Assembly: GCA_032164295.1 (NCBI GenBank) | Contig: JAJHTX010000003.1 | Span: 434,001-498,000 of the forward strand | Direction of reading: 5' to 3' | DNA length: 64,000 bases | Origin: Inonotus obliquus | Lineage: Eukaryota; Basidiomycota; Agaricomycetes; Hymenochaetales; Hymenochaetaceae | Part shown: positions 1-64,000 of the stretch, piece after piece | How the letters are laid out: every line of letters begins with the position of its first letter | Position numbering within the stretch: the first letter of the stretch is position 1 | The notes under the pieces: generated by a model | Told to the model about the DNA's origin: nothing | Databases searched by the model: none | What the model saw: the letters and a program-made list of their open reading frames with translations, nothing else | Made by a program: the position numbers and the translations under genes

Positions 1-119
1 GCTCGCCCGCATCTCGGGTCCTGAATTCCTCCGGTCGACTCTCGGGAGCTCATAGTGTTCCTGCTTTCCACCGGATCACTGGCTTCGCAGCGACTTCGTC
101 CGTCCATATGCCTTGGAAG

Positions 120-420
120 CAGAGCTTGGGTCTGGTGGCTACGGGTTTGTCATGACCGCACGCCATCGCCAGGAGGGCCGTGTCGGAGGTTGCGGTGAAG
201 TTCATTTCCGAGGATAAGACCCCGTGATATGGGTGGGCGACTGATAGTTATGGGAAGGAGATCCCGAAGGAGGCTTGGTTCCTATCAATAATCAACCACC
301 TGGCCATTGTGAAATTCTACGACCTCTATGAAGACAATGCTTACTTTTACGTTGTAATGGAACTGCACGGGACACCTTGGGTCAGGAAAGCTAAGAAGCT
401 AGAATCCCGCCAATCTTCTC
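120..420 (+). pseudogene. Protein kinase N-lobe fragment (PAS-kinase-like), decayed
   Basis: Translation in shifting frames gives a glycine-rich loop (GSGGYGFVMTA, about 150-180), then an AVKFIS-like strand with the ATP-binding lysine (about 195-215). A helix and strand 4/5 region follows, ending in YFYVVMELHGTPW (about 340-380). The MELHG hinge and the spacing resemble the fungal PAS-domain kinases (PSK1/2 type). An in-frame stop near 224 and a frame change break the reading. No C-lobe (HRD, DFG) follows, so only about one third of a kinase domain remains. The left edge may continue outside the window. The kinase-fold call is fairly sure; the PAS-kinase assignment is an inference from the hinge. 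Confidence 0.6.
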
Positions 421-929
421 GAGAAACATGTTCCGTGGATGAGAATGCAGCTCATCCTGATCAGAATGTTTCGTCTCTACATCTATTCTTCCTTCTTCGA
501 CGTTTTGCATCTGATTCGACTGCTTGTTGAGATTTGTATACTCATACATATGTTCCGGTTTCTATTCTTTCTTTCATTGCCTCTCTTTGGACATTGGTGA
601 TTACTTCTACTTCCCCTTGCTGCATTTTACTGTTCCTTCATCCCCTTTCTTATTTTATTGGGTGGGGAAGAGTGTAATCCCCCGATTACATCATTCGTGC
701 ACATGATCAAAGACTTCCTTTCCTAGAACTGTATATAAACCATTTCTCGTTCGATCGCAGTTGAACTTAGACACACTTCCTACCATTACCTTCGCTTATA
801 CTCTATGTTCTCGCTTAATTAGTCAAATACCAGAGTTCCTGCCCGTTCTGCTCTCAGTGTGACGGATTCCGTTTCACCATGTCTTCTTTCTTTCTTCACA
901 TCTTTGTTTCTCTACTCTAGTCCGACCTC
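421..929. other. Gene-free stretch with one TATA-like element
   Basis: No coding similarity seen. The stretch is T-rich. A TATATAAA-type motif near 731 is followed by pyrimidine-rich sequence, as in the LTRs further right, but no target-site duplication was found to define an LTR. Confidence 0.3.
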
Positions 930-2070
<1,141 letters not shown>

Positions 2071-2939
2071 TTCCACTGATATTAATATCTCGTGTCATAT
2101 AACTTTTAAGACATATCAATAAATATACTTATTATTATCTGCAATTTTCTAACCATTTCTCCAAATAAAACAAATCTGAGCGGACTTACAATCCAAATTA
2201 TGTCAGAATAAGTGCCTTGTGCTGTCCGAAATAGATCTACACAGGTTATCTATTGCCAAACTCACACAGGTATTCACATAGTATATCTGTCCATCTATTT
2301 TATGACTGTACAAGTGTATCTGAGAGGGGGGTTCCATATATTCCAATAGTGCGTTATTGGATGCCTCTGTCCGACTTAAGCTAGATTATCTCGTACATGG
2401 CTCAATAGGTCAAAATAGGGATATATTTTTGTCTATGGCACCCCCCCACCAGATGGACTCGACACGCGGTGAATGTTCTCACACCGGCGTCTAGCAACTT
2501 TATACACGATCCCCAGACCGACTTCGTGTACATGGACGTGAAGCATACGGTCCTGGTGGTGCCTAGCGCATCCTCCGATTCGCTTTATGCAAAAGAGGTC
2601 AGAGAAGGAAGCATTAGGAAAATGCGATACTAGGTGAGCCGTGGACAGTAAGTTTGTTTACTACTAAGCAATGGGTATAGCTGCTTCAGTGCTTCCTGGG
2701 CCCCATTCGTCCTCACCGCCTTGCCATGAATAAAACATGATGCACTACTACCTTTTCGGCTGAAGACATCAGCTGATTAGGACGTGAGCCCCCAAATCGC
2801 TTGACATGCTCCTGGGAGTGCCCGGGTAATATGTTGTGCTGTCTAAAACCTGTCGTTCTTCACTGTTGTAATTACAGTACCATGTCAGGACGAAACGAGC
2901 ACCATCTCACCTACAGGCCAGATGGACGTTGCGTTAAAT
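2071..2939. other. Gene-free stretch
   Basis: AT-rich at first (2090-2350), then mixed. A short open stretch at about 2470-2630 on the plus strand reads without stops for some 50 codons but resembles nothing I recognise. No RNA gene or defined repeat seen. Confidence 0.3.
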
Positions 2940-4340
2940 GTGCGAGATCGCGTCCGGTACCGAAATACCGAGACGAGGGGTGTATGGTTTTAAGTGGGGG
3001 AGGGCTAATACGTGCCGGTACTTAACCAGTACGCTCACGGTACTTGTTGTCTATGAAATGGGGGAGTGAATGGATGGGCCAGAAGTGAAGAGTATGTGAT
3101 TCTGGTACAAAAAGGACAGGTCAGAGCGTGGGAAAAACTTCGGTATAGGTCGGTACAAGGGAGAACGTAGCAAAACAAGAGTCTAATACCGTGGGAAAAA
3201 CCTCGGTACAGGTCGGTACAGAAAGAAAGGGGTCGGTATGTGGAGGTATGTTGTCAAACAAGAAGATCAGTACAGAAACTAAAGGATGACGTGCAGAATA
3301 CAAAGGATAACTAAAGGTCGGTACCGTGGGAAAAACGTCGGTACAGGTCGGTACTTGAACGAACAGGATCGGTATGTGCAGAAACATTGTAAAACAAAAG
3401 CTCAGTACAGAAACGAAAGGTGGATGTGCAAAATACGAAGAATAACAAAATGTCGGTACCGTGGGAAAAACGTCGGTACAGGTCGGTACTGCAAGGAAAC
3501 AGCTAGCACGGGGTGGTATAGCGAGAAACAGAATGAGGGAGACTGGTAGATGAAGGTGTCGACTGGACTGGGAAGCAAACCTGAGCCCTCGCACGGGAGG
3601 CTAACTCCTGAGGTTCACTTGAGACGGAACTGGGACAGAACTTGAGACAAAGCTGAGATGAGACTGAGAAGGGGGTGAGGAAACCTGAGCCCTCACGCTA
3701 GAGGCTAGCTCCTAAGATTACCTGGAGAGCTACTACGTACAGGAGGAGATATTTATACTACTGTACTGTAGTTAGCTCATAAATCCAAAAGGAGAAAGTA
3801 GAAAGGAAGATCAAAACAAAGAAAAGTCTGAAGAAAATGTAACAAGGAAAGTGAACATTGCAGCGCCATCAGGGGGACAACAAGAAAGGGTTAGGGAGGA
3901 CAAGATACCAATGAAAACGTAGCATATAGTACCCCTGGATGAAAAGTCCTCAGGACAAGAGATATGCGCCCCTGCTGATTGATACCGACACGTTCCTGGT
4001 GGTACCAGACCTGAAAACCTTAATGGATACTGACCCTGAGCTTTTCCAAAGAACCGGCATGCATAGTCCAACCATCAGGAATGAATACCAGAGAGGGAGA
4101 CGTCCGATCCATGTCATGAGAGCATGTCGAATTGTCAATTTGTCTCGGTACCGGGTTTCTCGGCACTCGGTACTCTCGGTATTCTCGGTACCGGGTTTCT
4201 TGGCGCTCGGTACCGGTACTCTCGGCGTTCGGTACTTTGAGAAATGGGACCAACGGTTTCTCTAGGTGTGCTGGCAGATACTGTAAGGTGTAGATGGGAC
4301 CGTACCGTAGCATGGGGTAAGCGTAGAATGGGATACCGGG
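2940..4340. repeat. GGTAC-rich repeat block
   Basis: The hexamer CGGTAC and its relatives (TCGGTACC, GATACCG) recur dozens of times. They include a 135-bp tandem array (separate entry) and a cluster at about 4144-4240, where CTCGGTAC units alternate with GGTTTCT and TACTCT. The same vocabulary returns at 13,380-14,180 and 16,080-16,450. This suggests pieces of one dispersed, probably non-coding repeat family. The open frames here are low-complexity by-products of the motif and are not called as genes. Confidence 0.6.
3187..3495 (+). repeat. 135-bp tandem repeat
   Basis: The phrase TACCGTGGGAAAAAC, followed by TCGGTACAGGTCGGTAC, begins at 3187, 3322 and 3457, an exact 135-bp spacing. The intervening sequence (GGTATGTG..., AAACAA, CAGTACAGAAAC) is recognisably repeated with substitutions. 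A partial, more diverged unit precedes at about 3127. Confidence 0.8.
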
Positions 4341-4855
4341 GTTGATACCGAGCTCAGCCGCACGTAGTTCTCTTCAGCGTTAATAGGATTTGTAACGGCA
4401 TACTTCCCGTCCCGAATCTTAAATTCTGGCATCGCACTACAAGACGCGGCCAGTATACTTCTAAAGATACCTTACTTACGTGTAGGAGTACTACGTAGTA
4501 AGCGCTGTGAATACACTGCAGTATCCTGCTTTCTGAGCCAGGGGGCCTGCTCGAGAAACAGATCGACCGTCTCAACGGATAGTGTTGTAGAGAAATTTTC
4601 CGATACACAATGATGCATCGGTTCTCATCACTCTACAGTATTTGCAATATAGGTTTGACGACTGTGTATCTGTGTATACGAGGTTACTTTCAATATGCAT
4701 CAAATATTCCCGGCACACAAATTAGATGTGCTGGTGATCGTCGTGAAGTTTGAACCAACTGTTTCTAGATTGGCTGATCGTTTTGAGAATCAGAACCATC
4801 CAAGCAGATGTGACGGTAACAGATCTCGTGACCGTGATATACGTTGTGAGACACG
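4341..4855. other. Gene-free stretch left of the inverted repeat
   Basis: No recognisable coding sequence. Short open frames lack similarity to any family I know. The right end (TGTGAGA at 4845-4851) resembles the sequence immediately outside the matching repeat at 16,942-16,948. Confidence 0.3.
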
Positions 4856-5645
4856 GCGGGCAAATCAGGATGGAGGTGAGGTCGGAATTTTAAATGTTTT
4901 TTTTGCCATCATTTTAAATGCCGGTAAGCATATCAACCCGTAAGATATTTTAAATATAAACCACGTGTCGATATTTTAAATGTCAATTTGCATATCAACT
5001 TCACTCTGATATTTTAAATATCGATAGACTTATATTTTATATATCGATTAGGATATCTACTTGGCGATATTTTAAATATAAATTAGTATATCTACTTGGC
5101 TGATATTTAAAATATACAATAGAATATCATCCTGGTTCACATTATAAGTGACATCCAGGTAGATATTGAGCGGGCGATGGGAGGGCGAGGGGCGGGTGAC
5201 GGGAGGGCGGTGAGTGTCATGAACTCATATTTAATTTTCATTTTCTTTTCTTTTCTTTTCCTTTCCCTTATTTTCCCATCACCTGATCTTCTAATCACAT
5301 GCACTCCTTATTTGTCATCATCTCTTAGTAATTAGTCACCTGATCCAGAACCTTCTAGAATACTAGCTTAGTAATAGTAGCTGTTGCACAGCCACACTGT
5401 AGGGTATATAAGTAGCTCGTAGTACTCCCCTGTACCCTAGCTTTGACCTGATCTAACCTCCGGTTAGCAGCAGCCCAATCTATTCTCTTTACTACTACTC
5501 TCTTTGCTGCGACTGAGTAAAGGCATAGCCCAGCAGTAAACCAGTGCTGTTAGCTGTCGCTGATAGTGAGCAGGCAACGGGCGGGCGACGAGAGGGTGAC
5601 GAGAGGGCAATGAGAGGGCGGTGAGTGGGCAATGAGTGGAAGCCA
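4856..5645 (+). repeat. Left long inverted repeat (split by solo LTR B1)
   Basis: The outer part (4856-5160) is AT-rich and built of TATTTTAAATAT-like palindromes. The inner part (5165-5214, resumed at 5571-5645) is a run of GGGAGGGCAATGAG-type 10-11 bp units. The reverse complement of about 16,467-16,941 matches it throughout, including the poly-T tract after GGAATTTTAAATG and the ATAGAATATCATCCTGGTT segment. LTR B1 interrupts it. Deleting that LTR and one duplication restores GGGCGGTGAGCAGGC, exactly as in the right copy. Confidence 0.75.
5215..5565 (+). mobile_element. Solo LTR, family B, copy 1
   Basis: The 351-bp segment begins TGTCATGAAC and ends GTCGCTGATA. It is flanked on both sides by GTGAG (5210-5214 and 5566-5570). 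A TATATAAG box lies at 5405-5412. It aligns with the segment at 8348-8741, which ends in a canonical CA; the terminal TA here is probably a C-to-T change. No internal retroelement sequence is attached. Confidence 0.8.
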
Positions 5646-6484
5646 TCCTCACCACTTTCACCACCATCTAATCTAGCACCACAATGCACTTGTTCATTCT
5701 GTTGCTTCTTTGGTGTAGGCCCCCCCAAGAGCTGCTCATAGAATCCAGGTAAACTTCCATCAAATGGATGGAATCTCCTCCTTTCCAGAAATGATCAATG
5801 CACCGTACGTGATAATTCTCTTCTGACTCCACAAACCGATCCAGACTTCCTGTATGTTCGGAAGAATGGCCAGCTGTCCGACTTCGCCGCTCTCATTGAT
5901 ACGTTCCAATGTCATGAGTCTCTCGAGCCCACATAGCGAGTCTAATCAATTGCGTGCAAGGTTAAGGACGAGTATCCGTCCCAACTTGGTGTAAATACCC
6001 AGGACAAAGTCAATCATGGCGGGCTCATCTTAAATCTGTCGGGGTTTTTGGCAAACGTGGCGTGCAAGTATGAGCGATGCAAAGGCAATAGCGGAAGGCG
6101 AGAATTTGATGAAGTCGCAATAGAAAAGGGTAACTTCCATGAGAAATTTTGCAACATGCTGAACCTTTATACTCTCTCCAGACGAGCCACAGCAATAGAA
6201 CCAAAGTCAAGCTTCTGCAGTTGGATGATCCAACGTCCACTGAATGGTAGCAAGAATGTGTCCTTCCATCTGGATGAAGGCGGATTCGTCATAGGTATCA
6301 CGGCAGATCCCAACCAGGTCGGTTGAAGTTAGCACGTGTTCTTTCGTGTCCTCGAATTTCGCTGCTATCCACAACGCTGCACAACCAACTGATTGGTAAT
6401 ACTCCGTGTACATGATACGACGCGAAACATATCGGTCGACAATGTTCATGGTAAGGTAAAAAGTCTCAGGACGAAGTTGGAAGG

Positions 6485-8178
6485 TGAAAGGATTGTGCTG
6501 AAATTTTGATTCGATTAGGAACACCAATCGAAACTACCCCGGATGGGACCGGTTAATTTCACTAGCCGGAGACGATCAGGATCAACAGCAAGAAGCAGAG
6601 AACACGCAAATCTAATACAACCCGAAGCCGACGATCAAGAAGCATCGGCTAGCAACATTAATCCCGACGATCACACTAAACCTTCACAAACGATGCAGCA
6701 AGTACAGCAACCTCCAATGGCTTGCTACAAATGCAGAATGGTGTGAAAGACCATTGAAGACCTACACAAGATAATACTACGGGAAGCAGCGAACATGTAT
6801 ACATATCATGTGTCCTGCGAACGAGCAACAGCTTATCGAGAATACCACAATCCCCCGGAGGTCATTCGAAATCGCACAAGGTCAACAATAGCAATGGATA
6901 CGGCAATAGGCATGCAACCAAAGACACACTGGACAATAGTAGGAATCCACGACATAATAGCACTCGAGTGCCCAAGCACATTCGTGGAGATCAGTGCAGA
7001 CTATGTTACAAACTGCCGATCACCAGTAACAGCGGCATGGGTTGCAAACACACTCAGAGAACTAGGGGCATACTGCAAAACCATTCGACTACAAGGAAAC
7101 CTATACCTAGGCTGGAGAATACCTTCGAACAATACTCGACAAAGTGTACGGCTACTCATCGCCATAGGCAACTATGTCAAACCACCTTGGTTTCCCTACG
7201 ATGAGATCCGATGTCGAATCACACTTGACGGCCCCGAACAAGAGTCCCGAAGTGACAAGCAAATCACAGCCTTCATAGCCCCAGATGCTACACAACGGAA
7301 CCCCGACGGAATTCCTTAAATACACGAGCAACTGCGGACGAGCGAACTCTAACTACGGCACAGCCATGCAAAACCAATGGCATATGAACATGCATTCAAT
7401 GACTCACTCACTGACTCACTCTATGCACAGGGCACAGTACAAGACTGACCCCGAGCACAGGTTTCAATTCAGTTTTGAGTCAAGATGAGTCAACGCCGAG
7501 TCATCGCCTTGCACAGTGCGCAGTCGATGAGTAAACCCGCAGCAGAACAATAGGAATACCAGACGAGTTAGAAAGCTAGAACAACAAATCAGATTGAGAG
7601 CAGGAACTATGGAGCGTAGGAAGTGGTCCGTCCACAACATGAGGAAAAGGTATAAATAGTTGTAGACTTAGACCATAGCTCCCCATCTTTCTTTCGATCC
7701 TCTTGTACACCGAGTCCTCTTAGGCATCTAGCTTCTAATCTGAAGACCACCTAATCTGCTTAACCTCTCTTACTCTACGGCGTGAAATGATTGATTAGTC
7801 GCCCACCGACTGGAGAAGCTTGTGAATGGCAACCTACCTGTTTTAGCTGGGTACTTGTCCTACTAGCCTGTCAACGAGGTTGAGGCCCAACTTGGTTAGT
7901 TAAACGTGAGCGTTCGAGACAACACTTAGTACACTTGGGAATCTGCCCCATTGAGGCTCCGGAAACTCTTGGAATAGCACCGTCGAACCTGTAACACTGG
8001 TTAACCTCTACCTGGAAAGCGTCTGAGGCAACATCTAGTATACTTGGGAATTTGCCCTGCTTGTGAAAACCAAGTAGGCTCCAAAAACCCTTAGAAAAAT
8101 GTTGTCAAATCTGTAACCAACCGGACCACCCTATTGTGGTTACTGTATAGTCCCTTTAGGGCGAGCGTTTTTCTAACA
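6485..8178 (+). mobile_element. Solo LTR, family A, copy 1 (1694 bp)
   Basis: Starts TGAAAGGATTGTGC and ends GCGTTTTTCTAACA. Perfect 5-bp duplications GAAGG lie outside it (6480-6484; 8179-8183). A TATAAATA box is at 7651-7658, so the segment upstream of it is U3-like. It aligns over its whole length with 14,403-15,968. It differs by an internal duplication of about 130 bp (CTTGGGAATCTGCCC occurs twice, near 7935 and 8045), which explains the extra length. It is inserted in the cyclin box. Confidence 0.88.
6543..7319 (+). pseudogene. LTR-internal reading frame, copy 1 (interrupted)
   Basis: Same frame as the 258-codon ORF at 14,461-15,237 and highly similar along its length, but stopped by TGA at codon 68, where the other copy has CGA. 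After the stop the frame stays open to the shared end (IQRNPDGIP-like terminus). The family is not recognised. A Cys-x-x-Cys pair (CYKC) lies near residue 62. The C-to-T character of the stop fits repeat decay in fungi. Confidence 0.6.
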
Positions 8179-8347
8179 GAAGGTGAAATGAATCTCAATA
8201 AGAAAGTCAATGAGACAAGGCCGTTTGATTTCTGGTTGCTGATCCATGGCTGAAGTAGAGCCCATTGTGTAGTTCTATGTATTGACACTTGGCATTTAGA
8301 CTGGGAGTGAGTTACGTAAGCAAGTCACTTTTCAATGACTGGCCTCC

Positions 8348-8741
8348 TGTCATGAACACTTCTGTTTATTTCTTTTCTTTTATATTTCCCTTTGTTTATG
8401 TCACCACCTTCTTAACTAATTGCGCTTACTAACTTCCTATCACTAATCATTGTCTCTTACTAATCCTTTCCTATCATCTGACCTTAGTCCGTTCCGGAAG
8501 ATTCCGGGGACATTCCATGACATTCTATCTCATTCTATGACTTGTATATAGATAGTAGGTAGTTCACGTGCTCTCAGGGTATAAGTAGGAGGCGCGTTCA
8601 CCTGTACTCCCCAGTTTCGACCTTGTCAATACACCGGCTAGTGTCACTCAAGCTCACTCTCCCCTCTCCCCTTTACTCTCTCTGATCAAGTTAGTGTAGC
8701 CTGGCCCTCTATTGTGAGCTGGCCTAAGTGCGTTGCTGACA
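8348..8741 (+). mobile_element. Solo LTR, family B, copy 2
   Basis: 394 bp, starting TGTCATGAAC and ending GTTGCTGACA, with perfect CCTCC duplications at 8343-8347 and 8742-8746. A TATAAG box lies near 8580. It is inserted between the N-terminal helix and cyclin box of the cyclin pseudogene. Start, end and T-rich body match copy 1 at 5215-5565. Confidence 0.85.
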
Positions 8742-9247
8742 CCTCCATTTCTTGCATATAACGGCATATCTCTTTGTGGTACTTGTCCTCGACGTAAATG
8801 CCTTCTCTCCTGAAGGCAGCTCGTTAAGTCTCACAGTGTCGTATTCGCTGTAGCTCGGCTTTCAAGATAGCTATAATCTTGCAAGAAGGGGCTGGAGAGT
8901 CCTTGCAGCAGGATTTCTGAATACCGTTGCAGTGAGAAGATGGTCACTTCTTGGAATAGAACTAGTTCCTATCAGGATGAGTGGAAATAGAAGATACATC
9001 CTTCATGCTGAGAAAGAATGGTTTCAAAACTGCAGAAAATGAGGAATGAAATGACTCCGCAATGGATAATGTGCCAGACTTGTTCTTGCCAGGGCCCAAA
9101 TGAATATAACTAAGGGGTCACGAGAGATTATCCAGTTGGACGTGGGGAGTACTGACATCGATTCTGAGTGCTTCGGATCGCATCAGAAGATAGAATAAGT
9201 GGTGGGTATCAATTGAGAGGATGACCGGATTTACGAGACGCAACCAA

Positions 9248-9814
9248 TGTCACAACGTCTTTTCCAGTTTTCCCTATACGGCCTTTCTTTCTTTTTCGTC
9301 AATGCATATTTACATTCTTTCAACCACATTCCTTACTTAATACATACAGGCTTAGTTAATTACAATCTATAACAACTTTATCCCGCCATTCCTTTTCATT
9401 CTTTTCCCATTCTATTATTACTCATTCCTGCTGACTCATTATTCTTCTTTCCGTTTAACCCGACAACGCTTACTCATCTTTACTCATTCTTGCTGACTCG
9501 TCGGGCCCCATTGTTTGTTTGTTCATATTTACTTGCTGCTAGTCAGCACCTATTTAGAGTAGAACTTACCTGCAACCAAAGTGTATATAAGGCTGGATCA
9601 GAGAGTTAGGGATTCCCCACTCTCTTATTCTAGTACTATCACCTACGTCGCAGGTAAGTTATATGATACCTGTATATTAGATAGACGTTCTAAATCTAGT
9701 ACTATCACCTACGTCGCAGACTCCGGTCTCTTGTGATTAAGTGGTAGCTCGTCTTCTTGCTCATCAACGTCTCTGATCCTGTGATCAACGTCTCTGACGG
9801 CGCAAGACGTAACA
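9248..9814 (+). mobile_element. Solo LTR, family C, copy 1
   Basis: 567 bp, starting TGTCACAACG and ending AGACGTAACA, with perfect ACCAA duplications at 9243-9247 and 9815-9819. A TATATAA box is at 9584-9590. It contains an internal direct repeat (AGTACTATCACCTACGTCGCAG at about 9632 and 9697). It is related in reverse orientation to 10,423-10,922, sharing the GACTCGTCGGGCCCC segment. Confidence 0.85.
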
Positions 9815-10086
9815 ACCAAGCGGATTGAGCACGCAGCGACAACTTGGGCTTTGCATCTTTGTCTAATGCCTGCCTGAGAGCCTTGACCCATTATGCCTGA
9901 TGAACGTCGCTATCTGTCTGATGTAGTCGTCACTTGCATCATGATCCATCCATGGTGAGTGTCAGGAATAAGGAAGATTGAGCTATCCTGGTATGATGTA
10001 TTACACGTGACATGACCAAATATAGAAATTACCCTATATGACAGGCATCCTCTGCACTCCCTTTATCCTTTCTGAACGACACCGAA

Positions 10087-11065
10087 ATGATTGAACTCAC
10101 CATTAAAACTCTGCAAGGAAAGGTCTTCAAGGTCAACATCTCGGCTGTGCTGCTGGTTGATTCCTTACGGATTGGTCCCACAGATCAATGCAGATGAGAA
10201 GACTTCATTGCGGTGGCGAAATCTAAGATAAAATATCTGAAGACCTACCAGAACACCACACAGTTGACCTGCAGAAACTGATTTACTCCAGTGAGTCTTT
10301 AAGGACTTGGTACGTAACGTAGTTTAATGCAAATACAGGCAAGATGCTCCAGGGCAGGGAGTCCATCAAGTCTTTCAATATCAAGAACGCAGACTTCATT
10401 GTTCTCATAGTACTGGTCCATCTGTTAGGATGGACGAGGTGGCGGTGCACGCTCGAGGCCTGTTCTCACAAAGGTTGTCTGGGAACAACCTCTACTGCGT
10501 CTTGAGAGGGAGTATACAGTCGTCGGTGACATACGTCTAAGGTGGATGACCTTGAGTAATGCACGCGTCTAGGAACAGTATACGACTAAGACGTCGTGGT
10601 GGTAAGTAGAAGAGTCGAGTGGGGAAGACGAGATGAGATCTATCTACTTATATACACATGAGACGTGGGAAGGTATTACTCTAAGAAGGTGCTGCGCAGC
10701 AGCATAACAATATAAACAAACAAATAACGGGGCCCGACGAGTAAGCAAGAATGAGTAAGGGTGAGTAAGCGTCATCGGGTTGGGGCGGAATTAGTAATGC
10801 AGTATTAGTAATATATCGGGATGGGATGGAGGGAGTCATAAGGTATTAGTAATGAAAGGAACTTAGTAATATAATGGAATATGAAAAATAAGAAAAGACG
10901 AAAATGGAAAAGCGTTCTTACACCATCGCTGCGACATTTTCTTACATGTTAGTAGCCCAAGCTGACACAAAATGCTACCCCTGCAACAACAGAACGGATG
11001 CCTGCTCTGGCTGCCATACTTGCACCTTCTACCACGACTCGCTGTGTCTATAGATGTCACTCCCA
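10087..11065 (+). pseudogene. RAD23-like UV-excision repair protein, 5' part, decayed
   Basis: The ATG at 10,087 opens a ubiquitin-like domain, MIELTIKTLQGKVFKVNIS. After a damaged middle it gives VDLQKLIYS, then an intron of about 50 nt (near 10,291-10,338), then GKMLQGRESIKSFNIKNADF and IVLI. These are the landmarks of the RAD23 N-terminal UBL that docks on the proteasome. An intron starting GTACTGG contains solo LTR C2 and ends at GTTAG near 10,949. The next piece, PKLTQNATPATTERMPALAA, is a Pro/Thr/Ala linker as in RAD23. No UBA or XPC-binding domain follows before other repeats begin. Frameshifts near 10,160-10,250 show it is dead. Confidence 0.72.
10423..10922 (-). mobile_element. Solo LTR, family C, copy 2
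   Basis: 500 bp with perfect CCATC duplications at 10,418-10,422 and 10,923-10,927. On the minus strand it begins TGTAAGAACGC, carries a TATATAAG box near 10,650 and ends CATCCTAACA. It matches copy C1 in the opposite orientation. It is inserted inside an intron of the RAD23 pseudogene. Confidence 0.85.
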
Positions 11066-13190
11066 TTCCCTCTCATTGCCTGCCCATTGCTGTTAAGGCA
11101 TAAACTGGAATAGCCTTAATGTACCTCGGCACAGGGGGCCGAGTCGCGTCACGTGGGGAGGACGGACAAGGTCACATGATAACTAACCACATAACCTCAT
11201 CCAGGGGGTAGGAGGAGGTTCTCAAGGATGGTGGAGGAGATGACATCAAGGAGAACGAGAGGAAGACGAGGATCGGTACGGTCGTCAAGAAGACGAGAGA
11301 AGGAGGTGAGTAATAGTCGAACCGCTACTACTAACCTAGAGGGCATTGGAGTTTAGGAAGGGACAGTATCAACATGATACGTCGGAGGAACGATGACAAT
11401 GGCCCAGGGGTTCCCACACCCTTAGCGTGTATGTTCCGGAGTACGAAGCCTAGAGATGTAATCCCTAAACCAAGGAGATACGCCGTTGAAAGAAGATGAC
11501 GCGTGAGGTAAGGTACGCCCTCGGTAACCTCGTTTAATAACCCTGTACGACTCAGGTACGTCTACTACACAACCACCCACCAGTCTATCCTACGAAGAGG
11601 ATATCTAAGAGACACTCTAACGTCCATGCGTCACGACGTTGTTTGTTACGCAGTGCGACTCTGCAACCTCAGACGAGGAACTACATCCCATCATCCACAA
11701 TACACCATGACGTCCTATCTCAGGCATGTCCCTCAGCCATTGGATCAGATAGTTAAACTACCCAACCGCGAGACTGGCACCAACGTCGTCAACGAAGGTG
11801 TATGCACTTTAATATCCCAGAGCGCTACTGGTACATCTACTTCACAACACTCCCCTGCGGTCTTCGTTAAGAGCTAGCGGTAATGCCCTCACACCGACGT
11901 TTGTAACGCAGTACGTCTCTGCTCCCCACGCCTGTACACCGGGCGCTTCAAGGCACACATAATAGAGTCTCATTGACGAGCATTCCAATGACGAGTAAGG
12001 CACTTCTCGTCGAACCCTGTTTGTGGTACAGTAACAGCTCTGCATTGGAGATGACATCTAGCAAGGAGCCAGACGTCGGTATAGGGAGACCCCAACATCA
12101 TATCACTAAGAAGTAGTCCTCACCCGTGAAGGCTTGGCACAACTCCCTAGATCATCTAAGACGTCAAGATCGAAAAGGGAGGAGGCGAAAGGAGGGAGGA
12201 CTTATCGGTTTTACACGGTCAACATTACTGCCACCGGGCCTGGGTAATAAACCTTATCGCTGAACTACGTCTCCAATGTAAGGGGAAGCCAGCACGCTCG
12301 GTCTGAAGGCCAAGACATTCGTCATTCGCCATCGTCGGCGAAGCAACTTGCAAGAACTCCCGAGCAACACCTGGCATAGTCTTGGGCACGAGGAACACGA
12401 GACAGATACCAGAGGGTGAAGAAGGAAGGAGCGCATCACAACACCTAAGACAACTCGTCAACAGGATTGTACTCACAGTCGGCACTTGAGTACTTCTCCC
12501 ATGAGGTTAATCGAAGGAACATCGTCATACTAGGAAACTAGACTAGAGGACGATCAGAGGATATGAGTAAGAGACGGTAGAAGCTAGCAATGGGAGGCGA
12601 TAGAGTCTTGTCGTTCACAACTAGGTCTACTCAAGAGTAAGCATGGGAGGGACCCGATGACAAGTGCCCAGAGGCTACAAGATCTAGTGCAGTCATAGGC
12701 ACGAGGAACGCGCGACAGACACCAGATGCAGCATAAGCTGCCACCGGTAGAGGTGAGCCAGGCAATTAACCCTGTCTCCACGGCTTTACTGCACTTATGA
12801 TGCACAGTGTCGAGATGGGCTACACCCCCTTAGAAGGACAGCACACATCAGATGACTTAAAACCGGGAGATGGAGAGAATACCAAAGCTAAGTAGCTATG
12901 GTGGACTCCTCACTCCTTTTATACTATTTGGGACTGTGAGACTATCTATGACATTGAGCATGCACAGACCAACGTCAAAGAGGGTGCACAGACCAACTAG
13001 TGTTAGTCGGCGGTTCAGTCTTTTATGTAAGTGGAGAAAGGAGTGAGAGGTCGTGGGTTCGAATCACGATGTCGGAGAATTAAAGAATGGATGACGAAAA
13101 AGGAAGAAAAAGGGATCGGCGAATGCTGTGAAAAGTACGTCGTAACAGTCGCCCTCTCATTGCCCGCTAAAGAGTAATACCGGAGGCTAC
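11066..13190. repeat. Unclassified repeat-derived DNA
   Basis: No coding family recognised on either strand. The phrase GGCACGAGGAAC followed by CGAGACAGA/CGCGACAGA occurs near 12,385 and 12,700, so the block contains its own internal repetition. The outer parts resemble LTR termini (TGTTAAGGCAT near 11,090; CGTCGTAACA near 13,140), but the flanking pentamers do not match convincingly, so no element is called. CTCTCATTGCC motifs at both ends are shared with the long inverted repeat. Confidence 0.35.
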
Positions 13191-13197
13191 GATCGAT

Positions 13198-14402
13198 ATG
13201 GGCTTAATTCTGCGATTCTACCGCTTCTTCCAATTAACAATACTTCTGCGGTTCTACCGCTTCTTACTTCTCTTCGGACCACAGTACTTCTGCCGTCCTA
13301 TCTACGCCTGCGGTTCCAACAAAGTACAAGGCTTCTGCGATTCGACAAGGCTAAGAACAATTGAGAACTGGTCCACTTCTGCGCCAATACCGAATCACCA
13401 ATCCCTACGCCCGTCTTCCATCACAGTACCGAACCACCAGACTTCGATACCGATGATACCGATACCGTACCGTCCACCCATCCTGATACCGACGATTAAT
13501 AGTCCGCGTCTAGTCGATACTACGCCCTCGACAGCCCATACCAGAGGAAAAGGCTCACAAAGCTGCAATCGGTCTGCCATACGTTGCTGCGAAGAGTTGG
13601 ATCATGGTCGAAGCTCCAAGTCCGACGGTATGCCCTTCCGAACCGCCATGCATCGATACCGACGATACCGGTGTTGATACCGATGGTCCGCTCCGGTACC
13701 GGAGTTCGTAACGTGTGCTAGGTCGAGACCACGCCCTCGGAGATCTACATCGAGAGGAAGGTTGGGAAATGAATCAAGTCCGCCGTACGCTGCTTCGATC
13801 TCGGAGGAGGCCATCGATCCGACTCGGAGGGGAAGCCAAGCAATGCCCAGTCGAGTCAGGCAATGCGTACCGATCGATATCGAGGGGCTCGAGCGATCTC
13901 GTTGATGCTCAGGGACGATCCCAGGGTACTGATTGGTACCGAGCGGTAGAGTACCCCATTGCCAAGGTTGGGTTGTACCGACACGTCAACATCGGAGCAC
14001 GCCGTCCGATCGGTCGGTAGACGCCCAGACTGACGCCGCACGGATCATGATACCAGAACAAAGGTAAATCAGGATGACGTGCTTCTCCTACGACAGGGAC
14101 ATCGCCAGGAGCGCCCATGCGGTAGCTTAAGACACGTCCTTATTTTAGCGCTGGTCGACGTCGGTATCGCCGCCCTACCTCGGTATCACTCGTCGTGAGT
14201 TTTCATTGGGTTCTTGTCTCGTCCCACCCTATTCTTAGCTACCCCCTGATAAAACTTCTTATTCATTCATCATCTTATGTTTCCCCTGATTATAATTTTA
14301 CATTCAATTCGACTTTATGTTCCATTTCTTGTACCGGATTACGGTACGATTCGACTTGTAAAAACCCCCCATTTGGTATCTTGAATGGCTACGGTATTAT
14401 GG
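13198..14402. repeat. Minisatellite and GATACC-rich repeat, left part
   Basis: From 13,200 to 13,330 the unit CTTCTGCGGTTCTACCGC recurs in variants. From about 13,380 to 14,180 the motifs GATACCG, GGTACCG and TCGGTATC recur. The sequence is interrupted by LTR A2 at 14,403 and resumes at 15,974. The overlapping open frames are low-complexity products of the motif. Confidence 0.55.
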
Positions 14403-15968
14403 TGAAAGGATTGTGCTGAAATTTTGATTCGATTAGGAACGCCGATCGAAACTACCCCGGATGGGACCGGCTAATTTCACTGGCCGGAGACGATCAGGAT
14501 CGACAGCGAGAAGCGGAGAACACGCGAATCTAATACAATCCGAAGCCGACGATCAAGAAGCATCGGCTAGCAACGCTAATCCCGACGATCACACTAAACC
14601 TTCGCAAACGATGCAGCAAGTACAGCAACCTCCAACGGCTTGCTATAAATGCAGAAGAGTGCGACAGATCATCGAAGACCTACACAAGATAATACTACGG
14701 GAGGCAACGGGCATGTTGACATATCATGTGTCCAGCGAACGAGCAACAGCTTATCGAGAATACCACAATCCCCTGGAGGTCGTTCGAAATCGCACGAGGT
14801 CAACAATAGCAATGGATACGGCAATAGGCATGCAACCAAAGACGCACTGGACAATAGTAGGAATCCACGACATATTAGCACTCGAGTGCCCAAGCACATT
14901 CATGGAGATCAGTGCAGACTATGTTACGAACCGCCGCTCACCGATAACAGCGGCATGGGTTGCAAACACACTCAGGGAACTATGGGCATACTGCAAAGCT
15001 ATTCGACTACAAGGAGACCTATACCTAGGCTGGAGAATACCTTCGAACGATACTCGACGAAGTGTACGGCTACTCATCGCCATAGGCACATACGTTAAAC
15101 CACCTTGGTTTCCCCACGATGATATCCGATGTCGAATCACACTTGACGGCCCCGAACAAGAGTCCCGAGGCGACAAGCCAATTACAGCCTTCATAGCCCC
15201 AGATGCTATACAACGGAACCCCGACGGAATTCCTTAAATGCACGAGCAACTGCGGACGAGCGAACTTTAACTACGGCGCAGCCATGCAAAACCAATGGCA
15301 TACGAACACGCATTCAATGACTCACTCACTGACTCACTCTATGCACAGGGCGCAGCACAAGGCCGACCCCGAGCATAGGTTTCAATTCAGTTCAAGTCAA
15401 GATGAGTCAACGCCGAGTCATCGCCTTGCACAGGGCGCAGTCGATGAGTCAATCCGCAGCAGAACAATGGAATTACCAGACGAGTTTGGAAGCTAGAATA
15501 ATGAATCAGATCGAGAGTAGGAACTACGGAGCGTAGGAAGTGGTCCGTCCACAACATGAGGAAAAGGTATAAATAGTTGTAGACTTAGACCGTAGCTCCC
15601 CATCTTTCTTTCGATCGTCTTGTACATCGAGTCCTCTTAGGCATCTAGCTTCTAATCTGAAGACCACCTAATCTGCTTAACCTCTCTTACTCTACGGCGT
15701 GGAACGATTGATTAGTCGTCCACCGACTAGGGAAGCTTACGAACGGCAGTCGACACTGTCCTACTAGTCTGTCAACGAGGTTGAGGCCCGACTTGATCAG
15801 CTAAACGAAAACGTCTGAGGCAACGCTTAGTATACTTGGGAATCTGCCCTGCTTGTGAAAACCGAGTAGGCTCCGGAAACTCTTAGAAAAGCATCGCCGA
15901 ATCCGTAACACTGAGGCCGTCCTATTGTGGTTACTGTATAGTCCCTTTAGGGCGAGCGTTTTCTAACA
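14403..15968 (+). mobile_element. Solo LTR, family A, copy 2 (1566 bp)
   Basis: Starts TGAAAGGATTGTGC and ends GCGTTTTCTAACA, with perfect TATGG duplications at 14,398-14,402 and 15,969-15,973. TATAAATA lies at 15,568-15,575. It is collinear with copy 1 and visibly close in sequence. Because each copy has its own duplication, these are two independent insertions and not the two ends of one element. Confidence 0.9.
14461..15237 (+). CDS. Uncharacterised 258-aa protein encoded inside an LTR
   Basis: An uninterrupted frame starts at ATG 14,461, only 58 bp inside the LTR start. It ends at 15,237, upstream of the LTR's own TATA box at 15,568. The N-terminal third is hydrophilic and Ser/Thr/Gln-rich, with a basic start (SRRRSGSTARS-like) and a CYKC pair near residue 62. 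The remainder looks globular, with several Trp and a KPPWFP turn. No signal peptide or membrane segment is seen. The same frame is present but stopped in LTR A1. I do not recognise the family; it could be a retroelement accessory protein or a captured sequence. Transcription would need a promoter other than the downstream LTR TATA box. Confidence 0.5.
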   Translation: MGPANFTGRRRSGSTARSGEHANLIQSEADDQEASASNANPDDHTKPSQTMQQVQQPPTACYKCRRVRQIIEDLHKIILREATGMLTYHVSSERATAYREYHNPLEVVRNRTRSTIAMDTAIGMQPKTHWTIVGIHDILALECPSTFMEISADYVTNRRSPITAAWVANTLRELWAYCKAIRLQGDLYLGWRIPSNDTRRSVRLLIAIGTYVKPPWFPHDDIRCRITLDGPEQESRGDKPITAFIAPDAIQRNPDGIP

Positions 15969-15973
15969 TATGG

Positions 15974-16466
15974 TATTTATAGCCTGCATGTTCTACTGTA
16001 GCAAACCAGCTAATCTGAGAGGAACTTCCAGAGTGAAGGTCCGGGTTTTGCTCATCTCGTTCAAGTCCCCGTTCGTTCGTCTCGTCTCGTAGTCGCCGGT
16101 ATCGATACCGGTAGTCATTGTTTTCGTCTTCGTCGCCCTCGCCTCTCGTCTCACGACCAGTCCCATCAGAAACACCTCCTCAGCTCGCTTTCTCTACTGC
16201 TTCGTCCTCTCTACCGTGATACCGGACACCAGACAACTCGGTATCGACGGATTCGTCTCGGTATCGATCGTCTCCTGATACCTCGCCTCTTGAGTGGTCA
16301 CCTATAGCCTCCTGTACTCATCAATCCAGCCAGGCCCTACTATTCTCTCTTGACGACTTGTCTGTGACTGTACGACTTAGTACCGCCACGTACCAGCCCT
16401 CCCAACGCATCTAAATTGTACCCCCCTCGTCCGGTACTTCTGATACCGGCCGCGTTCTCGCACATT
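15974..16466. repeat. GATACC-rich repeat, right part
   Basis: Continues the motif-rich sequence interrupted by LTR A2 (GGTATCGATACCGG near 16,097, GATACCGG near 16,442). Rejoining 14,397 with 15,969 gives an uninterrupted repeat. No gene. Confidence 0.5.
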
Positions 16467-16941
16467 CACCACCCATTGCCCGCCCGTCGCCTGCTCACCG
16501 CCCTCCCCTTGCCCTCCCCTTGCCCACCCCTCACCCTCCTGTTGCCCTCTCATTGCCCTCTCATTGCCCGCTCACCACCCTCCCGTTGCCCTCCCATTGC
16601 CCTCCCATTGCCCTCTCATTGCCCGCTCAATATCTACCCAGACGACACTTATAATATCAACCAGGATGATATTCTATTGTATATTTTAAATATCAGCCAA
16701 GTAGATATGCTAATTTATATTTAAAATATCGCTAAGTAGATACTTAATATGTCGATTTGCATATCACAACCCAACCGATATTTAAAATATCAACCCTGTT
16801 GATATCCAAATCGATATTTAAAATGCCAGCACGTGATTTATATTTAAAATATCGACCTGTCAGATATCCTTATCGATATTTAAAATGACAAAGAAGAAAA
16901 CATTTAAAATTCCGACCTCACCTCCATCTTGATTTGCCCGC
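16467..16941 (-). repeat. Right long inverted repeat
   Basis: Inverted counterpart of 4856-5645. The inner part (16,470-16,630) is a tandem run of TTGCCCTCCCA and TTGCCCTCTCA units. The outer part is AT-rich with repeated ATATTTAAAATAT palindromes and ends GATTTGCCCGC at 16,941. Confidence 0.75.
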
Positions 16942-17599
16942 TGTGAGAGGACGTTCGCCTCGAAACTCGCAACATACTTGTTTAAGTGGGCCGCAGCACC
17001 CTTCACGTACTTGCCTCCATTACAAAGTATGCCGCATATGCTGCGCCCTTCTCTACATCTTATAGCATGTCGGCTCACTGCGGCTATACAGATGTATATC
17101 CCTTCGTAGCTAGAAGTACTGCAACTCGCGCCCTCCTTGAAGGATCGACAGCCTCGTACATGCTCCATCTCAAGTCACGCGTACGGGCGCACCGATAAAT
17201 GTACTATCTCTTGGACACATCTCGGACTCGGTTCATCTCGGATTATGTAATAGTACGAAATCTGACTGAGACGTTCATGCATGAAATCGCTTCTTGAGCG
17301 CGCGGTGTTGCATTTGCGTGAAAACACACAAGATAGCCTGGAGGCCCTACCCCGAATGATTAAGGTGAGGGCTAGCCAGGTCCTGAAACAATTAATGTCT
17401 AAACGCTATATGCCTACTTTGCAGCATACTCAGACGGAATTGCAAAATCTATTGCGCTAACGGCTTGAACAGTTATAACTGACGCTGCGAGAAAGTTCTC
17501 TCGCTTACTACCACCTTACCGCTATGATAGAGTCGGGCATTTAACAAAGCCATACGCATTGTACTACATAGGCAAGCTGATACCTTTAACGGCTTTGCA
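16942..17599. other. Gene-free stretch
   Basis: No coding family, repeat or RNA gene recognised. It lies between the repeat island and the first intact gene. Confidence 0.3.
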
Positions 17600-18228
17600 T
17601 CATTTTGATCGTACCCAATCATCAAAGTTCGACTCTGCCGCTTCCCACACACGTTCCCAATCGAAACAATCGGTACGCGTGGTGTATGGTAATACCGCGC
17701 GCCCACCATACTCGCTGCGAACCATTTCAAGATGGGAATCTGCACCACATGTCAAACTTTCCCGCAGGTAGTTCAGGCAGAAATGCGTATCTGAAGCGGG
17801 TGGAGTGATCGGATTCGCCAGTGCCTCACGAAGGGTAGATAGACACGAAAGTTGGTGAAACATTGCGAGTCGGTATGCCCTGACATTGCTGGATCGTTGG
17901 TCACGGAAGACGACGCCGCTGCCCCTCGGAAGGCTCGATTCCCATTCGGCGGCTCCAATGTCAGTTTCGATATGATAGTGAACGCTTTCTTCCGGCGTCA
18001 AAGCTGCTGCGCGCAGACCCGGAACTAGCCATTCAGTACCCCTAACAGAAGAAATACCCGCTATACATAATAGAACAGGTGAATTTTCAGGACACAGGTT
18101 TAACAAGGACGGCGAGACGTACAGGAATGGTATGAGCCAGCGCGTACCGTATAATAGACGTTTATGAGAGTAATCACGGCGACAACGACGGAGATGCATG
18201 TACGGTCGCGAAAATATTTCTCAGTCAT
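17600..18228 (-). CDS. UstYa-like (DUF3328) protein with altered metal motifs
   Basis: Two exons (18,228-18,123 and 18,060-17,600; 62-nt GT-AG intron) give 188 aa. The N-terminus (MTEKYFRDRT) precedes one membrane helix, VVVAVITLINVYYTV, as in the type II topology of this family. UstYa proteins act in or on the secretory pathway and oxidise ribosomal peptides. They normally carry two HxxHC motifs. Here the first reads HQLSC and the second THFCLNYLRE, so the second histidine of motif 1 and the standard spacing of motif 2 are changed. The following SLTCGAD block is normal. The protein may be inactive, structural, or have changed chemistry. It faces the repeat island and shares the strand with the RidA-like gene. 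Confidence 0.7.
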
Positions 18229-18334
18229 AGTTGGTACAGTCGTATGGGCGTTTTTACTTCCTCACTTCCTCACAAACAATTTATACAAGGGACGGGTACA
18301 TTTTCGTTTTATTTTACCAGTATTACGTAGTTCA

Positions 18335-18834
18335 CTACTCGGGAATTTCCGCAATGCACTCGATCTCGACATCCGCACCTAGAGGGAGACTTGCAACGCC
18401 GACACACGTCCGCGCAGGCATCTTATCCTTCTCGAAGAACTAAAATCTGGTGTATCAAAATACAACATCATCCGTCGACAAAGCTGAGGCTGTTACCTGG
18501 ATGTAAACCTCGTTCATTGGTCCGAAGTCGCGGTCCATGTGACGAAGGTAGACGTTCGCTTTCACGATATGCTGCAGTTCGCTGCCGGCCGCCTTGAGTA
18601 CTTTCTGCATGTTCTCTAATGCGGTGCGCTATTTCGAGGGCTCTTGTCAACGAAGATAAAGAAGACGTATTCCGCTCTCACAGTTTGAGCCTGAACACCG
18701 CCGGGGACAATCGTCTTAAGGTCATGTAGGACTCCGATGTTTCCGGACACGTAGACGTAACCTCGCGAAATTGTTGCCTGCGAGAAGACGGGCATCGGAG
18801 GAACAGCATCTGGAGTCGATACAACAGTCGGCAT
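18335..18834 (-). CDS. RidA/YjgF/Mmf1-family imine deaminase
   Basis: Three exons (18,834-18,682, 18,628-18,497, 18,439-18,335) encode 129 aa, the usual length. The family signature is complete: FSQATISRGYVYVSGNIG near the start, VPGGVQAQT at the end of exon 1, RTALENMQKVLKAAGS in exon 2, and PARTCVGVASLPLGADVEIE near the C-terminus. RidA enzymes hydrolyse reactive enamine/imine intermediates formed by PLP enzymes. The arginine that binds the substrate carboxylate is the R of PART. No targeting peptide is obvious, so a cytosolic site is likely. It sits between a UstYa-like gene and a membrane-protein gene; a role in the neighbouring pathway is possible but not shown. Confidence 0.88.
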
Positions 18835-18975
18835 GGTGCGTGTGCTGAAGGGTGCTAACTAACTAGAGTCTGTATATACTTACGTTCTTGAAGGTTTTGA
18901 TTGTGATAAGGTAAGCATGCCGTTCTTCTCTTACTCCTTTCCTTGTATCTTTCCTTCCCTTTTTGTTGACCAACG

Positions 18976-19929
18976 ATGCAGCGATCTTCTCAAGCGGATG
19001 CTCAGCGCTATGCCCTCCTTCCAACCGATGAGCTGGGCGTCGAGCCTAAAGAACTCGTAGGAGAGGTGAACGTTCATCACGGGTTGTTCAGTCCTCTCTG
19101 GATGCGATTGTGGGCCATCGCGAGCGTCATTCTTGCGGTCCTGTCTTATTTCGTACCCAACCCAGCCTCACCGACGGCGCCACCGGTCTTCTCTTCTCGC
19201 GCTGCTCGTCTTGCATATGCGGCGACTCTACCTCGACCTTCGATGTACATAGGTCTTTCACGTTTAAATCGCACCACGGCACTTGCCGCACTCCCAGACG
19301 AAGTCACATACTTCCCGCACGTATTTGCTCCCGTTTCGCGCTTGGAGCCCAACAAAGTTTGGCCTACGGATGGCCATGAGCGGCGTACTTTCAACGGCGT
19401 TGTCTCTCCGGGCGAGCCACATGTGGTCATTGATGGCTCCAGTGGAACCAGTATGATTATGCAATTTCGCGTCCAGGATTATGGGATGGAGCGATGTTCT
19501 ATCGCTGCGATCCTACCGCCCGCAGATGCTCAAATCGAAGTGCAAAACAGAACGCTGCTTCTCGGATCGGCTCGGATAAAGCTTGATATCTGGCGACTTG
19601 ACACCCGCGGAAATATGAAACTGGATCTCACCTCGCTTAATTGGAACACCCGACCCGCCCGGTCTTCCCTCATCGCAACTATCGATGCAGAAGAAGGCGG
19701 AGAGGTCCACACGTCTGAATTTGGCTGTGGAGCGTCTGGATCGCTGGAGACATTTGAGATTGCATGCTCAGAGCCTACTGAGAGGGCTGAAGGATGTAAA
19801 ATTGAGTTCTGGCAGGGACAACCAGAAGTAGTACCGAGAATGGGTAAGAATGCTTGTTTCCTTATCAAATCTTTCGTGACTAACACTACATTTGCAGCGT
19901 TCGTCGTCGTTCAAAAGCCATCCTTGTAA
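18976..19929 (+). CDS. Single-pass membrane protein, basidiomycete family of unknown function
   Basis: The ATG at 18,976 gives a hydrophilic N-terminus, a membrane helix at about residues 40-60 (LWAIASVILAVLSYFVPN), then a long lumenal/extracellular part. This part has LSRLNRTTALAAL, a GEPHVVID strand, MIMQFRVQDYGMERCSI and a Cys-containing end (CKIEFWQGQP). The last intron is 54 nt (19,844-19,897), giving 299 aa in total. The strand pattern is reminiscent of the But2-type C-terminal fold seen in many basidiomycete membrane proteins, but this is memory-based and weak. It converges with the UstYa gene at 19,965 with only 35 bp between. Confidence 0.7.
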   Translation: MQRSSQADAQRYALLPTDELGVEPKELVGEVNVHHGLFSPLWMRLWAIASVILAVLSYFVPNPASPTAPPVFSSRAARLAYAATLPRPSMYIGLSRLNRTTALAALPDEVTYFPHVFAPVSRLEPNKVWPTDGHERRTFNGVVSPGEPHVVIDGSSGTSMIMQFRVQDYGMERCSIAAILPPADAQIEVQNRTLLLGSARIKLDIWRLDTRGNMKLDLTSLNWNTRPARSSLIATIDAEEGGEVHTSEFGCGASGSLETFEIACSEPTERAEGCKIEFWQGQPEVVPRMGKNACFLIKSFVTNTTFAAFVVVQKPSL

Positions 19930-19964
19930 GATGATAATTATGTGTCAAACGTGTAATATACATG

Positions 19965-20768
19965 TCACAGTTTTAATCCGTGATTGTGTCCGTGCCCATG
20001 CCCATGCTCAGTCTTATTCTTGTCCCATGGTGAGGTTATATTCCAACCACGTTTCCAATCGATATAATTCTTGCCAGCAAAGTCGAACAAAGCATTAGCA
20101 TCCCCGCACCTGCGCTCGATATCCATCCCCGTTTTAATCTCTATATCACGGACAAACTCCCTCGTGAAATCCTTCAAACCGTCCGACCTTTCGACTAGAT
20201 GGCCTCGCAACTCGTTTCGGAAGTCCGGAACAAGTGGTTCGAGTGTGCGATCGGCACGACACAGGATGGATTGACGCAAGTAGTTCATGCAATGATGCTG
20301 ATGGGGCCAGCTCACCCACTGTCCCGCGCCATAAGGATCGTCGAGATAGATGCGCATTTTCTCAATGCAATGTAACTGGTGGTAAAGCGCGACGCATAAC
20401 AAACGAGACTGTTCTCCCAATCGTACGAAGCCATAACCGGGAGGATAGATTGATTCCCATTGTTCAGACGCGGAGGGTCCGGAGATAGGAAATGTCGTTG
20501 GTTCAAGGTCGAATTTGCGTTTCGTGGGTGAAGTCGGGGAAGGGAGTGGGAGATGCTCTGGATAGTCATCACCGATGTAGGCTATGCACAGTCAGCGAGA
20601 TTTGTGCACCATCCCAAAGAAACATTATAGCTCACTGTAGACGTGCTCTTTTGATGCTGGTTCGCTGCCAATGAAGGCATCCCAACATCGAAGAGATAGA
20701 AGGGCTGCATTGACTATCGCACACAAAACGACAAGTGCATCGCAGAGCGTAGCTCGATTCGCCCGCAT
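19965..20768 (-). CDS. UstYa-like (DUF3328) oxidase
   Basis: Exons 20,768-20,636 and 20,581-19,965, joined over a 54-nt intron, encode 249 aa. An N-terminal membrane helix (about residues 8-25, LCDALVVLCAIVNAALLSL) is followed by YIGDDYPEHL and a Pro/Ser-rich linker. Both copies of the family metal motif are intact: YHQLHC (about 112-116) and HQHHC (about 138-142), followed by MNYLRQSILCRADRTLEP. Family members catalyse oxidative cyclisation of Kex2-released peptides in dikaritin pathways. The C-terminus is unusually His-rich (HGHGHGHNH). The repeat precursor at 21,784 is 1 kb away and divergently oriented. Confidence 0.88.
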
Positions 20769-21783
20769 CGTAAGTTCCTCACGTATGCCGTCTAGCGCTC
20801 CAAGTCTGCGCGATGAGAAATACTTAGGCTTGACGGATCATATGAATCACCAAACCCATGCTGACATGATTTGATGCAATATCATCGCAGACCACTCAAA
20901 ATCCGCACTTGTCGGTGGCCGGTAAGACCGAGGAAAGTAGAAGCACACTGTGAGCTTGCCGTATCTAAGATCTTCATTTTGAACACCCCCACGCTCGGCT
21001 GAAGGTCACGAGAGGATCAGAGTTGCACATGCCCAAGAAAGGTAAAACGCATGTGCTTCACTGCCTGATACCATACGATTTGAAGTGCGGATTTCCTCCG
21101 AGACCTGTACTAAATTTAGCGTTATATCGCTCGTGAAGAAAAATTCCCTTACCGCGTTGCGGAAAGCAACGAGCCCTTCTGATAGACACGGAGTTGGCGT
21201 CAGCGCCGACGATTACTGTTAGAATTCCCTTCTTTATTTGATCGAGCGACCTTCTCTTCCATTTACTATCAACGGCTGCGGATGTTATCAAGCTGGTCTA
21301 CATATGAGAAGCGCATGCTAAAGAGATCTCCAATGAGCGGTAAACGCTACGTTTTCCACCCGGAGCCAACACGGGGTACTATTCCGAGTCGAACGGAAAT
21401 TTACAGACATTCTGGGACGACTCTTCTCATCCGGATTGGCTTTTACAACTCACTAATTCACCAGGAAGCAACAATGCAACATAAACGCGTATGCTCGCGT
21501 AAAATGTTCTAGGGCTTTATCACTCAGCATCAGCATACTTGTTGGTTCGTCATCAAAAGCACGATCAATAATATCGAAATCCGAGGGAATTGGCAATTAT
21601 AGCAGTGTGGGAATGCAGCATTATTAGTGAACCACTCCACCACGAAGCTTGAGGGATCAAGAGAAGAAGTCAGAGCCGCATGTAAAGACATTATTGCCGT
21701 TAGTCGGGAAACACTTAAATAGAGCATCTAAGCTCACCCTATTTTTCATTAGTTCTCGCCTACCCAACGAGTTCAAGGCCAGA
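20769..21783. other. Intergenic region between UstYa and precursor genes
   Basis: About 1 kb separating two divergent genes, so it must hold both promoters. Short open frames on both strands have no recognisable product. Confidence 0.4.
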
Positions 21784-22243
21784 ATGCAGCTCATCAGGTT
21801 CTTCGCTCTTGCCGTTGCTCTGTTCCCAGTAATCAGCGCAGTTCCTCTACCGGAGGCTGAAGTTGGTTCGTAACTTTCCGCAGCGTGATATATGTGCGCC
21901 ATCCCTGATATATTGCCTTCTCAGCATCACTGGAGCAAAGCTTCAAGCGTGCGCAGCTCGAACAGAGTTTCAGACGCGAAGCAGAGCTCGAGCAAAACTT
22001 CAAACGCGAAGCTGAGCTCGAACAAAGCTTCAAACGCGACGCCGCCGAACTAGAGCGGAGTTTCAAACGCGAGGCTGAGCTGGAGCAAAGCTTCAAGAGA
22101 GACGAGCTCGAGCAGTCTTTCAAAAGAGATGGTACGAGAATTTCTTGGTTGTGCAAAATATGGCATAGCGACTGATGATTTTGACCTCAGTCGAGCTTGA
22201 GCAGAGCTTTCGTCGCGCTGATGAACTAGAGGCCAGCTTCTAG
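21784..22243 (+). CDS. Secreted Kex2-type repeat precursor (LEQSF repeats)
   Basis: Three exons (21,784-21,865, 21,925-22,131, 22,191-22,243) encode 113 aa. The first 19 residues (MQLIRFFALAVALFPVISA) are a signal peptide. After VPLPEAEV come nine copies of the core LEQSF (variants LEQNF, LERSF, LEASF). The first eight each end in Lys-Arg or Arg-Arg, and the last ends at the stop. The residues after the dibasic site are often EAE or DE, recalling the Kex2 plus Ste13 processing of yeast alpha-factor. The design, a secreted, tandemly repeated short core with dibasic linkers, matches fungal Kex2-processed repeat proteins and dikaritin precursors. It has UstYa genes on one side and a transporter on the other. 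Exon 1 uses a GTTCGT donor, chosen because it alone joins the repeat frame. Confidence 0.85.
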
Positions 22244-22797
22244 GTCTTTTCATCGGTTGATCTACGAAGTCGACAATTTGGTAAGCAGATTTGACCGCAA
22301 CATCAAAGAACTGACCCCACCGTTAGCCTTCTGCAGTCTCGGGTTTTCCGTTCATCGCATTTTTGATTCGTACTTTCGCTCCTTGTGGATGGATTCCGGT
22401 GTTCAACAGCTGTGGCGTTTTACGGATGGTAAAGGAGAGAGGAGGGTTGTTTAGGAACGTCGTGCGGCCGCGCTTTAGTTAGGGCCGGCCAATTTGGAAG
22501 AAATCAATCAATAGCTCTCGTTCTCGTTTCTTTGTTGTCTCTCTTTAGCATGTAATTGCTTGAAGCGTGAAGCATACTTTCTTAAAGAGTAAAATCGAAA
22601 AAATATGGCGACGAAGAAGGCGTTCTGCACAGGTTTGGGCCAGTGCATCATACGTTGCAACCCGCAGCTTTGTCGCCGCATATATCGGTCTTACACATGT
22701 TCATGAGGATATAAGGCAGCGATATGAGCATGGAGTGTTTTGGCCGCCCCATCTTCTTAACGTCCCAGTTTATCTTGTAGGGCTGCGGACTGCCGGT
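22244..22797. other. Intergenic region, likely promoter/5' UTR of the MFS gene
   Basis: An open frame enters the MFS start from about 22,567 but is unlike MFS N-termini, so it is treated as leader sequence. Confidence 0.35.
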
Positions 22798-24973
22798 ATG
22801 CTTCAGTCGACGTCCGACTCTTTACGTAATTCGCAGAAAAGCGACTCGCTTTTTCCAGATGCCGCCGTTATAGAGGCCGAGGAGGGAGATGGTCTAAGCA
22901 AGGACTCGGTTTCACCACCTGTTGACATTCCTGACGGTGGTTTGCAGGCATGGTCAACTTTGATTGGCGCGTATGTTTTCATCTTCGTCAAATGCACAAG
23001 CTGGTGATCGATTATTTTACGATTCCCTAGATTTATCGTTGTTTTCTGCTCTTCTGGGTAAGTCTACTAGCTCCCGGTCTGATGAAACAAAGCTTACATT
23101 TGTCCACTTAGATACGTCAATAGTTTTGGGGTGTATGAAGGCAAGCGCGTTTATTGCCGTTAACCAACTACAATCTGAAGAAAGAAAAGATTTCTACACT
23201 CGAGTATATCTTACATCGTTCTCATCCTCGCAGATAAGGTAAATTGTATTTCTTTAGGCTATACTGATGTGACTAACTAATGATGTTGCTGATGTAGTTG
23301 GATAGGCAGCGCGCAGACTTTCTGTTTGTTTAGTGTCGGTATTTTCTCGGGCTACGCAATGGACATCGGTTATTTGTGAGTGTGTTTCGAGGATGGGGTA
23401 CCCGAGTTCTCATACAATGAAATTGTAGCCGGCATGTTATGCTTACAGGTTCAATCTTGTTTGTGTTCTGCCTCTTCATGATTTCTATTTCCCAACCGGA
23501 AAAATGGTATCAGGTGAAGAGCGTTCCACGTGTTCTCATAATAAATGAAATAACGGTCGAATTGTTATATCATATCGCAGCTTTTCCTTGCTCAAGGAAT
23601 TGGGCTTGGTTTTGCAGTTGGTTCAACATACGTCCCGGCTCTCGGTGTTGTTGCGCATCACTTTGCTCGGCGGCGAAGCCTTGCCATGGGCGTAGTCGCA
23701 GCAGCGTCGTCGCTAGGAGGAATTGTACATCCGATCATGCTCAACCAGTTAATCCATGGCTCTGCTGGATTTGCATGGGGCGTGCGAGCAAGTGCATTCA
23801 TGAATGCCGTCCTTTTGGGTGCCGCAAATTTGATGATGACCACGAGACTACCGAACAAGAAAAAGCAAAGTATGGCGGACCTCGTGCTATATTGGAGGGG
23901 TTTCTTCAAGGATGCGACGTATGATCTTGCATGCATCGGAACGTTTCTGCTCATCGGTGGTGTATTCTATCCGACATTCTATTTACAACTCATGGCGGTT
24001 GAGCGTGGCGTATCAACAACTCTAGCGTTCTACACGGTGAGCATTGCGTATAATCTGGATATGGGAAAGTGCTTTATTGAAAGATCCGGACTGCCGTTGG
24101 TTGAATAGATTGCAATTCTGAATGGAGCCAGCACATTCGGACGTGTCGTACCAGTTGTCATAGTTGACCGTGTCGGAGTATTTACACTGATGGTACCCTG
24201 TACCTTAGCATGCGGAGTGCTTATTTTCTGCCTCGGCCCAGCTGTGACTGGTGCGGCTGGTGCGGTCAGCATGGCGATTTTATGCGGATTCTTCTCCGGT
24301 GTCTGTGAGTAAATATAAGCGGATTCGAGGTATTCCGTCCTCGTCCTTACTATCTCCTGTTAGGCATCTCACTCCTCGGACCCATGCTCGCGAACCTATC
24401 GCGGAATGTCTCTGAAGTTGGGTGAGCTCCAAACTTTCCCAGTCATGTCTTTGTTCATCAGTGATCTCATGCTACCATCTTCCCTCTGTCAATATCCCTG
24501 AAGTGCACGCATTGGCGTGTGCTTTGGCATCGGCGGTAGGCACAACTCTCGTTATAATTGTATAGGAATTAACTAATTTTAATCGATACACCGACCGACT
24601 TTGATTCTTCCAGGATTCGGAAGCTTGATAGGTATAGTACACGGGACATCCAGCTTCTCTTCCCGAGTATTGACTCATTTTGGGTTCTGATAGGTCCTCC
24701 CATAACTGGAGCATTGCTTGGCTCGTCAAGGAACTGGATTCGTCCAGCCGCGTTTTGTGGAGTAAGTTGTTTATTTTTATCCTTCGCCGAGTGATGCATC
24801 GCAGACTTTTCTCACGTTTTCTCGAATTTCAATTATATCCGCAGACGAGCGTGTGTGCTAGTGCGCTCATACTTGCCGCAGCTGGTTGGTTAAACGATAG
24901 ACGCAAGTATGTCGGAGATAAGGCAGAAGTATGTGTGGGGAAATCAAGAAGTGATGCAGACGACGAGAAGTAG
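22798..24973 (+). CDS. MFS monocarboxylate-permease-like transporter
   Basis: Many exons separated by about 50-60 nt introns. The start at 22,798 (MLQSTSDSLRN) leads to the family entry motif PDGGLQAW, then FIVVFCSSGYVNSFGVYEDF, WIGSAQTFCLF, and GYAMDIGY. Next come FLAQGIGLGFAVGSTYVPAL with HHFARRRSLAMGVVAAASSLGG, ATYDLACIGTFLLIGGVFYP and LNGASTFGRVVP. GPPITGALLGSSRNWIRPAAF and a short acidic tail end it at 24,973. The DGGxxAW opening and the RRSLAMG loop are typical of fungal SLC16/MCT-like permeases at the plasma membrane. One donor appears to be GC (near 23,141). Its position beside the LEQSF precursor makes product export or substrate import plausible. Confidence 0.85.
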
Positions 24974-25425
24974 AATTTCTCCATCATAAAAATCCAATCT
25001 TGAATAGAGTTAGAGTAGCGTCGCATTCTAATTTTTTTGACGCAGAACAATGTTGAGTTTGCGATTCCCGTGCTCCCCGGAGTCAGCCTAATCGGGCAAC
25101 CCTGATCCACGTTCAGGGCCGACTTTTCCCCATCTCAATGATTCGATCACGTCTGGACTTTGTGCACCGTTGACCGGCTACTTCTATCATTACTGATACT
25201 GATGATAGTTTGGATCCGATTGAATCGTCGCATGGGAACAGAATTTCATGGTGTGTCATGACGGTAATTGCCACCGCCGACGGACATATCGCGAGCCGTG
25301 TGTGTGTGTGTAAAAACATGTAAAACAGCGCCCGTCGTACGCAACCAATATCTGGTCTCTTCTTCTTCTAGCGGATATCTTTACCTCCTTCTCTTGGACC
25401 ATCCGCACGGAACGAACCTATCGAT

Positions 25426-26945
25426 ATGGCTATCAGCCTCGCAAGGGTTTCCATCGTCTCGATCTTCGTCGAATGTGTCCTCTATGGCTTCTTCACTTTC
25501 ATGTTCGCCGTTTCGGTCTATGTTCTTCTCGTCAAACGGCGCGACAAAAAGCAATCCGTTAATCGGCCGCTTCTAATCGTGTCAGTTACGATGTTTGTTT
25601 TGGCTACAATCGTAAGTCCTCATATTACTCAAAGTGACTTGTCTCGAGCATTGTGCGCAGCATGTCGGCTCCGATCTCCAGAGGGTGCTTGACGCGTTTC
25701 TGGACTCCCCAAATCCGACAGCATATCTCTCAATGGTGAATACTGCATTGTACTCCGTCAAAAGTACTGCATACGCAGCGCAAACACTTGTCGGAGACGG
25801 ATTCATGGTAAGTTCTCTGGCGTACACCACGCGGTTCAAAGCCCAACACTTGAACAGTTGTACCGTTTATTCTTGATTTGGGGTGGGAACAGGCGCGTCT
25901 GCTTTCCGATCCTCATATGCTTCATAGCTAGTATCGGTATGCCCTTTCTCATATACTCCATTGATATCGCGGATGCTCATGGAGTGTGTGTAGGAGTGGC
26001 CATCGGAGCATTACAAGGATTCGCCCGAGCGTCCCCAACCGCCCCGGTGTTCATCACTGAGCTTCACGATTGGATCGTGTCGTTCTTCTCACTCACACTT
26101 TTCACGAACTTCAGCTGCACATGTTCGTACTCCTCCCTTTCCGATGAATATTTACGTTCCGAATCTGATTATCTTATCTAGTGCTAATCGCGGCGCGTAT
26201 TCTCTGGGTGCACAAACGTTCCTCTGGCTCTTTGGTCGGAGGAACTTCTGTATTCCCTGCCGCAATGATTATCATCGAGTCCGGGATGATCTACTCGGCG
26301 TGCTTGATTATCCTTCTTTCTCTTTATCTATCTGGCAGTTTCGCGCAGTACGTCGTTCTGGATGGAGTTACACAGGTCATCGGCATTGTCTTCTCCCTCA
26401 TCATTGTGCGCGTTGGACTTGGCTTGTCAACGGATGCTGCAACGTACACTAACCAAGGATTTATGAGTACGTTTGCCGCACAACCGAATGCCGGAAATCG
26501 TGAAAGCGCACATTTCAACGGAGGGGCGGGAAGAGGTACTCACAAGATGGGGCAGCGGGGAAATCCAAGAGGTCACAAGTCCGATCTACTCCCTACGACT
26601 ACTTTTGGCAGCATATTTACGGAGATGCATGGAGGCACGTACACATTCGCAAGTCGCGACCAGACGGAAAGTACCTTCTCCGCAAGCAGCACACCTACTC
26701 GCTCAGGCAGTCAAAAAGAAAGAATTCCTGCTTTGAATACGCCTCCAGCTCTGGGGTATCAGGCCGAAAGGGATACTAACAGGAGTGATGATATGGGTCA
26801 TTTGACCATCGATACGGAGAGAAGTTTCCACCCGTTCGAGGAGAGCGTCAAAGCCGGGTATCTAGAAGACATGGAATATTCCGAAAACCATGAGATGCGC
26901 GACAGGGTCTGTAATATCTCTTCGTGTCATGCTGCTGGACCCTAA
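25426..26945 (+). CDS. Seven-helix membrane protein, basidiomycete family
   Basis: Five or so exons. Helices are visible at VSIVSIFVECVLYGFFTFMFAVSVYVLL written in two parts (VSIVSIFVECVLYGFF and MFAVSVYVLL), then PLLIVSVTMFVLATI, a loop with LQRVLDAFLDSP, YRLFLIWGGNRRVCFP, IVSFFSLTLFTNFSCTLL with ARILWVHKR, IIIESGMIYSACLIILLSLY and VTQVIGIVFSLIIVRVGLG. The cytosolic tail is long and Ser/Thr-rich. The layout (YRxFLIWG, TNFxxT, ARILWVHRR) is that of the large basidiomycete-specific 7-TM group of unknown ligand. The function is not known to me. Confidence 0.75.
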
Positions 26946-28290
26946 CGTCTTTACCCCTTCATGTTTCTTTGATGAAGATACGCGTAACGCGAATCGTTGA
27001 ATCCCACACAAATTAGTATTCTTGCACTCCTATTTACTTCATACGTTTGAAATATACTTCCTTTGCTCATTCAGGCTAACGGTATCGGTATCATTCCATT
27101 CCTGAACCCTAACCCACCAAGTTTTTCCGATTCGCATAGCACTACCGTAAGACTTATTTGTGTCGTATAACGGGCCTAGAGAAAGACCCTATGCATTCTG
27201 TTCTAGCAACTAGAAGCGCTGTTACATTTGCACCTTTTAAACGGTCTGCCCATCAAGGGCACTTCACCGCAGGGAAATGAAATGCCTGCTTCAGGGGTAT
27301 TATCAGCTCGTATCTAGAGTTTACGATACCGTCCGAATTTCTAAATTGAAAATAGGCGCAGAATCCAGTGTCTGTGAGTTTCCTGATCGCGATATAACTC
27401 AGATCAGATTCTGACGAATACCAAAGATGCCATTGCTGTTCATCACGTCTGAACGCTAAGGAGGTAGCAACATGCAAAGGTTATACTTCATGCCCCATTA
27501 TTACTGGAGTGCACATCGGAAGCACACGTAACGTTGGATATTGATGTTTGTAACATGATTCGTGCGTTCCAAAAGTTGGAACGTGTTGTCCGCAATTTCC
27601 GAGTCCTGTCCATTTCATCGGATCGATATTATTAGTAGGGCGTTTGAGTCTTGTGTTATACGGCCCTTGGAATCTGAAGAACCTTCTTGTACTCCTATTC
27701 AGTTCTTCTTAAGAACACTACCGCAAGGGCACTGGAGCGTCTATATGGGTGATAAAAGAGCGCGCTATTATGGGAGATTAGGAAGGCCTCGAGGAGTTGT
27801 TCACAGGCTTCCGAGAGTCGTTGTCTCCTATCAGTAGATTCAGTACAGGTCTGCCGGCAATGTGCAAAGAGTCCCCCTTGCCAACTAGGATCCGAAAACC
27901 AAGCTCTATCGATAGGTCATCACTGTAGCAGACGTCTCCGCGAGGTGTTCAGAGTTCGTTCGTCAGGCTTCGCGCGGCGGCACGCGCAGATAGTGATTGA
28001 GAGTCACGTTCCTGCCAGTGCTGAGTGACACAGTCATTTCACGTGCCGCCCTACGAGCGCCCAAGCATATCTTGCTGAACGCGGTTGGTTCACTGCAGTC
28101 ATCACATACCAGAGATGCATTGCCTCGAGTCGAGCAACATCAAACTCTGTTACTGCAGGTCATGGGTCCAATGTGTCCAAATCTGACATCCTTAACACTT
28201 CCAAGCATGCCGTATAAAGCCCGCAGCAGCGCGTCGGTCTTCATAAGCCCCCAGATAGCCTGCACACTAGTCGCATTTCCGGACTGAGAA
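26946..28290 (+). other. Intergenic region with possible F-box/LRR remnant
   Basis: Around 27,553-27,630 and 28,155-28,215 the plus strand reads MIRAFQKLERVVRNFRVLSI and MGPMCPNLTSLTLPSMP. These resemble the leucine-rich part of basidiomycete F-box proteins. Stops lie between them, so at most this is a decayed gene. Nothing else recognised. Confidence 0.3.
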
Positions 28291-31200
28291 ATGGAGGCAG
28301 CCATGGAAGATAACATACCTCCGACGCGTTCTTATCAGCAAGAAATGCTTGATGCTAGCCTGAAGCGGAACGTGATTATTGCTCTCGATACAGGTGTGTT
28401 ACAGATATCTCCCAACTCTAACATTGTTATGATTCAGCAAGCGCACAGGATCGGGAAAGACACACATTGCAGTATTGCGCATGAAGATTGAATGTGAGCG
28501 CGAGCCGAATAAGGTCTGCATATGACGCATATCTGTGGTTGGTTTGTACTAACGGTCCGGCAGAGATCATGGTTCATTGCGCCTACTGTCGGTCTTTGCG
28601 AACAGCAGCGGGAAGTCATCAGGACGTGTCTTTCAGTACCCGTAGGCCTTATATCCGGAGCTCTTCAACCAGATCAATGGACCGACGAGAATCTTTGGAG
28701 ACAAGTGCTTTCAACACATCGGATCATCGTTTCTACTCCGCAGGTGCTACTTGACGCTCTTCGCCACGGCTATGTCAATATGGGTCATGACATAGGTCTC
28801 ATAGTATTCGACGAAGCGCATCATGCCTCTGATAGACATCCGTATAATATGATTATGCGCGAGTTTTACGATTGTTGCGTACCGAGGACAACCCCGGGGC
28901 ATCCATCCAACAATTTGCGGCCCTTCGTGCTTGGACTGACTGCAAGTCCCGTCTTTGGTGGCAACATTGACAGGTCGTTTCAGTGCGTTGACCCATTGTT
29001 CCTAGTGATTCTCAGTCGATGAATTTCTAATTGCGCAGAAAAATCGAACAGAATCTAGACAGCACCATCCTTGCACCACGCGAAACCCGAGAAGAGCTAG
29101 CGAAACATGTTCACAGGCCTGTATTCAAAAAAATCGTTTATCAACCCCTTTCGTACAATCGTGATTGGCAACGATCAACAAATGTTATGGCCCTTTCTGA
29201 AGTTGTCGAGGCACTCGATATCCAATTGGACCCCTCTGTAATTTCCCTCCGGCATCAATTGGCAAGCGCGACAGACCCCGTGAAATACAAACGAATAGAT
29301 CAACGTCTATCGCAGGCAATCGACAAACGAGACACTTTTGTGAATAAAGGCATGCGCGACTTTCTACGCACAGCCCAGGAGCTTTGTATCGACATTGGTT
29401 TGTGGGCTGCTAATTGGTACGTTTACAGCGTCGTCAACAAAGCTCTAAGGGCGGAGGCGGAGGCAGTAGAGACCTTGTTCGCTGAACGTCATCATAATGA
29501 GAAGGTGTACCTCATTCATATCCTACGTCGGATCAAAGTCGAGAAGGTGGATTATGATAAGAAAGCAATTGTTCACGGCTGCTCTCCGAAGGCCAACGAG
29601 TTCATTGCATTCCTCTTGCACGAAAAGCGTGAATGCGAGGCTCGTGACGAAGATTTCAGTGGTATCGTGTTTATTACCCGACGAGACGGTGCGCTTGCTC
29701 TCAGTGAGCTACTGAAGCATCATCCATGTACTGCAGCTTTCTTCTCTGTTGGCACCCTGCTGGGCAGCTCGGAGAGCAACAAGCGCAACGCATTCCTTGA
29801 CATCACCCGCACCATGCTTGCCGAAACACAGAGTACTGTCCTTTCTGGGTTTCGACTGGGAGAGAAGAACCTCGTTGTATCAACGGCCGTCGCGGAGGAA
29901 GGGATCGACATACAGGCTTGTTGCAGCGTTTTCCGCTGGGACCTGCCGGCGAACATGGTGAGCTATGCTCAGAGCCGTGGACGGGCGCGTCGAAAGCAAA
30001 GTAGTTTTGTTCTGATGTTCGAAGACGGAGGGTCCCATGGATTGGAAATCAGGAAATGGAACTCCCTAGAACAGCAGATGATCCAGAAGTATAACGAGGA
30101 TCGTCAGCGTCGACGAATCGAGGATGCTGAGGATGAAGATGACAGTGATCTCGTCTTCGGTATTGATTCAACGGGGTAAGCAGCGTCTGAAGGTACATTG
30201 ACTGCAATACTGATGTTGATGAACAGGGCGAAGGTCACTGCACATTCGGCCATTTCTCATGTTGCTCACTTTTGCAACACCCTCCGCAGTGTATTCAGGG
30301 AGGATGTCCAACCGATATACGATATCAGTCCTCCCGATTACCCACAGGGATATCATGCTGTTCTCCAGTCCGGATTACTGAAAGATCGGATTCAAGAAAA
30401 CCCGGGACCCTATGGTGCTACTCTCACACTTCCGCGTCTCCTTCAGCCAAGTCAGCGCATTTACTCTACCGAAGAAAAACATAAGACAAGGAAGGCGGCG
30501 CGTCGACATGTTGCCTTCAAGGCGTACGCTGGGCTGTACAGAGCAGGTCTCTTGAACGACAATCTCCTTCCTCTTAGCTCCTCCGTTGCACCCCTGCATG
30601 AGGCGGAGGTCCAGACCTTATTGAGAGATGCCGAGAAGAGGGACGGGGTTGCTAACGTCAGGCAGCATCTGGACCCTTGGACGTCAATGCTACTTGGCGA
30701 TCTCGACGACTCCAAATCGGAAAAATGGTGGTTGAACGACCTTGTCGTAGAAGGACTCGGCCATTTGAGAATGTTCACCCGTTGGAATGTCCCAAGTCTT
30801 GATTTCTCGTCCGATCTCCTCCATGATCCCGACGAGGGCCCTCGGAAATTCTTCATACTACCTATCGGCCCTGCGACCCTTGATACCTACGAGATCGCGG
30901 CAGCGAAGCGTTGCACAAGGATACTCTTTTCAATATTTTATGGTGGCCAACTCAAATGGGACGATCTTGAGTTTGCTTATCTCTTCCTACCACCAACGGA
31001 TGCTATGGCCGGATCCGACCCTTGGGACGAACGTAGGGCTTGGGCGGAAGAGACGCGATCTCAAGATGGCAAACTCCGTGCTCGCGATCATGTTACGGTT
31101 CAAGCCAGCCTGTTTGCCGCCCAGTACAAGAGCCCCTCTGATGTTTTCCTATTGGTGAATGGAAAATCGTGTTACCAATTCAAAAGGTGGAGGACGGAGA

Positions 31201-33020
31201 AACTGCGAGTATACGAAGAGAGAGCCATTCGCAAGACTTATGCTCGACTGAAGGACCTGGAAATATCATACCCTCTCATTGAAGCGCGACCTTTCCAGGC
31301 GCGTCAGAACTTCCTGCTCTCTACTCAACCGTCAAAGCCTTCTGCGATGAAGGATATGATCCTCCTTCCGCAATTCACATCGGTGGTTCTGGACAGCAAA
31401 AAGAATACGATGTTTGCTCTGTTTCTGCCATCCATACTTCGCTCTATGTTCGTGAAGTTGATTGCTTTCCACTTCCAGAATTCCCTTTCAGAGATGTCCC
31501 CAGTGCTCCGTCAAATACCGCTGGATCTGATCCAGAAAGCACTAATGACTCCTGCCGGAGACGCACATGCGAACTACGAGCGCCTTGAATGCCTCGGGGA
31601 CTCCGTGTTGAAGCTGATTACGTGCATGCAATTGCTCGCCGAACATCCGACATGGCCTGAGGGTTTTTTGGCGAAGCACAAAGACTTTACAGTATCGAAT
31701 GCGCACCTTGCCTCTACTGCGTTGCGTAAACGACTCTATAGGTGGATTATTCGCCGCTCGTTCCTCTTGAAGAAGTGGATGCCCGATTACGCCAGGGTTG
31801 TTGGAGACGAATCCCTGGAACCTGCAGATGACGCCTCTGTTGGGCTCGATGAGTCTGACAACGAGAGCAATGTTCTCCTAGGCCCCGAAGAAAGTTTGGA
31901 CGGAACGGAGGGCGAGACGGATAATTTGCTTGTTAAGCTCTCCATCAAGACACTTGCAGACGTGGTAGAATCCCTCATTGGCGCGGCCTTCTTAAGTGGA
32001 GGTTATGATAGGACCGTCGCATGCCTCAAGGCTCTCTCCATCGAAGTCGGAAGCCCCTGGAAGCCGGTTTCCGAGAGCATTGAGAAGGTTCTTGGGACCG
32101 TCGTTCCACTCGCACACCCCATTGTGCATATTTCATATGCCGAAACTATTTTGGGCTACACATTCTCGCACAAGGCGCTGCTGGTAGAGGCGCTCATGCA
32201 CACGACATCACAAAGCGATATCGAGAGCCTCTCGTATGAGCGCATGGAATTCCTGGGAGATGCGCTGCTGGATGCTGTCGTCATTGAAGAGTTATATCGT
32301 GCAGAGGTACAGGGTAGGGTTTTCAGTCCTGGGGAGATGCACATTCGCAAAGCCGCTTTAGTGAACATGCACTTCCTTGGATTTGTCTGCCTTCGGGCAA
32401 AGGTCGTATTGGATTCGAAAATTCCACAATGGGACCCCAGGATGAAGCAGGCCGTTCTTTCGACGGAAAAACATACTATGCACCTCGCGCATTGTCTTAT
32501 GCATTCAAGTGGGACAGTAATGGACGAGCTCAATCATGCTTTTGCGAGATTCGAGAGGAGTCAGAAGGCGATAGTTGCGGATCTAGAAGAAGGATCAACG
32601 TTTCCTTGGACTGCCTTAGCTCAACTGCAAGCGCCCAAATTCCTCAGTGACATCGTGGAGAGTACTCTTGGTGCCGCCTATATTGACAGCAAAGGCAGCA
32701 TGGATGTCATCAAGAACGTGTTGGAGCAGCTGGGTGTAATGAAAGTCCTGCGACGCCTAGTGCGCGACGACAATATCGACATGTCTCATCCAATCTCGCG
32801 CGTCTCTGAGTGGGCAGCAAGGAACCGGAAGGCGGACGAGTTGGAGTATAGAATAGCTCAGAGATACGGGAGAATAACGTGCACTCTTGTGGTGGATGGC
32901 GTTGAGATAACGAGTATAACAGAACGCTATAACGGGAGGGCAAGCGAAGATTATGTACGTTATCGAGTTGCGGAGATAGGCATGCCAATTCTGCTAGACA
33001 AGTATGGAGATGATGCATAG
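28291..33020 (+). CDS. Dicer-like ribonuclease III
   Basis: Five exons (28,291-28,393, 28,449-28,513, 28,564-28,973, 29,039-30,175, 30,227-33,020) give 1502 aa, normal for fungal Dicers. The order is as follows. The DExH helicase has motif I DTGSGKTHIAV split by intron 1, Ia WFIAPTVGLCEQQ, II VFDEAHHA and III LGLTASP. Helicase C has VSTAVAEEGIDIQACC and SRGRARRKQS. A Dicer dimerisation region follows with GATLTLPRLLQP. RNase IIIa has YERLECLGDSVLK (about residue 1023), with a long acidic insert after it. RNase IIIb has YERMEFLGDALLD (about 1243), HTTSQSDIESLS and TLGAAYID. A short C-terminal dsRBD-like tail ends it. It cuts long dsRNA into small RNAs for silencing. I see no clear PAZ signature, which is common in fungal Dicers. 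It lies 11 kb from the repeat island, but no link is shown. Confidence 0.95.
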
Positions 33021-33343
33021 TTCTTGCAGTGTACTTCTAAAAATATGGACGTTTGTTGGACGAGTGGCACTTGGTCGACATTATTGGAACAGGCGGTTAT
33101 GTAATAAGCGGTAAATTTCGCTGGATGGTATACAATGATCGATGCTTCCGCAGGAAAAAGAGTGACAGGAGAAAAGCGAATGTCCATGTGTTGTAGAACA
33201 GACGGAACCTCCGATGATATCCAAAGAGACAAAGGTGCTTGAAACTAAATAATGAGACGTTAGAGGTAGTTGACAACAATGCGTCCGACAATGAGGGAAA
33301 CATTACCGGAGACATCATCATACCACGAACTGCAGGCTCGACA
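33021..33343. other. Intergenic, convergent genes
   Basis: About 320 bp between the Dicer stop and the stop of the small minus-strand gene. Nothing else recognised. Confidence 0.4.
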
Positions 33344-33939
33344 TCACTTCCTGCCTGAGGCCTTGCGCTTCCTCGACCGACGCTTCTTTGGCTTCGATTC
33401 CTTCTCCTCCTTCGACTTCGGTCCATACCGTTGGGGTGGCATGGTGCGGTCCGTCGGCTCAGCACCGCGGATACGCGTACGACCGTCCTTCAGCGTTTCG
33501 GTGACAATAGGGCTGGCGGCAGGTCTGAATTTGAAGTCCTCAGAATACCTGGGATACATCAAGCTTGCTAAACAAATTGCGTATAACGAATAGGCATTGA
33601 AGCTCACCTGTTCGCATGAACGACCTTAGTGCGGGGTTTGGTGAAGCTCCGCAAAACAGCCCATGCCAACCAGACAGCGACGAGGAAGAGCAGTAACTTC
33701 CGGAGCCGGCTCCTGAAGCTGGACAAGGCTATATCGTCTGCATCTGGCTCCTCTTCGTTCTGCTCATCATCAGCATTGTCATCTACGATAGCCTTTTCAT
33801 CTCGCTCGTCTTGCGAGTTTTCGTCCTCAGAACTGGTCAGTCCCACTCCCCCCTCCTTTTTCTCCGCCAATGGAGGTTTGCCGGATACGTTATCTGGATG
33901 CTCGCTGAGCTGCATACGAATGAATGAGAAGCGGCGCAC
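33344..33939 (-). CDS. Small single-pass membrane protein, unknown function
   Basis: Two exons (33,939-33,608 and 33,548-33,344) give 178 aa. The first part is acidic (ENSQDERDEKAIVDDNADDE). A single membrane helix follows at about residues 83-100 (LLLFLVAVWLAWAVL). The C-terminal third is very basic (KSKEEKESKPKKRRSRKRK) with a PPQRYGPKSK segment. Charge distribution suggests an ER or nuclear-envelope protein with a lysine/arginine-rich tail. A start at the second Met (MQLSEH) is possible. No family recognised. Confidence 0.65.
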
Positions 33940-35121
33940 TGCGTCGATACGTAAGGCGGAACACGTTAAAGATGATGTGGCAGGCCCAAGTCGGCATCCG
34001 CGGACCGGTGAAATGATAAGCGATCGAAGTTTCTAGAATAAGCCATGTCACGTGTACACCACTCGGCTATTTAGGAATGGAGAACACAATTTGCCAGCCA
34101 CCAAGTATACAGCTTCTTCCGTGAACAGTCATCAGCTCACCTCATCCATGCACAGCTCTGACTCATCTCTGTCTTTCTAGACACAGTGCGATGTCTGTAG
34201 CACTGCCCAACTTCACCGCCTTGAACATTGTCTCGGGTACCACCTCGACCTTTAGTTGCAGAGGCCGCCAAGAGATCGTAAAATGCCGAGAGCCATAATC
34301 AGTCCAACTATTTATTTCACAGTTACCAAGAAAGGTACATGACACAGCCCAGCCTTTCATCCACAGCTTGGCCTAAGACAGAAGAACTGCCAAGTCGGAC
34401 CATAGTGCATCCCAAGACGTGATATGGTTGACTCTCCACCTCGGGATTACTTCATTTGTCGACCGAATCACAGAACTCGTAAACGGGGGGTACAATCACA
34501 TAGAATGAGGGTGCTCTTTTGTATATGGGTGAGCTGAACAGCATTCTTGCGCACCGATATGGCATTCACGATTCGTAGTATCTCAGACTTGGCCAAACGA
34601 GCAGAGAGAAAATTTATGATGATGTAGAATGCAAGGCTTGTGAGGCGCTCCCTTAATTGATGGATCGATTTCGTATTTTCTGCGCCGCATGCTACCGAAT
34701 TGAAGCTTTGTCTGGCGTGGAGATAACAGTGGAACCATAACCGCCGATGCACCTGGGCCATTCAAAGTGTATTCAACTTCGTCTTCTTTTTGTTGCGCGA
34801 TGGAGCCATTTCTCGGCGAGAAGGACCAAGCAATCCCTAGGGCGTTCCAGCAACCCGTGCTCTCCGCTCCTCACCCCATCGGCCAGGGACAGTTATCTTG
34901 GCATTCGAACACCGAGATGCCGGAAGTAATGGGCCCCGCCTCTTTATAAAGGCCCTTTCATTCGGAATTGCACCCCCAGGTCTTGTCCCACAGGACATTT
35001 ATTGGAATTGTCTTACATCATTCCCATACCAAGAATTAGGTGTGCATTTATTTATTACTGCCCAGAAAATGGAGAGTACTCATGACCACTCTTGTCTCCC
35101 ATACAGACAACTTTACATGAC
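33940..35121. other. Intergenic region upstream of the calcium ATPase
   Basis: About 1.2 kb between divergent genes. No RNA gene, repeat or coding family recognised; it presumably contains both promoters. Confidence 0.35.
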
Positions 35122-38100
35122 ATGACGACTTCTCCTAATGCTCATGCGAACGGAAGGGGCGGTGGGACAGACGATAGCCCGATCTCAACCGTCAGGCCAG
35201 GTGACGAACGATCCGTTTCAGACGAGATCAAAAACACCCCAGAGATTGAAGAGATTACGAACGTAGAGGACGAGAAGCGACGGCTCAAGCTCGAGAACCA
35301 TGGCGGGGATATTCCGAACACGGGTTCGGCTCAAGCAGAGTTCACGCCATTCAAGCTCGCGAAAATGGCCGAATCGAAGAGCTTCGAGATGCTGGAGGCA
35401 TACGGCGGGATTCAAGGCATACTTCGAGGACTCGGTAGCGACGCGAAGCGCGGCTTGAAACACTCCGCGCCTGATTTTGAGGAGAGGCAACGGGTGTATG
35501 GGCGGAACGTTCTCCCGGTCCGGAAAAGCAAAAATTTACTGCAGCTTATGTGGATGGTGCTCAAGACGAAAGTGCTCGTCTTACTAACAGTAGCAGCCAT
35601 AATCGCTCTTGCCCTCGGACTGTTCCAGGATTTCGGTACACCTCGAAAGACGTATACATGCGGTGACGGTACTGAGACTTGCGAGATACCGCCTGTCGAT
35701 TGGGTCAAGGGCGTTGCAATTGCAGTCGCCGTTGCGATTGTGGTGGTCTTCAGTTCTCTAAATGATTGGCAGAAAGAGAGGCAGTTTAAAGAGTTGAATG
35801 CGAAGAAAGACGACCGGACGGTGAAGGTTATGCGAAACGGGATTGAGCATGTTGTTAATATCAAGGTAACTTGCTGCCTGCTTTATGAAGGAATATAACT
35901 GATGAGGCCCAATAGGATTTGGTCGTAGGTGACATCGCCATTCTCGATCCAGGCGAAGTCGCGCCTTGCGATGGTATCTTCATCTCCGGTTATAACGTTC
36001 GATGCGACGAATCGAGTATCACCGGCGAAAGCGACGCCGTCAAAAAGATTCCCTACGAAGAATATCGTGTAGGCCAGGCCACCGGCACTCTTCACGCTCA
36101 CAGCGATTGTTTTGTTATCAGCGGAAGTAAAATTCTTGAAGGTGTCGGTAGCTATCTCATCATTGCCGTTGGTGAACTCAGTTGCAACGGGCGAATCATG
36201 ATGGGTATGTTTTTTCTTTCCACGTTTATCAGCGGATTCTCATGCACATGTGCATAGCGCTTCGTTCGGACACGGAGGATACTCCTATGCAAATCAAACT
36301 CAAGAAACTTGCGAACTTGATCGCGAAGCTTGCCACTGTAGCTTCACTCACCCTATTCTCTGTCTTGCTCATTCGCTTCTTCGTACAAATTGGCAACAAT
36401 AATCCCGAACGCAGTTCGAACCAAAGGGGTCTCGCATTTGTCGATATCTTGGTCATTTCGGTTTCGGTATTCGTGGTCGCAATTCCTGAAGGTCTACCAC
36501 TTGCGGTCACACTCGCCCTGGCACTCGCGACAAAGCGGATGACGGCTGAGCATCTCCTCGTCCGTGTTCTTGCTGGCTGCGAGACTATGGCTAATGCGAG
36601 CGTCGTGTGCACGGACAAGACGGGAACTCTCACGCAGAACGCAATGACTGTTGTTGCGGGTGCTATAGGCGTCCGTGCTAAGTTTGTGCGACGCCTCGCA
36701 GAGAACGGTGGGCGTACGAATGTCGGTGAAGAGCCTGGTCTTGCAGAGAGCGCAGAGCAGAAAGAACAGAGGCGAGCGCACCCAGACGACTTCAGTATTG
36801 ACGAGGACGATCTAGACAAGCTGCTGAGTCCCGCATTGAAGAAGTGTTTAAATGAGGCGATATGCGTCAACTCAACCGCATTCGAGGATGTAGACGAGGT
36901 AACAGGTGAAAGCACGTTTGTAGGGAGCAAGACGGAGACCGCGCTTCTCGGGTTTGCTAAGGAAATCGGCTGGGCGGACTATCATGAAACGAGAGAGAAC
37001 GCGAAGGTTGTTCAAATGATTCCCTTCTCTTCGGAAAGGAAGGCGATGGGTGTTGTCGTGCATGCCGGCGAGGGCCAATGGAGGGTATATTTGAAGGGCG
37101 CCAGTGAAATCTTGACGAAGCAGTGCACGCGCCATGTCGTGGTTCCGAGACCTGGAGAGGATGTCGAAGGACATGAAGACAGCTATATTGAGGCGACCGA
37201 GATCGATACGACGGCGAAGGATAACATCTCAAGAACCATCACTTTCTACGCGAGCCAGTCGCTCAGGACCATTGCGTTGTGCTACCGTGACCTGGATTCG
37301 TGGCCCCCGAAGGGTTTGGATATCGAAGAGGCGGACGAGGTACGTTCTTCTTTATTTTGGAGGATCGTCCTGTTCTTCTGACGCATTGTCGTTTTTACAG
37401 GTCCCTTACGAGTATCTAGCCAACGACTTAACTCTGATCGGCATTGCCGCTATCGAAGACCCTCTGCGTGAAGGTGTTCCGGAAGCCGTAAGAGAGTGCA
37501 ATAGGGCAGGCGTACAAGTAAAGATGTGTACCGGGGACAACGTGATGACGGCACGCTCCATCGCCCAACAGTGTGGTATTTATACACCTGGGGGAGTTGT
37601 TATGGAAGGTCCAGTATTCCGTGAACTGGACGATCGAGAGCTACTCGATGTAGTACCCCGTCTTCAGGTTCTCGCACGCTCATCCCCAGAGGACAAGAAG
37701 ATCCTTGTGGAGAAATTGAAGGAACTTGGCGAAGTCGTTGCAGTGACTGGTGATGGTACGAATGACGGCCCTGCGCTGAAGACGGCGCACGTAGGTTTTT
37801 CAATGGGTCTGGCCGGGACGGAAGTAGCGAAAGAGGCCTCGGATATCATCCTCATGGACGACAATTTCGCCAACATCGTGACGGCTATCATGTGGGGTCG
37901 CTGTGTCAACGATGCGCTGCGCAAGTTCCTGCAGTTCGCTTTAAGCGCTAACGTTACAGCCGTGCTCATCACATTCGTCAGCTCTGTTGCCGGCACGCAG
38001 GACGATAGTGCTTTGAGTGCCGTGCAACTGCTTTGGGTTAACATCATCATGAACACGTTCGCCGCCCTAGCTCTTGCAACAGATCCTGCAACCCATTCGT

Positions 38101-39014
38101 TACTCGACCGCAAGCCTGATAAACTCACGGCGTCACTTTTCACAGTCGATATGTACAAGCAAATTTTCGGTCAGGCGTTGTATCAGACGACCATCATTCT
38201 CATCTTCCACTTCTTGGGCGAGAGAATTTTCGGTTTCGAGGCGGACGAGCTTAACGAAGCTATCGAGATCGAAAACGAACTCAAGAAGAGCACCCTCGTG
38301 TTCAACGCCTTCGTCTTCGCACAAATCTTCAACTCGATTAATTGTCGTCGCATCGGTAATCATAAGAATATCTTTGATGGCATGCTTCGTAACCCGTACT
38401 TTATCTGCATCGTCTTTATCGGTATGAATTTGTTCAATTATACTGAAGTGTTTTCTCTGACCTTTTCTTCAGAAATCGGTATTCAGGTCGTTATCGTATT
38501 CGTTGGTGGACATGCGTTCTCCGTCACAAGCATCAGCGGGATGTTCTGGGGGATTTCGCTGGCTCTAGGTTGCGGAGCAATACCACTTGGCTTCCTCATT
38601 CGCTGCATTCCCAATCCACCTGTTGAACGCTTCTTCTACAAGATTGGTCTTATGCGCGAGAAATCAGCATTACCGACGGAGCGTCCGAACATCACCGATG
38701 ATGGCGAGAGTGACTCTGGTATCCGCAAGGCGCTCAGCAAGCTGCGTATCTGGCCGCGCCGCAAAGGCGGCGTCGTATTCAGCCGATCAACAACTTTGAT
38801 CGGAACTGCTGTCGTTGGTAGTTCAGTCACTCCGAAAATGATGACGAATCGAGAGGCTGTGAATGCAGGAGAGCCTTCTGGAGTAGAGAGGGCTCGCAAC
38901 AGGTCGGAAGACGGAAACCGGGTGCAGACCGAAGAAAAAACAGAGGACTCTTCTATCGACGAGAAAGCTAGCTCCGAGCGTGGATCGGCGCACAACGCAA
39001 CTATCAACGGGTGA
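35122..39014 (+). CDS. P-type Ca2+-transporting ATPase, PMCA (type IIB)
   Basis: Five exons (35,122-35,865, 35,916-36,204, 36,258-37,339, 37,401-38,421, 38,473-39,014) give 1225 aa. Start MTTSPNAHAN was chosen as the first in-frame ATG. Visible blocks are SFEMLEAYGGIQGILRGL, the actuator sequence DESSITGES, M4 VAIPEGLPLAV, and the phosphorylation site CTDKTGTLT with Asp about residue 464. Then come MCTGDNVMTARSIA, the hinge VTGDGTNDGPAL, M6 LLWVNIIMNTFAALALA and TLVFNAFVFAQIFN. A Ser-rich basic cytosolic tail contains KALSKLRIWPRRK, possibly regulatory. The last intron interrupts the M9 region. The homologue PMC1 pumps calcium into the vacuole in yeast; the membrane used here cannot be told. 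Confidence 0.95.
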
Positions 39015-39649
39015 TTGCGACGACCTAAAGACGACTCCTCGTATGTCGTGCTGCACTTCACGTGCATAGAACACCACCTGTCGGCTTCTGCGGCTGTGGT
39101 GCGCCATGAGATGCCGATAGTGCATCTCCTCCCTCTTTTACTAGTCCCCGACTTCATACAGCGTTTTAGAGCTCATGCGGTCGGTTGCATGGACTTGTTT
39201 AATCTTGGCGTTAGTCGACAATGTCGGTTGGCCCTGTTTGTTCTTTAAGGGTTGGTATTAGCATTATGGTATTTCACTGTGCTGAACCTCTTCTTGTTTT
39301 CTTCTCATCCTGTTTACTTTCGTTGTTCTTACGGCTCCGAATGATCTTATGATAGTCTGCGCCTTTGCTTCCTTAATGACCTTTACGTGTGTCGATGTAT
39401 GAATCGGACTGTTTCGTAGTTTAACTACTCTGTATCGACGTTATCGATGTACCTCAACCGCTTTCCATATAGATAAGGAATAAAGTTCTGTCTTTATCAT
39501 TGCGTGGGCGAAACAAATGGGAAAGGTTGTAAACGTAGCTTGATAATGTCCGTAACAGAAAGACCGACTTTGCATATCATACAGAAATTCTATCTACTAG
39601 TTAATCATAGCTGGTCGCAATCCACTGGTGGATCTAGAGACATTGTTGT
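39015..39649. other. Intergenic, convergent genes
   Basis: Between the ATPase and OYE stop codons. T-rich 3' UTR-like sequence; no other feature seen. Confidence 0.4.
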
Positions 39650-41328
<1,679 letters not shown>

Positions 41329-41423
41329 GGGATTAAGTAACTGGATGCGATGATCGATTCCACACGATGCCCTGAGTAAGCCCGAAGCGTCTTATCGTGG
41401 TGTTGAGAGAAGTATGCGCGTAG

Positions 41424-42308
41424 TTAAACCTGCGAGCTAGAGCTTATAAATAATCGAAACACGTCCGATTGGTAATGAACATATATTCCGACTCGGACCT
41501 CTAGCCGAACCAACACACGCAAAAGTTTCTTGTCAACCACCATCTCCATAAATCCGCTCGTCGCCGGCAAACCCAGCATATTCAATCCTACGCGGAAAAG
41601 AAGATCATGATAATCAGAAACAGGGAGCCGCCTGGAGCCGCCCGTGATAATAGTCACTTGCGCTGTCAGCGCATTCAGGTCAGCGACGGACGATGTCGAA
41701 GGATTGGGAGGGTCAAGAGAGCCTTGGTCAGACGGTTGATTACTTGAACCTGTTGTACTTGGCTCCGCGCTGGGGGAGATAACAGTCACGATTGTGGATG
41801 TCGCGGACTCGAATGTGGCAGTAAAGGTCAAAGTGACAGGATCGCTGTTTTGTTCAGCTCCCGACAAAGGATTGTCCGGCGCAATGGTTTGGCTCGGGCC
41901 AGAAGTCGTAAGAGCAGTGTCTCCACGGCTACACGTCAATAATCGTAAAGCAACTAGCTACAACGAAGAGGAAACTCACAAGGATAGCATACTTCATTGT
42001 ACGCAACAACTGCTTGCTGCTGATCCTGGAACGAGCACTGCAGTGTAATGCAAGCGGAGGCTAGCTGATTGTACGAGAAGGAGTAGCATATGCACGGTAT
42101 AGCTGTCCTGTGTTTGGTAAGAAAGGAAGATTATTTCAAGTGATTGAGAAACGTACGATCCAGTACAACCGATGCTCGCTGCAGCTGTTTCAGCGCAGCT
42201 CGCGACGCAAGGAGGGATGTTTGCCGGTGATTGCGCCAATATAGGTGAGTATAGAGCACCCAGAAATGCAGACCCTCCTAGGGTGCCAAGCTGGATTTTG
42301 CTAAACAT
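41424..42308 (-). CDS. CFEM-domain secreted or GPI-anchored protein
   Basis: MFSKIQLGTLGGSAFLGALY gives a signal peptide. Then IPPCVASCAETAAASIGC is joined over a 49-nt intron to STAIPCICYSFSYNQ, ACITLQCSF and AYNEVCYP. The eight cysteines have CFEM spacing (two Cys three apart, a Cys-Ile-Cys, then a final Cys). CFEM proteins act at the fungal surface, some in haem capture, others in adhesion or host contact. A Ser/Thr/Pro-rich stretch (about 41,920-41,680) follows as a cell-wall spacer. I could not join the CFEM exon to that stretch in frame with a canonical intron, so the 3' structure and end are uncertain and the gene may be damaged. Confidence 0.7.
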
Positions 42309-42723
42309 TGTGCGATTTTTCGCATGTAGGCGTTCGATTCATACGCAAAGGAAAAGAAAGCAATCGCCAACTAGTGCAGGTATTTTATACCTTCAAACGG
42401 GACTTCGCGTATCGATTTACGATCCGAGCATTCCAGTTACTGTATTAACGGCTGATAGATTAATGATCAGAGCTGAATTGGATCATTTTATCCCAGGCAT
42501 TTTGCTCGCTCCTAATGGTAAATGTAACCCGACACAGGCTCACGGCGTCAATTTTTGACGTGTCAAGACCCGGTTTTCCTCTTCGCATGCCGTAGTATCA
42601 CTGGTTGGTGGTAGAGAATTGAAAAGAGACTACAAGTACCAAGACAACGCGAGACGTGCTTGATGGTCGGACTTCTCCGAATATTGATTTCATACTATAA
42701 GTACATTGATACATTTTCTTCCG

Positions 42724-45395
42724 TTACAATTCAAAACGTCCTACGTCTTTAAATCTTCCATCTACAAATAGCTTAACAACTGGGCGCCTTTCGTCGTTCA
42801 TCATGCACACGTCTCTGTTTACACCAGCGACCATTACTCGTTTCTCCTCACCACAATACGCGCATGCGACATGAGATGAGCTGCAGAAAATGCAGGACAA
42901 GGTATGTGCCGGAGAGCGCCAGAGTGCTGCCATGTACCTCGATAGTCGGAGCCATTGCGAAAAGGTCTGTCTAAACACTTCTCCGCATATGTTCTGAGTA
43001 TACAATTTTGGATTCAGCTGAAATGTCCGCAGATCCCGCCGTTCATCCTCCAACTTCGTGATTGAAGGCTTTTCGAGCCCTTTCGCGGAGCCGATTTCCC
43101 TGCTCTCATGATCTGGATGACGTGTTTTTAGTGCAGAATGGCGAGGCTAACAGATTGTACGCCTACCTGAAAGGAATTTCTGAACGATTGTGCTCATCAT
43201 TTGGCCTTGCTCAGGATCGATTACAGCCTTTCCGCCCTTCAAGCACTCATAACCATCGTATCCTCTAGCCATATATTCACGCGTGACGACAATGTACTTC
43301 CTTTCGCACCCTTCGCGTGCAATCTCTTCGTAGTTCATCGTCAGATCTTTCCCAGCTTTGTCGATCGCTGGCAAAGCGACTCTTAGAACACGTTGCCCAG
43401 GAGGATTCCGTGAATCCCACATAACGCGAAAACCAGCTACGATGGGAAATCGTCTGCTCGCCCGACTTATTTAGCTGAGTGCAATAGAGTTCATGAACGA
43501 AGCTTACCCTTCTGTTGCAGGCCACCGGGATAATCCAGCTTCTAAGGCTTCCCAAATCGTCCGGCCGTCAAGCTCCAGTGCAACAATACTATCATCGAAG
43601 GGAAGTATCTCCATGATATCCCCAAGTGTTATGTCTCCTGAACATTGAGTGTCAGGAGGTAGTCAGACGCAATCGAATACTGATTCACTGGTACCAACCA
43701 GGACCATAACTTGTATCTCCTCGAAGAGCGCCTGCGCATAGTAATACACCGTAGCCTGCTTGTACGCCCATATTACGAAGCATAATACCATATGCGTTGT
43801 AAATGACATCAGCGAACCAGTTCCCTGATGCAGACTAGGCACAAACACTTATCAACTCAATTCTTTATGAATCCAAATGATTTTTACTCACTTCTTTAGT
43901 ACGTATGATCTCAGAATGGAGATCAAGAGGGTTTATGACTTTCAAGACCGGTTTTTGTAGAGTTTCAGAAACCGAATCTAGCGTTTTTGACAGGATGTCC
44001 TTGAGCCGCTGCGAGGAAGCCGAGCCTGGCTTAGTTTCGTGTCGCTTCCCTACAAAAAATATTTGCCTTCGCTTGTCTCTGACATTTGTATGTTCACTCA
44101 CCTATAATATCCTTGATTATTTTCTGCCGCACGCTACCCTTCGGAGAGTCTTCTAGCTCAAGCAAGAGCTCACTGAGATCGCGGAAATCAGTGCCACTTT
44201 TCACTACCAGGACATCGCCTTCGTCCAGCTCGGCGCCAAGAGCTTCTTCATTGCCTTCGTAGTTCTCCCACGACGAACTTATACCTCGCGATACGTAATA
44301 GAAGTGATCATGCCCGCCCAAAATCAAATCAGCTCCGTGCATCGATGCAAAATTGGAGGATCGGCTCTTCGGCGAAAGTGCCTTGATACGTTTGGCGAGT
44401 AGAATGTCCTAATTCTTCATTAGTCACGATTGTGGATCTTCTTATCCGACTAAGGACTAACGTTGGGAAGCCTAGCCGAGCTGTTAGAACCAGAGTTGAA
44501 GGATGGACGATTCCACGTACCGAGAATGCGTCAAGGCAATTATCAAATCACAGCGATAGTCTCCTTCTGGGTCTCTCAGACGCTTAGATAGCTCCAGGGC
44601 AGTTTCAGCCATGTCTCTATACCTGAAGTTCGACGGCCAAGACGGAACAGTAGCTATCCATTCACTGGTTATGTGTGAGTGACCGCCAAATCTTTTCTCA
44701 ACGGCCCATGCTTACCTTTCTACTAGTCCAACAAATCCTATACGCGTGTTGCATCGTTCCAAGACATGGAACTCGTACAGATATTCAGGAACTTTACCCG
44801 TTGAATCGTCGACTATGTTGCTCAAGAGCCAGGGCTTGGTTCATGATGAGGCTTCAAACTCGAGCGTGGCTAGAGTCTCTAAGACTACTCACAAACTTGG
44901 TCCCGGTCACAAGTTTTGTGAGCTGAGGATATCCTGTTGTAAACATATCAGTCATAAAACCATTAGACTGACAAATATGACCGAACCAACCGAAGTCGAA
45001 CTCGTGGTTTCCTCGATGAAAAAGCGAGGTGAGCACATTTCCGAATAATATCCACCCATCCAGACATACCTGTCACCGCCACATCCGGACCAAGTTCATT
45101 GATAACTGGTACCTATAGCAACGTATTCAGTATTCAACACTCCATCTCAATCACAGTGCATTCTGACCATATGTGCTCCTCTAGTAACTGAGCTTTCTAC
45201 TGAAGGAGCGAACAAATCTCCGGAGAATAGCACGAGTCCTTCACGCTCCCCGTTTTGTCTCGTTGGCCAGGCATCGCGTTTGTTGTCGAGCATATTGGCG
45301 AATTGCGTTACGTCGACGTACCCTTTCCCGGTGATTTTCTGGGGCCTGACGCGGTAGACATCGTTGAAATGTAGAATAGGAAGCATCGTAGACAT
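42724..45395 (-). CDS. 5'-nucleotidase-like metallophosphatase (UshA/NT5E superfamily)
   Basis: MSTMLPILHFNDVYRV supplies the first metal ligands (HFND). Then LVLFSGDLFAPS, VPVINELGPDVAVTG, GNHEFDFG and GGHDHFYYV give the calcineurin-like active-site blocks. The C-terminal half includes PRTRHPDHESREIG-like sequence and ends PVVKLFVDGRFKDVGRFEL, as in fungal members. There are many short introns. No signal peptide is present, so it is probably intracellular. Expected reaction: hydrolysis of nucleotide or related phosphate monoesters with two metal ions. Exon borders are not all resolved. Confidence 0.85.
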
Positions 45396-46879
45396 CTCGC
45401 AAGTCTTTCATGCAAAAGAGAACTCTCGAGTATACAAAGCGCAAGCGATGATGGAAGGAAGGAATTGGATATAAAAAATAGGAAGGTTTACTCCTGGGTA
45501 GGATGAAATTCACAGATAGTGCTGCGTGGTTTTATACCATCTCTCGCCTTCATTATACAGCATCCAACTAAACCCCTCGCTTTAGATGAAACCCGAATTT
45601 CACGGCATTATCTTAAAGTACGGTCACGCATGTGAAGGAGGAAGAACGGGGGATATTGGCATGCCAGCCTATTCTTTACACCTCTTGACCTATCACAGAC
45701 CAGAATGAGTGCATGATGGATTCAAGTGTCAATAAGTTGCATACGTTGACGCCATACCTCGTACATGGCTTGCTTGGGAAGATCAATCCTCCAGGTCTCC
45801 GTCACTTCAGGATTGACATGTGATGAAAAGAGAATAGTGACCTTGTTTAATGATGACTGATACAATCCTGATGTTCTGGGGACTCGTGTTCCTGCCATAA
45901 TGATATCCAATAAACACAGAGCGAGAAGTGTGGTTCAACTCGGAGTAAATGGTCGTAGATGTGGTTTGGGAAAATGTGAAAGGCCCTCTGGCGACACTGA
46001 ACATGATAATATATAAATATTTGAACTCCAAGTCAGACTACTCCCTGGTTGCTGGTGTTCGACCACGAACTTTGAGTTTATTGTCTACCGTCTGCCAAGA
46101 CTACCCCGACATCTCAGAAGTACCTGACTTTCGGAAGTCCCACATCCATGAGAAGCGGAAGCCAAAACCCCACTGCGCAGAAGTATCCACTCTGTGGGGA
46201 ACAAGATCCGAAAAGGCATTAGTCACAGAAACATTCACCAAAAAGAGCTAGAAGCTTAAAAATAGATCTACAATGAGGATTATTAATGGAGTCGTTGGTG
46301 GGATAAAAATAGACCGAGGTAAATGGAGAGGAAGGCGCGTTGACGATGTGCGTGTATTACTCGGACGGATGTGTTCCGGCGACAGCACATTTCCGAGGAT
46401 TACGGCCGAAGAAAACGGCGAAGGAAAAAGCCCCCGATGGGGGTCAGGCCAAGGATTAACTCACAGGGTCGAAGTTCCTAGACCTAGAGTTCAAAATCAA
46501 GCATGTTTTACGGTCAAATAGCTGCCTTTCCAGTGTATTTAGACTTACAGTTACGATAGAGGATCGCGTTTCTGAAGGCACTGACACCGTAATTACTCTA
46601 GCTTTGAATGTAGACTAAGAATGGGAATGTTGCAGCTGAAATCTTCTCAGAGAAGAGATTATACACGGGATAATTTTGGATTCGAGGGAGCTCGAATTGG
46701 ACTAGACGTGCGAGCTACTTTGATTTTTACTGTAAATTATGGTTACACATAGTTCTCATGTCTTTAACGTAACTCACACAGTAGAAATCGCAATACCGCT
46801 CTTGAATGACATTATTGCATTGCCTATAAAATGCACCACAGGACACATCAAACCAGCTCTCCAAAGCTCTGCTACAACA
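45396..46879. other. Intergenic region, possible small gene
   Basis: The minus strand at 45,722-45,910 has a protein-like 62-codon frame (ILFSSHVNPEVTETWRIDLP, ending MYEVWRQRMQLIDT) that may be the last exon of an unrecognised gene. The rest (46,040-46,740) shows no coding family. Confidence 0.3.
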
Positions 46880-48777
46880 ATGATTGATACACTTCCGATT
46901 GCTTCGTCTCTTTTGGGGCCATCTCATCTCTTCGTATGCCTGACGTTGTTCATCCTTCTTAAGCTTGTAATCGTCTTCGTTGGATACTTCAAAGCACGTC
47001 GTCAGTTTCCGGGACCTCCCATTTCAAGTATATGGTTCGGAAATCTCGCAGAGACCATGTCCGACGATGTCCATGAAAAATGGAGGGCATGACATAGAAA
47101 GTATGGCCCGATCTATCAGACAGTCAGTGCTTTTCGCAACATGGCTACTCAAAGACTGACCTCGAGGAATTGCCATAGTGGAATGGCATTTTCTCCCGCG
47201 TAGTCTACGTCGGAGATCCACGCGTTGTCTCCAAGATCGCGAACAGCAACTGGCCGAAGATGCCTGTTCAATATGCAGGCTTCAAGCCGTTGAGCGGTTC
47301 GGCGCTGTTTGCGCAGATGGACCAAGAGAGGTGGAAACTCCAGCGTAAAGGGCTGGCCCCAGCCTTCCAACCGCAGACAGTCAACGAGCAGTATCCAACC
47401 TTGCAGAAGTACCTTACGGTAAGCATTCATCTTACTCAAAGGATGCATTACTGAGAACCATCCCCTCGCAGAGATTCATAGAGATCATTGACGAAGCTGC
47501 CAAGCGAGACACTCATGTTGACATGTCAACTCTAGACGTCCTCCTAACTCTAGACTTTGTCGGTGAAGTAGCCTTCGGCACCGAGTTGCACGCGATGCGC
47601 GACGGAGAGAACTGCCGCATCTTGCAGATATTCCAAGAGGTCTTGCCTGAACTGATGAAGTGCGGTCTTTTCCCGCTTCGTTCCAAGATTCCGATCATGA
47701 AGAGTACGAGATTGATGCATCGTGGTATAACGGATCTACGCACGATGGCCCGTGCTGCTGTGCGGAATGCTAGAGCAGCGGATGATAAGTTTATGAAGGT
47801 CGAATCGGGAAGCAAGAGGATATACGAAATACTTTCCCAGTAAGCTCGGTACACTGATGTCTAACTCCCGGATTATAATGTTATTAGGCAAAGGGGAGCC
47901 GATGGCGAATATTTATTTACAACTGATGAATTGGTGGATAATTATGGTAAGATACTCGACACCGTGGTGAAACAAGCTAATACTTTCTGTCAAGTCACTT
48001 TCCTGGTGGCAGGCGGTGATCCTACGGCCCATGCCATCACCTTCGCTATTTACGAAGTGGTAAATAACTTCGATATGTAGACTTTCTTTGGACTCACCGG
48101 TCCCATTGATTTGTAGCTGAAAAAGTCCGCTGTGCTATCAAAACTCCAAGCTGAACTCGACGAATTGTTGCCTCAAGACTGCGAAGTCCCGACGGTTGAG
48201 CAAGTATCCAGACTGAGATACCTTCACTTGATTATCAAGGAGATACTTCGTTTCAACGGTCCCGGGTTCGGTACTTTCCGATACACCTCGAACGAGATGG
48301 AAATCAACGGATTCAAGATTCCCGCGAACACCACTCTTGCGTTATGGAATCCCCAAGGTAAAGAACAAGCATATTCTTTTTATTTGTCTTCCTTCTAACA
48401 TATCGGCAGTACACCGCGATCCTCAGTTGTGGGGCCCGGACGCGGACGAGTTTAATCCAGATCGTTGGCTTGCGAAGGACGGGCAAACTGCGTTGAATGG
48501 ATCCAGGTTCATCCCTGCTCCAGGCTCGTATTTCCCATTCTCTTATGGACCTAGAAAATGCCTGGGTAAGCTTATTGTTCACTCATTGAGGTAGTCATCA
48601 CTGAACCAACTTTCAATAGGGGAAGGTCTGGCGATTCTTGAAATGTCGTTGACATTGGCCACGCTGTTCAAGCGCTACGATCTTTCATTGCCAGAGGGAT
48701 ACGCTATGGAGTTCCTTCCGTCCTTCACGTTATGCTCCAAAAATGGTTTACCAGTCAAAGCACGCCTGAGGATATAG
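46880..48777 (+). pseudogene. Cytochrome P450 with an in-frame stop in exon 1
   Basis: The frame from ATG 46,880 gives a membrane anchor (LFVCLTLFILLKLVIVFVGY) and PGPPISSIWFGN. At 47,090-47,092 a TGA sits between KWRA and HRKYGPIYQT, where P450s have a Trp codon (TGG). The rest is complete: RFIEIIDEAAKRD, DFVGEVAFGTELHA, the I-helix as FLVAGGDPTAHAITFA (normal AGxDT altered to AGGDPT), ExxR as KEILR, FNPDRW, and the haem loop FSYGPRKCLG with its Cys ligand. It ends at 48,777. A single G-to-A nonsense change, a read-through, or a sequencing error would each explain it. Confidence 0.8.
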
Positions 48778-49222
48778 TTTACCCGAGAAATAAAATAGAA
48801 TGTGTTTTTGATATGATCATGGTTGGTGCACACCTACGATCACTCAGATCGACGATCTCGTGCTCGAGCAAGAGTATCGCAGCCCGAGGATCGAGGATGT
48901 GCGTTTGACACGCTTCAAATGGGACACTGAAGTACTGGACCTCTTAAGAAGAGGTCCCTAATTTTCGACTTTGGAAATTCGACGTAGTATGAGAATATCT
49001 CTTGCTAAGAAAGTTAGTTCGGGTGATATCTGAAGTATGGACTTCGTGTGCTCACTCAGGCGACTCACGTCTATCTCCTCTATGTCACGCTCACGCCCAT
49101 TCGTCATGAAGGGCACTGGATCGCTCGACCGTAAGAACCGCGGAGATGTACGTATTTACTGATGACGAGCTCCTCAAAATGCTGCCCGCTCTGGCTGGTG
49201 TTAGAGTTTTTTTAGAGTTGTA
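48778..49222 (+). other. Intergenic region with an orphan coding-like stretch
   Basis: At about 48,840-48,960 the plus strand reads IDDLVLEQEYRSPRIEDVRL and on to LDLLRRGP before a stop. The composition is protein-like but no family is recognised. It may be a remnant. Confidence 0.25.
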
Positions 49223-49550
49223 ATGGATGACAGAAGTAAAAGCGCGGCAAGGTCCAAGGTGAGTGATTGCCGATCAATTTGGAATTGGTGCGTGGGAAAT
49301 GGACTGTCATTAGCTTACATAAGTATAAACAGAACTCTTCTTGCTCTTGCAGCCCACGTCGTCCAAGTTTGGATGCCGAGTAATGGCACTGGAGAAGATG
49401 TCAATCTCAGAGGACTCTGCATTCTACTTCTAGTACGCGAGGCAGCCCTTTGTATATCGCGTACTACTAACTATCTCTGGCCATCCTGTAGCTCCTTCAA
49501 GAGCGTAGGTGCATCCCGCTTTGAAATGGGAGAGTTGACAGTACAACTAC

Positions 49551-51540
49551 ATGTACTTTCTCGCCCACGATCATATGGTGCTGGAGGATGTGCCAGTATG
49601 GTGGCGTATGCCAAACCGCGTGTCGATCGTGTCTTGGCATTGTCATCTGTCCAACTCGATCGCGTCTATTATACTTAAAAGGCGTCCTCCGTCTCCCCTT
49701 TCCCGCATATTAGGCTCTTTGAAGCGTTCACGTGCATGCTCAGCTGGCCGTGCTAGCATGTCGGTCTACATCCCAAGGATAAACATGACTTACTACAGTA
49801 CAACTCTGCAGGACATCTCGCTTGTCAGCACCGTCGCCTTAGGGGATCAACAGCGTGCGTCCACATCATCAAATTATTATACTTGTACTAACTGCCGTAG
49901 CCAGATATCGCACGAAATTTCGCGTTTGTCGCCGTCGGGTCTTACCTTTGGGAGATCGCTCAGTGTGTGGTGTTCGATGCTCAGCTATTCTGTTCTCTCT
50001 TTTTTCGCCTCTTAGTCGTCATTCGTGGCGCCTTCTGTTTCGAGGCAAGAAGACGACAGTGCAACCCTCCTGAGGGAAGTTTAGAAGAGGAACCCAATTC
50101 GGATTCACCGTTGCTTAGCATATCATTTCCCACGTTGAATACACTTGCTCAGCTCGCATATGTACTACTTCGTCTTTCCGCCATCCACGCGTTCCTTGCA
50201 TTACTCGTGGTTTTGAACTTGGACGAATATGACGATACCTGGTATGGAGAAACATCGGAAGCTCCTTTACTGGTCGGGTCGTTCGACTGCGATTCCGGCG
50301 ATACTATCAAATGCTATCTAATCCGTATAATGAAGATTGTTTCGTTGGTATGTAGGTGGCACATTGTAACGATTTTGTTCCCATTCTGATGTTTTGCAGG
50401 TCGCCCCATTGACAGCGTTCGCCCTGTCGAATTTACTTCTTATGTTACGCGCGTGAGTACTTGATTCCTTCCGGAGCTTTAACCTTGTAGTATTTACGAC
50501 AACATCCCCTCACGGAAATAGCGTATCAGTTTGGTATGCTCAGTTCTAATGCTGGAAAACGTCGTGAGTATACTAATCCGAGTTATTTCTAGGAAGGCAG
50601 GAGATTACGATAGGCCAACGTCAACTTCGTATCCCTCCAACCCCCGAATGTCTCCGTTGACGACTCACGATGAGCCTCGACATAACATTCGGTTTCGTCA
50701 AACGTATTGTAACGGCCGTAATTTGGTGATGCTCTGCTTATTTGCGTTGCTAAACGCTGTCCAGTATGTTTTAATCGCAATAATGGGGGCTTTGAAATCC
50801 AGAAGCACCCTCGACGTCGGTGAAGATTCACAGCAATGGAAGCTTGTCATCGGAGCTTTCACGTATTGTAAGTCCGCGTGCTTCCGGTGGCTCCGGTGCT
50901 GACGTGATTTCCTTATGTAGTTGCATTCCTTGATTTGCTGGCAGTTTCCATTACCTTGATTGGTATTCTTCGTTGGCGGAACTCAAAATTGCCGCGAGAA
51001 AATCCCGGAAGAGGGACCGTCAGGGACCACCCCGAGGGGCACCGATCATCATGTATGCCTGTCTTTCGACGTTCGTGCGGACATCTGGCGGGAGGTGAAT
51101 GCTCCAGCGAATGTGAAGTATCTTCATTCGGAACACTGTCCAACATTTCCTTCGCACCAAAGAGCGCTTCGTGTGATTCTGGAAGTGCAGGGAACTTTTC
51201 GGCGATAGCTACAGAAGGCGATGAGGGGATCTTCTCAAGGTCTTTGATATCCCTTTCCGAACCTGAATATCTGTACGGTGGGATTGGAAAATGTAGAGAC
51301 AGTGCAGAGGGAGGGAGGAGAAAAGAGGGCAGTTGTACTGAGAGGGGAGAGGACGTGGCAAGTCAAGGAACTAGGGAATGGATTGGAATTCGGAGTCGAG
51401 AGAACTGGAACGATACTGAATCCAGGTCATTGTCGACGTCGGCCGATCTGGGTGTGTTGTGTGCACGTCAGGGACTTCTGTGGGTCTCGACTTCCGTTCT
51501 AGCGAAAATCGGTGTTCTTGTGAGTGTTCTTTCGCGTTAG
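49551..51540 (+). CDS. Probable multi-pass membrane protein, structure unresolved
   Basis: Hydrophobic coding-like blocks occur in series. MYFLAHDHMVLEDVPVWWR (49,551) recalls the start of the basidiomycete DUF6533-type membrane proteins. Then come LAQLAYVLLRLSAIHAFLAL (50,140), VAPLTAFALSNLLLMLRA (50,401), LFALLNAVQYVLIAIMGAL (50,730) and FLDLLAVSITLIGILRW (50,925), followed by a hydrophilic Ser/Gly-rich tail to 51,540. Short GT-AG introns fit between several blocks but I could not build one continuous model. It may be one gene, two genes, or a damaged gene. The upstream frame from 49,223 could be part of it. Confidence 0.4.
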
Positions 51541-51640
51541 ACTCCGCGTTCTTGTACTCGCTGGCCTGCTGTTTCTACAATCGGGGGTCCGTCACTAGTT
51601 GATGTGAGCATTTGAGCTGACAGTTTCACAGTTATGCGTC

Positions 51641-52460
51641 ATGTGCGACCATTCGTGTGGGTATTTAAAATGCTCATGGTTTCGGGAGATCTCGCTTAAT
51701 CCCCAGTTCGTATTTACAGGTTGTAGTGAACCAGGGACGAAACTTGAACTTGTAAGTCCCTGTCAGAATGTCGTGACGAAAGTTTCAATTGGGACTCACC
51801 ATTTGTCTTGCAGCAGCTTGTATACTTATTTGCGCCTGCGTGTGAGTGTTCATTATCACTGTCCAATGCAAACCCACGGAACGAAACTCGTTGACGATTG
51901 TATTGTTACCTCCTTTGGAGATTAGTGGCTATTATGTAAGTATCTTCACGGCATCAGCTGTGACAAAGCTCACTAATCAACGAACGAATAGCACAATTTC
52001 ATCGGGACGCTTGTTCCAGCTCATAACGCAAGCTTCTTCGATCGGGGATGGGTACATGGAATGGTAGGCTATTTCCTCCTTCGGTTCGGGAATGTTCTCG
52101 TTTTCTGACAAGCAGATCCTCGCTGTCAATTTCAATAGGGATCCACCTGCACATTGGCCTTCTACGACGTCACTCATGGCGGACATCGGCATTACCACGC
52201 TGCCGAGTTCTGACGATCCGGCACAACAGTCTGCGCTACCATACCCATACCAAGCGGCACTGACCACTCGCGTACGCATTGCGTCGTTACCGTCCTATGT
52301 CGAGCGCAAGCTGTATGCCCGCCGTGTGAGACATGAGGTGGAAGCTGCAGCGGGCGGTGCGGTAAGGACGATTGGCGGATCTGCCATCCTCCCTCCTCCG
52401 GCATTGATGCAACCACGAGTGAAGAGGACGAAGAATATTATAAGGCAAAGTCCAAAGTAG
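51641..52460 (+). CDS. 3' part of a possible second unresolved gene
   Basis: The best-supported exon is about 52,092-52,460, a hydrophilic Pro/Ala/Arg-rich tail (YQAALTTRVRIASLPSYVER, ending NIIRQSPK). Upstream pieces (LTIVLLPPLEISGYY near 51,895; SSGRLFQLITQASS near 51,995) are separated by plausible introns. It could be the C-terminus of the preceding membrane protein. No family recognised. Confidence 0.3.
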
Positions 52461-52908
52461 TCGTTTGACACAGGATGCATGTGAAAAAACAAAGCCTTTT
52501 TGGATAGAGCCGAGAATGGCGGTTGGGATTTGCATCAAAGCAATCCTGAAGTCCAAGCACTGACCTCAACGCTCCTCACCGTTGTATGTACTATAGTTTC
52601 ACCGTGCTTTAACGTACTTTTCTGGAAATACCTTTCCGAGCTTAGATTACACAACATGAGATATAATACAATCTTGTAAAACGTCGAGCTGAGATCTAGA
52701 GATTGGTGACGTCGCCTTCATAGATTCATCAAAGATTCACTTTGCCTTGATCGTCACCATGTCAGCATGATCGACATTACACCATGATCAGCACGCCAAG
52801 CCAGAAAAGGAAATCGCACAGCTCTTCATTCAAATACATCTATACATCAAACTACAACAAATTCATAATTCTTCGTGAACACACATGCCTGACAGAACTT
52901 AACGCAAC

Positions 52909-54550
52909 TCAGAAGCGACGTCCAGCGTTCGTGAGACGGTCAACTGAACCAGCATTCGTCAGTTTGTCGACAGAACCAGCATTCGTCAACGCGTCGACGG
53001 AACCGGCATTGGTCAGCGCGTCAACCGAGTCCGCACGTCGAGCCTTCGCATTCGTCAGTTGGTCAACAGACCCGGCGTTCGTCAATGCATCGACGGAGCC
53101 GGCGTTGGTCAGCTTGTCAACAGAACCGGCATTCGTAAGAAGGTCAACCGAGTCGGCCCGGCGGAAACGAGCATTCGTCAGTTGGTCAACCGAGCCGGCA
53201 TTTGTCAACGCGTCGACAGAACCAGCGTTCGTCAAAGCGTCAACCGACCCTGCATTGGTGAGACGGTCAACTGAACCTGCATTGGTGAGTTGATCAACCG
53301 AATCTGCACGGCGCAGCTTCGCATTCGTCAATTGGTCGACAGAACCCGCGTTCGTCAGCTTGTCAACTGAGCCGGCATTTGTGAGCAGGTCGACCGAGTC
53401 AGCCCGGCGGAATCTGGCATTCGTCAGTTGGTCAACTGATCCAGCGTTCGTCAATGCGTCAACGGAGCCGGCGTTGGTCAGCTTGTCAACGGAACCAGCA
53501 TTCGTAAGAAGGTCAACCGAGTCGGCCCGGCGGAAACGAGCATTCGTCAGTTGGTCAACCGAGCCGGCATTTGTCAATGCGTCGACAGAACCAGCGTTCG
53601 TCAGTGCGTCAACCGAGCCTGCATTGGTGAGTCGGTCGACTGAACCCGCATTGGTGAGTTGATCAACTGAGTCTGCACGACGCAGCTTCGCATTCGTCAG
53701 CTGGTCGACCGAACCAGCGTTCGTCAAAGCGTCGACGGAGCCGGCGTTGGTCAGCGCGTCAACAGAACCGGCATTGGTCAGCGCGTCAACCGAGTCGGCC
53801 CGGCGAAATCTCGCATTCGTCAGTTGGTCAACCGAGCCGGAGTTGGTCAACTGGTCAACGGATCCGGCGTTGGTCAACCGGTCAACCGAACCTGCATTCG
53901 TGAGTGCATCAACAGAGTCGCTTCTCTATATGGTAGGAGAAACTATTCAGTCACATTCAGATCTCTAATTGAGAGGTGGGAGTATACCTTTGCATTTGTT
54001 AGCTGGTCGACAGAGCCAGCATTCGTGAGCCGATCAACGGACCCAGAATTCGTCAATTGGTCAACGGACCCGGCATTGGTGAGAGCATCAACACCAGAGT
54101 TCGTCAGCTCATCGACAGAGCCAGACCTCTGAAGTATGCCAAACGCATTAGTCTCACACCCTTGCTTGTATTACCAAGACAAACCTTTGCATTCGTGAGT
54201 TGATCAACGGAACCCGCGTTGGTCAGAGCATCAACGGAGCCTGCGTTAGTGAGGCGGTCAACGGAGCCAGCATTCGTAAGCTGGTCAACCGAGCCACTTC
54301 GACGGAACCTGGCGTTCGTGAGTTGGTCGACCGAACCCGCGTTAGTCAATGCGTCAACGCTGCCCGCATTCGTGAGCGCATCGACCGAACCAGCATTCGT
54401 CAACTGGTCCACACCCTGTGTGCGAGTCATTCGTCAGTAACTACAACGGGAACTACACTTAACATGAAGGGCACGAACCTGAGCAGGGGCGGCCATCGCG
54501 GTTGACGCGAAGACAAGAGCGGAGGCAACAAAGATGGCGTTGAACTTCAT
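52909..54550 (-). CDS. Secreted repeat precursor of GSVDxLTNA units (left copy)
   Basis: Four exons (54,550-54,479, 54,415-54,185, 54,128-53,988, 53,925-52,909) give 486 aa. All are in phase 0 and each is a multiple of three. Exon 1 is a signal peptide, MKFNAIFVASALVFASTAMA, plus APAQ. The rest is about 46 copies of a nine-residue unit, G/D-S-V-D-x-L-T-N-A, with x mainly Q, A, R, K or L. Groups of three to five units are separated by RFRR, KLRR or KARR. Two Lys-Arg sites are created only by splicing (exon ends ...NAK, next begins RS). It ends GRRF. The dibasic sites suggest Kex2 cleavage to 30-50 residue repeat peptides. Each could be a ribosomal peptide core or a structural/surface peptide. 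The UstYa gene at 56,217 is its divergent neighbour. There are no Tyr or Trp and almost no other aromatic residues, unlike known dikaritins. Confidence 0.88.
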
Positions 54551-56216
54551 GGTGGACAAGTTAGAATGACTATGTGTAGAGCGCTCTGCTGGCTTTCTGA
54601 GGAGTCGCTGGGGTACTCAAGCAGAATTTATAGCAGAGACTTTTCGTGCGTCCTTTCTTGCATTTTCGAACATAATCCTTGGTGTATGGTGGAGATGCCG
54701 TTTGTGGTTGCAGTATTGTTTTCCTCCTTTCTCCGCCGATTGGATCGTTTGGAAAAACATTAGAACGGCGGGAAGAACCAGATATCTTCAAGGAGCTTGC
54801 ATAGCAGAGTAGCTCAGAAGAACTTCTATAGGATGCGAGTAGCCAGCCCTTCTGTGAGCATAAGGTGATGTGAGCACCCCATTCAATATGTGGAGAGCGC
54901 ATAGGGTATTTCCGGTAACATCTTGCGCATAACAAAACGCAAACAACTAATAGAAGAACTTCCGCTATTATTAGACCCCGAGACCTAGAACATACTGGTA
55001 ATCAGGGTCGCGCGGAAGGCAGCAGACTGCGGCAGGAAGCGCTTGCACCTTCGCTTTTATCGAAAGCGTCATATTCAAGGTCATTCGCTACGCGTTCAAA
55101 TGACAGGATGCAGTATGACGAGCATTTCATCCCAGTCCCTTGATGCGCCGAGCGAGTATAGCAGATGCTGAGGACCGAAAGAGCCGATAGCATCAAAGAT
55201 TGGCTACATCACGAAGCGCATCGGCACCTTTGACGATCGGAATGCGCAATGGGCCATCATCTTCCATGTCCTCTTTTCCTCGGAGATATGATGGGCTGAT
55301 GAGGAAATAGACGATCGAGTTGAAAGACCCGCCGAGTCTGACCTCTCACATAGAGAAACTTCCATGCACCTGGTGGCCAACCGCGTGGGACGTGCTCCAC
55401 ATGTATTTGCACACCGCCTGTATACAGTGGTCTGAGTCTGGGAAGCGCCGTGGAGTTTTGCAGTACTTTTGTTGAGATCATGAGTGGGGTTCACCTTAAT
55501 TCGTTAAATTCTATCATTCACCACATCCTACAAAGACCCATGCGGTCGACAACATTTCACGTCTTCTCGTTATCAGGGCCTTTCTTCTACCAGGTGCTTG
55601 AGAGCGAGGCCGATGTTTCGCTTCCAGAGAAAAGAGATGGCGAGCAGCTGGTGTGAAGAAATAGAGAGAGGGGGCAATAGTGACATCAGAGTCAGATACA
55701 CTTCACTCGATTATGTAATGGCTCACGATCACTTGACACTCTGCTGGCAGTTAATTATTAATAATATTAAATTAAAGCACCCACAACATTCAGTCCCGTT
55801 TATGTGATTTAGAATTTGGCGACCATGATTGATGAGAAGGCTTCCCAGGTGCGAGTTTCTTTCTCTGCTATCCACGTAGAGTGCTTTCTCCGCTTGGACC
55901 GGGTTTCCCTTGCTTTCGAAAGTCGTAGCGGTGATATCTCGCTTGCTTTAGGAAATAGGGAGCAAACTTCCTTGACATGCAAATTCTATAAGGCCTTCCA
56001 AAAGATGTCATCTTAGCATGGTGGTTGTGCAGAAGCAGCTTGGACTCCTATCGCGGAACATAACTTATCCTACAACCGAGTTTATGAACAAACGGGCAGT
56101 AGACGGACTTCTCAGCTTGCATCCTGAACTCTGAGATTCTAAAACTTGCTCACAGTCCCACATACTACAAGTGCCCCCACAAGTATCACTCTCAGTGACT
56201 GCAAAACATCTGCACC
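54551..56216. promoter_or_regulatory. Bidirectional intergenic region, left copy
   Basis: 1.67 kb between the start codons of the precursor (minus) and UstYa (plus), so both promoters lie here. About 220 bp next to the precursor ATG and about 300 bp next to the UstYa ATG resemble the right-hand copy with many substitutions. A TATAAATT motif lies upstream of the precursor at about 54,627-54,634 (minus strand). The centre (about 54,800-55,700) shows no recognisable gene. Confidence 0.5.
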
Positions 56217-57207
56217 ATGGGAAATCACGAAGATGTCGACTACCGCCCGCTCATGTCGGGAAGCGATGAGGGAATCGACGAGGTCGAAGCCCTGCGACCT
56301 CGCTGGAGCCGGACGCTGACCAGCTCGCCGTGGCGTCGCCGCGCATTGATTGCAATTTTCGTCTTCCAGACGCTCCTCAACGTCATCCTCGTCGGTTCCG
56401 GTCTGTATCTGTACTCACGCAGGGGGCCGTCGAACCCGATCTTCCCTCAACTCACCTATTGTGAGCATCGTATCAGAGTGTCCATACTGTGTTCCGTGCT
56501 GACCAGCGAAATACTCGAACAGCACCAGCACAGGACGTGATCTCGTTCAAGGTCCATGAGTTCTACGAGGGATTTGGAGAGAACATCACCATATACCAGA
56601 AAGATCCCTCCGATGAGGTCGACAAAGCATGGGAGGACCTCTACAGTTGTAGGTGCAGACACATTCTGTGTTCTTGTCCAGTGTTGCTCACGATGTGTCT
56701 CAGTTGGCATTTCAGAGATCCCCAGGAGGACGGCAGAGAAGCTGACCAACAAGACCTATCCGCTTGTCGGTTCCGGAGGAAACTACATCGTTGAGCTTGA
56801 TGTATTCCACCAGCTTCACTGCCTTGTTAGTACCTCTGGCCTGTTCCTTCCTTTATCAATGTCTCACCCGTCCCGTCGTGCAGAACACGTTGAGAATGGC
56901 GCTCTCTCCGGAATACTACATGAAGAAGGACCTGACGGACCTTGAGCGATCTTTCCTCGAGGCCCCTCATGCTCGTCACTGTCTCGATGCCATCCGTCAG
57001 TCCTTGACGTGCAATGCAGACATTTCCACGTACGTCTGGCACTGGGACCCAAGGGATGAGATGGTCAAGCCGACAGGCAACGTCGTCCACACGTGCAAGG
57101 ATTACGACAGGATTGTCCAATGGGCGAGAGAGCACCATCTCCACTCGCCATTCGATAACAAGATATACGTTGAGGACGACCTCGAGGTTCCTATCATCTA
57201 TGCGTAG
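56217..57207 (+). CDS. UstYa-like (DUF3328) oxidase, left copy
   Basis: Exons 56,217-56,460, 56,523-56,648, 56,704-56,825 and 56,884-57,207 give 271 aa. A cytosolic N-terminus (MGNHEDVDYRPLMSGSDEG) precedes a membrane helix at about 43-66. Then come YSPAQDVISFKVHEFYEGFG, YSFGISEIP, and both family motifs in standard form, FHQLHC (159-163) and HARHC (193-197), with LDAIRQSLTCNADISTYVW after. The C-terminus is TCKDYDRIVQWAREHH. Intron 1 was placed to keep TYSPAQDV in frame. UstYa proteins are copper-type oxidases of dikaritin biosynthesis by family knowledge. Pairing with the GSVD-repeat precursor suggests that peptide as substrate (inference). Confidence 0.92.
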
Positions 57208-57570
57208 GACTTAACTGACGATTTTGGTGCCCTTAGTATTTTTAGTGGAAGTTTGTAGATAATTGGAAAGCGTGTTTCTGTTCAACGAATCTTGTACTTA
57301 TAGGCTACACAAAGACACAAAGCAAGTTGTTGCACCTCTTTCTGTGTTGGCGGGTTTGAGATTTTCATCGAAAAATCTACCTCAATTTGTGGTCCGTGAA
57401 TCGAACATGTCTCCAGGCAGACAAAGAAACTCTGATAGTCGAGCTAAACGTACTTATACAACGTCGACTCATCTTCCGCTCCTCAAGTCCAGTTCTGTTT
57501 TCTTCTAAGTCATACAAAGATCTAACTAACATCAACTGGTAGTCACATTCTACATTTTTCTAGTGCCTCG
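57208..57570. other. Intergenic, convergent genes
   Basis: Between UstYa and threonyl-tRNA synthetase stops. No feature recognised. Confidence 0.4.
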
Positions 57571-60500
57571 TCAATCGAGCTTGTTCAGCAAACTCTTCGA
57601 CGCCTTAAGATGAAGAAGCTTGTCTGCGATGGTATCCAACGGTATCATAGCCCCTTGGTTCTTTGTGCCGGCGTCATCGCGGTTGCGTACGTTGACGGCA
57701 CGTTCCTTGAGTTCATTCTCTCCAACCACTGTAGGCGTTCTCAATTAACCTTCCTTATGCAAGACCTAAAGCAGCGTCCAAGACTCACCAAGAATGAAGT
57801 TGTATTGCGCAACTTCTCCATTTCGGATCTTCTTCGGAAGGGTATTATCCGAGTTATCCACATCGGTGAAGAGACCAAGATCCCACAGCTTTGATTGAAC
57901 TTCGCTAGCATACTCTTTCTATGGACCGTAATTTGCGATCAGACGTTCCAGAAAAATGATACATGACCTAGAAAGTAGAATGAACTCACATATGGCGCAG
58001 CCACCGGGATAACAAGAACTTGGCGTGGAGACAACCAGAAGGGCCTAACAGGTATTCGTTAAGATCATATGCTATACGTCGATCAGCTTGAAAAAGACAA
58101 ACCACTTTCCAGCGAAATGCTCCGTGGTGATCGCAATGAAGCGTTCCAAGCTGCCAAGGATGGCGCGATGGATCATAACAGGACGGGGCTTTTCAGCGTT
58201 CTCTTTATCCTCGGCCGACCGGTATCTTAGGTTGAAGCGTTCGGGAAGCTGGAAATCAAGCTGTATTGTTGCACATTGGAAGGATCGTTTGAGTGCATCG
58301 CGAATTGTAACATCAATTTTCGGGCCATAGAAAGCACCGTCTCCTGGATTAAGTTCCCACTTTCCAGGGTATTGTTTGTCAAGTGCCTCGTGCAATTGCT
58401 ACCACAGAAGTTAGATGGGACTCTTGACTATCTGACCTGTGACCGTACTTACCGCTTCAGCTTTATCCCACGTCTCGATAGAACCTAAGAATTTATCAGG
58501 TCGCGTGGATAGCACCAGGCTAAACTCGAAGCCGAAAAGTCCATAAGTGTGTTGCATGAAGTCAAAAAGAGCGTTGATCTCTTGAGAAATCTGACCGGAA
58601 ATAATCAAACTAAGGCAATTTGAAAGGCATGGAATGGTGTACCTGCGACTGCGTGCAGAAGACATGGGTATCATCTTGCATGAACCGTCTCACCCGAGTC
58701 AGGCCTGACAGTGCGCCGCTAGCCTCGTTTCGATGTACAATACCGAACTCTGCCATCCTGATTGGTAGTTCCTTGTAACTGCGGTCCCGAGAGTCAAAGA
58801 TGATACAATGGCCGGGACAATTCATAGGCTTGAGTGCCCATTTCTCCTTTTCGACATCGAGCGAGAACATATCGTCATTGTAGTTCTGCCAATGTCCCGA
58901 TTGCTCCCACAGCTTGATGTTATACATATTCGGAGATATCACTTCTTGGTAGCCACGCTTATAGTATTCTCCCTAAAGACACCCTTAAGCCTGTTGATTA
59001 AAGTACGGATTAGCCACAAGAACTCACTCTCATATGCTCCATAAGGGTGTTGTATATCCGTGTGCCGTGAGGAAGGAAGAATGCATTACCAGGGGAGATT
59101 TCGTTAAAGAAATATAACTCTTGTTCCTGAACGGAAGTCAATAATGTCGCGACGTAGTTTCTAAGAGCCGCTAACCTTGCCTATCTTTCGGTGGTCCCGC
59201 TTGGCCGCTTCAGCCAGAAAAGCCTTGTATTCGGCCATTTGCTTCTTGTCTGGGAACGAAATGCCGTACAATCGTTGCAATGAATCATTGTTCGCATCTC
59301 CGAGGAAAAAAGAGGACGAGTTCTAATATAGGGGTTAGAAGGTGTCGCTTCTCATCCCATTCTAAATTTACCGACCTTCGTGAGCATGAACGCCTTGATT
59401 CTACCGGTATGCGGGATGTGGGGACCGACGCACAGATCAATCATCGGGCCGCATCGATATACTGTTGTAGACGTGCCATCTGGTACCTTAGTCTCTATGA
59501 AGTACCTTTTGTACTTATTGTACTGTCGAGGGGCCGCATCAGCGTAAAGAGACTTCAAAATGTGATAAACGCACTCCAAACATCTCGAGTAACTTGTCTT
59601 TTGAGACTATCAAACGCTCAAATTTTTGACGATCTTTGATAACTACATCCGCCAACTTTTCCAGGACTGGATAGTCTGTGCTCAGAACAGGCCTGGGAAA
59701 GAAATACCTTCATATTTCCTCGATTGTCAGTGGATAAGCCTGCGCACCTGCCGGTATTAGCCATCTCATAGAAGAAGCCTTCTTCAGTGGGAGGGCCCAT
59801 GCAAAGATGGCAACCATAATGTCGTTCAGCAGCTTCGCCCAATACGTGCGCGGAAGAGTGCCAGAACACTTGCTTGCCTATAGATAATGTCGGACGATAA
59901 TTTGAAAATGGGGCCAGAAGTAGTACGGACCTTCGGGGTGCTCGAAGTCTAGCAACTCGAGCCTGCATGATTTTTCCAGGGGTCTCTCCAAGTCCCATAG
60001 CACATCGTCAACCTAAGACAGCATTCACGTTGATGAGCATGATAGGCGTCGAGTGGCGTACTTTGGCGATAATTAGTCTTTCCGGCATGCTTTTCGATAT
60101 CCCGCTTGCGATATCCATGGGGGTAGTCTCCCAGCTCTTTGCCTTCCGTCCAGAACCGTCAGGCAATGTAACTGTGATCTCTTCTCGAGGCTGCGCTGAA
60201 TGGACAGATAAGCATTCAAGAAGCGCGAGACGATACAGTTACCTACATTTCACAAACTCGTCGTATTCGGCTTTCAGTTGATCATATATCTTGAGTCTAT
60301 GTTCAATATACTCTGCAGGAGGTTGAAGCTGTAAGGCAGACAATTCAAACGTCAGTTCCGCCTGTGATGCGAAGATAGAAAGCGCGATACCTCTAAGGGG
60401 TGCTGAGAATCATTCTGAATCTTAGCTTTCTTATCTTTCGTCTTCTTCAACCCATTCGCCCCCACGCCGGCATGTTTGTTGTCGAGTGCGGGAAGATGAA

Positions 60501-60666
60501 CAGATTGAGCAGAGGACGAAACGGGATGGACGTCTGCCATGGTTTTCGCACAAGCAGAAGTATAACGACGAAAAGGGACGTAAGTGTGTGCGCTGCAAGC
60601 TGAGAGACCTGGTGGACGCTGGTGAAGGATCTGGGAGGGCAACAGTCGAGTCAACAACTTTACCAT
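57571..60666 (-). CDS. Threonyl-tRNA synthetase
   Basis: Many exons. From 60,540 the reading is [16 protein letters not shown] with a Lys-rich stretch and [20 protein letters not shown]. The TGS region follows, then the editing domain ([28 protein letters not shown]). The class II core has [40 protein letters not shown] and [12 protein letters not shown], then [18 protein letters not shown] and [14 protein letters not shown]. The anticodon-binding C-terminus has [34 protein letters not shown] and [14 protein letters not shown], with a stop at 57,571. An upstream in-frame ATG at 60,666 adds a 42-residue Arg/Ser-rich leader ([20 protein letters not shown]). This looks like a mitochondrial presequence, so one gene may serve both compartments through two starts. 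It is single-copy between the two mirrored UstYa genes. Confidence 0.93.
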
Positions 60667-60916
60667 GTCCCGCGTCGCGTGGAAAGGACCAGGAAGGAAA
60701 GAGACAGCTAAGCAGTTTTACGTAATACTCGTGCTCAAGACAAGTCACATTATTTGGTCATATTTGATTGTTCGGCAAAAACTTCAAAGAAAGGTTCATC
60801 CACCATGCTACTAAACTAATGTTACATGCACTCCGAAGTACTTTTCTCATGAAATCAACGGCTACAAGCTTCAACCTACACCGATAGCCATACTGGTTTG
60901 CGGATTCAGCGAAGAC

Positions 60917-61907
60917 CTATGCGTGGATAATGGGGACCTCGAGGTCGTCCTCAACGTATATCTTGTTATCAAATTGCGAGTGAAGATGGTTCTCTCTCGC
61001 CCATTGGACAATCCTGTCGTAATCCTTGCACGTGTGGACGACGTTGCCCGTCGGCTTGACCATCTCGTCCCTTGGGTCCCAGTGCCAGACGTACGTGGAA
61101 ATGTCTGCATTGCACGTCAAGGACTGACGGATGGCATCGAGACAGTGACGAGCATGAGGGGCCTCGAGGAAAGATCGCTCAAGGTCCGTCAGGTCCTTCT
61201 TCATGTAGTATTCCGGAGAGAGCGCCATTCTCAACGTGTTCTGCACGACGGGACGGGTGAGACATTGATAAAGGAAGGAACAGGCCAGAGGTACTAACAA
61301 GGCAGTGAAGCTGGTGGAATACATCAAGCTCAACGATGTAGTTTCCTCCGGAACCGACAAGCGGATAGGTCTTGTTGGTCAGCTTCTCTGCCGTCCTCCT
61401 GGGGATCTCTGAAATGCCAACTGAGACACATCGTGAGCAACACTGGACAAGAACACAGAATGTGTCTGCACCTACAACTGTAGAGGTCCTCCCATGCTTT
61501 GTCGACCTCATCGGAGGGATCTTTCTGGTATATGGTGATGTTCTCTCCAAATCCCTCGTAGAACTCATGGACCTTGAACGAGATCACGTCCTGTGCTGGT
61601 GCTGTTCGAGTATTTCGCTGGTCAGCACGGAACACAGTATGGACACTCTGATACGATGCTCACAATAGGTGAGTTGAGGGAAGATCGGGTTCGACGGCCC
61701 CCTGCGTGAGTACAGATACAGACCGGAACCGACGAGGATGACGTTGAGGAGCGTCTGGAAGACGAAAATTGCAATCAATGCGCGGCGACGCCACGGCGAG
61801 CTGGTCAGCGTCCGGCTCCAGCGAGGTCGCAGGGCTTCGACCTCGTCGATTCCCTCATCGCTTCCCGACATGAGCGGGCGGTAGTCGACATCTTCGTGAT
61901 TTCCCAT
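60917..61907 (-). CDS. UstYa-like (DUF3328) oxidase, right copy
   Basis: Same four-exon structure and the same length (991 bp start to stop, 271 aa) as 56,217-57,207, in mirror orientation. Introns are nearly identical too. The only protein differences I see are near the C-terminus: WARENHLHSQ versus WAREHHLHSP, and PIIHA versus PIIYA. Both HxxHC motifs are intact. Similarity stops abruptly after the stop codon. It is divergently paired with the right-hand precursor. Confidence 0.92.
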
Positions 61908-63597
61908 GGTGCAGATGTTTTGCAGTCACTGAGAGTGATCGTTGTGGGGGAACTTGTAGTATGTGGGTTTGTGAGCAATTTTTTGAATCTCAGAGTCCAG
62001 GATACAGGCTAAGAAATCCCGTCTACTTCTCGTTCGTTCATAAGTGCGGTTGTAGGATAGGAATACGTCAATACAGTGATGGGAACAGTTTTCAAAACAT
62101 TCGCCTATTCTGGTTTCTCTGAGCAAGATGTGCACTAGAACCAGAGGGCCTTCTTGAAGACCCTGCAGGGATAAACAGGCAGAACTTCGCTCTCCATTGC
62201 CTGACGCGAGTGAAATATCGCCGCTGCGGTCACGCAGACACTGGTTTGAACAGTTCGGAAATAACGGATAGTGGATGTTCTGTGCTTGGTTTGAACAATT
62301 GAGAAAACTTCTCGCATGGAGCACATGGAGCACGGTTCTCCAAGGTAGGGGCGGAACCAGGCCTAGAAAGCAAAAGTCAAAATCAAGTAGTAAGTAATGG
62401 CACTGACAAGTGTGAGACTGTACATGTGAGTTTTACTGGACTGGTAAAGTGTGATCCTGGATCGCGTGATCGCAATCTAAACTTGAGGGCCGGCTCCCGA
62501 TTCCACATGTTTCATTTTACCTTGTTCATCGACTTGACTTTGCTCGTCATACGAGTTTCCTGACAGTAATCCGCTTGGCTTTCAGGCTCGATCAGGATCA
62601 ATCAGATGGCGAAAGAGATGTATTTGGGAAGCCAGGCGTTGTGTGATGCAGGGCCTGGACGATTCAAGGAGGCTCCTTCATCTCAAGAAAAAATGCCGTG
62701 AAGAAGAGCAAAAATGCTGTCCATCCCCATCCATGGGAACTCGGGCTCATGCGGTCCATGATGTGGAGCATGCCTCACGCGTGGCAGCGCATCTTCCTTC
62801 CTTTTTAGGTTCGAACTCTTAACCACTGACTGAAAAACTCTCACTTCCGCATCAAGTTTCGCTATTCCCGAGGAACTTCAGGAAGCTGATGGTGCGGAAC
62901 GTCATCCGAGTGTCAAAGCTACCGGTGCGCTTCGGGATGCACACTATCTTTGATGATCATGGTTCCCTTGCTATTCGGGCTGAGGATGGGTAGATCCCCC
63001 GCCGTACAACCAAAGAGATAGGGCGAGTACTCGTAATTATCATCGCTTTAAGTCCACTTGTTCATCAGGTCTATCATGCTTTCACCATGTGCACCTATCT
63101 TACATGGCGAAAGTGATATAAAGAATGGCGTAGATTTTTCCAGTCATGACAGATTAAATCATCGCAGCCTTTAATGGCATACAAACTACACAAACGTTTC
63201 TCACATAAGTTCTTCCGCCCTTTTACGGTGGTTTAGTATCAAAGTGAGTGTTCTCCAAATATAGTTTGAGGGGCTCGCTTATCCTTCTTCGCCAATTTGA
63301 TGATGGAATAGTCAGCCGCTCGGGTCGGAGAGAAGTTCTCCTGAGCTACTCTGCTATGCAAGATATCTGGTTCTTCCCGCCGTTCTAATGTTTTTCCAAA
63401 CGATCCAATCGGCGGAGAAAGGAGGAAAACAATGGTGCAATCACAGTCAGCATCTCCACCATATACCCAGGATTATGTTCGTAAATGCAAGAAAGGACGC
63501 ACGAAAAGTCTCTGCTATAAATTCTGCTTGAATACCCCAGCGACTCCTCAGAAAGCCAGCAGAGCGCTCTACACATAGTCATTCTAACTTGTCCACC
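61908..63597. promoter_or_regulatory. Bidirectional intergenic region, right copy
   Basis: 1.69 kb between the UstYa (minus) and precursor (plus) start codons. It resembles the left copy next to each gene but with many substitutions and indels. A TATAAATT motif precedes the precursor at about 63,516-63,523. The middle (62,350-63,350) shows no recognisable gene. Confidence 0.5.
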
Positions 63598-64000
63598 ATG
63601 AAGTTCAACGCCATCTTTGTTGCCTCCGCTCTTGTCTTCGCGTCAACCGCGATGGCCGCCCCTGCTCAGGTTCGTGCCCTTCATGTTAAGTGTAGTTCCC
63701 GTTGTAGTTACTGACGAATGACTCGCACACAGGGTGTGGACCAGTTGACGAATGCTGGTTCGGTCGATGCGCTCACGAATGCGGGCAGCGTTGACGCATT
63801 GACTAACGCGGGTTCGGTCGACCAACTCACGAACGCCAGGTTCCGTCGAAGTGGCTCGGTTGACCAGCTTACGAATGCTGGCTCCGTTGACCGCCTCACT
63901 AACGCAGGCTCCGTTGATGCTCTGACCAACGCGGGTTCCGTTGATCAACTCACGAATGCAAAGGTTTGTCTTGGTAATACAAGCAAGGGTGTGAGACTAA
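63598..64000 (+). CDS. Secreted GSVDxLTNA repeat precursor (right copy, cut by window end)
   Basis: Exon 1 (63,598-63,669) encodes the signal peptide; a 63-nt intron follows; exon 2 (63,733-63,963) encodes eight repeats and one RFRR site. Both exons, the first intron and the visible start of the second intron match the left copy base for base as far as I can compare. The remaining exons lie beyond the window. Confidence 0.9.

What the first reader, a model, noticed from the sequence alone, without database searches (positions are those of the whole stretch)
52909..57207. Divergent pair: Kex2-type repeat precursor and UstYa oxidase, a candidate new peptide system
Seen: a secreted 486-aa protein of about 46 nine-residue GSVDxLTNA units cut into groups by RFRR/KLRR/KARR/KR, sharing an intergenic region with a UstYa gene whose two HxxHC motifs are intact. 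Known: in dikaritin pathways (ustiloxin, phomopsin, asperipin) Kex2 cuts repeat precursors and UstYa proteins cyclise the cores. Unusual: the cores lack Tyr and Trp, and each Kex2 fragment holds three to five units of a Ser/Asp/Thr/Asn repeat. The chemistry may therefore differ from known dikaritins, or UstYa may act on another substrate.
Basis: partly seen in the sequence, partly recalled or inferred. Interest (0 to 1): 0.92.

Follow-up and report, generated by a model that had tools for sequence, protein, structure and literature searches.

The report
Duplicated fungal repeat-peptide and oxidase pair
A bracket-fungus-like genome carries several side-by-side pairs of a gene for a repeat protein that looks secreted and cut into peptides and a gene for a copper-type oxidase, pointing to modified peptides of a broadly known sort but with unusual, tyrosine-free building blocks in two of the precursors.

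Summary
KEP A (54550-52909, -, 486 aa, 46 units) and UstYa A (56217-57207, +, 271 aa, both HxxHC motifs) are divergent genes. The pair is not single: a second pair forms an inverted repeat (60917-64995, past the window end) and a diverged third lies at window-equivalent 65277-68464, its UstYa apparently broken. A KEP with different units (21784-22243, LEQSF) also stands divergent from a UstYa gene. Copies A and B are 100% identical over 664 bp (precursor) and 872 bp (oxidase) while most of the region between no longer aligns, suggesting gene conversion of both genes. In KEP A, 46 of 46 units keep V-D-x-L-T-N although they form 38 DNA variants. The third precursor has 14 cut sites for 20 units and Tyr before 10 of 15 ends, so the Tyr-free fused units of A and B vary a conventional design. 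KEP plus DUF3328 is a known kind (1758 of 7878 KEPs; 103 of 1680 in Basidiomycota, PMC7329392), and a DUF3328 enzyme hydroxylates an aliphatic carbon (PMC12435403). No product is shown; cyclisation is unproven.

The parts
52909..54550 (-). KEP A, Kex2-type repeat precursor, 486 aa; introns 54478-54416, 54184-54129, 53987-53926
54551..56216 (.). intergenic region (1666 bp) shared by KEP A and UstYa A
56217..57207 (+). UstYa A (DUF3328/PF11807), 271 aa, HQLHC and HARHC; introns 56461-56522, 56649-56703, 56826-56883; long N-terminal helix (38-68) in the model of its Sanghuangporus relative
60917..61907 (-). UstYa B, second copy, 268 of 271 residues identical to UstYa A
63598..64000 (+). KEP B, first 403 bases; the gene runs on to window-equivalent 64995 (L009:598-1995), 404 aa, 38 units
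53952..54615 (.). 664 bp 100% identical between copies A and B (KEP 5' part and start of the intergenic region)
56185..57056 (.). 872 bp 100% identical between copies A and B (most of UstYa)
21784..22243 (+). KEP D, different precursor, 113 aa, nine LEQSF-type units each ending in Phe before KR/RR or the stop; introns 21866-21924, 22132-22190
19965..20768 (-). UstYa D1, divergent from KEP D, HQLHC and HQHHC (start and single intron read by eye)
17603..18220 (-). UstYa D2, open frame only (no gene model made), metal motifs degenerate (HQLSC, DTHFC)

Best explanation
KEP A and UstYa A are the precursor and modifying oxidase of a ribosomal peptide family of the KEP/DUF3328 (ustiloxin-like) kind. 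The precursor enters the secretory pathway, Kex2 cuts after RR/KR into pieces of 30-48 residues holding 3 to 5 nonapeptide units, a carboxypeptidase such as Kex1 trims the basic ends, and the lumen-facing UstYa enzyme, with a two-copper HxxHC/HxxHC site, oxidises side chains of the repeat. Shown here: gene structures, cut-site sequences, intact motifs, constraint on the units, repeated divergent pairing, identical tracts in both genes. Inferred: secretion, cutting, that this UstYa acts on this KEP, and the reaction (hydroxylation or cross-linking at an aliphatic or polar residue, or at the Phe beside a cut site).
For: Three related divergent KEP/UstYa pairs and a fourth with a different precursor within about 51 kb. 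The 13 UstYa matches in the 36 Mb genome group, by my reading, into nine genes (the tool calls its counts lower bounds). Copies A and B are identical over parts of both genes while most of the intergenic region does not align; the 11 codon differences between UstYa A and B all lie in the last 50 of 271 codons. V, D, L, T, N kept in 46 of 46 units with 2.6 of 5 codons differing silently per pair. The eight His/Cys positions checked are kept in 54 or 55 of 55 aligned sequences (UstYa A plus 54 chosen from the 120 hits listed of 291). Two P_proprotein matches, the domain of Kex2-type proteases, lie in the genome. In the published survey the DUF3328 count peaks at the position next to the KEP gene (PMC7329392).
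Against: UstYa C looks broken beside an open KEP C, so the partner is not strictly needed there unless UstYa A or B serves it. The three related pairs descend from one and are not independent. A KEP-like array on contig 10 (98 kb) has no UstYa match on that contig. Peptides measured from agaricomycete KEPs were linear or minimally modified (PMC9769878). No orthologous secreted KEP was found in other species.
Confidence: 0.6

Rival explanations
1. The KEP A/B peptides stay linear; UstYa A and B modify another substrate, most likely the Tyr-bearing peptides of KEP C.
For: KEP C has units such as GNSVDELTNY-KR with Tyr before 10 of 15 cut or terminal ends, closer to the usual design, and its own UstYa looks broken. 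Agaricomycete KEP peptides measured so far were linear or minimally modified (PMC9769878).
Against: Two intact copies of UstYa each sit beside A or B, and both genes of the pair share identical tracts between copies. KEP C units are under weaker constraint than KEP A units: 1.06 against 0 replacing differences per pair over five codons.
Confidence: 0.22
2. KEP A/B fragments are structural surface peptides like those of Rep1 of Ustilago maydis, perhaps oxidised or cross-linked by UstYa, coating hyphae rather than acting as small metabolites.
For: Inner fragments of 29-48 residues after trimming are near the 37 residues given for Rep1 peptides, which control hyphal wall properties (PMC6339444, passage).
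Against: No sequence link to Rep1 was tested. The single-sequence AlphaFold model of the array gives no fold (pLDDT 50.3, pTM 0.13), which neither supports nor excludes fibrils.
Confidence: 0.12
3. The array is a minisatellite or decaying gene and its place beside UstYa is coincidence.
For: A decayed copy of the array lies in what looks by eye like a transposon setting on contig 10, and a similar degenerate array is in a Fomitiporia protein without a clear signal-like start.
Against: Residues kept in 46 of 46 units with ample silent variation; three introns keep the frame; repeated pairing.
Confidence: 0.03

Closest known systems
KEPs with neighbouring DUF3328 genes (ust-RiPS type; PMC7329392, passages)
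   Same: signal-like start, repeats separated by KR/RR, DUF3328 gene next door
   Different: A/B have 3-5 uncut units per Kex2 piece and no Tyr or Trp; in Basidiomycota, where the survey found 103 of 1680 KEPs with such a neighbour
Dikaritins (ustiloxin, phomopsin, asperipin-2a)
   Same: repeat precursor plus UstYa; KEP C has Tyr at most unit ends
   Different: no tyrosinase match near by (nearest on the contig about 402 kb beyond KEP C); A/B lack the Tyr through which the known rings form; no product known
CctR, cyclochlorotine hydroxylase (PMC12435403, two of three parts read)
   Same: DUF3328, N-terminal helix, HxxHC(x)nHxxHC on two helices
   Different: acts on a non-ribosomal cyclic peptide; reaction here unknown
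Linear KEP peptides of Coprinopsis, Lentinula and Pleurotus (PMC9769878; abstract, discussion, passages)
   Same: agaricomycete KEPs cut by Kex2/Kex1
   Different: the main text has 0 occurrences of DUF3328; here a UstYa gene is adjacent

Membership tests
Kex2-processed repeat protein (KEP) | N-terminal secretion signal | tested here: inconclusive
   hydrophobic MKFNAIFVASALVFASTAMAAPA start read by eye; no signal-peptide predictor was run
Kex2-processed repeat protein (KEP) | repeated similar units flanked by dibasic sites | tested here: met
   46 units, 11 KR/RR sites in KEP A
UstYa/DUF3328 (PF11807) | match above Pfam cut-off | tested here: met
   177 bits against 25
UstYa/DUF3328 (PF11807) | two HxxHC motifs | tested here: met
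   HQLHC, HARHC; the same positions fall in helices 156-171 and 191-207 of the Sanghuangporus model
UstYa/DUF3328 (PF11807) | copper binding | not testable with these tools
   known for CctR (PMC12435403), not tested for this protein
Dikaritin | KEP gene accompanied by UstYa gene | tested here: met
Dikaritin | core with Tyr (aromatic ring used in ether cyclisation) | tested here: not met
   0 of 12 KEP A and 0 of 10 KEP B pieces hold Tyr or Trp; 10 of 15 KEP C pieces do
Dikaritin | cyclic modified product | not testable with these tools
   needs mass spectrometry
Dikaritin (ustiloxin/phomopsin branch) | tyrosinase in cluster | tested here: not met
   4 tyrosinase matches in the genome, none in or near the window; PMC7329392 names a tyrosinase as needed for ustiloxins and phomopsins

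The most novel reading that the evidence does not exclude
UstYa A/B act on fused arrays of three to five nonapeptide units that have neither Tyr nor Trp, joining or hydroxylating aliphatic or polar side chains once per unit and giving repeat-laddered peptides of about 30-48 residues, a product type not described for dikaritins in the passages read; the array arose from a conventional Tyr-bearing 12-residue unit (as in KEP C) by loss of the Kex2 site and the Tyr.
Probability: 0.18. Interest if true: 0.8.

Novelty: new variant of a known kind. Interest (0 to 1): 0.5.

Why it matters
[quoted passage not shown] Here one genome holds a natural series: a precursor with Tyr and a cut site after most units, and two with fused, Tyr-free units beside near-identical oxidases. 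Co-expressing each precursor with UstYa A would show directly whether a basidiomycete DUF3328 enzyme modifies KEPs and whether it needs an aromatic residue.

Tried and rejected
Protein database search with KEP C alone gave no match at E 0.01 among the 7995 candidates scored. With the A/B/C alignment, 3 of 7988 scored reached E 1: P0121 of Fomitiporia mediterranea (E 6.7e-19), by eye not an orthologous KEP but a 634-aa protein without a clear signal-like start carrying a degenerate SVDxLTNA array; P0122 (E 3.1e-5) and P0123 (E 0.28), unrelated-looking by eye. In both searches only the candidates sharing most words were scored, so relatives may have been missed.

Sequence search of solved structures for UstYa A gave one match, at E 0.97. 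Foldseek on the Sanghuangporus model gave 93 matches at E 10 and 0 at E 0.001. Single-sequence AlphaFold of the array gave no usable fold (pLDDT 50.3, pTM 0.13), so an RTX-like roll, a resemblance recalled, has no support. KEP B scored 31.2 bits for Pfam DUF6633, above that family's cut-off of 27 but with no stretch passing on its own; I put it down to composition, as with four weaker hits on KEP B and three on KEP C, all below cut-off. Full-text search for six unit strings found 0 papers; supplementary tables, where the 2020 survey lists its KEPs, could not be read. The contig 5 stretches were scanned with a simple 4-mer/dibasic filter and gave no repeat precursor. Co-occurrence in other fungi was not tested: the other whole genomes held are prokaryotic and neighbours of the database proteins cannot be fetched.

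My first unit count chose units by the very motif it then called invariant (44 units in A, 19 in C). I replaced it by a tiling of the whole array that leaves only linkers (46 in A, 38 in B, 20 in C); the numbers given are from that.

Full report
Where it is. The window is contig 3, 434001-498000, of an unnamed 36.07 Mb genome in 30 contigs. The closest database relatives of UstYa A are from Sanghuangporus vaninii (73% over the whole length) and Fomitiporia mediterranea (80% over 62%), both Hymenochaetaceae, so the organism is probably of that family or near it (inference).

The finding itself. KEP A runs 54550 to 52909 on the minus strand with three GT-AG introns of 63, 56 and 62 bases; the protein has 486 residues. 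Introns 2 and 3 lie between the Lys and Arg codons of KR sites. It has 46 LTN units, 44 of them SVDxLTN, in pieces of 3 to 5 units between dibasic sites. UstYa A runs 56217 to 57207 with three introns, 271 residues, HQLHC and HARHC, and matches Pfam UstYa at 177 bits.

Constraint. Tiling all of KEP A after the signal-like start leaves only linkers, so no diverged unit is hidden. V, D, L, T and N are kept in 46 of 46 units and S before V in 44 of 46; position x is free (Q, A, R, K, L, E). The units form 38 DNA variants of 46. Over the five kept codons two units differ silently at 2.6 on average and by a replacement at 0; only 510 of 2070 possible single-base changes in them are silent. KEP B is alike (38 of 38 units). 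KEP C is less strict: 20 units, 1.45 silent and 1.06 replacing differences per pair (all). Units of one array are not independent, as they spread by duplication.

The pair is repeated. An inverted repeat in the window links 56105-57218 to 60906-62019 and 54148-54788 to 63360-64000, each 98%. It holds UstYa B (61907-60917, 268 of 271 residues as in A) and KEP B, which starts at 63598 and ends at window-equivalent 64995 (L009:1995), 404 residues, 38 units. Further on lie KEP C (L009:4629-5464, window-equivalent 67629-68464, 257 residues) and, divergent from it, UstYa C (L009 about 3137-2277), which appears broken: a stop in the part aligned with the first exon of UstYa A, a change of frame near the first metal motif, and, by eye, that motif altered. 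A whole-genome search found one more place matching the array, at contig 10, 822 kb, a decayed stretch in what looks by eye like a transposon setting. The intergenic lengths are 1666, 1690 and 1491 bases.

Identical tracts. Aligned as inverted copies, A and B are identical for 664 bp (53952-54615) and 872 bp (56185-57056). Most of the intergenic region and the outer flanks show about 35-60% of aligned bases mismatched, which is no recognisable similarity; by blastn the intergenic regions of A and B share 277 bases next to the KEP (92%), 152 next to UstYa (87.5%) and a 51-base block (80%) between, besides two shorter matches of 21 and 12 bases; A and C share only 26 bases. The 11 differing codons of UstYa A/B all lie in the last 50 of 271 (chance about 3e-9 if spread evenly), and its three introns are identical. 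The simplest reading is an old duplication whose two genes are both kept alike by gene conversion (inference). An assembly fault is less likely, since a tRNA-synthetase-like gene lies between the copies and the arrays differ in length, but long reads were not seen.

What KEP C tells. Its typical unit has twelve residues, such as GNSVDELTNY-KR, and it shares with KEP A the signal-like start and the position of the first intron (coding base 73). It has 14 KR/RR sites for 20 units. Of its 15 ends (14 sites and the stop), 10 have Tyr, 3 His and 2 Asn just before. The A/B junction N-A-G-S corresponds to N-A-K-R-S-G-S minus three residues, so the uncut nonapeptide can be had from a cut twelve-residue unit by loss of nine bases; the direction is not shown. 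In A, Phe stands before RR at 5 of 11 sites.

A second locus. At 21784-22243 (+) lies KEP D, 113 residues, nine units of the type EAELEQSF-KR, divergent from UstYa D1 (about 20768-19965, HQLHC and HQHHC), with UstYa D2 beyond it, whose motifs are degenerate. Whole-genome searches with KEP A and with KEP D do not find each other. As I group the 13 UstYa matches into nine genes (lower bound), a second pairing within 2 kb is unlikely by chance (my rough estimate: about 0.1% per KEP). Against this, a KEP-like array DAEPLADTF-KR on contig 10 has no UstYa match on its contig.

Mechanism. In print: DUF3328 genes are enriched beside KEP genes (1758 of 7878; 103 of 1680 in Basidiomycota) and 65.6% of the repeats of such KEPs hold Tyr, so the rest do not (PMC7329392, passages). 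CctR is a membrane-bound, copper-dependent DUF3328 enzyme with two coppers at HxxHC(x)nHxxHC, which hydroxylates an aliphatic carbon using O2 (PMC12435403, parts 1 and 2 of 3). UstYa A keeps these residues; in 55 aligned sequences (UstYa A and 54 that I chose from the 120 listed of 291 hits) seven of the eight His/Cys positions checked are invariant and one is kept in 54. The model of the Sanghuangporus relative (mean pLDDT 76.4, pTM 0.61) has a long helix 38-68 and two helices, 156-171 and 191-207, that carry the motifs; no membrane predictor was run. Two P_proprotein matches suggest Kex2-type proteases. None of the 4 tyrosinase matches lies near. An MFS transporter frame lies next to KEP C (L009:5945-6976) and a P450 exon at 48232-48591; either could belong to a pathway (unproven). 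Pfam was run on 40 frames that I picked (37 of the window, 3 of L009), mostly longer ones, and on five whole proteins, not on every frame.

Verdict. A KEP/UstYa peptide locus, duplicated and maintained, of a known kind, with an unusual precursor form in two members. That UstYa A modifies the KEP A peptides is the likeliest reading (0.6) but rests on gene order, co-maintenance and family knowledge. Papers seen: PMC7329392 and PMC6339444 passages; PMC9769878 abstract, discussion and passages; PMC12435403 two of three parts; others only as search listings.

Noticed in passing
window 21784-22243 (+) with 19965-20768 (-) and 17603-18220 (-): Second KEP, with LEQSF units, divergent from a UstYa gene with both motifs, and a further UstYa frame whose metal motifs are degenerate.
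   Followed up: partly
G000:C5 2383.7-2386.7 kb and 2417.1-2420.0 kb (L012, L016): Two UstYa genes duplicated as an inverted repeat of 2.93 kb, about 97.4% identical, echoing the A/B arrangement; a simple filter found no repeat precursor in the 50 kb around.
   Followed up: partly
L032:74-613 (contig 10, 822 kb) and protein P0121: Degenerate SVDxLTNA arrays inside other reading frames here and in Fomitiporia; possibly captured by mobile elements.
   Followed up: partly
L034 (contig 10, 98.1 kb): Short array DAEPLADTF-[KR]R, a KEP-like frame with no UstYa match on the contig.
   Followed up: no
window 6483-8117 and 14401-15909: Direct repeats about 7.9 kb apart, 84-94% identical in pieces; the two long frames tested (6747-7316, 14437-15234) have no Pfam match.
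   Followed up: no
L009:2277-3137: UstYa C appears broken (stop and frame change) while its neighbour KEP C stays open.
   Followed up: partly
window 18970-19926 (+): But2-domain frame between the two UstYa genes D1 and D2.
   Followed up: no
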